Shown here piece after piece: positions 1 through 56,244 of a stretch of 56,244 bases of DNA (positions are counted from its first letter, which is position 1; every line of letters starts with the position of its first letter). The stretch is from Hyphomicrobiales bacterium. Its GTDB lineage: Bacteria; Pseudomonadota; Alphaproteobacteria; Rhizobiales; Xanthobacteraceae. Where the stretch lies: positions 1 to 56,244 of the forward strand of contig WHTP01000022.1 in assembly GCA_009377695.1 (NCBI GenBank), given 5' to 3'. Position numbers and translations under genes: made by a program. A model generated the notes under the pieces. The model worked only from the letters and a program-made list of their open reading frames with translations, did not search any database and was not told the origin of the DNA.

Positions 1-12
1 CCGGTTGAGGTC

Positions 13-1275
13 CTACGCCAGCGTCACGATACCGGTCCAGAACTGCAAGAACTTGCCGGTGTCGACATCATACTTGCGCACGAATTCGAGCTTCCCGTCG
101 CTGCCGATGCGATAGACCACGATGCCGGCGGTCAACGTGCGAACGGCATTGCCGTCGCGGATGAGCATCGGTTGGATGCTCGCGGCCACCAGCAGGCGTC
201 CGCTCGGATCGATGGCGAACGTGCGCAGGTGGATCGTGGGCGCGTCGGCGTTCTGGATCAATGTCGGCTCGCCGCTTTTCGGATCGATCGAGAACACTGC
301 GACATTGTTCTCGCCGCCGCTGGACACGCGCTTGCCTTCGAATTCCCTCGTTCCGGAATTGCGGTTGGTCACATAGACGAGCCGGCCGTTCGGGTGCACA
401 TGGATGGCGCCGGCGGCTTGCGGAGGTGGCGCGTTGTCGCGGCCGGCGAGCGTGTTCTTCACATACATGGGATCGCGGGCGAGCGAGTGATCGGGCTGCT
501 GCAGTCTGTAGACATAAAGCTGACTCTGGCGCTCGACCGAGACGAACACCCATGGCTGCGTGGGGTGGAAATCAATATGGCGCGGCCCGAAGCCGAGGCC
601 GTCGCCGGGTTGCACGGAAGCAAGGTTTGTCAGGATACCGTTCTTGAATCTGTAGACTTTCAGCGCGCCCGGATCCTCGGGCTTGCTGGGTTCGGCGTTG
701 TTGCCGCGCGCCACCAGGATCGCGCTCTGGTTTCCCGGAGTCGTGAGAATCTGGTGCGCAAAGATGCCGGCGTCCGGCTTCGCCGGCTGCGGAACGAGAT
801 CGCCGATCGCGCCGTCCGACTTGATGCGGTGCACCGTGATGTTGCTCGGGATGTTGTACGCCGTCAGCAGGAATTCGCCGGCGGCGTCGACGCTGCAATG
901 GATCGGCCGCGAGGGCAGCGCCGCCGGCTCGCCGAACGGCGTGATCGCTCCGGAGGCCGGATCGATGTGGAAGCTGTGCGCTACATGCTTGGTGCCTGGG
1001 ATCGTGCCCGGTCCTCCGTCGCTCGACACGACATAGAGATATCGCTTGGACGGATGCGGCCAGACGTATTGGACGTTGGCGCCCGGCGTGGACACCGTGC
1101 CGCGCCTGGCGAGCGCAGCGCCTTCGACATCGATGTCGTAAAGGGTGAGCTCCGGCCCGACGCTGCCGTAAAACACCGACTTCTGCATTGTCTGGTTCAT
1201 TGTCTGGCTCCAGGCAATGCCAGGCGCGGCGGCCGTGCCGGCGAGCAATGCTGTGAATGTGCGGCGGCTGATCAT
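13..1275 (-). CDS. Lactonase-family beta-propeller protein (6-phosphogluconolactonase-like), exported
   Basis: 420 residues. The N-terminus carries a twin-arginine-like signal (SRRTFTALLAG, residues 3-13) with an Ala-rich stretch and a likely cut near residue 23, so the protein is probably periplasmic. The rest consists of repeated propeller blades of the YbhE/lactonase type, with blade strings such as YVWPHPSKRYLYVVS, HIDFHPTQPWVFVSVE and AIHVHPNGRLVYVTNRNSG. Family members hydrolyse sugar lactones, but many exported paralogues have no known substrate. It is a single gene; the stretch to the next gene holds a palindromic repeat. The fold is secure, the substrate is not. Confidence 0.8.
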   Translation of the reverse strand: MISRRTFTALLAGTAAAPGIAWSQTMNQTMQKSVFYGSVGPELTLYDIDVEGAALARRGTVSTPGANVQYVWPHPSKRYLYVVSSDGGPGTIPGTKHVAHSFHIDPASGAITPFGEPAALPSRPIHCSVDAAGEFLLTAYNIPSNITVHRIKSDGAIGDLVPQPAKPDAGIFAHQILTTPGNQSAILVARGNNAEPSKPEDPGALKVYRFKNGILTNLASVQPGDGLGFGPRHIDFHPTQPWVFVSVERQSQLYVYRLQQPDHSLARDPMYVKNTLAGRDNAPPPQAAGAIHVHPNGRLVYVTNRNSGTREFEGKRVSSGGENNVAVFSIDPKSGEPTLIQNADAPTIHLRTFAIDPSGRLLVAASIQPMLIRDGNAVRTLTAGIVVYRIGSDGKLEFVRKYDVDTGKFLQFWTGIVTLA

Positions 1276-1330
1276 GACTTTCCTCCCGATGAGCGGCCTC
1301 GCTCGCGTTGAATGGAACGTCAGGCTGCCC

Positions 1331-1494
1331 TAGTGTGGCGGTTCAGAAGTCCGCATCATTCTCGCGGCGAATCCGTCATGCGGACTTCTGAACCAAAGCC
1401 ACACTAGATTCAAAGAGTTGCTAGTGTCCTTCGATTCCGAAGTTCGTATAAGTGGCCGCCGCGAAATGGGACGAACTTCGGAATCGGGACACTT
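1331..1494. repeat. Two-hairpin palindromic intergenic element (TAGTGT family), copy 1
   Basis: Two adjacent imperfect palindromes fill most of the gap between the lactonase-like gene and the ABC exporter gene. Hairpin A (1331-1407) has arms TAGTGTGGC-GG-TTCAGAAG and the complement, with a 3-nt bulge. Hairpin B (1422-1494) has arms of the type AGTGTCC...GAAGTTCG and ACGAACTTCGGAATC...ACACT. Copies or parts recur at 7454-7536, 9084-9239 and 47376-47452. Hairpin A differs from the 47376 copy at only 4 of 77 positions. No reading frame or transposase accompanies it. Confidence 0.85.
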
Positions 1495-1572
1495 GCGGCG
1501 AATGATAGGCAATTCAGCCGGTCGCCTCCATGGGTAACGGCTCGCAAGCAGGCGTCACCTTGCTACCGCGTA

Positions 1573-3426
1573 TCATTCCGCCGCTTGCGGCGTATCACCG
1601 GTGTCGACGAGGAACCCGCCGGACTGGCGCCGCCACAGGGCGGCGTAGTGGCCGTTGTGCCGCAGCAACTGGTCATGCGTGCCTTGTTCGACGATGCGAC
1701 CGTGATCGAGCACGATCAGGCGGTCCATGCGCGCGATGGTCGAGAGCCGGTGCGCGATGGCGATCACGGTCTTGCCTTCCATCAGCGTGCTGAGACTTTC
1801 CTGAATCGCCGCCTCAACTTCGCTGTCGAGCGCGGAGGTCGCCTCGTCGAGCACCAGGATCGGGGCGTTTTTCAGGATCACGCGCGCAATCGCGATGCGC
1901 TGGCGTTGTCCGCCGGACAGCTTCACGCCGCGCTCGCCGACCTGCGCGTCGTAGCCACGCCGGCCGCGCCAATCCTCCTGCGCGCCGATGAACTCGTCCG
2001 CATGCGCCATGCGCGCGGCGCTAAGGACTTCGGGTTCCGTCGCGTCCGGCCTGCCATAGCGAATGTTCTCGCGAATCGACCGGTGCAGCAATGACGTATC
2101 TTGCGTCACCACCGAAATCTGCGCGCGCAGCGATTCCTGCGTGGCCTTCGCGATGTCCTGGCCGTCGATCAGGATGCGGCCTTCTTCCAGATCGAAGAAG
2201 CGCAACAGCAGGTTGACCACCGTCGACTTGCCGGCGCCGGAGCGACCGACGAGGCCGATCTTTTCGCCCGGGCGCACGGCGAGCGAGAACTGGTCGAGGA
2301 CTCCTGTTTCGCGGCCATAGCCGAAGCGCACGTTTTCGAACGCGATGCCTCCGTCCTTCACGACAAGCGGCTTGGCGCCGGGAGGATCGACGAGCTGCAA
2401 CGGCCGCGCGATCGTCATCATGCCTTCCTGCACAATGCCGACCTCCTCGAAGAGGTCGGTGATCTGCACCGCGATCTGGCGCGACATGTTGGTGAGCTGC
2501 AGCGTGAGCGGCAGCACCATCGCGATGGCACCGATCTCGACCATTCCCCTCTGCCAGAGCAGCAACGCCATTGCGCCGGCGCCGGCGATCAACAGCGCAT
2601 TGAGCAGGTTGAGGATCGCGCCGAACATCGTCAGCAGGCGCTGCGCGGCGAGGAAAACATCGACGTGGCGGTCAACGGCGTCGCGCACGTAGTTGTCCTC
2701 GTCGCGCGGCCGCGCAAACAGCTTCACCGTCAGGATATTGGTGTAGCTATCGACGATGCGGCCCATCAGCGCCGAGCGCGCCTCGGAATTGATCTTGGAG
2801 CGGTCGCGCATGCGCGGCACGAAGTACCAGAGCAGCGCGATGTAGCCGGCGAACCAGGCAAAGATCGGGACGGTGAGCCAGGCATCGGCGGCGGCCGTCA
2901 TCACGACGGCTGTGATGCCGTAGATCAGCACGTACCAGACCGCGGTCACCGAAGAGACCAGCGTGTGCCGCACGGCGGGGCCGGTCTGCATCACGCGATT
3001 GGAGATACGGCCGGCGAAGTCGTTCTGGAAGAACGACCAGCTCTGGCGCACGACGTGCCAATGCGCCTGCCAGCGGATCAGGCTCGAGAACGGTGCCGCA
3101 ATCGCCTGATTGGTGATGAGGTAGCGCGCGAGCGCAACGCCCGGCCGCGCCACCACGACGATCAGCAGCATCCCGAGGAGCCACGGCCAGGTTTCGACAA
3201 GGAACCGGTCGGGCGGGATCTGCGACACGTAAGTGACGATGCGGCCCATGAACCAGGGAACCGCCGCGTCGGTCAGCGCTACGAAGAACTCGATCACGAA
3301 CAGCGCGATGAATAGCGGCTTGGCCTGCCGCGCAAAATGCCACAGGAACCCGAGCAGCCCGGCCGGCGGCTCGGGCTGCTCCGGCGTTGCCGTCGGTTTC
3401 AGGAATCGTTCAAAGCGCGAAAACAT
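1573..3426 (-). CDS. ABC transporter, fused permease and ATP-binding protein (exporter type)
   Basis: 617 residues from the ATG at 3426; the frame stays open upstream to 3771, but that extension has no transporter features. The N-terminal half is a six-helix type I exporter domain (about residues 30-330). The C-terminal half is the ATPase, with Walker A GRSGAGKST at 394-402, signature LSGGQ at 503-507, Walker B LVLDEA at 524-529 and the switch His in AIAHRLS. It should work as a homodimer in the inner membrane; the substrate (lipid, drug or peptide) cannot be read from sequence. It is divergent from the isocitrate lyase gene across 285 bp that shows no other gene. No strong ribosome site precedes the chosen start. 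Confidence 0.85.
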   Translation of the reverse strand: MFSRFERFLKPTATPEQPEPPAGLLGFLWHFARQAKPLFIALFVIEFFVALTDAAVPWFMGRIVTYVSQIPPDRFLVETWPWLLGMLLIVVVARPGVALARYLITNQAIAAPFSSLIRWQAHWHVVRQSWSFFQNDFAGRISNRVMQTGPAVRHTLVSSVTAVWYVLIYGITAVVMTAAADAWLTVPIFAWFAGYIALLWYFVPRMRDRSKINSEARSALMGRIVDSYTNILTVKLFARPRDEDNYVRDAVDRHVDVFLAAQRLLTMFGAILNLLNALLIAGAGAMALLLWQRGMVEIGAIAMVLPLTLQLTNMSRQIAVQITDLFEEVGIVQEGMMTIARPLQLVDPPGAKPLVVKDGGIAFENVRFGYGRETGVLDQFSLAVRPGEKIGLVGRSGAGKSTVVNLLLRFFDLEEGRILIDGQDIAKATQESLRAQISVVTQDTSLLHRSIRENIRYGRPDATEPEVLSAARMAHADEFIGAQEDWRGRRGYDAQVGERGVKLSGGQRQRIAIARVILKNAPILVLDEATSALDSEVEAAIQESLSTLMEGKTVIAIAHRLSTIARMDRLIVLDHGRIVEQGTHDQLLRHNGHYAALWRRQSGGFLVDTGDTPQAAE

Positions 3427-3711
3427 CTGCTGCAAATATAGGATGTGGCGGGACCTTTCTATAGTCGTTTGCTGGTGCCAGTGCAGCGGGTTCTGCCAGC
3501 ACGCCGCCCCCGACGACGCCATTGGCGAGCATACTTCGTTCCGAAGACCATCGGCTCCCCGCATATCCGGGCACGCCGGCAAGCGGCATCTGACCGGTCC
3601 ATTCGGCGCATCATTCGATACGTCTGGCTGATTTACCGCGTCCGATTGAGACGACAAAGATCGCACCGCTCGCGTGAAGCCATTCGCTCGATCAACTGGC
3701 AGGAACGACAG

Positions 3712-5010
<1,299 letters not shown>

Positions 5011-5036
5011 TCCAACCGTTCAAGCTGGAGGACGCA

Positions 5037-5255
5037 ATGTTCAACGCCATTGATGCGATGCCGGCCGCGCGCCGCAAGTATTGGGTTGTCGGCGGAAAAT
5101 ACGAAACCCTGACATTCGATCGGCTGGTGAATGGGACCCAGTCCGTATTTGGTCCGTTCGGCGAACGCGAAGAGGCCGAAACCTGCTGGCGCGAGCAGAC
5201 GGAGCGGACCCGAAGCCAGGCAGCGATGCGCTTCACGATCGCTTCAGAACCGTAA
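5037..5255 (+). CDS. DUF4170 small protein
   Basis: 72 residues from the ATG at 5037, which follows a TGGAGGA ribosome site; a GTG at 5007 overlapping the aceA stop is the less likely start. The pattern KYWVVGGKYETLTFDRL...GPFGEREEA...TIASEP is that of the DUF4170 proteins of alphaproteobacteria. Their function is unknown. The short spacing suggests co-expression with aceA. It is a soluble protein with no signal peptide. Confidence 0.75.
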   Translation: MFNAIDAMPAARRKYWVVGGKYETLTFDRLVNGTQSVFGPFGEREEAETCWREQTERTRSQAAMRFTIASEP

Positions 5256-5325
5256 CCGGTCATGCCGAGCTGTCAAACACGCACGTTTTGGCGGCCGTGC
5301 TGACCGCGCCCAGGAAAAATCCGAC

Positions 5326-6231
5326 ATGAGCAACGTCGTCCTGCTATTTCTCTGCATCGGGATCGGGATGATGTTGCGGAGATTCGGGCGCCTGCCTGAG
5401 AACGCGCATGGCGTCCTCAATACGTTCGTCATTTATGTGTCGCTCCCGGCGCTGACCTTGCTGCACATTCGCGGCATTACATTCGGGCCGGGTCTGGTCT
5501 ACGCGATTGCAATGCCCTGGCTGCTGTTTGCGGCGGGAGCCGTCTTCTTCTGGTCGATCGCTAGAGCGATGCGCTTCACGCCGCAGACTACCGGCGGCCT
5601 GATGCTCTCAAGCGGGCTCGGCAACACATCCTTCGTTGGCTTGCCGATGATCGAAGCCTTCTATGGTGCGGGCGGGCTGGCGATCGGCATCCTGATCGAT
5701 CAATTGGGCACCTACATGGTGCTCAGCACGGCAGGTATTGCGATCGCCGCCCTCTATTCGACCGGGGCGGTCTCGGGCCGAGACATCGCCAAGCGCATTG
5801 CGACCTTCCCGCCGTTCATGGCGCTGATTGCAGCGCTTCTCCTGCTGCCGTTCGAATACCCACAATGGCTCACGGATGTCTTGCGCCGGTTGGGCGATAC
5901 GCTGGTGCCACTTGCGCTGGTGTCGGTCGGATATCAGTTGCGCCTCAGCCAGCTCGACGGCACGAAGACGGCGCTGGTGTTCGGGCTTGCGTTCAAGCTG
6001 CTGATCGGCCCGCTGCTTCTCATGCTGCTGTACGTGAGACTGCTCGGCGCGCGCGGCGACGTCGTTCAGATTGCAATTTTCGAGTCGGCGATGGGGCCGC
6101 AGATTGGGGCGGCGATTATCGCCATCCAGCACGGGCTCAATCCGCCCCTGATCACGTTGCTGGTCGGCATTGGCATTATCGTGTCGTTTCTTACCCTGCC
6201 GATGTGGTGGTACGTGCTTCAAGGCGTCTGA
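5326..6231 (+). CDS. AEC-family (auxin efflux carrier type) transporter
   Basis: 301 residues with about ten predicted membrane helices, the usual size and layout of bacterial AEC carriers. The conserved middle segment SSGLGNTSFVGLPMIEAFYG is characteristic, as is the C-terminal ESAMGPQIGAAIIA. The start at 5326 follows AGGA. Bacterial members move small carboxylates such as malate or malonate. Its place downstream of isocitrate lyase fits organic-acid transport, but that is inference. It converges on the sugar dehydrogenase gene with a 7-bp gap. Confidence 0.8.
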   Translation: MSNVVLLFLCIGIGMMLRRFGRLPENAHGVLNTFVIYVSLPALTLLHIRGITFGPGLVYAIAMPWLLFAAGAVFFWSIARAMRFTPQTTGGLMLSSGLGNTSFVGLPMIEAFYGAGGLAIGILIDQLGTYMVLSTAGIAIAALYSTGAVSGRDIAKRIATFPPFMALIAALLLLPFEYPQWLTDVLRRLGDTLVPLALVSVGYQLRLSQLDGTKTALVFGLAFKLLIGPLLLMLLYVRLLGARGDVVQIAIFESAMGPQIGAAIIAIQHGLNPPLITLLVGIGIIVSFLTLPMWWYVLQGV

Positions 6232-6238
6232 TCGGCCG

Positions 6239-7381
6239 CTACGCCCCCGGCGAAACGCGCAGGATGCGGCCATTGGAATTGTCGGTCGCGAGATAGAGCG
6301 CGCCGTCGGGACCTTGCCGCACGTCGCGGATGCGCTCGCGCAGATTTTGCAGGAGGCGTTCCTCCTTGCCGACCTTCTCGCCGTCGACTTCGAGCCGGAC
6401 CAGCATCCGCCCGGCGAGTGCACCGACGAACAGGCTGTTGTTGCGCCAATTCGGAAACAGGTCGCCGGTGTAGAACGCCATGCCGGACGGCGCGATCGAC
6501 GGCATCCAATGTTTGATCGGCTGCTCCATGCCTGCCCGTTGGGTGCCGACGCCGATCTTCGCGCCGGAATAGTCGATGCCATAGGTGATGACCGGCCAGC
6601 CGTAGTTCTTGCCGGCCTCCGGAATATTGATCTCGTCGCCGCCGCGCGCACCATGTTCGTGCGTCCACAGCTTGCCGCTCTGAGGATGAAGCGTTGCGCC
6701 CTGCATGTTGCGATGGCCGTAGCTCCAGATCTCGGGCTTCGCGCCCGCACGCTTGACGAACGGATTATCCGGCGGGGCCGCGCCGTCCGGCGTGATGCGG
6801 ATCAGCTTGCCGAGATGATTGCCGAGATTCTGCGCCTCGTCGCGAAAACGGAAATGGTCGCCGGTGGTCAGGAACAGGTTGCCGTCACGCGCCTGCACGA
6901 TGCGGCAGCCGAAGTGATTGCCGCTCGATGGCGGTCCTTCCTGCTGGAAGATCACTTTGACGTTGTCGAGTCGCGGCGGATCGCCATCGACGAGCTTCGC
7001 GCGCGCCATCGCGGTCTGGGCGCCACCGCCGGCCGGCATCGCGAAGCAGAAATAGATTGTGCCGTTGTTCGCGAAATCACGATCGACGATGACATCGTGC
7101 AATCCGCCCTGGCTGCGCGCGAACACCGGCGGAACGCCCGCGACCGGCGGCGAGAGGTTGCCGCCTTTGGCCACGATGCGCATCCGGCCGGGGCGCTCGG
7201 TGACGAGCATCCGTCCGTTCGGGAGAAAGGCGATCGCCCAGGGAAAGGACAAGCCGCTGGCGACGGTCTCGACCGTCAGATTGTCGGCCGGCGGTGAGGT
7301 GGATGGCCGACGCTGACCGTCTGACGGAATCGCACTCACAACAAGTAACAGCGGTGCTGCGACGGCGGCCGGCAATCTCAT
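6239..7381 (-). CDS. PQQ-dependent sugar dehydrogenase (Asd/YliI type), exported
   Basis: 380 residues from the ATG at 7381, preceded by a GAGGAGA ribosome site. A signal peptide covers about residues 1-23. The six-bladed propeller shows the soluble glucose dehydrogenase signatures: GLSFPWAIAFLPNGRMLVTER early, GCRIVQARDGNLFLTTGDH in the middle, then EIWSYGHRNMQGA, EHGARGGDEIN and GKNYGWPVITYG. Such enzymes oxidise aldoses in the periplasm using PQQ; the physiological substrate is uncertain. No pqq synthesis genes are in the window. Confidence 0.85.
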   Translation of the reverse strand: MRLPAAVAAPLLLVVSAIPSDGQRRPSTSPPADNLTVETVASGLSFPWAIAFLPNGRMLVTERPGRMRIVAKGGNLSPPVAGVPPVFARSQGGLHDVIVDRDFANNGTIYFCFAMPAGGGAQTAMARAKLVDGDPPRLDNVKVIFQQEGPPSSGNHFGCRIVQARDGNLFLTTGDHFRFRDEAQNLGNHLGKLIRITPDGAAPPDNPFVKRAGAKPEIWSYGHRNMQGATLHPQSGKLWTHEHGARGGDEINIPEAGKNYGWPVITYGIDYSGAKIGVGTQRAGMEQPIKHWMPSIAPSGMAFYTGDLFPNWRNNSLFVGALAGRMLVRLEVDGEKVGKEERLLQNLRERIRDVRQGPDGALYLATDNSNGRILRVSPGA

Positions 7382-7453
7382 GGAGGGTCTCCTCGAGCGG
7401 CGCAAGGCGGTGCGACCGATCAACTATGCACCGTCCGGGAGGATTCCAACACC

Positions 7454-7536
7454 AGTGTGGCGGTTCAGAAGTTCGCCCGAATAGGTTCGCAGGAGCACTC
7501 GCAGCACGACTGTGCGAACTTCGGATTCGGGACACT
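7454..7536. repeat. TAGTGT palindromic element, copy 2 (single chimaeric hairpin)
   Basis: One 83-bp palindrome only. Its left arm (AGTGTGGCGGTTCAGAAG) is that of hairpin A, while its right arm (GCGAACTTCGGATTCGGG) is that of hairpin B of the copies at 1331 and 9084. The intervening A right arm and B left arm are missing, as if the two hairpins had recombined or the middle had been deleted. Confidence 0.8.
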
Positions 7537-7566
7537 GGCCGGAGATCAAAAACGACGCGAACGAAC

Positions 7567-7854
7567 TCACGCTTTCCCCTTGGGGCCGTCCGCCATGATG
7601 GCCGTCAGCCCACCAATCGCCAACAACAGCAACCCAATGAGTAGCCCGATCGCCAATGACGACGGGTCGCCATCGGCGCGAAGGCCGAACATCTCAGCGC
7701 GCGCGATCCCGATCGACACCGCGGTGGCCGCGACGACTGTCGACAAGGCGAGCAACAGAGTTGTGATCAATTCCACCAAGGCAACGGGTCGCTCGGGCGA
7801 CGCCGCCGACTCGAGGGCGCAGCAGCGAGGCGCCGCGCTCTCATGCTTGGTCAT
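7567..7854 (-). CDS. Small membrane protein, function unknown
   Basis: 95 residues with two predicted membrane helices (about residues 29-49 and 66-86) separated by a short loop, and a Cys-Cys pair at 11-12. The start has a GGGAG ribosome site 8 nt upstream, supporting a real gene. I recognise no family. A CtrA-like site (7977-7991) lies about 125 bp before the start, so cell-cycle control is possible. It is not obviously operonic with either neighbour. Confidence 0.6.
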   Translation of the reverse strand: MTKHESAAPRCCALESAASPERPVALVELITTLLLALSTVVAATAVSIGIARAEMFGLRADGDPSSLAIGLLIGLLLLAIGGLTAIMADGPKGKA

Positions 7855-8234
7855 TTCACGCTCCCGCGAATCGAATCAGTATCGTCCTTCTCGCAAAGAT
7901 TGCGGCTGATGCCGGCTTCCGTTCGTCGGGACTTTGGCGAAGGCGTCGACGAATAACGGCGATTTCGTGAATTGGGTTAACGATGGGTTAATCCAGACAG
8001 GCGGCGCGACCTTTTCTCACAACATGTGACTCGAAAGCGACACGTGTGCTCTACGCTTACAACAACGTCGATGCGGCGATCCGAGCTCTGGCCGCGTCAT
8101 GGCCGGGCATAGCCCTCAAGGACGGGAGCAATCGCCCGTTTGTTCCGGCCAACCACCTCTTCTCTTGGATAAGACGTGAATGCTCAACGGGGCATGACGA
8201 CGAGATGTTTGATCTCGTCGGCGAACAGCCACTG
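7855..8234. other. 380-bp intergenic region with no supported gene
   Basis: No frame here has both a ribosome site and a recognisable protein. The only structured signal is the TTAA-N7-TTAA site at 7977-7991. The remainder up to the end of the GST gene shows nothing else to me. Confidence 0.5.
7977..7991. promoter_or_regulatory. Putative CtrA-binding site
   Basis: TTAACGATGGGTTAA matches the full CtrA consensus TTAA-N7-TTAA. Read on the minus strand it is TTAACCCATCGTTAA, close to the Caulobacter form TTAACCAT. It lies upstream of the small membrane protein gene that starts at 7854. Placement is by motif only. Confidence 0.45.
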
Positions 8235-8867
8235 TCATTGTGCAACTTCGAGCACGGTCGGCTGCAAGTCCATGGGAACATGACCGGGCTGCGCGGCCAC
8301 ACGATCCAGCCAGTCTCGGATTGCCGGGAAGGTGCCGAGATCATAGTCGGACAGATGCGCCAGATGCGTGTAGGCATAGAGCGCGATGTCCGCAATCGTG
8401 TAGCGCCCGGCGGCGAAGTAGTCGTTGCGCTTGAGATGGTTCTCCATCACGCGCAGCGAGCGGTAGCCTTCCTCCATCCACTCCTCGAACGCGTGACGCT
8501 GCAGTTCGCGCCCGCCCTTCACCAGCACCAGCCAGAAATAGGCGGCGCCAAGGTTAGGCTCCAGGCTGTGCTGTTCGAAGAACATCCACTGCAGCGCTTC
8601 GGCGCGATCGATGCGATTCTCCGGCGCAAGCGGCGTGCCGCCGGCGACGTACCAGAGAATGGCGTTCGATTCCGCAATATGGCGTCCGGGCGCCACTTCG
8701 AGCAGCGGCACCTGGCCGTTCGGATTCATCTGCAGGAACTCGGGCGTGTGACTCTCGCCTTTGAGGATGTCGACCTCGACCAGACGATACGGCACGCCGA
8801 GCTGGGCGAGGGCAAGCCTCACCTTGTAGCTGTTTCCCGATCGCTGCATGGAATAGAGCGTCTGCAT
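8235..8867 (-). CDS. Glutathione S-transferase family protein
   Basis: 210 residues from the ATG at 8867 (a GTG at 8912 would add 15). The N-terminal thioredoxin-like domain has the expected YSMQRSGNSYKVRLAL, NPNGQVPLLE and ESNAILWYVA strings, the last holding the glutathione gamma-Glu contact ES. The C-terminal domain is all-helical with the N-capping motif YTIADIALYAYTH. A Ser near residue 8 is the likely thiolate activator. Substrate unknown; such proteins detoxify electrophiles or reduce disulfides. A single gene. Confidence 0.85.
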   Translation of the reverse strand: MQTLYSMQRSGNSYKVRLALAQLGVPYRLVEVDILKGESHTPEFLQMNPNGQVPLLEVAPGRHIAESNAILWYVAGGTPLAPENRIDRAEALQWMFFEQHSLEPNLGAAYFWLVLVKGGRELQRHAFEEWMEEGYRSLRVMENHLKRNDYFAAGRYTIADIALYAYTHLAHLSDYDLGTFPAIRDWLDRVAAQPGHVPMDLQPTVLEVAQ

Positions 8868-9083
8868 CTCGTGCTCGGCAGTCCGGTCCAATCGTTGAAA
8901 CTGTATTCCCACCCGATTGTGAGACTATGACACGAGAACAGCCGTGTCGTGTCAATTCACGAACCCGACAGCAGCGGAGAGATTTCTTTCGCGCTGCAGC
9001 AAAGCAGTGTGGAGTTATTCTTGTTTAGACGGCGCGCGAGTGTGTTGTGCTCTGTGTCGCGACCATCGGCACTGATTGGTCAA

Positions 9084-9239
9084 TAGTGTGGCGGTTCAGA
9101 AGTTCGCTATGCTTGCGGCGGGGTTGTGAGCGAAATTCTGAACCAAAGCACGCTGTCGAAGTGCTGGTGTCCCTTGAATCCGAAGTTCGCTAACGAACGT
9201 GCCGCAAAAATCGAGCGAACTTCGGATTCGGGACACTAG
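9084..9239. repeat. TAGTGT palindromic element, copy 3
   Basis: Full two-hairpin copy: hairpin A about 9084-9154 (more diverged) and hairpin B 9164-9239. The end of the neighbouring GT87 gene lies inside hairpin B, so the repeat supplies that protein's last residues. The stretch 8868-9083 before it shows no other feature. Confidence 0.85.
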
Positions 9240-10458
9240 CGCGACAACGAATCGACAGAATCAAGGCAGCGAGCATCGCCCATACGCCGACCGGCAAGAA
9301 CGTCACGTCGGCGATGCTTCGGGCGGCGATCGGCACCATCCAAAGCACGGCCAGCGCGGTTTTCTGCCCGGCGCCAAATCCGCGCTGCATGCCGTCCATC
9401 GCCAGGAATGCGATCGCGGGCGCCAGCGCCATCATGTCGTAGTCGAGGGCGTAGGGTGTCGAGAGCAGTGATGCGATGATCAGTGCGCCGGCCTTGACCG
9501 GATAGGGGCGGTCGCTGCGCCACAGCCAGACGACGGTGGCGCACAAGGCGAGCATGACGACGCCTTGCAAGGCATAGGCCACGCCGACCGATCCGCCCCA
9601 CATCCGGATCCATGAAAACACACTCTGAATCTTGTGAAAGCCGGTATCTCCGGCTTCCAGGACGACGACGCGGCTAAAGTGCGTCGAGGTCAGGAACGCG
9701 TCCCAGACCTTCGGTCCGAACACGACGGTCGTCGCGATGGCGAGCGCGGCGACCGTCATCGCCGCAAAGCCGAAGGCGCGCCAGCGATGGGTGGCTGCGA
9801 GCACCAAGGGGATCATGAGACCGAATTGCGGCTTGTAGCTCAGCAATCCGAACAGGATGCCGGCCAGCGCCGGACGTCGGTCGAGTAGAACCAGCGCACC
9901 GCCCATCAATGCGGCGGTGAGGAAGCCGTTGTGCCCGTGCCCGAGATTAACGAGCACGGCCGGGAACGCAGCCGCGAGCAGCAGCCACAACGGATCGATG
10001 GTTTCCTGGTTCGGCGGGGCGTTCGGCTGTTGGGCGCAGAACGACAGGACCGCGCGGATGGAGACGAGATAGAGCAGGAACGTCGTCAACTGCCAGACTG
10101 TCAGCGCGAGGCCATAAGGCATCAGCGCGAGCAGGGCGGCAATGAACAGGAAGAACGGAGGATAGTGCCAGCCATAGAACGGCACCTTGTCGCCGAGGAG
10201 TTCCCGTTCGCGGTCGTGCTGCAGGCCGTTGTCGTAGGGTGCGTCCGGCCGGCCTTCGAGGACGAAGGTCCCGGCGGCATAGACGTTCGAAAAGTCGGTT
10301 CCGATCGGGTGGCCGCGCGAATCGAGATAGCCGTCCAGCGTCGCAATCACGGCCGCGGCGGCGACCACGGAAGCAAACAGCACGGCAAACGGGATGAGGA
10401 TGATCCGCTCGCGCGTCAGCCAGTCGCCGGTTCGCAAAGAATTGATGATGCTGCGCAT
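9190..10458 (-). CDS. Glycosyltransferase family 87 (DUF2029) membrane protein
   Basis: 422 residues with about ten to twelve predicted membrane helices. The first periplasmic loop holds the family motif GTDFSNVYAAG and later YGWHYPPFFLF. GT87 proteins are polyprenyl-phosphate-dependent mannosyl-type transferases acting in envelope glycolipid or glycan synthesis; the acceptor here is unknown. The last ~15 residues (from SVPNPKFARF on) and the stop codon are encoded by the palindromic repeat at 9164-9239, so the original C-terminus was probably replaced. GGAG lies upstream of the ATG at 10458. The 270 bp to the next, divergent gene shows nothing I can name. Confidence 0.75.
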   Translation of the reverse strand: MRSIINSLRTGDWLTRERIILIPFAVLFASVVAAAAVIATLDGYLDSRGHPIGTDFSNVYAAGTFVLEGRPDAPYDNGLQHDRERELLGDKVPFYGWHYPPFFLFIAALLALMPYGLALTVWQLTTFLLYLVSIRAVLSFCAQQPNAPPNQETIDPLWLLLAAAFPAVLVNLGHGHNGFLTAALMGGALVLLDRRPALAGILFGLLSYKPQFGLMIPLVLAATHRWRAFGFAAMTVAALAIATTVVFGPKVWDAFLTSTHFSRVVVLEAGDTGFHKIQSVFSWIRMWGGSVGVAYALQGVVMLALCATVVWLWRSDRPYPVKAGALIIASLLSTPYALDYDMMALAPAIAFLAMDGMQRGFGAGQKTALAVLWMVPIAARSIADVTFLPVGVWAMLAALILSIRCRASVPNPKFARFLRHVR

Positions 10459-10494
10459 CGGCGGAGCAACTCCAAGATGACGCCGGGTGGTTGA

Positions 10495-11934
<1,440 letters not shown>

Positions 11935-11966
11935 GCCGTTGAACGAAGGCCTGTTGAAATAAGGCT

Positions 11967-11992
11967 CGCCCGGGAGTTGCGACTTCCGGGCG
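11967..11992 (+). terminator. Stem-loop after the aminotransferase gene
   Basis: A 10-bp stem with one G-T wobble and a six-base loop (CGCCCGGGAG / CTTCCGGGCG) begins 32 bp after the stop codon. No T-tract follows, so it may stabilise the mRNA end rather than end transcription by itself. Confidence 0.4.
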
Positions 11993-12081
11993 GTTATCCG
12001 CTACAGTGAGGTAAGTGGTTCCGGGCCAGGGCCCTGCCGGGTCATCTGGCGCTGCGAGACCGTGCGTGAGAGGGGACTATC

Positions 12082-12552
12082 ATGTTTCGCAAAGTTATCG
12101 TTGCTGCTGCGCTGCTGCTCGTATTCGCGGCGCTCGAACCCGCCGCGGCGCAGCGGGTCAGGACCGGCGTGCTCAATTGCGATGTGTCCGCCGGCATCGG
12201 CTTCATCATCGGCTCGCAGCGCTCCGTGACCTGCACGTTCGCGCCGGACGGCGGCCAGCCGGAGGTCTATAGCGGGACGATTTCGCGGTTCGGGCTCGAT
12301 ATCGGCGCGACCGGCGGCGGCCACATGATGTGGGGGGTGTTCGCCGATTACGCCGGACCGCGGCCGGGCGTGCTGGCCGGCGACTACGTCGGCGCGACCG
12401 GTGAGGCGACGGTCGCGGTCGGTCTCGGTGCGAACGTGCTCATCGGCGGCTCCAACCGGCAGGTCGCGTTGCAGCCGTTGTCGGTCAGTGGGCAGGTTGG
12501 GCTCAATCTTGCGGTCGGCGTCGCCGATCTGCGCCTGCGCCCAGGCCGCTAG
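12082..12552 (+). CDS. DUF992 exported protein
   Basis: 156 residues. The signal peptide at about 1-23 ends in AAAQ. The mature part has the DUF992 pattern: GVLNCDVSAGIGFIIGSQRS, then CTFAPDG and a glycine-rich second half (GDYVGATGEATVAVGLGANVLIGG). The two conserved Cys may form a disulfide. Function unknown; the family is common in Hyphomicrobiales and often multicopy. The ATG follows GAGAGGGGACT. The gene end overlaps a 15-bp tandem repeat and is followed by a terminator. Confidence 0.8.
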   Translation: MFRKVIVAAALLLVFAALEPAAAQRVRTGVLNCDVSAGIGFIIGSQRSVTCTFAPDGGQPEVYSGTISRFGLDIGATGGGHMMWGVFADYAGPRPGVLAGDYVGATGEATVAVGLGANVLIGGSNRQVALQPLSVSGQVGLNLAVGVADLRLRPGR

Positions 12553-12591
12553 ACACAACGTCGCTAAGCACAATGTCGCTAAACACAATAC
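12547..12591. repeat. 15-bp tandem repeat, three units, across the DUF992 stop codon
   Basis: Units 12547-12561, 12562-12576 and 12577-12591 share the pattern CGCTA-(A/G)-(A/G)-CACAA-(C/T)-(G/A)-(T/C). The stop codon of the DUF992 gene lies within the first unit, so changes in copy number affect only the 3' untranslated part. Confidence 0.7.
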
Positions 12592-12609
12592 CGACTTTGT
12601 TTTCGGCGA

Positions 12610-12638
12610 AACGGCCGCCGCACGGCGGCCGTTTTGTT
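12610..12638 (+). terminator. Rho-independent terminator
   Basis: A perfect 11-bp stem (AACGGCCGCCG / CGGCGGCCGTT) with a very short loop is followed by TTGTTGATGTT. It lies 58 bp after the DUF992 stop codon. Confidence 0.7.
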
Positions 12639-12801
12639 GATGTTGCGAGAATACCAGTCGCATTTTCATCGACAAAGCTATTACTTCTGCAGTGAGCCCT
12701 GCAAAGGTTCCAATGCGATCTATCGCCCCTTGCCAATCCCCCTGCGACTTTGAAACGATACGTTTCCGGCCCCGATAAGAGCCACAGCTTGGGAGGCGGA
12801 A

Positions 12802-14856
12802 ATGGCACAGAACGGCACACGAGCCACGGGCCCCCGGTGCATCGCGCTGGTAGGCCCGTTCCAAAGCGGCAAGACCACTCTCCTCGAAGCCATCCTTGCG
12901 CGCACTGGCGCGATCCAGCGCCAAGGCAGCGTCGACGCAGGAACGTCGGTCGGCGACGCCAGCAAGGAGGCGCGCGACCATCGCATGACTGTCGAGCTCT
13001 CGGTCGCGACCACGAGCTTCATGGGCGAGAGCTTCACGTTCGTCGACTGCCCCGGCTCGGTCGAGTTCATCCATGACATGCGCACGGCGCTGCCGGCGGT
13101 CGACGCCGCCGTTGTCGTCTGCGAGATGGATGAAAAGAAGATCCCGCAGCTTCAGCTGATCCTGCGTGAACTCGAGGACCACAAGATTCCGCGCTTCCTT
13201 TTCCTGAACAAGATCGACAAGGCGGATTCCACCATTCACGATGCGCTCCTGCTGTTGCAGCCGGCGTCGCGATCGAAGCTGCTTTTGCGCCAGATTCCGA
13301 CCTTCAACGGCGATATCATCAACGGCTTCGTCGATCTCGCGCTCGAGCGCGCCTTTGTCTACAAGGAGCACACCGCTTCCGAAGTCGTGCCGCTGGCGGG
13401 CGACATCATCGACCGGGAAAAGACCGCCCGCTTCTCCATGCTTGAGACGCTTGCCGACCACGACGACGAGCTGATGGAGCAACTCCTCGGCGATATCGAG
13501 CCTCCCAAGGACAAGGTCTTCGACGATCTCTCGAAGGAACTGCGTGACAGCCTGGTCTGTCCGGTGCTGATCGGGTCAGCGACCCGCACCAACGGCGTGC
13601 TGCGCCTGATGAAGGCGCTACGCCACGAAGCGCCCGACATTGCAACGACCGCCAAGCGGCTCGGCGTGAAGGCCGGCGGCGATCCGCTCGCCTATGTGTT
13701 CAAGACGCTGCATACCGCGCACGGCGGCAAGATGTCGATCGTGCGCGTGCTCAATGGCCAGATCTCGGATGGCATGACGTTCCTGACACCCGATCATGAA
13801 GCCGGCCGCGTGGCCGGCGTGTTCAAGCTGATGGGGCAGGCCACCGAAAAGCGCGGCCCGGCCAGCCTCGGCGAGAGCGTCGCGCTCGCCAAGCTCGATC
13901 AGGCCATGACCGGCGACACCATCACCGCTGGCAAGCAGGCGCATCCGGCGCTGATGACCATCACACCCTGTCCGCCGGTGCTCGCCATCGCGGTCTATGC
14001 CAGGGAGCGCAAGGACGACGTCAAGCTCGGGCAGGCCTTGCACAAGCTGCTGGAAGAGGACCCCTCGATCACCGTGGTCCACAATCCCGAGATGCACGAG
14101 GTTGTCGTCTGGGGACAGGGCGAGATGCATCTGCGCGTCGCGACCGAACGTCTGGCCGATCGGTTCGGCGTGGCGATCAACACCGGCAAGCCGAGCGTCG
14201 GCTATCGCGAGACCATCAAGAGGCCGATCCAGCAGCGCGGCCGCCACAAGAAGCAGTCCGGCGGTTACGGCCAGTACGGCGACGTGGTCGTCGATATCAA
14301 GCCGTTGCCGCGCGGCGCCGGCTTCACTTTCGAGGAGGCGATCAAGGGCGGCGTGGTGCCGCGCAATTTCATCCCCTCGGTGGAAGAGGGCGTGCAGGAC
14401 GCGCTCAAGCACGGTCCGCTCGGCTTCCCTGTTGTCGATGTCTCAGTGAAGCTCGTCGACGGCTCCTATCACACGGTCGATTCGTCCGACATGGCGTTCC
14501 AGTTAGCCGGCCGGCTCGCCATGAATGAAGGGCTCCCGCAGTGCCAGCCGGTGCTGCTCGAACCGATCTATCACGTCGACATCGTGTGTCCGTCCGACGC
14601 GACTGCGAAGATGAACGCGCTGATGTCGGGCCATCGCGGCCAGATCCTCGGCTTTGACACCCGCGACGGCTGGAACGGCTGGGACGTCGTGAAGGTGCAG
14701 ATGCCGGAGGCGGAGATCGGCAATCTCATCATCGAGGTGCGCTCGGCGACCTCCGGGGTCGGCAGTTTCACGTTCAAGTTCGATCATATGGCGGAGCTGA
14801 CCGGCCGCACCGCCGATCAAATCATCACCGCACGCAAATCGGCCGCGGCGGCGTAG
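12802..14856 (+). CDS. EF-G-like GTPase (divergent elongation factor G paralogue)
   Basis: 684 residues with the whole EF-G domain order: GTPase, domain II, then domains III-V (QSGGYGQYGDVVVDIKPL in IV; C-terminal ferredoxin-like fold). The P-loop is GPFQSGKT (18-25) instead of the usual AHIDAGKT. The G3 motif is DCPGS (82-86) instead of DTPGH, losing the His that activates water in canonical EF-G. The switch I RGITI motif is replaced by TVELSVAT. G4 NKID (136-139) is intact. It is therefore probably not the housekeeping factor, which would lie beside rpsL/rpsG/tuf. GGGAGGCGGAA precedes the ATG. It may act on stalled ribosomes or in tetracycline-like protection. Confidence 0.85.
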   Translation: MAQNGTRATGPRCIALVGPFQSGKTTLLEAILARTGAIQRQGSVDAGTSVGDASKEARDHRMTVELSVATTSFMGESFTFVDCPGSVEFIHDMRTALPAVDAAVVVCEMDEKKIPQLQLILRELEDHKIPRFLFLNKIDKADSTIHDALLLLQPASRSKLLLRQIPTFNGDIINGFVDLALERAFVYKEHTASEVVPLAGDIIDREKTARFSMLETLADHDDELMEQLLGDIEPPKDKVFDDLSKELRDSLVCPVLIGSATRTNGVLRLMKALRHEAPDIATTAKRLGVKAGGDPLAYVFKTLHTAHGGKMSIVRVLNGQISDGMTFLTPDHEAGRVAGVFKLMGQATEKRGPASLGESVALAKLDQAMTGDTITAGKQAHPALMTITPCPPVLAIAVYARERKDDVKLGQALHKLLEEDPSITVVHNPEMHEVVVWGQGEMHLRVATERLADRFGVAINTGKPSVGYRETIKRPIQQRGRHKKQSGGYGQYGDVVVDIKPLPRGAGFTFEEAIKGGVVPRNFIPSVEEGVQDALKHGPLGFPVVDVSVKLVDGSYHTVDSSDMAFQLAGRLAMNEGLPQCQPVLLEPIYHVDIVCPSDATAKMNALMSGHRGQILGFDTRDGWNGWDVVKVQMPEAEIGNLIIEVRSATSGVGSFTFKFDHMAELTGRTADQIITARKSAAAA

Positions 14857-14997
14857 TCCGCTGTTGAAGTCTGAATCAACGCGATAGGGCGCGCGGGCGG
14901 CCGCCAGGCCGCGTTTCACGGTCCTATCCCGCATCTGTGACTTGCGAGTGATCGCATGGGCTCGTACGTCTTAATGAGACCGACCGGAGGGCCGACC

Positions 14998-15960
14998 ATG
15001 CATGTCATCCGCCGCCGTGGCTGGGAAATTTCCGAACGGGAAGCCACTCCCGAGCATATCTTCCTGAACCGCCGCACATTCCTGGCCGGGACCGGCGCCG
15101 TCGCGCTGGCCATGACGCCGGAGCTTGCCGCAGCGCAGCGTATTGCCGACCTGCCGGATCCGAGCGCGCATCTCTATCCGGCCAAGCGCAACGACAAATA
15201 CGTGCTGGACCGGCCGGTGACCGACGAGAAGATCAACACCAACTACAACAATTTCTACGAGTTCGGCTCGACCAAGCAGATCGCCCGCGCCGCGCAGGCG
15301 CTGAAGCTTCGGCCCTGGCAGATCAAGCTCGACGGCATGGTCGAGAAGGAGCAGGTGATCGATATCGACGATCTGCTCAAGAAGGTCCAACTCGAGGAGC
15401 GCCTCTACCGCATGCGCTGCGTCGAGGCCTGGTCGATGGCGGTGCCATGGACGGGCTTCCCGATGGCCAAGCTGGTGGAGCTTGCGCGTCCGCTGTCGTC
15501 GGCGAAATACGTGCGGATGGAAACCTTCATGGACCCCTCGACCGCGCCGGCGCAGCGCCAGCGCTGGTATCCGTGGCCCTATGTGGAAGGGCTGACCATG
15601 GCGGAGGCGACCAACGAATTGACCTTCATGGTGACCGGCGCGTACGGCAAGGTGGTGAAGCAGATGGGCGCACCGATCCGGCTGGCGGCACCGTGGAAGT
15701 ATGGCTTCAAATCGATCAAGTCGATCGTGAAGTTCACCTTCACCGACCAGCGGCCGAAGAGCTATTGGGAAGCATTGCAGGCCTCCGAATACGGCTTCTG
15801 GGCGAACGTCAATCCGCAGGTCGCGCATCCGCGCTGGAGCCAGGCGACGGAGGAGATCATCGGCACCAACGAGCGCAAGCCGACGCTGTTGTTCAATGGC
15901 TATGGCGAATTCGTCGCGGACATGTACAAGGGCCTGGAGAAAGAGCGCCTGTGGGCGTGA
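14998..15960 (+). CDS. msrP: Protein-methionine-sulfoxide reductase, molybdopterin subunit (MsrP/YedY)
   Basis: 320 residues from the ATG at 14998, which follows CCGGAGGGCC; an ATG at 14956 is less likely. A Tat signal (NRRTFLAG, RR at 25-26) sends the folded protein to the periplasm. The Mo-coordinating Cys is C141 in MRCVEAWSM. Other family strings are NYNNFYEFGSTK and WKYGFKSIKSIV. The enzyme reduces oxidised Met residues in periplasmic proteins, with electrons from the haem membrane protein MsrQ. No msrQ lies next to it, which is unusual since the pair is normally adjacent. Confidence 0.92.
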   Translation: MHVIRRRGWEISEREATPEHIFLNRRTFLAGTGAVALAMTPELAAAQRIADLPDPSAHLYPAKRNDKYVLDRPVTDEKINTNYNNFYEFGSTKQIARAAQALKLRPWQIKLDGMVEKEQVIDIDDLLKKVQLEERLYRMRCVEAWSMAVPWTGFPMAKLVELARPLSSAKYVRMETFMDPSTAPAQRQRWYPWPYVEGLTMAEATNELTFMVTGAYGKVVKQMGAPIRLAAPWKYGFKSIKSIVKFTFTDQRPKSYWEALQASEYGFWANVNPQVAHPRWSQATEEIIGTNERKPTLLFNGYGEFVADMYKGLEKERLWA

Positions 15961-15966
15961 GGATTG

Positions 15967-16035
15967 GCGAATAGCGAAAGCGAATAGCAAGGTATCGACT
16001 GACCGACTATTCGCTGCTCACCACTCCCTATTCGC
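15967..16035. repeat. Nested inverted repeat between convergent genes
   Basis: GCGAATAG occurs at 15967-15974 and 15980-15987, and its complement CTATTCGC at 16007-16014 and 16028-16035, giving two nested stems. It sits between the convergent msrP and tctA genes, and the tctA stop codon is in the last arm. It may act as a bidirectional terminator or be a short low-complexity repeat. Confidence 0.5.
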
Positions 16036-17548
16036 TTGTTTTCTCCGCTTCCGCCAACTTGCCGCGCCAGTCGCGCGTGGCCGCCGAGATCGCCGCCAGC
16101 GCGAGCAGTCCGACGCTCACCAACAGCAGCGTAAGTGCGATCGGCCGCTCCAGGAAGATGTGCCAGGTGCCGTTCGACATGATCAGCGATTGGCGCAGCG
16201 ACATCTCGAAGATCGGCGCGATGACGAGCCCGAGCACCAGCGGTGCGGGATCGAAGCCGAATTTCTTTAGCCCATAGCCGACGATGCCGAAAATCAGCAT
16301 GATCCAGACGTCGATGATCGAGTGGTTGACCTCGTAGACGCCGATCACGCAGAACATGATGATCATCGGGTAGAGATACGCGTAGGGGATCCGCAGCAGA
16401 TTCACGAATACGCCGACCAGCGGCAGGTTGAGCAGCAGCAGCATCACGTTGCCGACATACATGGACGCAACGAAGCCCCAGAACACATCGGGATGGTCGT
16501 TGACCAGAGTCGGCCCCGGCGGGATGCCATGGATCAGCAGCGCTGCCATCAGCACCGCAATGACCGGTCCGGTCGGCAGCCCAAGCGCGAGCATCGGCAC
16601 GAAGGCGCCGGTCGAGGCGGCGTTGTTGGCGGCTTCCGGCCCAGCCACGCCCGCCACCGCGCCCTTGCCGAACTCGTCGGGCTGCCGCGACAGCCGCCGC
16701 TCGAGCGCATAAGAGATGAAGCTCGAGATGATGTGCGCGGAGCCCGGGATGATGCCGATGAAAAATCCCAGCACCGAGCCGCGCGCGATGGGCAGCGCCG
16801 ACTCGCGCCATTCCTGGCGGGTCGGCAGGAGTTCGCGCAGTCGCGGGGCGGTCACGCCGCCTTTGACCTGTCGGCTGGGCGTCGCGAGCAGTTCGCCGAG
16901 CCCAAACAATCCGACCGCGACCGGCACGATGCCGATGCCGTCGCCCAGCTCGGAAATCCCGAAGGCGAAGCGGAAGTGGCCTGTCATCACGTCGATGCCG
17001 ACAGTGCCGAGCACGAGCCCGAGCGACGCCATCAGCAGGGTCCGGATCAGCGACGTCGTCGACATGTAGGCGAGGAAGATCAGCCCGAGCACGAGCAGCG
17101 CGGTGTATTCGGGCGGGCCGAAGCCGAGCGCGAAGGCGGCGAGCGGCGGCGCCAACAGCGTGAGCATGATGACGCCGAAAGTGCCGGCGATGAACGAGCC
17201 CATGCCCGCAATGCAGAGCGCTGCGCCGGCCCGGCCCTTCTTCGCCATGGCGTTGCCGTCGATGCAGGTCATCACCGAGGCGGCTTCGCCCGGGATGCGC
17301 AGCAGGATCGACGTGGTCGAGCCGCCATATTGCGAGCCGTAATAGATGCCGGCGAGCATCACGATCGCGCGGGTGGCATCGAGTCCGAAGGTCAGTGGCA
17401 GCAGGATCGAGATGCCGGCGAGCGGGCCGAGGCCGGGCAGCATGCCGACCAGCGTGCCGACCAAGCAGCCAATGAACGCGAACCACAGCACGTCCGGCCG
17501 CAACGCGACCGAAAAGCCAAGCAGGAGACTGTTGAGAACGTCCTCCAC
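16028..17548 (-). CDS. tctA: Tripartite tricarboxylate transporter, large permease TctA
   Basis: 506 residues with about eleven to twelve membrane helices. Diagnostic strings include GMLPGLGPLAGISILLPLTF, GIYYGSQYGGSTTSILLRIP and the internally repeated GIIPGSAHIISSFISYALE. TctA forms the inner-membrane channel of the TctABC secondary carrier and works with TctB and the periplasmic TctC. The start is a GTG at 17548, three bases after the tctB stop, so translation is probably coupled. The substrate class is di- or tricarboxylates or aromatic acids. Confidence 0.93.
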   Translation of the reverse strand: MEDVLNSLLLGFSVALRPDVLWFAFIGCLVGTLVGMLPGLGPLAGISILLPLTFGLDATRAIVMLAGIYYGSQYGGSTTSILLRIPGEAASVMTCIDGNAMAKKGRAGAALCIAGMGSFIAGTFGVIMLTLLAPPLAAFALGFGPPEYTALLVLGLIFLAYMSTTSLIRTLLMASLGLVLGTVGIDVMTGHFRFAFGISELGDGIGIVPVAVGLFGLGELLATPSRQVKGGVTAPRLRELLPTRQEWRESALPIARGSVLGFFIGIIPGSAHIISSFISYALERRLSRQPDEFGKGAVAGVAGPEAANNAASTGAFVPMLALGLPTGPVIAVLMAALLIHGIPPGPTLVNDHPDVFWGFVASMYVGNVMLLLLNLPLVGVFVNLLRIPYAYLYPMIIMFCVIGVYEVNHSIIDVWIMLIFGIVGYGLKKFGFDPAPLVLGLVIAPIFEMSLRQSLIMSNGTWHIFLERPIALTLLLVSVGLLALAAISAATRDWRGKLAEAEKTSE

Positions 17549-17551
17549 GGT

Positions 17552-17998
17552 TCAGAACCAGAGGAAGCCGCGTTCGAGCGGCGCCTTGAGCGCCTTGCCG
17601 AACAGCCAGTAGGCGAACAGCGTCAGGGCGATGCTGTAGACGGCGGCGATCAGCGCGTTGCGGCGCTCGACCAAGACCAGCAGCGTGAACACGAGGAATG
17701 ACATGGTGATGAGGAAGCCGACCTTTTGATACGCAAAGATAGCGATCGCGGTGGTCGACGCCACCAGGATCGCATGCCAGCGGTCGCTCCAGTCGATCTC
17801 GATGAACGGCCGGCTGGTGTTGGCAGTAATGATGATCATCACCGCAAACGCGATCATCAGCCCGGCCATCAGCTTGGGCATCATGCCGGCACCGGGCGAC
17901 GAAAGGGTGCCGAACGGCAGGTCGCCGCTCAACGCGAACACGAGCAGGCCGAGCGCAACGAAGAAGATGCCAGCAACGTGATCGGAGCGGAGGGTCAT
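17552..17998 (-). CDS. tctB: Tripartite tricarboxylate transporter, small permease TctB
   Basis: 148 residues with four predicted membrane helices, the usual TctB form. The N-terminus DHVAGIFFVALGLLVFALS and the segment SSPGAGMMPKLMAGLMIAF are typical. It is the small membrane partner of TctA. Its ATG overlaps the stop of the upstream DUF559 gene (ATGA) and has a GAGGAATCC ribosome site inside that gene. In most genomes tctB directly follows tctC; here a foreign-looking gene lies between. Confidence 0.88.
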   Translation of the reverse strand: MTLRSDHVAGIFFVALGLLVFALSGDLPFGTLSSPGAGMMPKLMAGLMIAFAVMIIITANTSRPFIEIDWSDRWHAILVASTTAIAIFAYQKVGFLITMSFLVFTLLVLVERRNALIAAVYSIALTLFAYWLFGKALKAPLERGFLWF

Positions 17999-18513
17999 GA
18001 AGGATTCCTCGCGCCCTTTGAGCGGTGCTGCCCACGTTCCCCAGCAGTCGTTGTTTTATAAGTCGGTGCCGCGGGTTGGCCCCTCCCCCCGCGGAGCGAA
18101 GCGGAGTGGCGGGGAGGGGTTGGGGGTGGGGGGTGCTTCGTCACCGCGTCGTCCAATGCGGATTGAACGACAGTCAGCACGCCATCGATGTTACTCAGCA
18201 CATCATTGTTCCAGAACCGCAGTACGCGATAGCCGCGTGAAACGAGAAACTTGGTTCGGACTTCATCGGCGGCCACTTGATTTGCATGTCCATGCTGCCC
18301 GCCGTCGAGCTCAATGATGAGCCGCAGATTGTGACAGGCGAAGTCGGTGAAATAAGGGCCGATCGTTGCCTGCCTGCGAAAGTGTGACCGCTCAGGAGCG
18401 AGGCGACGGAGGTGCCACCATAGCTTTCGCTCCGCCATCGTCATGTCGCGGCGAAGTTTGCGTGCGCGCGGCACGCGCCTATCAAACTTGCGATGGTTGT
18501 GTTCGATTGCCAC
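17995..18513 (-). CDS. DUF559 endonuclease-like protein, enclosed by inverted G-rich repeats
   Basis: 172 residues from a GTG at 18513. The core at about residues 14-120 is the DUF559 (Vsr-like, PD-(D/E)XK type) fold, with ARKLRRDMTMAERKLWWHLR, FRRQATIGPYFTDFACHNLR and the catalytic-type LIIELDGGQH. It is a predicted nuclease of unknown role, related to very-short-patch repair and some homing enzymes. After residue ~128 the protein runs through the left repeat, giving a Pro/Arg-rich tail (PPPPTPPRHSASLRGGRG). It interrupts the tct operon between tctC and tctB. Repeats at 18078-18135 and 18517-18567 bound it in inverted orientation. Confidence 0.8.
   Translation of the reverse strand: MAIEHNHRKFDRRVPRARKLRRDMTMAERKLWWHLRRLAPERSHFRRQATIGPYFTDFACHNLRLIIELDGGQHGHANQVAADEVRTKFLVSRGYRVLRFWNNDVLSNIDGVLTVVQSALDDAVTKHPPPPTPPRHSASLRGGRGQPAAPTYKTTTAGERGQHRSKGARNPS
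18078..18135. repeat. G-rich inverted repeat, left arm of the DUF559 unit
   Basis: A C-rich block, a GCGGAGCGAAGC core and a long G-rich tail (GGGGAGGGGTTGGGGGTGGG). The reverse complement of the repeat at 18517-18567 matches it closely. The G-rich tails of both arms point inward toward the DUF559 gene. The left arm is translated as the tail of that protein. Confidence 0.8.
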
Positions 18514-18516
18514 GGC

Positions 18517-18567
18517 GGCCCCCCACCCCAGACCCCTCCCCGCCGCTTCGCGGGGGGAGGGGAGCGG
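18517..18567. repeat. G-rich inverted repeat, right arm of the DUF559 unit
   Basis: The mirror copy of 18078-18135, starting next to the GTG start codon of the DUF559 gene. The same arms with only a short spacer between them occur at 32085-32215. Confidence 0.8.
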
Positions 18568-18621
18568 AAGCGCTCTGCGTCCCTTACATTCCTGAACGGT
18601 GCAAGGGCAAAATTACGCAGC

Positions 18622-19632
18622 CTAGCCCGACACCTTGCCGATCGATTTCACCGCCGCTTCGACGCGCTTCGCATCCTCGTTCCAGAATTTCGCAAATTCT
18701 GGTTGATCGAGATAGGCGACCACGTCGCCAAGATTGTTGATCGCCTTGCCGAAGGCTGGCGCGGCCACCGCCTGCTTGGCGTCCGCGCGCAGCCGCTTCA
18801 CGATCGCATCGGGCGTACCTTTGGGCGCAAACAGCCCGACCCAGAGCGAGAACTCGACATCGTAGCCGAGCTCCTTCAGCGTCGGCACGTCGGGCATCGA
18901 CGCGGCGCGCTTCGCCGAGAAGCAGGCAAGCGCCTTGAGCTTGCCGGCCTTGGCTTGCGCATTGGCTGCCGCGATCGACGACACCAGAACCTGCGAATTG
19001 TTGCCGAGGATCGCATTCAGCGCCGGCCCGCCGCCGGCGGTCGGGAGGTGACGCATCTGGATGCCCGCCGCCTGCATGAACAGTGCGGTCGGCAGATGCA
19101 GCGCGCCGTAGAGTCCCGACGAGCTGAAGATGATCCCGTTCGGGCGCTTCTTGGCGTCGTCGACCAACTCCTTCAGATTGTTATACGGCTGCTTGTCATT
19201 GACGACGAGCACCATCGGCCCTTCGGTAAAGCGCGCGATGGGGCTGAAGCTCTCGCGCGTGAATTTGGGTTCGCGGCCGAACAGCTTGTCGACCTCGGCA
19301 AAGCCGGAGATCGAAACGATGTGCAGCAGCAGCGTGTAGCCGTCGGGCCTCGCCGAGGCCACGAACTGTCCGCCGACCGCGCCGGCAGCCCCTGGTTTGT
19401 TCTCGACCACCGCCGGCTGCTTGAGGAGCGGCTCGATCGCGGCGGCGAACGGACGGCCGACGACATCAGTCGCGCCGCCCGGCGGAAACGGATTGATGAA
19501 CGTCACCGGCCGCGAAGGATAGACGTCCTGAGCGGCGGCGGAGCCGGCGGCAAACGTCGCGACCGCGGCGGCCGAGCCCAGCATGAAATCGCGCCTGTCG
19601 AAATGGCGCCTGTCGATGTTACCCTGGTCCAT
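18622..19632 (-). CDS. tctC: TctC/Bug-family periplasmic binding protein
   Basis: 336 residues. A Tat signal (DRRDFMLGSAAAVATF, about residues 12-33) is cut after AAAQ. The mature protein has the Bug signature: YPSRPVTFINPFPPGGATDV near the start, then VENKPGAAGAVGG, SSGLYGALHL and SLWVGLFAPKGTP. It binds a carboxylate in the periplasm and delivers it to TctAB. Its ATG follows GGAGGGAACC. It is the first gene of tctC-(DUF559)-tctB-tctA and is divergent from the FAD monooxygenase, a hint that the transported acid may feed that enzyme. Confidence 0.92.
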   Translation of the reverse strand: MDQGNIDRRHFDRRDFMLGSAAAVATFAAGSAAAQDVYPSRPVTFINPFPPGGATDVVGRPFAAAIEPLLKQPAVVENKPGAAGAVGGQFVASARPDGYTLLLHIVSISGFAEVDKLFGREPKFTRESFSPIARFTEGPMVLVVNDKQPYNNLKELVDDAKKRPNGIIFSSSGLYGALHLPTALFMQAAGIQMRHLPTAGGGPALNAILGNNSQVLVSSIAAANAQAKAGKLKALACFSAKRAASMPDVPTLKELGYDVEFSLWVGLFAPKGTPDAIVKRLRADAKQAVAAPAFGKAINNLGDVVAYLDQPEFAKFWNEDAKRVEAAVKSIGKVSG

Positions 19633-19782
19633 GGTTCCCTCCGTGAGAACGGCCGTGATGAGCCTTGTATCGTTGCGGCGATGCTACCGAGGGACGCGCG
19701 AGGGGGCAACCGCGCATCGTCAACAGCGGCGCGGCATTTTCGGCATGATATTTCAGCATCGGATCGCAGGGACCACGCAGCC

Positions 19783-21024
19783 GTGAACGCATCGAAACCC
19801 CGGCGCGCGCTGGTGATCGGCGGTTCCATGAGCGGCCTGTTCGCGGCCATCCTGCTGCGGCGCGCGGGATGGGACGCCGATATCTATGAGCGCGTCGACG
19901 TCGGGCTGATCGGACGCGGCGCCGGGATCGTTACCCATGCGGAGCTGCGCACAGTGTTGCGTGCGGCCGGCTGCGATCCGAGCGAGGATTTTGGCGTCGA
20001 GATCACGATGCGCCGGACGCTCGATCGAACCGGCGTCCTCGCCGGGGAGCTCGTCTGCCCGCAGACGTCGACGTCCTGGGACCGCGTGTTCCGCATGTTG
20101 CGGGAGCAGTGTCCGGACGAGCGTTACCATATCGGCAAGGAGTTGCAGTGCATCGATGATGCGGGCGATCGCGTGGTGGCGCATTTTGCCGACGGCACGT
20201 CCGCCGAAGGCGATCTTCTGGTCGGCGCCGATGGCTTCCGCTCCAATGTGCGCGCCGATGTGCTGCCCGCGGTGAAGCCGGTCTATGCCGGTTACGTGGG
20301 CTGGCGCGGCCTGGTGGACGAGGATGCGCTGCCGGCGCCGGTGCATGCGGATGTGTTCGAGGCCATGGTGTTCGGATTGCCGCCGAACGAGCAGTTCATC
20401 TGCTATCCGGTCGCGGGCCGCGATAACGATCTGCGTCCCGGGCATCGCCGCTGCAATTTCGTCTGGTACCGTCCGGCTGAGGAATCAAGCGAGCTGCGGC
20501 AGCTGCTGACGGACGCGAGCGGACGCTTCCATGCTCTCGGCATCCCGCCGCCGCTGGTGCGGACGGAGGTCATCGCCTCGCTGCGCGAGGCGTCACGTAC
20601 GCTGCTCGCGCCGCAGCTCGATGCGGTGGTGCGGCTTGCCCCGCTACCGTTCCTGCAGCCGATCTTCGATGTCGAAACGCCGCACATGGTGGTGGGCCGC
20701 GTCGCCATTGTCGGCGATGCTGCGTTTCTGGCGCGGCCGCATGTCGCCGCCGGGGTCACCAAGGCGGCGGAGGATGCGATGGCGCTCGCGAACGCGCTGC
20801 GCGTGCACGACGATGTCGCCGCGGCGCTTGCCGCGTTCCAGCGCGAGCGGCTGCCGGTCAACCGCCGCATCATGCAGCGTGGCCGCGAGCTTGGCGGCTA
20901 TTTGCAGCCGCATCTGCTGTCGCCTGTGGCTCTGGCCGCGGCTGAACGGCATCACGGGCCAGAGACAGTGATGTCGGAGATTGCGGTGCTGGATTTTTTG
21001 AAGGACGGACGATTGAGCGGTTGA
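19783..21024 (+). CDS. FAD-dependent aromatic monooxygenase (dihydroxypyridine hydroxylase-like)
   Basis: 413 residues from a GTG at 19783. The FAD-binding Rossmann motif VIGGSMSG (11-18) is followed by RRAGWDADIYER, and the GD motif is VAIVGDAAFLARPHVAAG. The overall pattern resembles 2,6-dihydroxypyridine 3-monooxygenase and related group A flavoprotein hydroxylases, which use NAD(P)H and oxygen to hydroxylate aromatic rings. The exact ring substrate cannot be assigned. The frame is open far upstream over tctC, but that part is not coding here. It is divergent from tctC across 150 bp. Confidence 0.8.
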   Translation: MNASKPRRALVIGGSMSGLFAAILLRRAGWDADIYERVDVGLIGRGAGIVTHAELRTVLRAAGCDPSEDFGVEITMRRTLDRTGVLAGELVCPQTSTSWDRVFRMLREQCPDERYHIGKELQCIDDAGDRVVAHFADGTSAEGDLLVGADGFRSNVRADVLPAVKPVYAGYVGWRGLVDEDALPAPVHADVFEAMVFGLPPNEQFICYPVAGRDNDLRPGHRRCNFVWYRPAEESSELRQLLTDASGRFHALGIPPPLVRTEVIASLREASRTLLAPQLDAVVRLAPLPFLQPIFDVETPHMVVGRVAIVGDAAFLARPHVAAGVTKAAEDAMALANALRVHDDVAAALAAFQRERLPVNRRIMQRGRELGGYLQPHLLSPVALAAAERHHGPETVMSEIAVLDFLKDGRLSG

Positions 21025-21033
21025 GCGGACATC

Positions 21034-21200
21034 TCGTGCCCCGGGCGCAGCGCAGCGCGTAGCCGGTGCGCTGCAGAACCGGGGCCCCGGTTTTCTGTTC
21101 TTGAAAGCAACCGGGGTCCCGGATCAGCGGCGCATCACTTCGTGCTGCCATAGCGCGTCGAAGACGCGCGTGAACGCGCTTATGGCGTCCGGGATACGCG
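21034..21200. repeat. CCGGGGTCCCGG-type intergenic repeat with a nested palindrome
   Basis: Inverted halves around the CCGGGG(C/T)CCCGG boxes (near 21080 and 21112) fill the gap between the convergent monooxygenase and dehydrogenase genes. A related half-unit is at 45721-45780 (GTCCCGGACGCGGCGCAGCG). A ~40-bp palindrome is inserted at 21147-21186. Confidence 0.65.
21147..21186. repeat. Nested ~40-bp palindrome, copy 1
   Basis: GCCATAGCGCGTC at one end and ACGCGCTTATGGC at the other form the outer arms. The inner stem GCGCGTC-GAA-GACGCGC overlaps the left arm. Nearly the same sequence is found at 39137-39170 inside an unrelated repeat family. Confidence 0.75.
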
Positions 21201-21210
21201 CAGGTGCCCG

Positions 21211-22116
21211 CTACTTGCGCTTCTTCCCACCCCGCTTCACGCCGGCCGTTTTTTCGAGCACCGCGCAAACCGCGGCGGTGTCCTGCATGGCATAGCCGGA
21301 GTTCAGCGCGGTGTCGTAGATGCCTTCGGTCGCCGTGAACAGCGGCGTCGGGCAGCCGATGGCCTTGGCGAAATCGCCGATCACCTGCATGTCCTTCTGC
21401 CAGATCTTGATCTTCATGGTGGCGTCGTCGTATTTGGACGTGACCATCATCGGGCCGCGCAGCTCGAACACCCGCGAGTTGCCGGCGCCCGACTTGATCG
21501 TCTCGAAGATCATCTTCGGGTCGAGCCCGGCTTTCATGCCGAGCACCATCGCCTCGGCGGTCGCGACGTTGTGGATTGCGACCAAGAGGTTGGCGACATA
21601 TTTCATCCGGCTCGAATTGCCGAACGCACCGAGGTCGTGCACGCCGCGTGAAAACCCTGCGAACACCGGCTTGAGCTTGCGGATCGCGCGGGTGTCACCG
21701 CTGGCGTAGACGACGATGTCCTTGACCTTCGCCTGCGAGCCGGTGCCGCTGATCGGGCAGTCGAGCATGGTGTGGCCCGCCTTGCGCAGGGCCTTCTCGG
21801 CCTTGATCTTGTCGTCAAGCGTGAAGGTGCTCGCCTCGGCCAGCACGCGCGGCTTCACCTTCGCGGCGACGATCGCCGCAACCACGTCATGCAGCGCATC
21901 CGGATGGGGCAGGCTCGTGATGATGACCGGCGCCTTGGCGGCGAGGTCGCCGATGTCGTTGGCGAGTTCGACGCCCGCTCGTGCTGCCGCGCGCCGCGCC
22001 TTCGAATCGATATCGTGGCCGATCACGCGCCAACCCGCCGACACCAGGTTGCGCGCGAACGAGCCGCCCATGATACCGAGTCCGATGACGCCAACCGTTC
22101 CCTTCGCTCTTGCCAT
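21211..22116 (-). CDS. NAD(P)-dependent oxidoreductase, 3-hydroxyisobutyrate dehydrogenase family
   Basis: 301 residues from the ATG at 22116, preceded by GGGGGAG. The N-terminal Rossmann domain carries GVIGLGIMGG; the substrate loop is DCPISGTGSQA; the catalytic Lys is in NSSRMKYVANLLVA. Such beta-hydroxyacid dehydrogenases oxidise 3-hydroxyisobutyrate, tartronate semialdehyde, 6-phosphogluconate or related acids. The C-terminus is rich in Lys and Arg. It is divergent from a second member of the family; the two are too different to be a recent duplication. Substrate unknown. Confidence 0.85.
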   Translation of the reverse strand: MARAKGTVGVIGLGIMGGSFARNLVSAGWRVIGHDIDSKARRAAARAGVELANDIGDLAAKAPVIITSLPHPDALHDVVAAIVAAKVKPRVLAEASTFTLDDKIKAEKALRKAGHTMLDCPISGTGSQAKVKDIVVYASGDTRAIRKLKPVFAGFSRGVHDLGAFGNSSRMKYVANLLVAIHNVATAEAMVLGMKAGLDPKMIFETIKSGAGNSRVFELRGPMMVTSKYDDATMKIKIWQKDMQVIGDFAKAIGCPTPLFTATEGIYDTALNSGYAMQDTAAVCAVLEKTAGVKRGGKKRK

Positions 22117-22296
22117 TCGACTCCCCCTTGAATCGTCGCGGACGCTACACGGACTTTTCGCCATCGTCATGCGCCAATCGCGATGCGACGATGTATTGGC
22201 AGACTTATTGGCAGACTTGGCGCAACGGCAAAGCTGTGGAACGGCCCCGAGGGATCGCGTATCGTCAGCCACCAATTGCAAGCGGGGAAGCGTCAC

Positions 22297-23184
22297 ATGA
22301 ATATTGGTATCGCAGGCGTCGGCAAGATGGGCGCGGCCATCGCCATGAGGTTGATGGAGCTCGGGCACACGGTCACGATCTGGAATCGGTCGGCCGACAA
22401 GACCAAGCCGCTGGCGGACGCCGGCGCCACCGTCGCCGCCACCCCGGCCGAGCTTGCGGCCAAGTCCGAGACCATCATCACGATCCTCACCGATGCCGCT
22501 GCGATCGATACCGTCTACACCGGCGCGTCCGGGCTCCTCACAGGCGACGTCGCCGGCAAGCTCTTCATCGAGATGAGCACGGTGCAGCCGGCGACCGAGG
22601 TGGCGTTGGCGGCGAAGGTGCGCGCCAAGGGCACGGCCTTTGTCGAATGTCCGGTCGGCGGCAGCACCGGACCGGCGCGGCAAGGACAGCTCATCGGCCT
22701 CATGGGCGCGGAGCCGGCTGACGCCAACCGCTCGCGTCCGTTGCTGCAGCAGATGTGCCGCCGCATCGAGCATTGCGGACCAGTCGGCGCGGCCGCGTCG
22801 GTCAAGCTCGCGATCAACCTGCCGTTGATGGTCTCCTGGCAGGCATTCGGTGAAGCCTTTGCGCTCTGCCGTGACATCGGCATGAAGCCGGAGCAACTGG
22901 TCAACCTGTTCAGCGATATCTCCGCCACCACCAACGCGTTCAAGGCGCGCGCACCGGTGATCGCTGCTATCCTTGCCGGCGGCGAAGGCGCCGCCGGCGC
23001 GACCTTCACCATCGATTCAGGTCTCAAAGATCTCCGCACCATGGCCGCCGAGGGCAAGTCGCGTGGAATGGAACTGCCCCTGGTTCAGCGCGCCGCCGAT
23101 TGCTTCGAAGAAGCCAGCCGCGCCGGCTGGGGTCCGCGCGACGGCGCCGCGGTCACGGTCTACTGGTCGAGCCGCAAGCGGTAG
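22297..23184 (+). CDS. NAD(P)-dependent oxidoreductase, 3-hydroxyisobutyrate dehydrogenase family (second)
   Basis: 295 residues from the ATG at 22297, after GGGGAAG. The cofactor motif is GIAGVGKMGAAIAMRL with an Arg in WNRSADK, which suggests NADP preference. The substrate loop is ECPVGGSTGPARQG; the catalytic Lys is in AASVKLAINLPL. It starts a run of three co-directional genes (this one, GlcG-like, SGNH hydrolase) with short gaps and one overlap, likely an operon. Substrate unknown. Confidence 0.85.
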   Translation: MNIGIAGVGKMGAAIAMRLMELGHTVTIWNRSADKTKPLADAGATVAATPAELAAKSETIITILTDAAAIDTVYTGASGLLTGDVAGKLFIEMSTVQPATEVALAAKVRAKGTAFVECPVGGSTGPARQGQLIGLMGAEPADANRSRPLLQQMCRRIEHCGPVGAAASVKLAINLPLMVSWQAFGEAFALCRDIGMKPEQLVNLFSDISATTNAFKARAPVIAAILAGGEGAAGATFTIDSGLKDLRTMAAEGKSRGMELPLVQRAADCFEEASRAGWGPRDGAAVTVYWSSRKR

Positions 23185-23231
23185 CGGCGCCGCTTCAACC
23201 ACTGTTCACGCCATCAAAATCGGGAGTTACC

Positions 23232-23675
23232 ATGCAATCGCTTACGCTCGCGCAGGCTTCGACCATCGTCGACGTCGCCATCAAGACCGGCCGTGACAAG
23301 AAATTTCAGCCACTCTCGGTCGCGGTGCTCGATCCCGGCGGGCATCTCGTCGCCTTCAAGCGCGAGGACAAGTCGGGGATTCTCCGCTTCGACATCGCCT
23401 TCGGCAAAGCCTGGGGCGCGCTCGGCATGGGCTTCGGATCGCGCACGCTGGCGGAGCGAGCGGCCAACACGCCGCAGTTCTTCACCATGCTAGCGGCGGC
23501 GAGCGGCGGCCGCATGGTCACCAATCCCGGCGGCGTGCTGATCCGCGATGCGGATGGTGACATCATCGGCGCGGTCGGCATCTCCGGCGATACCGCCGAC
23601 AATGATGAGACCTGCGCCATCGCCGGCATCGAGGCGGCTGGGCTGAAGGCTGACCCCGGCGGCAGCAAGAAGTGA
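23232..23675 (+). CDS. GlcG/HbpS-family protein
   Basis: 147 residues, a complete GlcG/HbpS (DUF336) domain. Signatures are VAVLDPGGHLVAFKRED near the N-terminus, NPGGVLIRDADGDIIGAVG in the second half, then GDTADNDETCAIAGI at the end. Relatives bind haem or cobalamin, or accompany glycolate and aromatic catabolic genes; the exact job is unclear. The ATG follows CGGGAG. Its TGA overlaps the GTG of the next gene, implying coupled translation. Confidence 0.85.
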   Translation: MQSLTLAQASTIVDVAIKTGRDKKFQPLSVAVLDPGGHLVAFKREDKSGILRFDIAFGKAWGALGMGFGSRTLAERAANTPQFFTMLAAASGGRMVTNPGGVLIRDADGDIIGAVGISGDTADNDETCAIAGIEAAGLKADPGGSKK

Positions 23676-24667
23676 CGCCCGCACGACCAACGCAAGCTCC
23701 GACATCGATCAAGGCGCGCCGCCGCCGACTATTCCGTGATATCGCAATCCAGATTGGCCTGGTCATTGCCGTTCTGGTCGTGTGCGAGATCGCGTTGCGA
23801 GCCGTCGACCTGCGCTTCCTGCGCGAGGGGCAGCGCCCCGGCTACAGCATCGCTTACAACTACGACCCCGAGCTCGGCTGGTCTCCCATCCCGAATTCCA
23901 AGGCGACCTTCGTCGGCCAGCGCACGATCACGATCGCGCACAACAGCCTCGGCTTGCGGGACATCGAGCCCGACCGCACGGGAAAGAAGACGATACTCTT
24001 CCTCGGCGACTCCTTCGTCTGGGGCTACGACGTCGAGGCGAACGAGCGCTTCACCGATCGGCTGCGCCAGGAGCTGCCGGAGCAAAGCATCGTCAATGCC
24101 GGCGTGTCGGGCTACGGCACCGACCAGCAATATCTGCTGCTGCGGCGGCTCTGGGACCGCATCAAGCCGGACATGGTCGTGCTGATCTATTGCGTCGATA
24201 ATGACCAGCGCGATAACAGCACCAACGCCCGCTACGACGGCTACTACAAACCCTATCTCGCCGAGGCGCCGAACGGGGTGTGGCGATTTTACGGGCAGCC
24301 AGTCCCGCGATCGCGCCATCGCTTTTTCACCGACAATCCCATTGCGCGCCATTCCTGGGTTGCGCGCGTCGCGGTATCCGCTTTCGTCGAGCTTCGGCAT
24401 CCGACAGTGCAGGTGACGGACCCGACTGAGCGACTGGTTCGGATGATGCGCGATTTCATCGAGAAGCGCGGCGCGCGCTTTGTGGTCGGGCTGCAGCGCC
24501 GTGAGCCGCCGATGGAGATGTTCCTGCAGTCACAGGATATTCCGCACCTGTCCTTCGACAGCGCCGAGCACTATGCGGGCGACGGCGATCACTGGACGCC
24601 GAAGGGCCATGCGTTCGTCGCGGATCGGCTGAAGGCGTTGTTCGCGAGAGTCGGCATCCACCGGTGA
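23672..24667 (+). CDS. SGNH/GDSL-type hydrolase, membrane-anchored
   Basis: 331 residues starting at a GTG that overlaps the previous stop. One N-terminal membrane helix (about 23-43) follows an Arg-rich segment, so the catalytic domain should face the periplasm. Block I is LGDSFVWGYD with Ser114; the Gly/Asn block is NAGVSGYGTDQQ; the C-terminal DGDHWTPKGH (304-313) carries the Asp-His pair. This is the layout of SGNH esterases and O-acetyl-polysaccharide enzymes. Substrate unknown. The previous gene has an unrelated product despite the coupling. Confidence 0.8.
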   Translation: MTPARPTQAPTSIKARRRRLFRDIAIQIGLVIAVLVVCEIALRAVDLRFLREGQRPGYSIAYNYDPELGWSPIPNSKATFVGQRTITIAHNSLGLRDIEPDRTGKKTILFLGDSFVWGYDVEANERFTDRLRQELPEQSIVNAGVSGYGTDQQYLLLRRLWDRIKPDMVVLIYCVDNDQRDNSTNARYDGYYKPYLAEAPNGVWRFYGQPVPRSRHRFFTDNPIARHSWVARVAVSAFVELRHPTVQVTDPTERLVRMMRDFIEKRGARFVVGLQRREPPMEMFLQSQDIPHLSFDSAEHYAGDGDHWTPKGHAFVADRLKALFARVGIHR

Positions 24668-24674
24668 CGGATGC

Positions 24675-25625
24675 TCAGCGCGTCGCACGCGCGCGCTTGG
24701 CCGCAAAGGCCTGGCTCCAGACCCGATGGATAAACGCAATCTCGGCCTCGAAACGTTCGAGGAACAGCCGCGCCTGCCCGCTTAACGGACGACGCGACGG
24801 CTCAATCACCACGAACTCCGCATAGAGCGGCGGGTCCGCGATCGGATTGACGACGAGACCGCCGCTACTGATGTCGTTCACCGAAATCAGGCTTGGCAGG
24901 ACGGTCATCCAGTCGGAGCGCGCGACAAATTCGAGCGTGCCGATCATGGCATCCATCTCGAGCATGGCCTCGACCTCGACGCCGTGGGTCTGGAAGTAGG
25001 TGTCGAGGTTGCGCCGACGTATATTGTCGGGACCAGGCACCACGACCTTGAACGGCTGGCAGTCCTTGAGCCGCACCGGCGCCAGCGGCGTCAAGCCGCG
25101 GCCAGAACCCGACAGCAGCATCTCACGGTCGCGCACGAGGAGGCGCGAGCGGAGCCCGATCCGGCCCTCGAAGGCAGGCACCACCGCAAAGTCGAGCTCT
25201 TCGGTGTGCACCATCTCGGTCAGCACGCTGCTATAGCCTTCGACGATGTGCAGCCGCACCTCGGGATGGCGCGGCACGAAATCCTTCAGCGTCGGCGCCA
25301 GTACCGCGCGGGTGAAGGTCGGCATCAGCCCGATGCGAAGATCGCCGCTGACGCGGCCAGACAGGTCGCGCGCCTCTTCGCGAGCGCTCTCGAGCTGGCC
25401 GACCGCGGCGACGCAGCGCTTGTAGTAGCGCAGCCCCGCCGGCGTCGGCGTCACGCCATTGGCCGAGCGCTCGAACAGCTTAACGCCAAGCGCGCGCTCG
25501 ACCGCGGCGACGTGCTGGGAAATGCCGGATTGCGTCGCGTTCTCGCGGCCGGCGGCGCGCGTGAACGAGCCTTCCTCGCACACGGCGATGACGGCACGGA
25601 CCTGGCGGAGTGAGGTGTTTGACAT
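24675..25625 (-). CDS. LysR-family transcriptional regulator
   Basis: 316 residues. The winged helix-turn-helix is at about 1-60 (QVRAVIAVCEEGSFTRAAG, then QSGISQHVAAVERALG), followed by a two-lobed effector domain. It is divergent from the M24-family gene across 121 bp. The region next to its own start (25621-25680) is notably AT-rich with ATAT arms, a likely operator region. It probably controls the M24-to-dehydrogenase gene run, with a small organic acid as inducer; that is inference from position. Confidence 0.9.
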   Translation of the reverse strand: MSNTSLRQVRAVIAVCEEGSFTRAAGRENATQSGISQHVAAVERALGVKLFERSANGVTPTPAGLRYYKRCVAAVGQLESAREEARDLSGRVSGDLRIGLMPTFTRAVLAPTLKDFVPRHPEVRLHIVEGYSSVLTEMVHTEELDFAVVPAFEGRIGLRSRLLVRDREMLLSGSGRGLTPLAPVRLKDCQPFKVVVPGPDNIRRRNLDTYFQTHGVEVEAMLEMDAMIGTLEFVARSDWMTVLPSLISVNDISSGGLVVNPIADPPLYAEFVVIEPSRRPLSGQARLFLERFEAEIAFIHRVWSQAFAAKRARATR

Positions 25626-25746
25626 TAGAAAATATGATGCGTCAGCCCAGATTATATTATTTTGTTTGGCGCCGCCACCCGCGCTAGCATTCCCTCATCA
25701 ACAGCCGCGGCCGGGACCGCCGGCCGGTGCGGGGAGGGGTGACGTC

Positions 25747-27015
25747 ATGGGAGCAAATTTCGGCCTTGTCGGCCTGGATTGGCAGCAGCGAGTCAACTGG
25801 GACCGGATGCGCACGTACCGCACTGAGCGGGCACGTGAAATGATGAAGAAGCACGGGCTCGGCGCCATGCTCTGCATGTATGACGAGAACGTGCGCTACC
25901 TCACCGGCACGCTCACGCCCGGCTGGAACCGGCTCAAGCCCGGGCTGCGTTATGCGATGCTTTGCGGCGACGGCGCACCGATCCTGTTCGAGCAGGGCGA
26001 TCTCGGCTTCCAGATCGAACGGCATTCACCATGGCTTCCGAAAGAGAACGTCCGACACTCCTTTGCCTGGATCAAAGGCGCGGCCGGGCCGGCCTCGACC
26101 CAGCAGGTGAACAAGTTCACCAAGGCGGTGCTGGAAGAGATGGCGCGGCACGGCGTCGCCGGCCAGAAGCTCGGTGTCGATTTCATCGACATCAACATGA
26201 TCAACATCTTCAGGGAGAACAATATCACCTGGGTCGACGGCATGACCCCGATGATGGAAGCGCGCGCGGTCAAGAATGTCGACGAGCAGGAATGTTTCCG
26301 CATCGTCGGCGCGATCGGCGACGCGACCCACTGGGAGTGCATGAAGTTCCTGCGTCCCGGCGTCACCGAGAACCAGGTCACGGCGCACCTGATGAAGTAT
26401 CTCTACGACATCCCCGGCATGGAGGACGTCGAGGACGTCATCGTGTCGTCCGGCCCCAACACCTGGCCGAACTGGCGCAATTTCTCCGACCGCATCATCC
26501 AGCCCGGCGACATTGTGTTCATGGATTTGGCCGCGCTGACATGGAACGGCTACAAGTCCTGCTATTACCGCACTTATTGCGTCGGCAAGGAGCCCTCGCA
26601 GGAGCAGAAGGACACCTACGAGACGGCGCTTGGCTGGCTCTACGACTCGATCGGCGCGGTGAAGGCCGGCGCCACCACGCGCGACATCGCCCTGAAATGG
26701 CCGTCGGCGATGGAGACCTGGGGCTACGAGGACGAGGATCAGGCCGCCGCCAATCTGTGGGGTCACGGTCTCGGCCTGGCGCAATACGATCCGCCGGTGA
26801 TCTCACGCATCTGGTCGCTCGATCATCCGATCGAGATCCAGCCGGGCATGACGTTTGCGCTCGAAACGCAGCACGGCAAGCGCTTCCGCTACGGCGTGCG
26901 CATCGAAGAGATGCTGATCGTGCACGACAACGAGATCGAAATCGTTTCGAACTTCCCGGTGAAGCAGATCACCGTGGTCGATCCGATCACCGGCTATGCG
27001 GATCACGTGAAGTGA
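25747..27015 (+). CDS. M24-family (creatinase/aminopeptidase fold, DddP-like) protein with incomplete metal site
   Basis: 422 residues from the ATG at 25747, after GGGGAGGGG. The N-terminal creatinase-like domain (about 15-165) is followed by the pita-bread domain. Of the five usual metal ligands, Asp260 (VFMDLAAL), His340 (WGHGLGL), one Glu in ALETQHG (373) and one in RIEEM (387/388) are present. The second Asp of the family motif is Cys272 (GYKSCYYRT), and a position that is Asp in DddP is Ala262. A two-metal peptidase mechanism is therefore doubtful. By layout it recalls DddP (DMSP lyase) and other non-peptidase M24 proteins. It heads a five-gene run. Confidence 0.75.
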   Translation: MGANFGLVGLDWQQRVNWDRMRTYRTERAREMMKKHGLGAMLCMYDENVRYLTGTLTPGWNRLKPGLRYAMLCGDGAPILFEQGDLGFQIERHSPWLPKENVRHSFAWIKGAAGPASTQQVNKFTKAVLEEMARHGVAGQKLGVDFIDINMINIFRENNITWVDGMTPMMEARAVKNVDEQECFRIVGAIGDATHWECMKFLRPGVTENQVTAHLMKYLYDIPGMEDVEDVIVSSGPNTWPNWRNFSDRIIQPGDIVFMDLAALTWNGYKSCYYRTYCVGKEPSQEQKDTYETALGWLYDSIGAVKAGATTRDIALKWPSAMETWGYEDEDQAAANLWGHGLGLAQYDPPVISRIWSLDHPIEIQPGMTFALETQHGKRFRYGVRIEEMLIVHDNEIEIVSNFPVKQITVVDPITGYADHVK

Positions 27016-27067
27016 CAGGTCCGCGCTGCTTGCGGCGCGGCCCGGACGGCAATACGGACGCCAGATC

Positions 27068-27985
27068 GTGAGGCCACTCCACGAATACGGGTGGGATGAT
27101 TGGAGGCGGCTTCGCCCTGTCTCCCATGGCATAAAGACACTGCGCTACGATGCGACGCGCGAGATTCACGTTCGCCGCCGTCAGCGCGGCGGCGACACCT
27201 CGTTGCCGCGGCGCATCCGCGGGCGGCGCGTTCTTGTGACCATCGCCTATGACGATTCCGAAGTGATCGACATGCAGGCGTCGGCAGTGGCTCAATTCGT
27301 GCCTCACGCGTTCTACGTGATCGCCGACAACTCGTCGGACGACACCCTGGCGCGCGAGGTCGCCGCCGTCGCGCTTCGGCACGCCGTTCCCTATGTTCGA
27401 TTGCCCCGGCCCCTTTCGTCGGGGGAAGGCAGCCGCTCGCATGGGTTGGCGCTCGACTGGACGTGGCGGAACGTTATCCGGCCGGGCGCACCGGAGGCGT
27501 TCGGATTCCTTGACGACGATGTGTTTCCGACCGCACCTGACGATCCGTTCGCGACGCTTCGCCAGCAGCCGGTCTACGGCGCGCTTCGGACGCAAGGAGA
27601 CCGCTGGTTCCTCTGGGCAGGATTCTGCTTCTTTCGGTTCGATGCCGTCAGCAACCGCAAGCTCAATTTCGGCCAGGACTGGTTCAAGGGGCTCGACACC
27701 GGCGGCGGCAATTGGGAAGTCCTTTACCGCTTGCTCGATCCCAACAGCCTTGCGTTCGCGCCGACGCGCTTCGAGCCGTATCGGCCTGGCGCCGACCCGG
27801 TGCATGATTCCGTTCAATGGTGTGGTCAGTGGCTGCATGAGGTGGGGCAGACGCGGCGGGCTGGACGGCTCGAGCAGGCCGCCGACAAGCGCCGTCGCAT
27901 CAAGAAGATCCTCGCTCCTGATGTCGCGCCGTCGGCGCAAGGCGGGGGTGGTGGAACGTCGCGCGAACGACCGCAGTCAGCATGA
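27068..27985 (+). CDS. Glycosyltransferase-like (GT-A fold) protein
   Basis: 305 residues starting at a GTG. After a basic N-terminus, a GT2-like start is seen (VLVTIAYDD, then FYVIADNSSDDTLAREV), followed by the metal/nucleotide-binding DXD-type motif FLDDDVFP near residue 150. The rest is Trp- and Arg-rich and matches no family I can name. No membrane helix. A cytoplasmic glycosyltransferase role is a weak inference. It lies 52 bp after the M24 gene and 16 bp before the next, so probably in the same operon. Confidence 0.5.
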   Translation: MRPLHEYGWDDWRRLRPVSHGIKTLRYDATREIHVRRRQRGGDTSLPRRIRGRRVLVTIAYDDSEVIDMQASAVAQFVPHAFYVIADNSSDDTLAREVAAVALRHAVPYVRLPRPLSSGEGSRSHGLALDWTWRNVIRPGAPEAFGFLDDDVFPTAPDDPFATLRQQPVYGALRTQGDRWFLWAGFCFFRFDAVSNRKLNFGQDWFKGLDTGGGNWEVLYRLLDPNSLAFAPTRFEPYRPGADPVHDSVQWCGQWLHEVGQTRRAGRLEQAADKRRRIKKILAPDVAPSAQGGGGGTSRERPQSA

Positions 27986-28001
27986 GCCTGGGAGGCGATT
28001 G

Positions 28002-29282
28002 ATGAGCGCCTTTGTCATTTCGCTCGACGCGCTTGGCGCCACCGATCCCGGCGTGGTCGGGCCCAAGGCGGCGAACCTCGCCGCGCTCGCGCGTGCGGGC
28101 TTGCCGACGCCGGGTGGATTCTGCCTGACCGCCGACGCCTATCGGCATCAGGTTGCACACCTTGAGATCGGCGATCTCGTTGCAAGCTTCCCGGCGGCCG
28201 CGCAGCCGCAGCAGCGCAGGCTTTCGGTTGAGATCAGGCTCAAGCTCTACGAAGAACCGATCGCGCCGGCGATTCTCGAGCCGCTGATGGCCGCTTGGCG
28301 CGAGCAGCGTGCCGCCAGCGAGCAGCCGGGTGCGATCCGCTCCTCGGCGCTGATCGAGGATCGCGAAGACGCCAATTTCGCCGGCCAGTTCGAGAGCTTC
28401 CTTGGCATTACCGACGAGGCGGAGTTCCTCACCGTCGTGCGCGCCTGCTGGGCCGCATTGTGGACGTCCAACGCGCGTCGCTACATGGACAACCACGACC
28501 TCAGCCCGGCCGGCACCGCCATGGCGGTGCTGATCCAGCCCACCGTCGCGGCGCGTGCGTCGGGCGGCGGCTTGAGCGAGACCGCCGAGGGTCAGATGCT
28601 CATCAGCGCGACCTGGGGCCTGGGCTCCGCGATTGCGCAGGGCGAGGTGGTGCCGGATCGCATCGTGCTCTCGCGCCAAGGCTTCGTGCGTAAGATCGAA
28701 GCTGGGCGCAAGGATCATCGCGAGACGTGCGGCCACGGCGGCACCGCGCCGCAGAAGGTGCCGGCCGATCTCGTGCGCGAGCCGTGTCTCGACGCCGGCC
28801 AGGCGGTAACGCTCGGGCGGTTGCTGCGGAAAGCCGAGACGCTGATGGATATGCCGGTCGAGATCGAATGGGCGCTCGACGAGGCGGGCTTCAAGCTGTT
28901 GCAGGCGCGCCCGCTGCACGTGCAGCCGGCGCATGTGCCCGACGCGATCTGGCTGCAGCATCCGGGATTGAATGGCCACCCCGCCGGCATCGGCTGGGGC
29001 ACCGGCCGTGCCGTGGTGGTGAATTGCGAATGCGAATTGTCGCGGGTCGCGCCCGGCGACGTGCTGGTGACGAAGGTCGCGGGGCCCGCCTTGAGCCATA
29101 TCCTGCCGCGCGTCGCCGGCGTCGTGGCGGAGCTCGGCGGCTCGACTTCGCATATGGCGTCGCTCGCGCGCGAGCGCGGTATTCCGATGGTGCTCGGCGT
29201 GCTCGATGCCACGCAGCACATTCCCGATGGCTCGCAGGTCGCGGTCGACGGCGTCGCCGGGATCGTGCGGTGGTTCCGCTGA
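28002..29282 (+). CDS. PEP synthase/pyruvate phosphate dikinase-like two-domain phosphotransferase
   Basis: 426 residues from the ATG at 28002, after GGGAGG. The first ~300 residues are a PPDK_N ATP-grasp domain (GPKAANLAALARAGLPTPGG, then IRSSALIEDREDANFAGQFE). The last ~100 are the swivelling phosphohistidine domain with the catalytic His in GGSTSHMASLARERGIPMV. The PEP/pyruvate TIM barrel of true PEP synthase is absent, as is the middle domain of rifampin phosphotransferase. It can be expected to pass a phosphate from ATP to its His and then to an unknown acceptor. Its stop overlaps the next start (TGATG). Confidence 0.8.
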   Translation: MSAFVISLDALGATDPGVVGPKAANLAALARAGLPTPGGFCLTADAYRHQVAHLEIGDLVASFPAAAQPQQRRLSVEIRLKLYEEPIAPAILEPLMAAWREQRAASEQPGAIRSSALIEDREDANFAGQFESFLGITDEAEFLTVVRACWAALWTSNARRYMDNHDLSPAGTAMAVLIQPTVAARASGGGLSETAEGQMLISATWGLGSAIAQGEVVPDRIVLSRQGFVRKIEAGRKDHRETCGHGGTAPQKVPADLVREPCLDAGQAVTLGRLLRKAETLMDMPVEIEWALDEAGFKLLQARPLHVQPAHVPDAIWLQHPGLNGHPAGIGWGTGRAVVVNCECELSRVAPGDVLVTKVAGPALSHILPRVAGVVAELGGSTSHMASLARERGIPMVLGVLDATQHIPDGSQVAVDGVAGIVRWFR

Positions 29283-30274
29283 TGAAGACGCCCAAGCCGC
29301 GCATTTTCGTGACCCAGCCGGTCGCTGAGAGCGCGCTCACGCGCTTGCGCGCGGTCGCGAGCGTGAAGGTGTTTGCCGACGACAGCAAGATCATCCCCAA
29401 GACGACGTTGATCGGGGCCGTGAAGAAGGCCGACATTCTGTTCTGCCTGCTGCACGATCGCATCGACCGCGCGGTGATCGCCGCCAATCCGAAGCTCTCT
29501 CACGTTGCGGCACAGTCGATTTCGCCGTCGAACATCGACGTTGCCGAGGCGAATGCGCGGCGCATTCCGGTGACCGTGGTGCCGCCGGTCACCACCGAGG
29601 CGACCGCGGACCTCAATTTCGGCCTGATGCTCGCAGTGGCGCGGCGAATGGTGGAGGGTGACCGCCTGGTGCGCGCGGGAAAATTCCCCGGCGGGCAGTC
29701 GCGCCATCTGCTCGGCTCGTCCGTATGGGGCAAGACCATCGGGCTGATCGGCGGCGGCGGGCTGATCGGCAAAGCGGTGGCGCGCCGCGCTCATGGCTTC
29801 GGCATGCACGTGCTCTACTGGACGCCACGCCGCAAACCGGACAGCGAGGAGCGCGACGCGGGACTTACCTTCGTGCCGCTCGACCAGTTGCTGCAGGAAT
29901 CCGATTTCGTCTCGCTGCACCAGCCGCTCAACGCGCAGACGCGCCACCAGATCGGTGCGCGCGAATTCGGCCTGATGAAGAAGACCGCCTTCCTTATTAA
30001 TACCGCGCGTGGTGCGATCGTGGACGAGGCGGCGCTGGTGCGCGCGCTCAGGGCCAAGAAGATCGCCGGCGCCGGGCTTGACGTGTTCGAGCATGAGCCC
30101 AAAGTCCATCCCGAGCTGAGGCGGATGAAGAACGTCGTGATTGTGCCGCATCTCGGCAGCGCCACCGTCGAGGTGCGCGAGGAAATGGCCAACATCGTGG
30201 TCGACAATATCCTCGCGCTGCTCGGGGGCGGGCGGCCGCCGAACATCGTCAATCCGGAGGTGCTGTCGACATGA
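29282..30274 (+). CDS. D-2-hydroxyacid dehydrogenase (first of two)
   Basis: 330 residues, NAD-dependent 2-hydroxyacid dehydrogenase fold. The cofactor loop reads GLIGGGGLIGKAVARRA. The catalytic trio is present: Arg in NTARGAIVDEA, Glu in DVFEHEP and His in VPHLGSATVEVRE. It interconverts a 2-oxoacid and a D-2-hydroxyacid; glyoxylate/hydroxypyruvate reductase and phosphoglycerate dehydrogenase are the nearest known activities. It overlaps the preceding stop by one base and the next start by four (ATGA), so all three genes are coupled. Confidence 0.88.
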   Translation: MKTPKPRIFVTQPVAESALTRLRAVASVKVFADDSKIIPKTTLIGAVKKADILFCLLHDRIDRAVIAANPKLSHVAAQSISPSNIDVAEANARRIPVTVVPPVTTEATADLNFGLMLAVARRMVEGDRLVRAGKFPGGQSRHLLGSSVWGKTIGLIGGGGLIGKAVARRAHGFGMHVLYWTPRRKPDSEERDAGLTFVPLDQLLQESDFVSLHQPLNAQTRHQIGAREFGLMKKTAFLINTARGAIVDEAALVRALRAKKIAGAGLDVFEHEPKVHPELRRMKNVVIVPHLGSATVEVREEMANIVVDNILALLGGGRPPNIVNPEVLST

Positions 30275-31230
30275 CCCGTCCTATCATCGCCATCACCGAC
30301 AGCCCGTTTCCGTCGCTCGATCCGGTCAAGGCGGCGCTGGCCAAGCTCGATCCCGACATCCGCGTGGCGAAGAGCAACACCGCGGACGATATCCTCGCGG
30401 TCGCGCACGACGCGGATGCGGTCGTCGTCTGCTATGCGCAGATCACCGCGGCCATCCTCGGCGGCCTTACGCGCTGCAAGGTCATCGGGCGCACCGGCCT
30501 CGGCGTCGACAATATCGATGTGCCGGCGGCCGCCGCGCGTGGCATCACGGTGACCTATGTTCCCGACTATTGCCTGCGCGAAGTCTCCGATCACGCCATG
30601 GCGCTGCTGCTGGCGCTGGCCCGCAAGGTCACGCTGTCGAACAAGCTCGTGCAGTCCGGCCGCTGGGAGCTGCCGCCGATCGTGCCGCTGCGGCGCCTCG
30701 AAGGGCAGGTGCTCGGATTGGTCGGCTTCGGCAACATCCCGCGCGGCGTGGTGCCGAAGGCGAAGGCGTTTGGGCTGACTGTGATCACACACGATCCCTT
30801 CGTGTCGAAGGACGTGACCGCCTCCGCCGGCGTCGAGGGCGTGAGCTTCGACGACCTGCTCGCCCGCTCCGATTTCATTTCGGTGCATGCACCGCTGATG
30901 CCGGCGACGCGCGGGCTCATGAATGCCGCGGCCTTCGCCAAAATGAAGAAGGGCGCGCTGATCATCAACACCGCGCGCGGGCCACTGATCGACGAGGCGG
31001 CGCTGATTGCCGCGCTCGACTCCGGTCACCTCGGCGGCGCGGCGCTCGACGTCGTGGCGACCGAGCCGCTGGCGAAGGATTCACCGCTGATCGGCCGCGA
31101 CAACGTGATCCTGACGCCGCACACGGCGTTCTATTCGGTCGAAGCATTGATCGAATTGCAGACCAAGTGCGCGACCGACGTCGCGCGCGTGCTGTCCGGC
31201 GAGAAGCCGGTCTATCCGGTCAAGGCGTGA
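30271..31230 (+). CDS. D-2-hydroxyacid dehydrogenase (second of two)
   Basis: 319 residues of the same family as its neighbour but clearly diverged. The cofactor loop is GLVGFGNIPRGVVPKAKAFG, where the usual GxGxIG ends in Pro-Arg. Catalytic residues are intact: Arg in NTARGPLIDEA, Glu in VVATEPLAKDS and His in LTPHTAFYS. The early segment GRTGLGVDNIDVPAAAARG is typical of the phosphoglycerate-dehydrogenase-like branch. The paired, overlapping genes suggest two steps on related hydroxyacids or a heteromer. It converges with an SDR gene 29 bp further on. Confidence 0.87.
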   Translation: MTRPIIAITDSPFPSLDPVKAALAKLDPDIRVAKSNTADDILAVAHDADAVVVCYAQITAAILGGLTRCKVIGRTGLGVDNIDVPAAAARGITVTYVPDYCLREVSDHAMALLLALARKVTLSNKLVQSGRWELPPIVPLRRLEGQVLGLVGFGNIPRGVVPKAKAFGLTVITHDPFVSKDVTASAGVEGVSFDDLLARSDFISVHAPLMPATRGLMNAAAFAKMKKGALIINTARGPLIDEAALIAALDSGHLGGAALDVVATEPLAKDSPLIGRDNVILTPHTAFYSVEALIELQTKCATDVARVLSGEKPVYPVKA

Positions 31231-31259
31231 AGGTCACCTCTCCCGGTCCCAGATCACGA

Positions 31260-32030
31260 TTAGTCCGCCGTCCAGCCTCCATCGATCACCAGCGCTGAGC
31301 CGGTCATCAGCGACGATGCATCCGACGCGAGGAACACGATCGCGCCGGTGAGTTCGTCCAATTGGCCGAGGCGGCCGAGCTTGATCTTGCTTAAGACCTC
31401 GTCGCGGAACGGCTTGTTCTCGAAGAATGGTTTTGTCATCGGCGTTTCCAGGAAGGTGGGGCCAAGCGAGTTGACGCGGATGTTGTGCGGCGCGAGCTCG
31501 ATCGCCATCGCCTTGGTGAAGCCTTCCATCGCGTGCTTGGACGTGCAGTAGACCGTGCGCCGGGCGGCGCCGACGTGGCCCATCTGAGAGGAGATGTTGA
31601 TGATGGATCCCGGTTGCCTGGCCTCGATCAGCCGCCGGGCAACCGCCTGCGCGACGAAATAGGCGGCGCGCACGTTGAGGCCCATGATGGCGTCGAAGTC
31701 GTCGATCGTGACATCGGTGAGCAGCTTCGGGCGATTGGTGCCGGCGTTGTTGATGAGGATGTTGAAGGGCTGTGCCGCGCCGATTGCGGCCTGCATGGCG
31801 GGAAGGTCGGTGACGTCGAGCGCCAGCGCTTCGGCCTGTTGGCCGCGCGCGCGGATCGCCTCGGCGGCGGCGGTGATCTCGGATTGCGTGCGTGCCGCGA
31901 GCGTCACATGCGCGCCGGCGTCCGCGAGCGCCGATGCGGCGGCGAGCCCAATGCCGCGTCCCCCGCCGGTGACAAGCGCGCGCTTGCCGTCCAGGCGGAA
32001 CGAGGGGGTTTTGGCGAGGTCGACGGTCAT
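31260..32030 (-). CDS. Short-chain dehydrogenase/reductase (SDR), classical
   Basis: 256 residues from the ATG at 32028-32030. The cofactor motif is TGGGRGIG (21-28), NNAG is present, and the catalytic Ser and YxxxK are intact (IINISSQMG; VYCTSKHAMEG). The Gly-rich motif and ALVIDGGW end are normal. It is an NAD(P)-dependent alcohol/ketone enzyme. It lies on the same strand as the HDH-like gene upstream; an SDR/HDH pair recalls dihydroxypropanesulfonate catabolism (HpsO/HpsN), but that is a guess. The gap to that gene holds a G-rich inverted repeat pair. Confidence 0.88.
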   Translation of the reverse strand: MTVDLAKTPSFRLDGKRALVTGGGRGIGLAAASALADAGAHVTLAARTQSEITAAAEAIRARGQQAEALALDVTDLPAMQAAIGAAQPFNILINNAGTNRPKLLTDVTIDDFDAIMGLNVRAAYFVAQAVARRLIEARQPGSIINISSQMGHVGAARRTVYCTSKHAMEGFTKAMAIELAPHNIRVNSLGPTFLETPMTKPFFENKPFRDEVLSKIKLGRLGQLDELTGAIVFLASDASSLMTGSALVIDGGWTAD

Positions 32031-32084
32031 GGACGCTACGTGTTGCCGCACGACGGCTTTGCTCCCGCGCCATACGACGGATCT

Positions 32085-32215
32085 GCTCCCTCCCCCCACG
32101 CGAAGCGTGGTGGGGAGGGCAGGGGTGGGGGGTGGCGCGATTGAGTGCGACCGCTCGACCCCCCACCCCCAACCCCTCCCCACCACTCGCTATCGCTCGC
32201 GGGAGGAGGGGAGCC
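32085..32215. repeat. G-rich inverted repeat pair without a gene (MITE-like form of the DUF559 unit)
   Basis: Left arm 32085-32134 (CCCTCCCCCCACGCGAAGCG, then GGTGGGGAGGG...GGGGTGGGG) and right arm 32159-32215 in opposite orientation, with about 24 bp between. The arms and their orientation match those at 18078-18135 and 18517-18567, where a DUF559 gene occupies the centre. A ~20-bp imperfect direct repeat (32049-32068 and 32074-32093) adjoins it. Confidence 0.75.
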
Positions 32216-32276
32216 GGGCAGCATCAGCGGCGCGGGCAGAGGCAAACCTTGATGCATTGTCATTCCAACACCCGCA

Positions 32277-33584
32277 TCACTCCGCCGCCTGGGCGTAAGG
32301 CACGTTGCGGCCGCCGTAACGGCGCACGCGCACATTGGCCTGCTCGGCGTGCGCGGAGAAGCCTTCGAGGATGCACAGCCGCGAGCAATATTCGCCGACC
32401 AGCGCCGACGCCTCGTCGGTGAGCACTTTCTGATAGGTGCACGTCTTCAGGAATTTTCCGACCCAGAGCCCGCCGGTGTAGCGCGCCGCCTTCTTGGTCG
32501 GCAGCGTGTGGTTGGTCCCGATCACCTTGTCGCCATAAGCAACGTTCGTCCGTGGACCAAGGAACAGCGAGCCGTAGTTCTTCATGTTGGCGAGGAAGTA
32601 GTCGGGGTCGCGCGTCATCACCTGCACGTGCTCCGACGCGATGCGGTCAGCCTCGCGCACCATCTCGGCTTCGTCGTCGCAGACGATCACCTCGCCGAAG
32701 TCCTCCCAGGCCTTGCCAGCGGCATCGGCGGTGGGAAGAATTTTCAGGATGCGCTCGACCTCGGCCATGGTCGCGCGTGCGAGCTTTTCCGAATTGGTGA
32801 GGAGGATCGCGGGTGACGTTGGTCCGTGCTCGGCCTGCCCGAGCAGGTCGGTGGCGCAGATCTCACCGTCGACGGTGTCGTCCGCGATGATCAGCGTCTC
32901 GGTCGGACCCGCGAGCAGGTCGATGCCGACGCGGCCGAACAGCTGCCGCTTCGCCTCCGCCACATAGGCGTTGCCGGGACCGACGATCATGTCGACCGGC
33001 GCGATGGTCTCGGTGCCGAGCGCCATGGCGGCAACTGCCTGCACGCCGCCGAGCACGTAGACCTCATCGGCGCCGCCGAAATGCATCGCTGCCACAATGG
33101 CGGGATGCGGGCCGCCCTTGAATGGCGGCGCGCAGGCGATGATCCGTTGCACCCCCGCGACCTTCGCGGTCACGATCGACATATGTGCCGAAGCCACCAT
33201 CGGATAGCGCCCGCCGGGCACGTAGCAGCCGATTGCGCTGACCGGGATGTGCTTGTGGCCGAGCACGACGCCGGGAAGCGTTTCCACTTCCAGGTCCTTC
33301 ATCGTGTCCTTCTGCCTCTGCGCGAAGTTGCGCACCTGCGCCTGCGCGAATTTGATGTCATCGATGTCGCGCTTGCTCACTTGCGATATCGCGCGCTCAA
33401 CCTCCTGCGGCGCGAGCCTGAACGAAGCGGGCGACCAGTTGTCGAATTTCTGCGATAGCTCGCGGATCGCCAGGTCCTGGCGCGCCTCGACCTGCGCCAG
33501 GATGCCCTCGACGGTCTCGCGCACCTTGGCGTCGGCGGCCTTGATTTCGCTCGCGTCCATTCCGCGTTTGAGATGATGGGGCAT
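32277..33584 (-). CDS. Histidinol dehydrogenase-family enzyme (sulfopropanediol 3-dehydrogenase/HpsN-like)
   Basis: 435 residues from the ATG at 33584, after AGGAGA. The HDH fold is clear: [58 protein letters not shown] and [11 protein letters not shown]. The C-terminal part ([15 protein letters not shown]) departs from true HisD and resembles the HpsN branch, which oxidises 2,3-dihydroxypropane-1-sulfonate to sulfolactate. There are no his genes nearby, so a catabolic role is more likely than histidine synthesis. The exact alcohol substrate is not certain. Confidence 0.8.
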
Positions 33585-33614
33585 TGGGTCTCTCCTGTTA
33601 CTCGATCTCTCGCC

Positions 33615-33744
33615 GTCGTCCTGAGGCGCGAGCAAAGCAAGCCTCGAAGGATGCGGCCACTGTTGTCATTCGATCTCGGGCAAGACCCGAGATCCGGGCC
33701 GTCGCCCTTCGAGGGCCGCTTCGCGGCCACCTCAGGGTGACGGA
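33615..33744. repeat. CCTTCGAGG/CTCAGGATGACGG-type intergenic repeat
   Basis: Palindromic boxes GTCCTGAGG, CCTCGAAGGATG and GCCCTTCGAGGGCCGC, then CCTCAGGGTGACGG. It is a degenerate relative, in opposite orientation, of the repeat at 39062-39193. It fills the gap between two same-strand genes. Confidence 0.7.
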
Positions 33745-33763
33745 GAAGGGTTAGCCCAGCCCG

Positions 33764-34717
33764 TTATTTAATCGCCTGCGGGTTGATCGGCGATCCGGTG
33801 GCGCCGGTGATGATCAACGGCGGGCCGCAGAAGAAGAATTCGTAGACGCCGTCCTCATCGCAATCCTCGGCCAGTTCCTTGAGATAGAAGATCTCGCCCA
33901 TGCACAGGCCCATGGCCGGGATCACCACCCAATGCCAGGGCTGGTTGGCTTCCGTGGTCTCGTTCGGCCGCACCTCGACGCCCCAGGTGTCGGTGCAAAT
34001 CGCGGCAATCTGCTTGTCCTGGCACCAGTAGCAGTTCTCGAACTTCACGCCGGGCGCGTCGCCGCCGGCATAGCCGCCCCATTTCTTCTCCTGGAGGCAG
34101 CGTTCCATCTGGCCGGTGCGGACGATCACGAAGTCGCCCTTGCCGATCTGCACGTTCTGCTGCTTCGCGCATTCGTCGAGCTCGTCATTGGAGATGCCTT
34201 CGCCGTCTTGCAGCCAGTCGACGCCGCGATGGCGCGCGATGTCGAGCAGTACGCCGCGCCCGATCATCTTGTTCTTGGAATGCTCGATGCCGAGCACGCT
34301 CAGGCCGCGCGAGTCGATCAGCTTGGCATCGTAGCCATTGTACGCCTTGTCCTCGTAGAAAATATGCCCGAGCGCGTCCCAATGCGTCGCGCCCTGCACG
34401 CAGAGATTCAGCGTGTCGTCCGCGTAGCGGATCTTGTTCCAGTCCTGCTGGCCGGCGATGGCGTCGGTGCCGGTCGCCAGCATCTGGTGGATCGGGTTGA
34501 AGCGGCCGCCGAACAGGCCGGTCTGCGGGCCGTCGCGATCGAGCGGAATGCCGAGCGCGTACGCCTTGCCGGTGCGGATCAGGCCCGCTGCTTTGACGAT
34601 ATCCTCGGGCGTGACGTGGTTGAGCGTCCCGATCTGGTCGTCCTTGCCCCAGCGACCCCAGTTCTTGAGCTTTTCCGTCGCTTCCTGGATCGCCTGCCGT
34701 CCTACCTTGATGTCCAT
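33764..34717 (-). CDS. Cyclase-family (kynurenine formamidase-like) metal-dependent hydrolase
   Basis: 317 residues from the ATG at 34717. The metal site has the family form: GATHWDALGH at 110-118 with His112, Asp114 and His118. Further family blocks are DFVIVRTG and HWVVIPAMGLCMGEIFYL. Members hydrolyse amides or lactone-like rings (kynurenine formamidase, isatin hydrolase). Its place next to the HDH-like gene and SDRs suggests a catabolic pathway, but the substrate cannot be named. The frame stays open upstream over the divergent SDR, without homology. Confidence 0.82.
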   Translation of the reverse strand: MDIKVGRQAIQEATEKLKNWGRWGKDDQIGTLNHVTPEDIVKAAGLIRTGKAYALGIPLDRDGPQTGLFGGRFNPIHQMLATGTDAIAGQQDWNKIRYADDTLNLCVQGATHWDALGHIFYEDKAYNGYDAKLIDSRGLSVLGIEHSKNKMIGRGVLLDIARHRGVDWLQDGEGISNDELDECAKQQNVQIGKGDFVIVRTGQMERCLQEKKWGGYAGGDAPGVKFENCYWCQDKQIAAICTDTWGVEVRPNETTEANQPWHWVVIPAMGLCMGEIFYLKELAEDCDEDGVYEFFFCGPPLIITGATGSPINPQAIK

Positions 34718-34879
34718 TGGTCGTTTCTCTCTCCCGTCGGGCCACGTTGGGTCGTCGGGATTTTGGCCCGGCGCGTCCGGCTCGTCCATGGCGCATTCCG
34801 CACCTGGATTGTCGCTGCTTCTTGCCGCCGGTATGGGTATAGCGCGCGAGTTCTGCGTCAAGAGAACGAGGGGGTGGAT

Positions 34880-35665
34880 ATGGCCGGGGAATTCGCAGGC
34901 AAAGTCGCCGTCGTCACCGGCGGCAGCCGTGGCATCGGCCGCGGTATTGCAGTGGCGTTCGCACGCGAGGGCGCGCAGACCGTGATTGCGTCGTCCTCGG
35001 CGGACAACCTTGCTGCCGCCGCCAAGGCGATCGCGCAAGTGGGTCCGGCGCCGCTGACGGTCGCCGGCGATCTGCGCGAGCTCGCCGAGTGCGAGCACCT
35101 CTTCGCCAAGGTGCAGGAGCGGTTCGGGCGCTGCGATATCCTCGTCAACAATGCCGGCCGCACCCGTGCCGGCAATTTCCTGGAGCTGCCCGACGAGGCC
35201 TTCTTCGACGGCTTTGCGCTCAAGTATCACGCCGCCATCCGTTTGATGCGGCTGTTCTGGCCGATGCTGAAAGCGACGCAGGGCCACGTCGTCAACATCG
35301 TCGGCGGTGCTGCCCGGTCCCCCGAGCCGGAGTTCACCATCGGCAGTTCGGTCAATGCGGCGCTGGCGAATGCATCGAAGGGTCTCTCCAAGCTCGGCAT
35401 GCGCGACGGCATCAATGTCAACGTGGTCCATCCCGGCAACACGCGCACCGAGCGGCAGGAGGAGTTGCTGGCGCAGCGGGCGAAGGCGACCGGCAAGACC
35501 GTTGAAGAACTGCGCGCGGCGGCGCTGACGCGCACCGGCATACGCCGCGTGGGCGAGGTCGAGGATGTTGCGGCGCTCGCGCTCTTCCTGTGCTCGGAAT
35601 CCGCGCGCCACATCCAGGGCACCGCGATCGCGGTCGATGGCGGAGCGACCGTCGGGTACTACTAG
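34880..35665 (+). CDS. SDR-fold protein lacking the catalytic Ser and Tyr
   Basis: 261 residues from the ATG at 34880, after GAGGGGGTGG. The Rossmann motif TGGSRGIG (13-20), NNAG and the end AIAVDGGATVGYY are those of classical SDRs. The active site is not: where YxxxK should be, the sequence is AxxxK (ALANASKGL), and the Ser position reads Gly-Gly (NIVGGAAR). It may bind NAD(P)(H) without normal dehydrogenase chemistry or use other residues. It is divergent from the cyclase-family gene across 162 bp. Confidence 0.8.
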   Translation: MAGEFAGKVAVVTGGSRGIGRGIAVAFAREGAQTVIASSSADNLAAAAKAIAQVGPAPLTVAGDLRELAECEHLFAKVQERFGRCDILVNNAGRTRAGNFLELPDEAFFDGFALKYHAAIRLMRLFWPMLKATQGHVVNIVGGAARSPEPEFTIGSSVNAALANASKGLSKLGMRDGINVNVVHPGNTRTERQEELLAQRAKATGKTVEELRAAALTRTGIRRVGEVEDVAALALFLCSESARHIQGTAIAVDGGATVGYY

Positions 35666-35742
35666 TTCAGCATCACTTGCGGTCTTGCACGGTATGATGG
35701 TAGCCTTTATGCTCGCATGAGTTGTGGGCATGGGGGAGAGTC

Positions 35743-36597
35743 ATGCGCGGTCTGGTGTATGCATTGGTTGTAATCGCGGGCCTGAATGCGGCGGCGGTGC
35801 GCGCAGACGCACTTTCGCCAAGTGCCTTCACCGCGCAATTTGCCCGGGCGCTGCAGGCGGCGATGCCGTCGGTGCAGGTCAGCGTCGTGCGCGACCTCCA
35901 GCTCGACATCAAACGTGCGGATGGCACCGCCGCGACTGTGAATCTGGCGAACAACTACCGGGACTACTCGACCGATCCGAAGTGGTTTGATGACGTGATC
36001 AAGGCCTACGCGACGGCCCTCGCCAAGCCGCCGGCCGTGAAGCACGCAGCCAAGCTCGACTCGACGCGCATCGTCCCCGTGATCAAGGACCGCGCTTGGC
36101 TTGCGGAGTTGCAAGGCCACTACAAGAAGCTGGCTTCATCACAGCAGCCGGTGTTTGACGAATTCAACCGTGAGCTCGTCGTCGTCTACGCCGAAGATAC
36201 GGCGGGGACCACGCGCTATCTCAGCTCTTCGGAAAGCCTTGGCGTCGAACGCGGCAAGCTGCGCGCGCTCGCGATCGATAATGTCATGCGTCTGATGCCG
36301 CGTATCGAGATGCGCCAGGGCGAAGACGGTCTCGCCATGATGACGTCGCATGCGGACTATGGTGCGAGCCTGCTCCTGGTCGATGGCATCTGGTCGGGCG
36401 GTCAGATCAAGGTGGATGGCGATATCGTCGTCGCGGTGCCTGCGAAGGACGTCATCCTGATCACGGGCTCGCGTGACCGCAAAGGGCTGAAGGCGATGCG
36501 GACCGCAGCACATAATCTTGCGAAAGGCGGTTACGGTTTGATCGACACGCTTTTCGTTTATCGTAAGCGCCGATTTGTGAAATTCGGCAGAGACTGA
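35743..36597 (+). CDS. DUF1444-like exported protein
   Basis: 284 residues from the ATG at 35743, after GGGGGAGAG. A signal peptide covers about residues 1-23 (ending AAAVRAD). The body resembles the DUF1444 (YtpQ-like) family: PVIKDRAWLAEL, then ELVVVYAEDTAGTTRYLSSS and a hydrophobic core ending in a basic C-terminus. Function unknown. Not obviously in an operon; aroE follows 158 bp downstream. Confidence 0.6.
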   Translation: MRGLVYALVVIAGLNAAAVRADALSPSAFTAQFARALQAAMPSVQVSVVRDLQLDIKRADGTAATVNLANNYRDYSTDPKWFDDVIKAYATALAKPPAVKHAAKLDSTRIVPVIKDRAWLAELQGHYKKLASSQQPVFDEFNRELVVVYAEDTAGTTRYLSSSESLGVERGKLRALAIDNVMRLMPRIEMRQGEDGLAMMTSHADYGASLLLVDGIWSGGQIKVDGDIVVAVPAKDVILITGSRDRKGLKAMRTAAHNLAKGGYGLIDTLFVYRKRRFVKFGRD

Positions 36598-36755
36598 GAT
36601 GCGTAACGGAGCGTTGCGCGCATTCAGCAGCAGCCATGTCGGAATGCGTGCCGGTGCGCGCAGGACGCGTGTACCCGCCCGTATTTTACCCTTGGTCCCG
36701 CGCGGCATTGTGATAAAGACGCGGCCCGACGTCTGAGGGGTTTTGCCGAGCGTTC

Positions 36756-37607
36756 ATGGCCGCGACATCCAAATTCAAAGCCGCCTGTGTCATCGGCTGG
36801 CCGGTCGAGCACTCGCGTTCGCCGCTGATCCACAGTTATTGGATTACGAAGTACGGGCTCAACGCCGAATACCGGCGCGAGGCGGTGCCGCCGGAGCAAT
36901 TCGAGGAGTTCGTCCGCGGCCTTGCCGCGCGTGGCTATGTCGGTGCGAACGTGACGATCCCGAACAAGGAGGCCGCGCGCGCCTTGTCGAAAGCCGACGA
37001 CCGGGCCGACAAAGTCGGCGCATCGAACACGCTCTGGCTCGACGGTTCGACGTTGCGTTCGACCAACACCGACGTCGAAGGCTTCATCAACAATCTCGAT
37101 GCGAGCGCCGCTGGCTGGAATCGTGGATTGGACACGGCCGTGGTCATGGGCGCCGGCGGAACAGCGCGCGCTGTCGTCTACGCCTTGAGCGAACGTAGCG
37201 TGAAACATATCCACGTGGTCAACCGCACGCTCGATCGCGCAATCGCCTTGCGCGAGGAGTTTGGCAAATGCGTTAATCCGGTGCGCTGGGAGGAACTGGG
37301 CGGGCTTCTGGGTGGCGCCGGGGTTTTGGTGAACGCCACCTCGCTTGGAATGATCGGCAAGCCGCCACTCACCGTCAATCTGGCGCGGCTTCCTGCCAGC
37401 GCGGTGGTCGCCGACGCGGTCTATGCGCCACTCGAGACCGCGCTGCTCGCCGCGGCGCGTACGCGGGGGCTGCGCACCGTCGACGGTCTTGGAATGCTGT
37501 TGCATCAGGCGGTGCCCGGTTTTGAGCTGTGGTTCGGGGTCCGGCCCGAAGTCACGCCGGAATTACGCGCGTTGGTCGAGGCCGATCTGCTCCGCAATCA
37601 AGCCTGA
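36756..37607 (+). CDS. aroE: Shikimate dehydrogenase (AroE) family
   Basis: 283 residues. It reduces 3-dehydroshikimate to shikimate with NADPH in aromatic amino acid synthesis. The substrate site has GWPVEHSRSPLIHSYW and NVTIPNKEAA with the catalytic Lys; the cofactor site has MGAGGTARAVVYAL and NRTLDRA. The C-terminal GLGMLLHQAVPGFELWFG is typical. Length is normal. It lies away from coaE and dnaQ, the usual aroE neighbours in this order, so it may be a second, quinate- or shikimate-catabolic copy. No strong ribosome site was seen before the ATG at 36756. Confidence 0.88.
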   Translation: MAATSKFKAACVIGWPVEHSRSPLIHSYWITKYGLNAEYRREAVPPEQFEEFVRGLAARGYVGANVTIPNKEAARALSKADDRADKVGASNTLWLDGSTLRSTNTDVEGFINNLDASAAGWNRGLDTAVVMGAGGTARAVVYALSERSVKHIHVVNRTLDRAIALREEFGKCVNPVRWEELGGLLGGAGVLVNATSLGMIGKPPLTVNLARLPASAVVADAVYAPLETALLAAARTRGLRTVDGLGMLLHQAVPGFELWFGVRPEVTPELRALVEADLLRNQA

Positions 37608-37770
37608 AGCGGTATTGGTCGCACTGTCGGCCAGGAATATGGTTCGCGCCACGGGGTTTGCGTGTGCGAGCCCACGAGCGCGAGCATGGCGCCACACGTG
37701 GCCGCTGGGCGACCAATCGAGCAGCACGAGGGGCAAGCAAGCGCCGGAGGCGCAGATTCGGGAGGATAGG

Positions 37771-38406
37771 ATGAACGGAAAATTGCGAATCGCATTCGCC
37801 ATGGTTGCCGTCACCTTGCTGGTGGCGACGTCGATCAGTTACGCACAGCAGAAGTCCGTCCGCATCCGCGGCACCATCGAAAAGGTCGAGGGGCAAAATC
37901 TCGAGGTCAAATCGCGCGAAGGCAAGGACCTGAAAGTCCGGATGGCCGAGAAGGTCCGCTTCACCGCCATGGTGCGGGCGTCGCTCAAGGATCTCACGCC
38001 CGACGCCTATATCGGGGTCACCGCGATGCCGCAGGCGGACGGCAGCCAGAGGGCGATCGCGATCCACATCTTCCAGCCCAAGCAGCGCGGGCTCGCCGAA
38101 GGCCACAGACCATGGGACCTGAAGCCCGGCAGCACCATGACCAACGCGGCGATCGCGACCACCGTCGCGAGCACCGACGGTCAGGTGCTCACCGTCCGCT
38201 ACAAGGAAAAATCAGGCAGCGGAACTGGTGAGCAGAAGATGATCGTGACGCCGCAGACCATGATCGTGCGTTATGTCCCGGGCGACCGCGCCGAGCTCAA
38301 GCCGGGCGTGCGCGTCATGCTCAACAACGCGAAGCCGATGCCCGACGGCACGATCGAAGCGCCGACCGTCAGCTATGGTCGCGACGGCGTCGTGCCGCCG
38401 ATGTGA
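37771..38406 (+). CDS. Exported protein, tandem paralogue 1
   Basis: 211 residues from the ATG at 37771, after GGGAGGATAGG. A signal peptide covers about 1-25 (cut after SYA). It contains two similar small beta-rich units (RIRGTIEKVEGQNLEVKS near the start and TDGQVLTVRYKE in the middle), suggesting OB-like folds as in DUF5666 proteins. The central motif AMPQADGSQRA and GHRPWDLKPGSTMTNA are shared with the next gene. Function unknown. Confidence 0.65.
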   Translation: MNGKLRIAFAMVAVTLLVATSISYAQQKSVRIRGTIEKVEGQNLEVKSREGKDLKVRMAEKVRFTAMVRASLKDLTPDAYIGVTAMPQADGSQRAIAIHIFQPKQRGLAEGHRPWDLKPGSTMTNAAIATTVASTDGQVLTVRYKEKSGSGTGEQKMIVTPQTMIVRYVPGDRAELKPGVRVMLNNAKPMPDGTIEAPTVSYGRDGVVPPM

Positions 38407-38423
38407 GCGTGGAGAACAGCGTC

Positions 38424-39026
38424 ATGATCAGGATCTTCGCAGGCGTAGTCGTCGCTACAGCGCTCGTCGTCACGTCGGCGTCGGCGCAGCAGAAGACCGT
38501 CCGTGTCGTCGGCACCATCGTGGGCGTCGACGGGCCGACCATCGTGGTCAAGCCGCGCGGCAAGGGCGACGAACGGCGCGTGACGCTCAGTGACAAAGCT
38601 GCGGTCTACGGCGTCGTCCGCGCGACGCTCGCCGACGTGAAGCCCGGGGCCTTCATCGGCGTCGGCGCGATGCCGCAGGCGGACGGCAGCCAGAAGGCGA
38701 TCCGCGTGATGATCTTCGCCGAAGCGCAGCGCGGGACCGGGGAGGGGCATCGTCCCTGGAACCGGCCCGGCTCGACCATGACCAACGCCACCGTCGATAC
38801 GACGGTGGCGGGCGTCGACGGGCAGGTGCTGCGGGTCAAGTACAAGGGCGGCGAGCAGCGCATCATCATCGGCCCGGACGCCACCATCATGGCCTATGCG
38901 GTCGGCGACCGCAGCGAGCTCAAGCCCGGCGCCAACATCGCGATCAATGCCGCGGAGCAGAAGCCGGATGGCTCGCTCGCGGCCTCGCGAGTCAATGTCG
39001 GGCGCGGCGACGTGCGGCCGGATTGA
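38424..39026 (+). CDS. Exported protein, tandem paralogue 2
   Basis: 200 residues from the ATG at 38424 (a GTG at 38403 overlapping the previous stop is possible). A signal peptide covers about 1-22 (SASA). It is a clear duplicate of the preceding gene: AMPQADGSQKA and GHRPWNRPGSTMTNA match the equivalent segments, and the two-unit structure is kept. The pair is 17 bp apart and probably co-transcribed. Function unknown. Confidence 0.65.
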   Translation: MIRIFAGVVVATALVVTSASAQQKTVRVVGTIVGVDGPTIVVKPRGKGDERRVTLSDKAAVYGVVRATLADVKPGAFIGVGAMPQADGSQKAIRVMIFAEAQRGTGEGHRPWNRPGSTMTNATVDTTVAGVDGQVLRVKYKGGEQRIIIGPDATIMAYAVGDRSELKPGANIAINAAEQKPDGSLAASRVNVGRGDVRPD

Positions 39027-39061
39027 GCTGTCGGCGGAAGCGCCAGACTCTGCTTTTTATC

Positions 39062-39193
39062 CGTCACCCTGAGGTGGCCGCCGTAGGCGGCCCTCGAAGG
39101 GCGACGGCCCGCGGCCGTGCATCCTTCGAGGCTCGCTATAGCGCGTCGAAGACGCGCGTGAGCGCGCTTAAGGCTCGCACCTCAGGATGACGG
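39062..39193. repeat. CACCCTGAGG/CTCAGGATGACGG-type repeat with an inserted palindrome
   Basis: Mirror-image boxes GTCACCCTGAGG at the left and ACCTCAGGATGACGG at the right, with CCTCGAAGG and CCTTCGAGG between. The same family is at 33615-33744. A ~42-bp palindrome at 39137-39178 interrupts the right half. Confidence 0.75.
39131..39178. repeat. Nested ~40-bp palindrome, copy 2, with flanking GGCTCGC duplication
   Basis: TATAGCGCGTCGAAGACGCG followed by TGAGCGCGCTTA matches the palindrome at 21147-21186. GGCTCGC occurs immediately before (39130-39136) and again at 39172-39178. Removing the insert and one GGCTCGC restores the uninterrupted family sequence TTCGAGGCTCGCACCTCAGG. Confidence 0.75.
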
Positions 39194-39234
39194 GTCAAGA
39201 TTGGTCGCTTGGATACAATCACCTCCGTAAGTGT

Positions 39235-40770
39235 CTACCGCCCCGCGGCACTTCGACCTTTATCGCGCGGCTTCTCGATCGTGATGCCGAGCGCCTTGAT
39301 ACGCGAGGCGAGCGTGGTGGGTTTCACATCGAGCAGCTCGGCGGCGCCGCTGCGGCCGAACACCTTGCCACCGCAGGATTGCAGCGCCGCCAGGATATTG
39401 GTGCGGTCGCGCTCGCGCCGCTCGTCGTCGGTCAGCAGGCGATCAGCCGGCGACTGTGCGGCCATCGTCGCAGGTCGCGCAGCCGGAAGATCGATGCGCA
39501 GCCGGGCATGGCGCGCAAGAATCGCGGCGCGTTCGATCACGTTCTCCAATTCGCGTACGTTGCCGGGCCAGTCGTATTGCATCAGGCGGCGGACATCTCC
39601 CTCGGTCAGCTTGAGCTCGCCGCGTCTGAGCTTGCGAGCTTGGCCCTGCACGAAATGCGCAGCCAACAGGGGAATGTCGTCGCGGCGCTCCCGCAGTGGC
39701 ACCGACTCGATCGGGAACACGTCGAGCCGGAAATAGAGGTCTTCGCGGAAGCGACCGCGTCGGACTTCCTGTTTGAGGTCGCGATGGGTCGCCGCGATCA
39801 CGCGCACGTCGACGGTGCGGGTCCGCTCTTCGCCAACGCGCTCGAAATTATTCTCTTCAAGCACGCGTAAGAGCTTGCCCTGCAACTCGAGCGGCATGTC
39901 GGCGACCTCGTCGAGGAACAGCGTTCCGCCGTCGGCGAGTTCGAAGCGGCCGACGCCGTCGCGCACCGCTCCTTCGAACGCGCCCTTGGCGTAGCCGAAG
40001 AACTCGCTCTCAAACAGCTCGCGCGGAATGGTCGCGCAATTGATGCGGATCAGCGGCCGCCGGCTGCGCTTGCTCGCATCATGGATGGCGCGCGCGATCA
40101 ATTCTTTGCCGGTACCAGACTCGCCGGTGATCAGCACGGTGGCGTCGGTCGGCGCCACCAGTTCGACTTGGCGGAGGACCTTCTGGATCGCGGGGCTGCG
40201 CCCAACGATGCCGTGGTGGTTGCCTCCGATGCGGATTTCCTCCTGCAGATAGGCGTTCTCGAGCTCAAGTCGCTCGCGCAGCCGATCGACCTCCTCGTGT
40301 GCCGCGCGCAGCTTCTCATCGGCCTCGCGCCGCTGCGTGATGTCGCGGAACACGATGACGGCGCCGACCACGACGCCGCGGTCGCGGATCGGCGTCGAGG
40401 TGTACGCGACCCAGAACGAAGAGCCGTCTTGGCGCCAGAACACTTCATTGTCGACCTGGTGCACTGCCCCGTCGCGGAACGCGGCATAGATCGGGCAATC
40501 GTGCTCGGGATAGTGCGACCCGTCCGGGCGGGTGTGATGCACGATCGAGTGCATGTCATGGCCGACCAGCTCCTCGGCGTTCCAGCCGAGCATGCGCGCG
40601 GCGGCCGGATTGACGAAGGTCGTCTTGCCGTCGGCGTTGACGCCATAGATGCCTTCGCCGGCAGCGCGCAGGATCAACTGGTTCATGGCCGCGCTGCTGA
40701 AATCGAAGGCGATTCCGCGATCGCTGCTGCTTATTTTGTCATCACTCGGCAGTCGGTCGTCGTCGGCCAT
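39235..40770 (-). CDS. PAS-domain AAA+ sigma-54-type activator with GAFEGA loop (cyanate operon regulator)
   Basis: 511 residues from the ATG at 40770 (an upstream GTG at 40809 is possible but would place a palindromic site inside the gene). Order: PAS sensor at about 30-145, coiled coil 146-180, AAA+ domain with Walker A GESGTGKE (216-223) and Walker [10 protein letters not shown], then a Fis-type helix-turn-helix ([20 protein letters not shown]). The sigma-54 contact loop, normally GAFTGA, reads GAFEGA at 263-268 (codons 39967-39984). It is divergent from the cyanate transport genes, which have a -24/-12 promoter at 40914, and is the likely activator of that operon. Confidence 0.88.
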
Positions 40771-40784
40771 GACGGCGGAATCTC

Positions 40785-40798
40785 TACGAGAATTCGTA
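40785..40798. promoter_or_regulatory. Candidate activator-binding palindrome
   Basis: TACGA-GAAT-TCGTA is a 5-bp inverted repeat about 116 bp before the -24 box of the cyanate operon promoter and 15 bp before the activator's own start. This is a usual distance for a sigma-54 enhancer site. No second clear copy was found. Confidence 0.35.
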
Positions 40799-40913
40799 AT
40801 AATCACCACGAACTGTCGCGTTCAACGACATCTCGTAATGGACGTCCACGGTGCTTTGCAGAAATCGCGCCAAAACCTGCTGCGGCATTGGGGCAAGCCG
40901 GCCAAGTCGGCGA

Positions 40914-40929
40914 TGGCACGCTTGTTGCT
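40914..40929 (+). promoter_or_regulatory. Sigma-54 (-24/-12) promoter of the cyanate operon
   Basis: TGGCACG-CTTG-TTGCT matches the RpoN consensus TGGCACG-N4-TTGCW at every fixed position. Transcription should start near 40940, giving a leader of about 64 nt before the binding-protein ATG at 41004. The element GCACGCTTGTTG is repeated 24 bp downstream (40941-40952). Confidence 0.8.
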
Positions 40930-41003
40930 CATTGTCTTTTGCACGCTTGTTGTCGTTTGCAGGTTTGCCGTTTCGCAAAGCCACGGTTTGCAGGAGATGT
41001 ACG

Positions 41004-42386
41004 ATGTCCACGTTCGACAATCCGTTCGACCCGCAGCGCCGACTGAACCGATCCGGATGCAGTTGCGGGCGCCATGCGACGCAGGGCGATCATGAGCGTG
41101 AGGCGCAGCTGCAATGCGCCCCGGTCGAGAGCGAACAGATGCGCTACGAAGCCGTCGTCGCCTCGGCGGTGATGCGAAAGATTTTCCCGCAGGATGCCGC
41201 GCGCCGCGAATTCCTGAAGGCCGTCGGCGCTTCGACGGCGCTCGCCGCGATCTCCCAGTTTTTCCCGCTCGGCACCGCCACCGAAGTGTTCGCGCAAAAG
41301 GGCCCGATCGAGAAGAAGGATCTCAAGGTCGGCTTCATCCCGATCACCTGCGCGACGCCGATCATCATGGCGGAGCCGATGGGCTTCTATAAGCGCCATG
41401 GGCTCGACGTCGAGGTGATCAAGACCGCCGGCTGGGCGGTCGTCCGCGACAAGACCATCAACAAGGAATACGACGCCGCCCACATGCTGTCGCCGATGCC
41501 GCTTGCGATCACGCTCGGCGCGGGCTCGAAGCCGATTCCCTACACCATGCCCGCAGTGGAAAACATCAACGGCCAGGCGATCACGCTCGCGGTCAAACAC
41601 AAGGACAAGCGCGATCCGAAATCCTGGAAGGGGTTCAAGTTTGCCGTCCCGTTCGACTATTCGATGCACAACTATCTGCTTCGCTACTACGTCGCGGAAC
41701 ACGGCATCGATCCCGACCAGGACATCCAGATCCGCGCGGTGCCGCCGCCGGAAATGGTTGCCAATCTGCGCGCCGACAATATCGACGGCTTCCTTGCGCC
41801 CGATCCGGTCAATCAGCGCGCGGTCTACGATGGAGTGGGCTTCATTCACATTCTGTCGAAGGATATCTGGGATCGCCATCCGTGCTGCGCCTTTGCGGCG
41901 TCGCAGGAATTCGTGACGCAGACTCCCAACACGTATGCTGCGCTGCTCAAGGCGATCATCGACGCCACCGCCTTCGCGACCAAGCCCGAGAACCGCAAGC
42001 AGATCGCCGAAGCGATCGCGCCGGCGAATTATCTCAACCAGCCGGTGACGGTGGTCGAGCAGGTGCTGACCGGCACCTTCGCCGACGGCCTCGGTAAGGT
42101 GCAGAAGGTTCCCGACCGCATCGACTTCGATCCGTTCCCATGGGAGTCGTTTGCGGTGTGGATCATGACGCAGATGAAGCGCTGGGGCCAGATCAAGGGT
42201 GACGTCGACTACGCGGGCGTCGCCAAGCAGGTCTATCTCGCGACCGACACCACGCGGCTGATGAAGGAGGTCGGCCTCACACCGCCGACCACCACCACCA
42301 AGACGTTCGTCGTGATGGGCAAGACCTTCGATCCGGCGAAGCCGGAGGATTACATCAAGAGCTTCAAAATCAGAAAGACGACCTAG
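41004..42386 (+). CDS. NrtA/CmpA-family ABC transporter substrate-binding protein (probably cyanate)
   Basis: 460 residues from the ATG at 41004, after AGGAGA. The N-terminus has a Cys pair (SGCSCGRH) and then a Tat-type signal (ARREFLKAVGASTALAA). The mature part is the nitrate/bicarbonate/cyanate binding fold: KVGFIPITCATPIIMAEPMG, DAAHMLSPMPLAITLG, NLRADNIDGFLAPDP and DRHPCCAFAASQEF. With permease, ATPase and cyanase genes downstream, cyanate is the most likely ligand; nitrate or nitrite remain possible. A 293-bp gap holding a repeat separates it from the permease. Confidence 0.88.
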   Translation: MSTFDNPFDPQRRLNRSGCSCGRHATQGDHEREAQLQCAPVESEQMRYEAVVASAVMRKIFPQDAARREFLKAVGASTALAAISQFFPLGTATEVFAQKGPIEKKDLKVGFIPITCATPIIMAEPMGFYKRHGLDVEVIKTAGWAVVRDKTINKEYDAAHMLSPMPLAITLGAGSKPIPYTMPAVENINGQAITLAVKHKDKRDPKSWKGFKFAVPFDYSMHNYLLRYYVAEHGIDPDQDIQIRAVPPPEMVANLRADNIDGFLAPDPVNQRAVYDGVGFIHILSKDIWDRHPCCAFAASQEFVTQTPNTYAALLKAIIDATAFATKPENRKQIAEAIAPANYLNQPVTVVEQVLTGTFADGLGKVQKVPDRIDFDPFPWESFAVWIMTQMKRWGQIKGDVDYAGVAKQVYLATDTTRLMKEVGLTPPTTTTKTFVVMGKTFDPAKPEDYIKSFKIRKTT

Positions 42387-42472
42387 ACGATGCTGCACGC
42401 GCCGGGCGTACGACATCAAATTTGGCACTCATCACCTGCTTCTTTCTCTGAGTGCGGGGTGCATGTATTTGC

Positions 42473-42633
42473 GCCCTCCCCCCTTTGTGGGGAGAGGGCT
42501 GCTCGAAAAGTGCCACGTGCTCGGATGGGTGTGGGGTTTCCGTTGGAGAATCCGTTTGGCGAAACGACCCCTCACGCCATCATGACTCGTTGCGCCGCTG
42601 TCATGCCCTCTCCCCACAAGGGGGAGAGGGAGC
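42473..42633. repeat. GCCCTC(T/C)CCCC inverted repeat pair inside the cyanate operon
   Basis: GCCCTCCCCCCTTTGTGGGG with AGAGGGCT (42473-42500) and GCCCTCTCCCCACAAGGGGG with AGAGGGAGC (42605-42633). Each arm is itself a hairpin, about 105 bp apart, between the binding-protein and permease genes. The stretch carries no gene. It could form strong mRNA stems that favour the binding-protein message. Confidence 0.7.
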
Positions 42634-42679
42634 AGCAATCCACGTCGTTATTTGCTGCGCGAATCCGAGAGGTGCTGCC

Positions 42680-43519
42680 ATGAACCTCCCCATGGGCGTG
42701 CGCGCGGCCATTCTCACGATCGCGATCTTTGTTGCATTCATGCTGGCATGGCACGTCGCCACGCAAGGCTCCGGCCCCGTCGCGCAGATGGACCCGGAAT
42801 ACGCCAAGCTTATGGGGAAGACGGCGACCCAGGGGACATCGGCGATGCCGGGCCCGCTCGATGTGGGGTCGAAATTGTGGGAGCATCTGCGGCAGCCGTT
42901 CTACGACAACGGCCCGAACGACAAGGGCGTCGGCATCCAACTCGCCTATTCGATCGGCCGCGTGGCGATCGGTTACTTTCTTGCGGTCGCAGCGGCGATC
43001 CCGATTGGATTCCTGATCGGCATGTCGCCTTTGATGAGCCGTGCGCTCGACCCGTTCATCCAGGTGCTCAAGCCGATCTCGCCGCTCGCCTGGATGCCGC
43101 TCGCGCTCTACACCATCAAGGATTCGCACCTCTCCTCGATCTTTGTGATCTTCATCTGCTCGGTGTGGCCGATGTTGATCAATACGGCATTCGGCGTCGC
43201 AGCCGTGCGCAAGGAGTGGCTCAACGTCGCGCGCACGCTTGAGGTCGGCCCCGTCCGCCGCGCCTTCACCATCATCCTGCCGGCGGCAGCGCCGACCATT
43301 CTCACCGGCATGCGCATTTCCATTGGCATTGCATGGTTGGTGATCGTCGCCGCCGAGATGCTCGTCGGCGGCACCGGCATCGGCTACTTCGTCTGGAACG
43401 AGTGGAACAACCTCTCGATCACCAATGTGATCACCGCGATTCTCCTGATCGGGGTCATCGGCATGGTGCTCGACCAGATTCTGGCGCGGCTCACGCGCCT
43501 CGTCACCTTCCCGGAGTGA
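42680..43519 (+). CDS. ABC transporter permease, NrtB/CynB type
   Basis: 279 residues from the ATG at 42680, after GAGAGG. An N-terminal membrane anchor at 10-28 and a periplasmic stretch are followed by five further helices of the permease core. The ATPase-coupling (EAA) loop is at NVARTLEVGPVRRAFTIILPAAAPTILTG. The segment LKPISPLAWMPLALY is a NrtB/SsuC-family hallmark. It forms the membrane channel for the anion delivered by the upstream binding protein. Confidence 0.9.
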   Translation: MNLPMGVRAAILTIAIFVAFMLAWHVATQGSGPVAQMDPEYAKLMGKTATQGTSAMPGPLDVGSKLWEHLRQPFYDNGPNDKGVGIQLAYSIGRVAIGYFLAVAAAIPIGFLIGMSPLMSRALDPFIQVLKPISPLAWMPLALYTIKDSHLSSIFVIFICSVWPMLINTAFGVAAVRKEWLNVARTLEVGPVRRAFTIILPAAAPTILTGMRISIGIAWLVIVAAEMLVGGTGIGYFVWNEWNNLSITNVITAILLIGVIGMVLDQILARLTRLVTFPE

Positions 43520-43527
43520 GCGCGTCG

Positions 43528-44460
43528 ATGACCCCAGACAAGTTCATCTCAATCGAAGGCATCACCAAACGCTTCCCGGCGCCCGGCGGCGGCACCACGA
43601 CCGTGTTCGAAGATCTCTGGCTGTCGCTGAAACGCGGCGAGTTCACCTGCATCATCGGCCATTCCGGATGCGGCAAGACCACCGTGCTCAACATCCTTGC
43701 CGGGCTCGACGTGCCGACCGAAGGCGCCGTCATCGTCGACGGCCAGGCGATCGAAGGCCCGAGCATCGACCGCGCGGTCATCTTCCAGAGCCACGCGCTG
43801 CTGCCCTGGCGCACGGTGATGGGCAATGTCGTCTATGCGGTGTCGTCGAAATGGTCGCGCTGGTCGAAAGCCGACCAGCAGAAGCAGGCGCAAAAATTCA
43901 TCGATCTCGTCGGGCTGACCGGCGCCGAGCACAAGCGGCCGGCGGAGCTGTCGGGCGGCATGAAGCAGCGCGTCGGCATCGCACGTGCGCTATCGATCGA
44001 GCCCAAGATCATGCTGATGGACGAGCCGTTTTCGGCGCTCGACGCGCTCACGCGCGGCACGCTGCAGGACGAGGTGCGCCGCATCTGCGTGGAGACCGGA
44101 CAGACCGTGTTCATGATCACCCACGACGTCGACGAGGCGATCTATCTCGCCGACCGCATCGTGATGATGAGCAACGGCCCTGATGCCGTGTTTGCGGAGA
44201 TCGTCGAGAACCCGCTGCCGAAGGACCGCAAGCGCACCGACTTCCACAAACATCCGCTCTATTACGGCGTGCGCAACCACATCATCGACTTCCTGGTGAC
44301 GCGCTCGAAGATATTCGCTGCCGAAGTTCAGGGCGGCGCCTTCGACAAGCGGCATGTGCCGGTCGTGCGGCCGGGCGTGCCGGTAGCCGTTGCGGCGAGT
44401 ACCGCGCCGGCAACACCACCGATGCCGGGTCTCCAGCGGTCATCCGTCGCAAGCGGTTGA
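43528..44460 (+). CDS. ABC transporter ATP-binding protein, NrtD/CynD type
   Basis: 310 residues from the ATG at 43528; a GTG at 43516 overlapping the previous stop is possible. Walker A is GHSGCGKTT, the Q-loop is AVIFQSHALLPWRTV, the signature is LSGGMKQRVGIARAL, Walker B is IMLMDEPFSALDAL and the switch His is in ITHDVDEAIYLADR. The C-terminal ~60 residues are an extension with a Pro/Ala-rich end, beyond the ATPase core. It powers uptake through the adjacent permease. Confidence 0.92.
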   Translation: MTPDKFISIEGITKRFPAPGGGTTTVFEDLWLSLKRGEFTCIIGHSGCGKTTVLNILAGLDVPTEGAVIVDGQAIEGPSIDRAVIFQSHALLPWRTVMGNVVYAVSSKWSRWSKADQQKQAQKFIDLVGLTGAEHKRPAELSGGMKQRVGIARALSIEPKIMLMDEPFSALDALTRGTLQDEVRRICVETGQTVFMITHDVDEAIYLADRIVMMSNGPDAVFAEIVENPLPKDRKRTDFHKHPLYYGVRNHIIDFLVTRSKIFAAEVQGGAFDKRHVPVVRPGVPVAVAASTAPATPPMPGLQRSSVASG

Positions 44461-44536
44461 ACTGACGATCCATCGATGCGCGGCGGGCGAGCCATGCATC
44501 TCATACAGGTTTAAGCTTTAGGAAAGGGAGCAGACA

Positions 44537-45025
44537 ATGAAGCGTGCCGATCTCACCGAGAAAATCCTCGACATCAAGCGCGAGCAGAGTTGGAAGTGGA
44601 AGGCGATCTGCGAAAAGATCGGCGGATTTTCCGACACGCTGATCGTCGGCGCGCTGCTCGGCCAGATGAAGCTGACCAAGCCTCAGGCGGCCAAGGCCGC
44701 GGAGCTGTTCGGCCTATCAAAAGGCGAGGAGGCGCTGCTCAACGAGGTGCCGATGCGTGGTGAGGGTGTGCCGATGCCGCCCACCGATCCGCTGATCTAC
44801 CGCTTCTACGAGCTGGTGATGGTCAACGGTCCGGCCTGGAAGGCCTTGATCGAGGAGGAGTTCGGCGACGGCATCATGTCGGCGATCGATTTCGATATGC
44901 AGATGGAGCGCCTACCCAATCCGAAGGGCGACCGCGTGAAGATCACGATGTCGGGCAAGTTCCTGCCGTACAAATATTACGGCGCGAGCGGCAACGTGCC
45001 GGAATACGGCTACAAGGAAGAGTAG
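44537..45025 (+). CDS. cynS: Cyanate hydratase (cyanase)
   Basis: 162 residues. Cyanase turns cyanate plus bicarbonate into ammonia and carbon dioxide and works as a decamer. The N-terminal helical bundle precedes the catalytic C-terminal part. By alignment with the E. coli enzyme (Arg96, Glu99, Ser122) the active residues are Arg89 and Glu92 in DPLIYRFYEL and Ser115 in FGDGIMSAIDFDM. The C-terminus ends KFLPYKYYG plus a short extra tail. The ATG follows AAAGGGAGC, 76 bp after the ATPase gene. No carbonic anhydrase gene (cynT) lies beside it. Confidence 0.96.
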   Translation: MKRADLTEKILDIKREQSWKWKAICEKIGGFSDTLIVGALLGQMKLTKPQAAKAAELFGLSKGEEALLNEVPMRGEGVPMPPTDPLIYRFYELVMVNGPAWKALIEEEFGDGIMSAIDFDMQMERLPNPKGDRVKITMSGKFLPYKYYGASGNVPEYGYKEE

Positions 45026-45034
45026 GGCAGTCCC

Positions 45035-45712
45035 ATGCCCGTCGCTCACCGTACGTATCCAAAGAAGCAAGGCTTCCGTCTCGGCATCTATGTTTGCAAG
45101 GATGCCGAGATCGTCGACTTCGCCGCCCCGCACGGCGTGTTCTCGGTGGCGCGACGCTTCGATCCCGAGCTCGATGCTTTCCTAATTGCGGAGGCGTTGC
45201 GGCCGGTGCAGGCGCAAGCTGGTTTCACCGTGCTGCCGAACTACGGCTTCAACGACGCGCCCGACATGGACGCATTCCTGATCCCTGGCGGGTTCGGTCT
45301 GCGGCAGGAGACCAACAACGGCCGGCTGCACGCGTTCATTCGCGCGCTGCCGGAGAAGACGTTGCTGGTCAGCGTGTGCACCGGCTCGTGGGTTTACGGT
45401 CGGATGGGATTGCTCGACGGCAAGGCTGCGACCAACCGCAAGGAGCCGGACCGGCTCGAAGCGTCTAACATGGGCAAGGTGCCGATCGACCGGCTCGCCG
45501 AGATAGCGCCAAAATGCCGGATCAGCCGCGCGCGCGTGGTCGATTCCGGCCGCATCATTTCGGGCGGCGGCATCAATTCCGGGATGGAGGTGGGCTTCCA
45601 CCTCCTGCGCCGGGCCGGCTACGACGAAGCCTTCATCGCCGACGTCGCACGCGTGATGGAATACAAGGCGGCGTATGATCTCTATCGCGACGATATCGAG
45701 TACGACGGGTGA
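45035..45712 (+). CDS. DJ-1/PfpI-family protein (isonitrile hydratase-like)
   Basis: 225 residues with the DJ-1/PfpI fold. The nucleophile elbow is SVCTGSWVYG with Cys115; an acidic residue near the N-terminus (CKDAEIVDFAAPHGVF) is in the position that activates the Cys. The segment GLLDGKAATNRKEPDR aligns with the region following the elbow in isonitrile hydratases. It starts 9 bp after cynS, so is in the same operon. A role on a nitrile, isonitrile or other carbon-nitrogen compound would fit the context but is inference. Confidence 0.82.
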   Translation: MPVAHRTYPKKQGFRLGIYVCKDAEIVDFAAPHGVFSVARRFDPELDAFLIAEALRPVQAQAGFTVLPNYGFNDAPDMDAFLIPGGFGLRQETNNGRLHAFIRALPEKTLLVSVCTGSWVYGRMGLLDGKAATNRKEPDRLEASNMGKVPIDRLAEIAPKCRISRARVVDSGRIISGGGINSGMEVGFHLLRRAGYDEAFIADVARVMEYKAAYDLYRDDIEYDG

Positions 45713-45720
45713 GGTCTCAT

Positions 45721-45780
45721 GTCCCGGACGCGGCGCAGCGTGAAGCGAAAGCGGAACGGTGCGCCGCTGATCCGGGACAC
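45721..45780. repeat. GTCCCGGACGCGGCGCAGCG-type repeat, half unit
   Basis: An imperfect palindrome with GTCCCGGA at the left and TCCGGGAC at the right, related to the halves of the repeat at 21034-21200. It lies between the convergent PfpI and TPR genes and could fold as a terminator-like stem. Confidence 0.6.
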
Positions 45781-45789
45781 GCGGCTGAA

Positions 45790-47115
45790 CTAAGCCGCCT
45801 GCTTCATCTGCGCCGCGCGCTGAACGAACAGCCGAGACAGCGGGCTCTTCGGGCGCATCGCGGCCCGCTCTGCCGCCAGCGCGGCGGCGGTCGTCTGCTG
45901 GCCCGAACGTAGCGCTGCCTCGATCAATGTGAGGTCGAAGAGGTCGCGCTGGGCGTGGCTCCCGCCGAAGCGATGTGCAATGTTGCGGACCTCGCGCAGC
46001 CGCCAGAGCGTCTCCGCGTAGTTGCCGTCGCCGAACGCCTTGATCGCCAGCACGACCGGATGACCGACCTCGCGCGTGAAGGCGGCATTGTCGTCGTCGC
46101 GCTGCATCGCTTCCTGCTGCGCCTCGATCACGCGCGCAAGCGATTGTTTCCGGCTGGCGCCGACGAAGGCCATCGCGGCATGGGCGTCATTGAAGGCGTA
46201 GTTGCCGGCATCCTCGACCGGCTCCCACGCATCCGCCACCGCCTGCCAGCGGTCACCGACATCGATGCCACGCAAGTGCAGCCGCCACAACATCGCCGAC
46301 GCATCGATCATTTCAAGGATCACACGAGACTTTGCGCCATAGATCGGGCCGTCGAACAATTTGAGCACCTCGTCCGTGTTGCCGAGATCGAGGTGATAGA
46401 GCGCGACGTGCCACCAGTTGTGGACTGCAAAGAAGCTGTCGCGCGACCAGCCGTCGGTGTTGTCGGTCATCCAGGTAACGCCCTCATGCTGGCGGCCCTG
46501 CATCTCCATCACATGCGCGACGGCGTGCTGCGCCCAGGCATCGCGGCCTTCCATCGCAACCGCAGTGCGGCCCCAGCGCTCGGCGGTGGCGTAGTCGCCG
46601 GTCTCCTCGAGACCGAAGGCGTGCATTCCGAGCATCGCATGATAGCCCGGCACCTCCGCCGACCACGCGGGGAGCGCCCGCGCGATGCGGTCGCGCAGCA
46701 TGCGCGCCTCGCCGCGGAAGAAATCGAGCTGATGGCCAACCTGGAGCGCAAGAAGATCGCGCGGATTGTCGATCGCCACGTCTTCCATCACCTGCGCGGC
46801 CGCATGCCAGCGTCCGTCGGCAAGGTGTTCGATGGCGGCGACATGGCCTTGCTCCTGCCCGGTCGCAGCGCGCTGCCGCGTCGCGGCGAGCGCTTCGCGC
46901 GCGACCGGAATGCCGGTGGGCTCGGTGCCGAGCAGGTGCAGCCACGCCTTCAGCGCGTGCGCCATCACGAAATCGGGACTTTCAGCGATCGCCTTATCGA
47001 CAGTCGCAACCGGATCGTTAATGAAAAGATTCAGCTCCCGCACTCCGGTCTCATAATGGGGCAGGCTCTTGTCGGTGGCTCCCGTGAGCCGATGGCCGCG
47101 GCAATCTTTCAACAC
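45790..47115 (-). CDS. TPR protein (tetratricopeptide repeat protein 38-like)
   Basis: 441 residues from a GTG at 47115, preceded by AAGGAG at 8 nt. The whole protein is helical repeat, in the pattern of the TTC38 family: MAHALKAWLHLLGTEP, RDLLALQVGHQLDFFRGE, PGYHAMLGMHAFGLEETGDY, WAQHAVAHVMEMQGRQHEG and HNWWHVALYHLDLGNTDE. No signal peptide. The function of these proteins in bacteria is unknown; they are widespread in Hyphomicrobiales. Single gene. Confidence 0.8.
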   Translation of the reverse strand: MLKDCRGHRLTGATDKSLPHYETGVRELNLFINDPVATVDKAIAESPDFVMAHALKAWLHLLGTEPTGIPVAREALAATRQRAATGQEQGHVAAIEHLADGRWHAAAQVMEDVAIDNPRDLLALQVGHQLDFFRGEARMLRDRIARALPAWSAEVPGYHAMLGMHAFGLEETGDYATAERWGRTAVAMEGRDAWAQHAVAHVMEMQGRQHEGVTWMTDNTDGWSRDSFFAVHNWWHVALYHLDLGNTDEVLKLFDGPIYGAKSRVILEMIDASAMLWRLHLRGIDVGDRWQAVADAWEPVEDAGNYAFNDAHAAMAFVGASRKQSLARVIEAQQEAMQRDDDNAAFTREVGHPVVLAIKAFGDGNYAETLWRLREVRNIAHRFGGSHAQRDLFDLTLIEAALRSGQQTTAAALAAERAAMRPKSPLSRLFVQRAAQMKQAA

Positions 47116-47375
47116 GTGCGATCTCCTTATTGTTTTTCGAATTTCATCTGGAAGGCCCTGTTAGTCGCGCGAGCGAGCGATTGGTTCATCGCGGCAGGAC
47201 ATTTTTGCAGGTAATAGGCGGCGACCGCGGTTTGCGGGGATGCTAAAGCGCATCTCGATGAAGTAAAATCGAGATGCGCTCTCGTTTCTTTGAGTGGCGC
47301 ATGTCCTTTTTCGGAAAGCCGGTTTCTACCCGGGATCAGGTTCGGGGCAGACCTTTTCCGGGCCATGCACTAAAT
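47116..47375. other. Gene-free stretch upstream of the TPR gene
   Basis: Contains the TPR ribosome site at its start and a stem-loop at 47247-47280, but no supported reading frame. With the palindromic element that follows, the gene-free region runs to 47509. Confidence 0.5.
47247..47280. repeat. AGCGCATCTCGA perfect hairpin
   Basis: 12-bp perfect arms AGCGCATCTCGA and TCGAGATGCGCT with a ten-base AT-rich loop. CTCGTTTCTTTG follows on the plus strand, too weak a T-tract for a clear terminator. No gene ends nearby on that strand, so a dispersed palindrome is more likely. Confidence 0.6.
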
Positions 47376-47452
47376 TAGTGTGGCGGTTCTGAAGTCCGCA
47401 TCATTCTCGCGGCGAGTCGGACATGCGGACTTCTGAACCAAAGCCACACTAG
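47376..47452. repeat. TAGTGT palindromic element, copy 4 (hairpin A only)
   Basis: 77 bp, identical to hairpin A at 1331-1407 except for four positions. Hairpin B is absent; instead a 22-bp tandem repeat follows directly. Confidence 0.85.
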
Positions 47453-47494
47453 ATTCAAAGCGTCGCGTCGTCAGATTCAAAGCGTCGCGTCGTC
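47451..47494. repeat. 22-bp perfect tandem duplication
   Basis: AGATTCAAAGCGTCGCGTCG plus TC occurs at 47451-47472 and again at 47473-47494 with no mismatch. Its first ten bases match the linker between hairpins A and B at 1406-1415. Confidence 0.8.
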
Positions 47495-47509
47495 GTCCCG
47501 CAAATGGCG

Positions 47510-47971
47510 TCAAGCTTGCCGCGCGACGGCGGCTCCATCGCCGGATTGCGAATGCGCGCCGCCCGGCTCGGAAATGCCGCAGAGCGCTTCGCCAGCGTTG
47601 GCCGGACCATCCGCCAACGCAAGGTCACCAAGCGAAACGATGCCGACCAGGCGCTTGTCTTTGTTCAGGACCGGCAGACGGCGGACCTTGATGTCCGACA
47701 TGTTCTGCGCCACCTCGCCGACGTCGTCATCTTCGAAGCAGTACTTGACCTCCGCGCTCATCACCTTCCGCACCGGGGTATCCGGCCCCATGCCGAGCGC
47801 GATGGCGCGTACTGCGATGTCGCGGTCGGTGATCACGCCGACCAGGCGGTCGTTCTCGCCGATCGGCAACACGCCGGCGTCGATCTTCGCCATCAGGGTC
47901 GCCGCCTCGCGGATGGACTGGTTTGGATTGACGATCCGCACGTCCTCGCTCATGGCTTCGCGAACTTTCAT
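47510..47971 (-). CDS. CBS-domain protein (two CBS motifs)
   Basis: 153 residues from the ATG at 47971, after AGGAGTAACATC. Two CBS motifs are visible: MSEDVRIVNPNQSIREAATL to VITDRDIAVRAIA, and MSAEVKYCFEDDDVGEVAQN to GIVSLGDLALAD. A stand-alone CBS pair binds adenine nucleotides and often acts as an energy or stress sensor. The C-terminal ~30 residues are Gly/Ala-rich and probably disordered. It lies 46 bp downstream of the DUF2267 gene, likely co-transcribed. Confidence 0.88.
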   Translation of the reverse strand: MKVREAMSEDVRIVNPNQSIREAATLMAKIDAGVLPIGENDRLVGVITDRDIAVRAIALGMGPDTPVRKVMSAEVKYCFEDDDVGEVAQNMSDIKVRRLPVLNKDKRLVGIVSLGDLALADGPANAGEALCGISEPGGAHSQSGDGAAVARQA

Positions 47972-48017
47972 GATGTTACTCCTGTCGTTGCGTACCGGAA
48001 TCATTGGTGACAACCGC

Positions 48018-48482
48018 CTAAGCCGCCGACCTTCCCGCTCGCTTGGCTTCGTTCACCGGCGGCCACAGCGCACGAATCTGTTCGGGCAATGCCTCGCGTA
48101 CCTTCGCGATCTGGTCCGGATTGACGTGATGATTCAGCACCCGGAATACCGACTCGGTGGCGGTTACCGCATTGACTGGCCGGATGCCAGACAGCCCCTT
48201 CGCGACGTGTTGCAAGAACTCGTCGGCGGAGCGCACTTTCAACAGCGATGGATCGCCCGCATGCCACTGATCGTAGTAGAGACCCCGCACCAGCAACGGA
48301 AGCTGCGCGCCGAGATGAACCGCCAGCCCGAGCGTCAGCCGATCGCGCAACGCGTGCAGGACGGCGCCGAGCGCGTGCCAAGCGACCTGCCGGTCGGGGC
48401 CGACGCCGTCGGCAATCTCATTGAGCCAGCCATTGGTCGTTTGCAGGGTCTTGTCGAACACATCCAGGCCGGTGGCGCTCAT
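48018..48482 (-). CDS. DUF2267 protein
   Basis: 154 residues, start preceded by GGAGGGCAGACC. The family pattern is present: FDKTLQTTNGWLNEIADG, WHALGAVLHALRDRLT, LGAQLPLLVRGLYYDQW and DEFLQHVAKGL. All-helical and soluble. Function unknown; DUF2267 proteins are often found with CBS and other stress proteins, as here. Confidence 0.8.
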   Translation of the reverse strand: MSATGLDVFDKTLQTTNGWLNEIADGVGPDRQVAWHALGAVLHALRDRLTLGLAVHLGAQLPLLVRGLYYDQWHAGDPSLLKVRSADEFLQHVAKGLSGIRPVNAVTATESVFRVLNHHVNPDQIAKVREALPEQIRALWPPVNEAKRAGRSAA

Positions 48483-48634
48483 GGTCTGCCCTCCGTTACA
48501 CCCCCCGCCTATATCGGTGGAAACGCCGCCTCTTGCGGCCTGTTCCGCGGGGCCTGGGTGTTTTTGACGCCAGGTTGGAAGTTCCGGACCGCGGCGTATG
48601 ATTGCCGCGCAAACAATCGGATTCGGAGTTAAGC

Positions 48635-49651
48635 ATGCGGTCCTTGATAGGCGTTGTGGTTGTGGCGGTCGCGGCCGCCATGGTGCAGCCTGCCAGCGGC
48701 GAGGATCGCCATGGCGACGGCTATCGGGGCAAATCGATCGCCTTGTATGCCGGCCAGCCGCCGGGCGGCGGCATCGACAGCGAAATGCGGCTGGTCGCGC
48801 AATTCTATGGCAAGTCCATTCCGGGCAGACCTAACATTGTGCCCCGCAACATGCCGGGCGCCGGCGGGCTTATTCTTGGCAATCATCTTTACAACGTGGC
48901 CAGGCCGGACGGCCTGACACTCGGCATGCCCGGGCGCTCGGGCTTTGTGCTGGCACCGATCATCAGCGCTGCCGACACCAAATACGATCTGCGCAAGTTC
49001 ACCTGGATCGGCAGTTCGGCCTCGAGCAATTTCGTCTTATGGATGCGCCGGCAGTCGAAGATCCGAAGCTTCGACGACCTCAAGAACGCGAAACGCGAGA
49101 TCATCATTGCCGGCAGCGGCTCGACCACGTCGAACTCAATCATCCCGGAGGTGCTGGCGAAATATGAAGGCGTGCCGATCAAGGTCGTGCGCGGCTATCC
49201 CGGCATCGCCGATGCGGTGCTCGCGGTCGAGCGCGGCGAAGCTGACGGCGTGATGTGCCAGCGCGCAAGCCTTCGCCCCGACATGCTGACCTCGGGTGCG
49301 GTGGTGCCGATCCTTCAGTTCGACGATGTCCAGCCGGGCGTGCCGCTGATGCTCGACCTGGTCACGAATCCAAGGGAGAAGGCGCTGCTTCAATTGCTGT
49401 CGGCGCCGCAGAAGCTCGGCCTCGCGGTGGTCGCGCCGCCGGGCCTTCCGGCCGAACTGACAAGCATCTTGCGCAAAGCCTATCTCGAGATGGTCGCCAC
49501 AAGTGAATATCGCGACGAGGCGACGAAACGCGGCTTCGATGTCGGCACGCCGAATGACGGCGAGGCGGTCACCGACTACGTCACGAATACGCTGAGCAAG
49601 TTTCCGGCGGAAACGATCGCGGAATATCGGACCTATGTGGAGCGTCGCTGA
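48635..49651 (+). CDS. Orphan TctC/Bug-family periplasmic binding protein
   Basis: 338 residues from the ATG at 48635, after CGGAG. A signal peptide covers about 1-22. The mature protein has the Bug fold with some departures: KSIALYAGQPPGGGIDSEMR for the ligand loop, VPRNMPGAGGLILGNHLYN, then GSGSTTSNSIIPEVLAKYEG and PGLPAELTSILRKAYLEM. There are no tctA or tctB genes beside it, as is common for Bug paralogues that share a permease or serve as sensors. Ligand unknown. Confidence 0.82.
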   Translation: MRSLIGVVVVAVAAAMVQPASGEDRHGDGYRGKSIALYAGQPPGGGIDSEMRLVAQFYGKSIPGRPNIVPRNMPGAGGLILGNHLYNVARPDGLTLGMPGRSGFVLAPIISAADTKYDLRKFTWIGSSASSNFVLWMRRQSKIRSFDDLKNAKREIIIAGSGSTTSNSIIPEVLAKYEGVPIKVVRGYPGIADAVLAVERGEADGVMCQRASLRPDMLTSGAVVPILQFDDVQPGVPLMLDLVTNPREKALLQLLSAPQKLGLAVVAPPGLPAELTSILRKAYLEMVATSEYRDEATKRGFDVGTPNDGEAVTDYVTNTLSKFPAETIAEYRTYVERR

Positions 49652-49951
49652 TTAGCGCTTGGTGCTACGCTTCGGCGATGCCTGGCGCACTGCATCACTC
49701 ACGATTGTAGGCAGGTCGCGGATCAGGCCGTGTAGCGTCGCGCCCAAGTCCCCGACCTCTTGCGTGAGTCCATCAACCTTCCCCTCGACCCGGTCGAGCC
49801 GGGTCTTGATGGCAGCGAGGTCATCGCTGTTGCGCCGGGTCTGTTCGAGAATGTGGCGGGTGACCATCTTCTCGCCTTCGACTTCGCGTTCGAGCACATC
49901 GACGCGCGTGCCAAGCTGTGTGTGCTCTTCGCGCGTAACGTCAGTCGCCAT
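49652..49951 (-). CDS. Small coiled-coil protein
   Basis: 99 residues from the ATG at 49951 (an upstream start at 50005 is possible). From residue ~10 to 80 it shows heptad spacing (LGTRVDVLEREVEGEK, IKTRLDRVEGKVDGL) typical of a coiled coil, followed by a short basic end. No family recognised. Its stop codon directly abuts the stop of the convergent Bug gene, so the two genes share a boundary with no spacer. Confidence 0.55.
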   Translation of the reverse strand: MATDVTREEHTQLGTRVDVLEREVEGEKMVTRHILEQTRRNSDDLAAIKTRLDRVEGKVDGLTQEVGDLGATLHGLIRDLPTIVSDAVRQASPKRSTKR

Positions 49952-50041
49952 GGTGCCCACGTGCCCCCCGCTGGATTCAAGACAGTTTACCACAAATGCT
50001 GGCATCTTCCAGGCGGTCGGACCGCTGTTGTTTGGGAAATC

Positions 50042-50401
50042 CTACGATTCTTCAACCGCATCCACCCGGTTGGGATAGAACGCGAGGCGCCCGGAAATGT
50101 CGCCGACCGCCGGAAACGGCTGCTCGTAGGTCCAGATCGCGTTCTCCGCGACTTTGTCGCCGACGCGGATCGAGTAGTAGGACGCGTCGCCCTTGTAAGG
50201 GCAATGGGTGGAATGGCTGGTGCGTTCGAACGCCGTCATGTCGGCGTCCTCACGCGGGATATAGAACACTGGCTTGTGGGTCGTTTCGCGTAGCACCAGT
50301 GCGCGCGTGGTGTCGGCGACGGTGCGTCCGTTGAACGTGACGCGCACGCGCTTCGAATGCGGCTCGATCGAAATCGGATGGTCGGGGCCGGGGATTTTCA
50401 T
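50042..50401 (-). CDS. DUF427 protein
   Basis: 119 residues, a single DUF427 domain: HPISIEPHSKRVRVTFNGRT, then VLRETTHKPVFYIPREDADM, THCPYKGDASYYSI and the Trp-containing WTYEQPFPAV. The Cys-Pro-Tyr-Lys-Gly motif is characteristic. It forms a compact beta fold of unknown function. The start follows GGAGG at a slightly long distance. It lies in a minus-strand run with the lactate dehydrogenase-like gene upstream. Confidence 0.88.
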   Translation of the reverse strand: MKIPGPDHPISIEPHSKRVRVTFNGRTVADTTRALVLRETTHKPVFYIPREDADMTAFERTSHSTHCPYKGDASYYSIRVGDKVAENAIWTYEQPFPAVGDISGRLAFYPNRVDAVEES

Positions 50402-50475
50402 GTCGGACGCACCTCCGTTGGTAAGGCTCCGTTGCGAGCCGCCGCTTATGTGGTCGGCGGCTCACGTCCGTGCAA

Positions 50476-51630
50476 TCACCTTTGCGCGATGACGTTCCCG
50501 GCGAGGACCCGCCGATCGATATCGCTGATCCGGCTGACGCCGCACAGCGCCATCGTCACGTCGAGTTCGCTTCGGATGATGTCGATGGCTTTCGCAACGC
50601 CCGCCTGACCGCCAGCGCCGAGGCCGAAGATGTAGCTGCGGCCGATCAGGCACGAGCGCGCCCCGAGCGCCAGTGCGCGCATGACATCTTGCCCGGAGCG
50701 GATGCCGCCGTCGAACATCACCTCGATGTCGGCCCCGACTGCATCGGCGATCGTCGGCAGTGCCGAGATCGATGACGGGGCAGCGTCGAGCTGGCGGCCA
50801 CCGTGATTCGACACCACGACCGCACTGGCGCCGGTCTTTGCGGCGATCCGTGCATCCTCGACATCGAGCACGCCCTTGATGATGAGCTTGCCCGGCCACA
50901 GGCTCCGCACCCATTCGACGTCCTTCCACGACAATGCGGGATCGAACTGGGTCGAGATCCACGACGCCAGCGACGCGACATTGGCATCGCTCGGCGTATA
51001 GCCGGCGAGATTGCCGAAGGTCTTACGCTTGCCGCGCAACATGCCCCACACCCAGGCCGGCTTGGTTGCGATGTTGAGCACGTTGCCGAATCGGATCGCC
51101 GGCGGCACGCTCAATCCGTTCCTTACATCGCAATGCCGCTGGCCGAGCACCTGCAGGTCGATGGTCAAGACCAGCGCGCTGCATTTTGCCGCCGCCGCAC
51201 GCTCGATCAGCGATTTCACGAAACCGCGATCCTTCATCACGTAAAGCTGGAACCAAAACGGCTTGTCGACCGCTTCCGCCACGTCCTCGATCGAGCAGAT
51301 CGACATCGTGGACAGGCAGAATGGGATCCCGGCCGCCTGCGCGGCGCGGCAGGCGGCGATCTCGCCGTCGCGATGCTGCATGCCGGTGAGCGCGACCGGG
51401 GCGAGCCCAAGCGGCAGCGGTACCGGCTCGCCAATGATCGTGGTGCCAAGGTCCCGCTGGGAGACGTCGACCAGCACGCGCTGGCGCAGCTTGATGCGCT
51501 CCATGTCGGCGCGGTTGGCGCGCAGCGTCTCCTCGGCGTAGGAGCCCGCTTCCGCATAGTCGAAGAACATCTTCGGGATGCGGCGGCGCGAGAGTTGCCG
51601 CAGGTCTTCGATGCAGGTGGCGGTGCGCAT
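50476..51630 (-). CDS. lldD: FMN-dependent alpha-hydroxyacid dehydrogenase (L-lactate dehydrogenase LldD-like)
   Basis: 384 residues from the ATG at 51630 (an upstream ATG at 51693 would add 21). TIM-barrel fold with FMN contacts: PLGLAPVALTGMQH, LSTMSICSIEDVAEA and FWFQLYVMKDR. The active-site His is His276 in SNHGGRQLD, with the substrate-binding Arg in the same loop; the FMN phosphate loop is DGGIRSGQDVMRALALGA. It oxidises L-lactate or a similar 2-hydroxyacid to the oxoacid, probably passing electrons to the respiratory chain. Glycolate or mandelate are alternative substrates. Confidence 0.88.
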   Translation of the reverse strand: MRTATCIEDLRQLSRRRIPKMFFDYAEAGSYAEETLRANRADMERIKLRQRVLVDVSQRDLGTTIIGEPVPLPLGLAPVALTGMQHRDGEIAACRAAQAAGIPFCLSTMSICSIEDVAEAVDKPFWFQLYVMKDRGFVKSLIERAAAAKCSALVLTIDLQVLGQRHCDVRNGLSVPPAIRFGNVLNIATKPAWVWGMLRGKRKTFGNLAGYTPSDANVASLASWISTQFDPALSWKDVEWVRSLWPGKLIIKGVLDVEDARIAAKTGASAVVVSNHGGRQLDAAPSSISALPTIADAVGADIEVMFDGGIRSGQDVMRALALGARSCLIGRSYIFGLGAGGQAGVAKAIDIIRSELDVTMALCGVSRISDIDRRVLAGNVIAQR

Positions 51631-51753
51631 CGGACGACAATAGACGACAATATCCGGGATCACATAATCCGGCGAGTTCCGCGAGCGGAACACCCATGCA
51701 CCGCCGCGCGTTGTTTCATTTAACGGCCCGTTTGGGCCAATACGGAGGTCGCG

Positions 51754-51972
51754 ATGGAAGACCGGAATCGGGCCACTCCGAACGACGTGGTGTCACAGAT
51801 GGACATTGACCGGAAGCGGCGGCAGGAAGCTCGCGAGCAAGAACGCGACGAAAGCCGCCACCGAGCGGATAAGTCTTTGGAAGAGGGTCTGGAAGGGACG
51901 TTTCCCGCGTCCGATCCGCCAAACGTGACGCAGCCTGGCAAGTCGCCGCAGGACAGAAGGCCGATGCGCTAG
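51754..51972 (+). CDS. Small hydrophilic protein with LEEGLEGTFPASDP motif
   Basis: 72 residues, strongly charged (Arg, Glu, Asp), with no signal peptide. The C-terminal motif SLEEGLEGTFPASDPPNVTQ is a recurrent signature of short stress-type proteins in alphaproteobacteria. The N-terminal half is a predicted long helix rich in Arg and Glu. The ATG follows TACGGAGG. Function unknown. Confidence 0.65.
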   Translation: MEDRNRATPNDVVSQMDIDRKRRQEAREQERDESRHRADKSLEEGLEGTFPASDPPNVTQPGKSPQDRRPMR

Positions 51973-52145
51973 GCGCGACGTACGCTCGGCTACGCACCGC
52001 CGGATCGACCGCGGTGCGGTTTATCTTGCGCGGTCAAGGCTTTAACGACGCGGACGTTTTTTAAGAAATATGACGTTGAATTGGGACGCCGCGGCCGCTT
52101 TAAGCTTCGGCCGTTGCCCCGCGCAGGGGAGGGGTCCAAAATTCC

Positions 52146-53489
<1,344 letters not shown>

Positions 53490-53655
53490 GCATACGGCTG
53501 ACATTGCAGCGATGGCGGTGCCCGCACGGAAACCATGGCGCGGGCCAGATTGGAATACGTTTAAAAACAGCGCTTTTTCTTTGCTCGGGGGTATCCGCTG
53601 CAGTATCGATAGTTTCATAAACAACCAACTGACCGGGCTGGGAAGCGCTCCGTCC

Positions 53656-53862
53656 ATGATTGTCTGCTCTTGCAACGTACTTACTGACTGCGACGTCCGC
53701 ACAGCGGTCAACGGCTCGGAGCCCCCTCGCACGGCCGGCCAAGTCTATGGTTGCCTCGGCTGCAGCCCGCAATGCGGGAGGTGCGCTCGTACCATTCGCC
53801 GCATCATGGATGAGGCGACGGCGGCGGCCTCCGGCTGCCCATGCCGTGCAAACGGCGAATAA
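53656..53862 (+). CDS. bfd: Bacterioferritin-associated ferredoxin
   Basis: 68 residues from the ATG at 53656. The Cys pattern MIVCSCNVL at the N-terminus and CLGCSPQCGRC further on supplies the [2Fe-2S] ligands, and QCGRCARTIRRIM is the typical Bfd end of the domain. Bfd binds bacterioferritin and reduces its stored iron so that it can be released. The bfr gene follows 148 bp downstream on the same strand. A longer frame starting earlier is not supported. Confidence 0.9.
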   Translation: MIVCSCNVLTDCDVRTAVNGSEPPRTAGQVYGCLGCSPQCGRCARTIRRIMDEATAAASGCPCRANGE

Positions 53863-53942
53863 CGCGTCCAATTCCCAATTAGTCACAGAGAGTTAGCCCG
53901 AACGGGACTTTCCCGCTTGTGCCGTGCTGGAACTGCGTCCAG

Positions 53943-53959
53943 ATTAGAGTATTACTAAA
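53943..53959. promoter_or_regulatory. Candidate Irr-binding ICE box before bfr
   Basis: ATTAGAGTATTACTAAA agrees with the iron control element TTTAGAA-N3-TTCTAAA at 11 of 14 fixed positions, in an otherwise GC-rich region, 51 bp before the bfr ATG. In Bradyrhizobium-type bacteria Irr controls iron-storage genes through such boxes. Confidence 0.45.
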
Positions 53960-54010
53960 CTAGCCCCACCCGCCGGCAGGGCAGCATCCATCCAGGACGG
54001 GACACGGATA

Positions 54011-54499
54011 ATGAAGGGCGAAGCACGGGTCATCGAATATCTCAATCGCGGACTGCGGCACGAGTTGACCGCGATCAACCAGTACTGGCTGCACTACCGG
54101 CTCTTGGACAACTGGGGCTTCAAGGATCTCGCCAAGCAGTGGCGCAAGGAATCGATCGAGGAGATGCAGCACGCCGACACGATCGTCGACCGCATCATCT
54201 TCCTCGACGGCTTTCCCAACATGCAGGTGCTGGATCCGCTTCACATCGGACAGAATGTGAAGGAGGTGCTCGATTGCGATCTCGCCACCGAATATTCGGC
54301 GCGCGCGCTGTATGAGGAAGCCGCCACCCACTGTCATACGGTGAAAGATTATGTGACGCGCGACTTGTTCGAGAAGCTGATGAAGGACGAGGAAGGTCAC
54401 ATCGACTTCCTCGAGACCCAGCTCTCACTGGTCGCCAATCTCGGCGTCGAACTCTACTCGCAGCATCACATCGGCAAGCTCGACGACAGTCACGACTGA
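54011..54499 (+). CDS. bfr: Bacterioferritin
   Basis: 162 residues, normal for the 24-subunit haem ferritin. It stores iron as a mineral after oxidation at a di-iron centre. All ferroxidase ligands are at standard positions: Glu18 (RHELTAIN), Glu51 and His54 (EEMQHAD), Glu94 (LATEYSA), Glu127 and His130 (DEEGHIDF). The haem ligand Met52 is also present. bfd lies upstream and an Irr-like box precedes the start. Confidence 0.97.
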
Positions 54500-54677
54500 G
54501 AACGATCAGCCTCGATCAGGAGCGGCTTATGCCGCGCCTGCGTTCGTTCCGGCAAGCATCATCCGCAACGTCATCTTCGTTAACAAAGGTTACCGGGCAC
54601 CGCGTTTTGCGCGCGGTTGCGGTATCACCGCGCGCACAAAATTCACGTTCGTAAATATTCGCAGTTAAAAAGTAAGG

Positions 54678-54692
54678 TTAAGTGACGTTTAA
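54678..54692. promoter_or_regulatory. Putative CtrA-binding site before an outer-membrane gene
   Basis: TTAAGTGACGTTTAA is TTAA-N7-TTAA, extended to GGTTAA...TTAACC by flanking bases. It lies 78 bp before the start of the beta-barrel gene, in promoter position. A weaker TTAAC/TTACC pair is about 90 bp further upstream (near 54583). Confidence 0.5.
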
Positions 54693-54769
54693 CCGTTTGG
54701 TGCGATCTTGGCTTCGTTGGTTCTCCCCCTCGTTGGGGCGCTGCCCCTGCCGGACGAAAGGACGAAGTC

Positions 54770-55603
54770 ATGGGTCCGACTAAGATGTTGGCGTTCGCCG
54801 GAGCTGCGACCGCACTGATGACGACTACGGCGGCGACCGCCGCCGATTTCCCCATCGCGCCGGGGCCGGCGTACCCGCCGGTTATCGAAACGAGCGGCTG
54901 GTATCTGCGCGGCGATATCGGCATGACCAATCAGAAGGTCAAAACCCTTGATAACGTCCTGTTTCCGGGAACGCCAGATCTCGTACACCACGACAAAAAT
55001 TTCGAGAGTGGCATGTTGTTCGGAATCGGCGCCGGCTACAAGGTGAACAACTGGTTCCGTTTCGACGTCACTGGCGAGTATCGCGGCGAGACCGGATTTC
55101 ACGGGTTCGACACCTGGACCGACTTCGACGGCAACCCGCGCTTCAACAACTACACCGGCAAGAAGTCGGAGTGGTTGGTCATGGCGAATGCCTATTTGGA
55201 TCTCGGCACCTGGTGGCGCATCACACCGTTCATCGGTGCCGGCGTCGGCTGGAGCTACAATACGATTCACAGCTTCCGCGATGCCGGAACCGCTCCAGAC
55301 GGGGGTGGGGGCTTCGCGCCCACGATGGCGTTTGCGAAGGCTGGGTCGAAGTCGAACCTCGCATGGGCGTTGCATGCCGGCTTGTCCTACGAGGTCACCA
55401 AGTCGTTCAGCGTCGAACTGGCCTATCGCTATCTCAACCTCGGCGACGCCGTGAGCGGCGACATCATTGCCTTCGACGGCACGAACAACTTCAACAACCC
55501 GATGCACTTCAAGGACATCACGTCGCATGATGTGAAGTTCGGCCTGCGCTGGATGCTGCAGCCGGAGCCCACCTACCAGCCTCCGTTGATGCATCGCGGC
55601 TGA
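54770..55603 (+). CDS. Outer-membrane beta-barrel protein (Omp25/31-like porin family)
   Basis: 277 residues. A signal peptide covers about 1-24 (cut after ATAA). The mature N-terminus is Pro-rich (PIAPGPAYPPVIE), followed by alternating strands of an eight-stranded barrel: GWYLRGDIGMTNQKV, GIGAGYKVNNWFRFDVTGEY, ITPFIGAGVGWSYN, LSYEVTKSFSVELAYRYLNL and the C-terminal VKFGLRWML. Such proteins are abundant outer-membrane components of Hyphomicrobiales. The ATG follows AAAGGACG. A terminator-like stem lies after the gene. Confidence 0.85.
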   Translation: MGPTKMLAFAGAATALMTTTAATAADFPIAPGPAYPPVIETSGWYLRGDIGMTNQKVKTLDNVLFPGTPDLVHHDKNFESGMLFGIGAGYKVNNWFRFDVTGEYRGETGFHGFDTWTDFDGNPRFNNYTGKKSEWLVMANAYLDLGTWWRITPFIGAGVGWSYNTIHSFRDAGTAPDGGGGFAPTMAFAKAGSKSNLAWALHAGLSYEVTKSFSVELAYRYLNLGDAVSGDIIAFDGTNNFNNPMHFKDITSHDVKFGLRWMLQPEPTYQPPLMHRG

Positions 55604-55630
55604 TCGACGGCACAGCACATCCGACATCAA

Positions 55631-55660
55631 GACGGCGCGGGGAGCTTCCCGCGCCGTCTT
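55631..55660 (+). terminator. Rho-independent terminator-like stem
   Basis: An 11-bp perfect GC-rich stem (GACGGCGCGGG / CCCGCGCCGTC) with a short loop begins 28 bp after the stop codon. The following bases TTGCATTTCAT are moderately T-rich. Confidence 0.65.
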
Positions 55661-55815
55661 GCATTTCATCTCGCTTGTATTCGCTTGCTTCTATTTCCCA
55701 TCGCGAAATTCGGAACGCGTGGCGTACGAAGGCACCGCAGCTAACCGCTCATTAAGGTTAATCAATCATGATGATACCTGTGCGCACCTTGCTGCGCGAA
55801 TGAAAAGGGATCGTC

Positions 55816-56244
55816 ATGCGCCGCTGGTTCGTTGCTTCTTGCCTGCTCGGGCTTGTTTACATGTTCGGATTTGTGACGCAGGCCAACGCCCAGGATTTCG
55901 AAACGCCGACGCTGCGCGGCTCGTCGCCCTATATCCCCGCTGCGCCGAAATATCATCGTTGGGACGGGTTCTACGTGGGCGGTCAAGCGTCATACGGGTC
56001 CGCTGGTATGAACTTCGCCGGCGGGACCAGCGATCTCGTTGCGTTTGTCTTGCGTGAAACGACAATTGAAAGCGAAAACCATGTCTCGGACTGGGCGCTG
56101 CTCGGCAATACCAATGCGAGCGGTTTTGGCTTTGGCGCCTTCGCCGGCTACAACACCCAGTGGGATAACGCTATTGTTGGTATCGATGTGACCTATACGC
56201 GGATGCGATTGAAGGGCTCATCGACGGCTTCGATCGGACGGCAA
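55816..56244 (+). CDS. Outer-membrane beta-barrel protein, cut by the window end
   Basis: 143 codons are visible with no stop before the window ends. A signal peptide covers about 1-25 (cut after ANA). A Pro/Tyr-rich linker leads into a barrel start: WDGFYVGGQASYGSAG, then GFGFGAFAGYNTQWDNAIVG. The pattern matches the Omp31-type porin-like family, but this protein is clearly different from the gene upstream. AAAGGGATC precedes the ATG at 55816. CTAA-N7-TTAA at 55741-55755 is a one-mismatch CtrA-like site before it. Confidence 0.75.
   Translation, partial: MRRWFVASCLLGLVYMFGFVTQANAQDFETPTLRGSSPYIPAAPKYHRWDGFYVGGQASYGSAGMNFAGGTSDLVAFVLRETTIESENHVSDWALLGNTNASGFGFGAFAGYNTQWDNAIVGIDVTYTRMRLKGSSTASIGRQ

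Follow-up and report, generated by a model that had tools for sequence, protein, structure and literature searches.

A gene for a DUF559 nuclease and the two inverted repeat arms that enclose it in the tct operon of a Hyphomicrobiales bacterium probably constitute one mobile unit, and the same arms, arranged as gene-less pairs, are probably also dispersed repeats. The evidence comprises the bracketing of DUF559 genes by arms, the co-diversification of nuclease and arm type, the occupation of many unrelated sites, the presence or absence of cassettes with bare hairpins, and one duplicate within a genome, all of which are shown below. A mobile unit composed of nuclease and arms is well supported by these data, and action of the nuclease on its arms is inferred, in the absence of cleavage data, to be the most likely mechanism. 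Coordinates refer to the window, which is the whole stretch of 56,244 nucleotides that was analysed (Table 1).

The DUF559 gene between tctC and tctB and its flanking arms

The original prediction placed an endonuclease gene between tctC and tctB, and this was confirmed by the Pfam calls of DUF559, TctA, TctB and TctC. The DUF559 model (PF04480) scores 120.1 bits against a curated cut-off of 20.6, and the other Pfam model touching the protein, MTES_1575 nuclease, is sub-threshold. The stop codon of the gene overlaps the start codon of tctB in a common ATGA. No transposase gene is found within the unit, whose sole gene matches DUF559, and no cytosine methyltransferase adjoins it, an observation restricted to the immediate neighbours tctB and tctC. 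The two arms are inverted relative to each other, with both tails directed towards the DUF559 gene. Residues ~127-145 of the 172-residue product are encoded by the 3'-side arm and are followed by a further 27 residues. The inverted-flank score of the locus is 24, compared with a maximum of 17 among 2280 random positions. Thus, the predicted inward-facing inverted arms, start codon beside one arm, protein tail translated through the other, overlap with tctB and lack of a transposase all held. As single-stranded DNA the 5'-side hairpin folds with -16.9 kcal/mol (z -1.27), which is unexceptional relative to shuffles of such G/C-rich DNA, and the 3'-side hairpin with -14.3 kcal/mol (z -1.09 against shuffles).

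Table 1. Features of the window, with positions, strand and basis or remark.
Feature	Position	Strand	Remark
tctA	16028-17548	-	Pfam PF01970
tctB, downstream neighbour of DUF559 gene	17552-17998	-	Pfam PF07331
DUF559 (PF04480) nuclease gene	17995-18513	-	GTG start at 18513, 172 aa; Pfam 120 bits
Nuclease domain of DUF559 gene	18154-18471	-	domain placement
Hairpin, 3'-side arm of DUF559 gene	18080-18119	+	protein tail translated through hairpin
Inward G-rich tail, 3'-side arm	18122-18135 (end approximate)	+	sequence reading
Inward G-rich tail, 5'-side arm	18519-18529	-	sequence reading; tails in general by mirror test
Hairpin, 5'-side arm of DUF559 gene	18533-18562	-	C-rich strand, loop, G-rich strand, outside to inside on minus strand
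tctC, upstream neighbour of DUF559 gene	18622-19632	-	Pfam PF03401
Gene-less inverted pair of like arms	32087-32212	32087-32130 +, 32162-32212 -	tails inward, ~30 nt apart; hairpin-plus-tail detector

A hairpin with a tail was obtained from 319 of 388 arm ends, of which 317 were compared. The tail resembles the G strand of the stem better as a mirror image than as a direct copy at 159 ends, worse at 26 and equally well at 132. Such a mirror-symmetric tail is what an intrastrand triplex needs. The arms, comprising a C stem, a G stem and a mirrored second G stem, are thus assigned to the intrastrand-triplex class; the mirror symmetry is shown, while formation of a triplex is inferred from sequence alone. 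Arms sort into a few types according to stem and tail, and where both ends of a cassette could be typed the two nearly always agree. In some arms, stem and tail are separated by a second hairpin, which is variable and differs in its letters between the two ends. Elsewhere in the window, at 42473-42536, the hairpin-plus-tail detector gave a single weak match.

The AlphaFold2 model of the nuclease has a mean pLDDT of 88.8 (residues 1-128). Its closest solved structure is 3hrl, an endonuclease-like protein, followed by the catalytic domain of I-Bth0305I (3r3p; profile match E=7.6e-5, Foldseek 1.1e-4), and Vsr was retrieved by Foldseek at 5e-3, ranked behind two mitochondrial ribosome chains. Toxin B subunits, considered as relatives in the PDB, were rejected because their matches, at E >0.1, are chance. 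Residues invariant in 44 sequences include E28, D57, E68, D70, H74 and D83, and E28, D57, H74 and D83 may represent the E, D, H, D motif of the EDxHD family. The DUF559 nuclease is therefore described as a one-domain protein related to EDxHD homing endonucleases and Vsr, for which a homologous catalytic domain is established and cutting is inferred. Only 2 matching records were found in phages.

The source assembly of the window (5.85 Mb) contains four DUF559 genes. Two of the others, downstream of pheS (L001; TIGR00468) and ccmE (L002; PF03100), display the same layout with different letters, and the genes on their far sides, read by eye, are what we take to be pheT and ccmF, respectively. 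At the fourth match (L004, G000:C118:2519-2824) arms are not visible. The DUF559 domain of L004 is part of a 412-aa open frame, preceded by what we take, by eye, to be an RNA methyltransferase domain, and weak matches in long frames elsewhere look similar.

Bracketing of DUF559 genes and co-diversification with arm type

DUF559 was identified in 109 of the 119 genomes sampled from the family, with 353 matches in total. The family set comprised 114 loci, namely the four of the window's genome, 30 returned by profile search and 80 from the best-scoring rows of that search; bracketing was counted at 112, two being left out for short flanks. Matched inverted arms (score >=18) are present at 98 of these 112 loci and at none of 2280 random positions within the same loci, the remaining 14 loci scoring <18. 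Named genomes from several phyla were scanned as well, and the best 80 of 575 confirmed loci were retained, from which two that were too short and one N-run artefact (L230) were removed; 4 of the 80 also belong to the family set. Here 59 of 77 loci score >=18, against 0 of 1560 random positions. Bracketed named loci are found, among other taxa, in Alpha-, Beta- and Gammaproteobacteria, Desulfobacterales, Chloroflexi SAR202, Gastranaerophilales, a cyanobacterial MAG, Binatia, Rickettsiales and FCPU426, and those below 18 include Devosia, Microvirga, Methyloligella, Chitinimonas, Bosea and Jiella. The detector of hairpins with tails gave a density of 6.43 elements/kb up to 150 nt from the nuclease domain, which fell to 0.03 between 300 and 600 nt and stood at 0.11 between 2 and 4 kb, corresponding to 219, 2 and 34 matches, with 5, 0 and 2 in the reversed-sequence control. 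Bracketing by chance is thereby ruled out, and the association of DUF559 with inverted arms is real and general. The original prediction would have been refuted had the arms not accompanied DUF559 genes elsewhere, and this refutation failed. Arm types were set after inspection of the arms, and the score test is independent of them. At one locus (L096), each side of the cassette looks like a whole inverted pair and not a single arm.

Weak DUF559 matches served as a control (28 matches from 21 family genomes, 25 with full flanks). Arms were found at 0 of 20 weak matches located in frames of >=379 aa, which are probably fused genes (highest score 14), and at 4 of 5 short or broken rows, L333 being the one without arms. 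Two of these rows (L339 and L352, G022) are halves of one stop-broken DUF559 gene that retains matched arms, and two short remnants (L354 in G078 and L357 in G058) still lie between matched arms. The absence of arms from long frames and their persistence on short or broken copies indicate that arms accompany the stand-alone gene, even during its decay. None of 29 pheS genes is bracketed (one of 30 was left out). GIY-YIG genes of the same family, intended as a negative control, are bracketed at 15 of 29 loci (score >=18; random 0/580; one of 30 left out), with palindromes that include CGTCATTGCCGGGCTTGTCCCGGCAATCCA, apparently of the CGTC class, and CCTCATCCTGAGGAG. Thus, bracketing by inverted palindromes is not exclusive to DUF559. 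No triplex arms were seen at GIY-YIG genes in the best alignments inspected. The bracketed GIY-YIG genes, which lie within L300-L329 (e.g. L309, L312, L319, L316 and L329), are small, and several of their palindromes are CGTC-type by eye.

Arm type follows the lineage of the nuclease. When each nuclease is compared with its nearest counterpart in another genome, the two share an arm type in 95 of 100 cases; with homologous sites excluded the figure is 91 of 100, and 2000 shuffles gave 31 on average and never more than 48. A quick tree built from 114 domains, of which 100 carry a label, shows 7 changes of arm type, the minimum in 200 shuffles being 41. Both tests leave out the 14 of 114 loci without an arm type. 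Labelled nucleases residing in one genome agree in type in only 12 of 56 pairs, which indicates that type is a property of the nuclease and not of the genome. Among type I nucleases, those with plain arms separate from those whose arms bear the second hairpin, with 2 changes among 27 against a minimum of 4 in 500 shuffles; this tree leaves out 5 mixed-arm cassettes. Nuclease and arm type thus co-diversify.

Site turnover and dispersed arms

The 114 loci of the family set resolve into 66 clusters of homologous sites, of which 55 are singletons. The largest cluster, pheS-pheT, comprises 16 loci, each from a different genome, and two clusters contain more than one arm type, reflecting either re-occupation or chaining of clusters. 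Identity between nearest nucleases at unrelated sites has a median of 67%, and only one clear recent duplicate was found, suggesting that most movements are old. This duplicate, in G075, consists of two cassette copies 35 kb apart that are 93.6% identical over 455 nt and continue into unrelated sequence. The similarity ends about the edge of the left arm and ~20 nt beyond the right hairpin. The copies are flanked by AT..AT and AA..AA, and a target duplication is not definable from the pair.

Gene-free counterparts of occupied sites were identified in relatives. In G008, which belongs to the same genus as the window's source, the DUF559 gene is missing and 179 nt separate tctC (83% identical) from tctB (71%), in agreement with the proposal that an insertion splits the operon; the gap contains one bare hairpin and the right flank is similar. 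A related cassette occupies tctC-tctB in G052, also of this genus. At pheS-pheT there is one bare hairpin in G008, a worn hairpin in G117 and nothing in G052, while G001, of another genus, carries a gene-less inward arm pair, and G048, of the same genus as G001, has a DUF559 match adjoining pheS. By eye, both G008 sites read left flank, complete right hairpin, right flank. Among 30 pheS loci, 3 carry a cassette, 17 a gap of 2-18 nt and 10 other sequence, the last including one outward arm pair, one lone arm and one incomplete locus. Of 12 ccmE-ccmF loci, 3 carry a cassette (L289, L290 and L297, DUF559 confirmed), 6 have armless gaps of 2-54 nt and 2 are incomplete; in a second ccmE-ccmF copy in the window's genome, worn pieces resembling arms lie within a gap of 275 nt. 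Turnover of cassettes at their sites is therefore shown. That the bare hairpins are remnants of loss is inferred, since the comparison is not polarised by a species tree and the hairpins could instead be pre-insertion targets. The comparison with strains lacking the insert, proposed as a check of the original prediction, thus yielded bare-hairpin sites, and a target duplication was not definable.

Two alternatives that dispense with mobility bear on these data. The first is vertical inheritance, in which the gene is an ancient operon member and the arms are local regulatory hairpins. Persistence at a site is indeed common, as the pheS-pheT cluster (16/114 loci, each in a different genome) attests. 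However, 55 of the site clusters formed by the 114 loci are singletons, the gene is missing from pheS-pheT and ccmE-ccmF in some relatives, and arms also occur in its absence, all of which argues against this account; it is very unlikely, and plain vertical inheritance falls short as a full explanation. The original prediction would also have failed had all relatives carried the gene at one place; the 66 site clusters and the gene-free sites at tct, pheS-pheT and ccmE-ccmF show that they do not. The second holds that DUF559 is a Vsr-like host repair enzyme for folded or mismatched DNA at these motifs, the bracketing reflecting selected proximity to the substrate and not mobility. The fold similarity to Vsr and the role of Caulobacter VsrA in the DNA damage response (PMC12907096) favour this idea, but it leaves unexplained the 66 site clusters, the relatives without the gene at conserved sites, the within-genome duplicate and the placement of one arm per end in inverted order, and we consider it highly improbable.

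The arms are not confined to cassettes. A gene-less inverted pair lies in the window itself (32087-32212; fold z -3.22 for the left arm and -0.98 for the right), between genes that we take, from their open reading frames, to be SDR-like and histidinol-dehydrogenase-like, and is read here as a miniature element without nuclease. A symmetric hairpin pattern gave zero matches in the window's genome and was abandoned for patterns derived from aligned arms. With these, exact type I arms were found in 92 of 119 genomes and type IV arms in 51 of 119, the reversed-pattern controls being zero throughout, and gene-less arms amount to tens of copies. Outside cassettes, type I arms have a median of 18 in genomes with a sampled type I nuclease vs 2 in those without (p=8.9e-6), and type IV arms 6.5 vs 0 (p=2.6e-4), lineage not being controlled in either comparison. 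In the 10 genomes without DUF559, the type I arm is absent from 8 and the type IV arm from all 10; where the DUF559 matches are all weak (21 genomes), 6 genomes hold >=10 type I arms, so arms can be abundant even when no intact nuclease was found. The original prediction, which treated the arms as bounds of a cassette, is corrected in this respect: they are not private to it and represent a dispersed repeat of the BoxC/PIT/triplex class.

The pairs described next were picked by eye from a subset of the pattern matches. Among 34 inward type I pairs, 30 are spaced by 14-136 nt and 4 by 349-372 nt. In the reverse test, DUF559 was present within 9 of 9 inward pairs of roughly gene-size spacing (~220-400 nt; 4 type I, 5 type IV), seven being identified by coordinates against DUF559 matches, together with L281 (intact) and L282 (decayed). 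Like arms are found at both ends of 27 of 32 type I cassettes; in contrast, 26 of 30 gene-less pairs are of mixed sort, compared with 5 of the 32 cassettes (p=2.4e-8), which suggests that gene-less pairs are not simple deletions of cassettes. Each mixed pair joins one plain arm and one second-hairpin arm, the two sorts belonging to separate nuclease lineages. It is possible that gene-less pairs need two nuclease lineages. Separately, dimers of type IV arms with outward tails, ~120 nt long, closely similar and with a variable spacer, were observed at 13 places in G074 (L268-L280) and 5 places in G044 (L283-L287), and are interpreted here as an amplified variant of opposite polarity.

Gene-less arms raise a third alternative, termed the landing pad, in which the arms are an independent repeat spread by other means and DUF559 genes home into pre-existing arm pairs. 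The tens of arms without a gene, found also in genomes with only weak DUF559 matches, and the inward pair without a gene that G001 carries at pheS-pheT, given that pheS adjoins a DUF559 match in its same-genus relative G048, are in its favour. Against it, arm type tracks the nuclease tree across non-homologous sites (91/100), which would need a nuclease-specific choice of pad; type I cassettes are like-armed where gene-less pairs are mixed; and in the G075 duplicate arms and gene are present together. The landing pad is accordingly judged unlikely, and a single mobile unit of nuclease and arms remains the preferred reading.

Proposed mechanism and relation to known systems

For the mobile unit we propose that the nuclease recognises its own type of arm and most likely nicks or cuts DNA there, the substrate being either the duplex or a strand folded during replication. 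Repair from a cassette-carrying copy, or rejoining of arm to arm, would then copy the unit to a new place or remove it, and loss would leave one bare hairpin behind. Paired arms without a gene, if still acted on in trans by the nuclease, would become dispersed repeats. In the window, the unit occupies the gap between tctC and tctB. One arm adjoins the start of the DUF559 gene, whose stop overlaps the start of tctB, such that the operon would stay translated. It is inferred that the arms are cut, that repair follows, that the nuclease acts in trans and that bare hairpins are remnants. Hence, the repeat-bound nuclease cassette of the original prediction is supported, and its spread by cutting or recombination is still inference. 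Among the points that limit the case for a mobile unit, there are no cleavage data, target duplication is not established, and some homologous sites contain more than one arm type.

The arms resemble the BoxC/PIT/TMECO repeats, noted in E. coli in the 1990s as BoxC/PIT/triplex repeats and described by Holder et al. 2015, who counted 3610 TMECO in 262 genomes (PMC4666352). Genome instability has been tied to these repeats and a biophysical study of the triplex motif reported, and no mobility-providing activities were found around the motifs by the authors (PMC4666352), the main text of whose paper contains no word starting 'nuclease' or 'ycjD'. DUF559 arms share with TMECO the C-rich stem, the G-rich stem and the second G-rich stem, and gene-less arm pairs are often inverted and composed of two sorts, as are all five E. 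coli pairs (PMC4666352). In contrast with the published pattern, CCCTCNCCC N3-6 GGGNGAGGG N3 GGGNGAGGG (PMC4666352), the window arms carry CCCCTCCCC stems and do not meet it strictly. Letter-for-letter agreement with the strict pattern is limited to 28 of the 228 ends in the family set and 15 of the 160 in the named set; the remaining ends, including those of the window, differ in their stems, have longer loops or contain a second hairpin. With so few exact fits, the arms are assigned to the wider BoxC/PIT/triplex class.

In E. coli, K-12 included, the DUF559 gene ycjD likewise stands beside BoxC-like motifs, in the context sapF-ycjD-fabI (L177 and L183). The arrangement differs in that an inward arm is visible only at the 3' end in strain KE47 (L177), with none seen 5'; in MG1655 (L183) the 3' arm is worn and another motif lies further downstream. 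A place covering >=80% of the sapF-ycjD query is present in 3361 of 5426 E. coli genomes. Loci without ycjD (L184, L185 and L187) were examined as empty sites for exact ends and rejected, as they carry efflux genes there and the ends are undefinable. Matching places per genome average 4.3 with ycjD (19 rows) vs 2.2 without (10 rows), counted in 29 of 30 rows (one without sapF was left out); no weight is given to this difference, as the query contains ycjD plus the motif and lineage was not controlled.

Among nucleases, the EDxHD enzyme I-Bth0305I has a homologous catalytic domain, and a DUF559 gene has already been filed under EDxHD (PMC9403480); the DUF559 unit differs in lying outside introns and inteins, in lacking an added DNA-binding domain and in bearing repeat arms at its bounds. 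Vsr has a similar fold, whereas the window gene adjoins transport genes and not a methyltransferase. In Caulobacter cells without a cytosine methyltransferase, the DNA damage response depends on the DUF559 protein VsrA (PMC12907096).

The spread of BoxC/PIT/triplex repeats has so far been unexplained, and a self-bracketing nuclease that co-diversifies with them is a concrete candidate for the missing partner, which allows a test with no more than one small protein and a short DNA substrate. If the mobile unit is real, stand-alone DUF559 genes, still named for a domain of unknown function, acquire a role, and bacterial repeat families have recruited unrelated nucleases in the same layout. A bolder reading, for which we see no better grounds to believe than to doubt, is that bacteria contain at least three parallel nuclease-palindrome mobile systems with unrelated nucleases: HUH with GTAG REPs, which is known, DUF559/EDxHD with BoxC/PIT, and GIY-YIG with CGTC-type or other palindromes. 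Were it true, the mixed gene-less pairs would be miniature elements with one arm from each of two nuclease lineages.

The literature searched, which mostly excluded subscription papers, yielded no report connecting DUF559 with BoxC/PIT/triplex repeats. The closest parallel is the REP/REPIN-RAYT system (REPtron), where RAYT is a Y1 HUH transposase associated with GTAG REPs (in part PMC3733652). Palindromic repeats have been sorted into GTAG and CGTC classes, of which the CGTC repeats seem to be without a dedicated transposase (Di Nocera et al. 2013, PMC3733652). Like the REPtron, the DUF559 unit combines dispersed repeats of hairpin form with miniature inverted pairs, and its nuclease gene is flanked by those repeats, but the GTAG tag is absent from both window arms and the protein is a DUF559 (PD-(D/E)XK/Vsr-like) nuclease, with no Y1 HUH transposase. 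Thus, within the literature searched, dispersed palindromes with a dedicated nuclease are a kind of system already known from REP-RAYT, and the pairing of DUF559 with triplex-class repeats is new.
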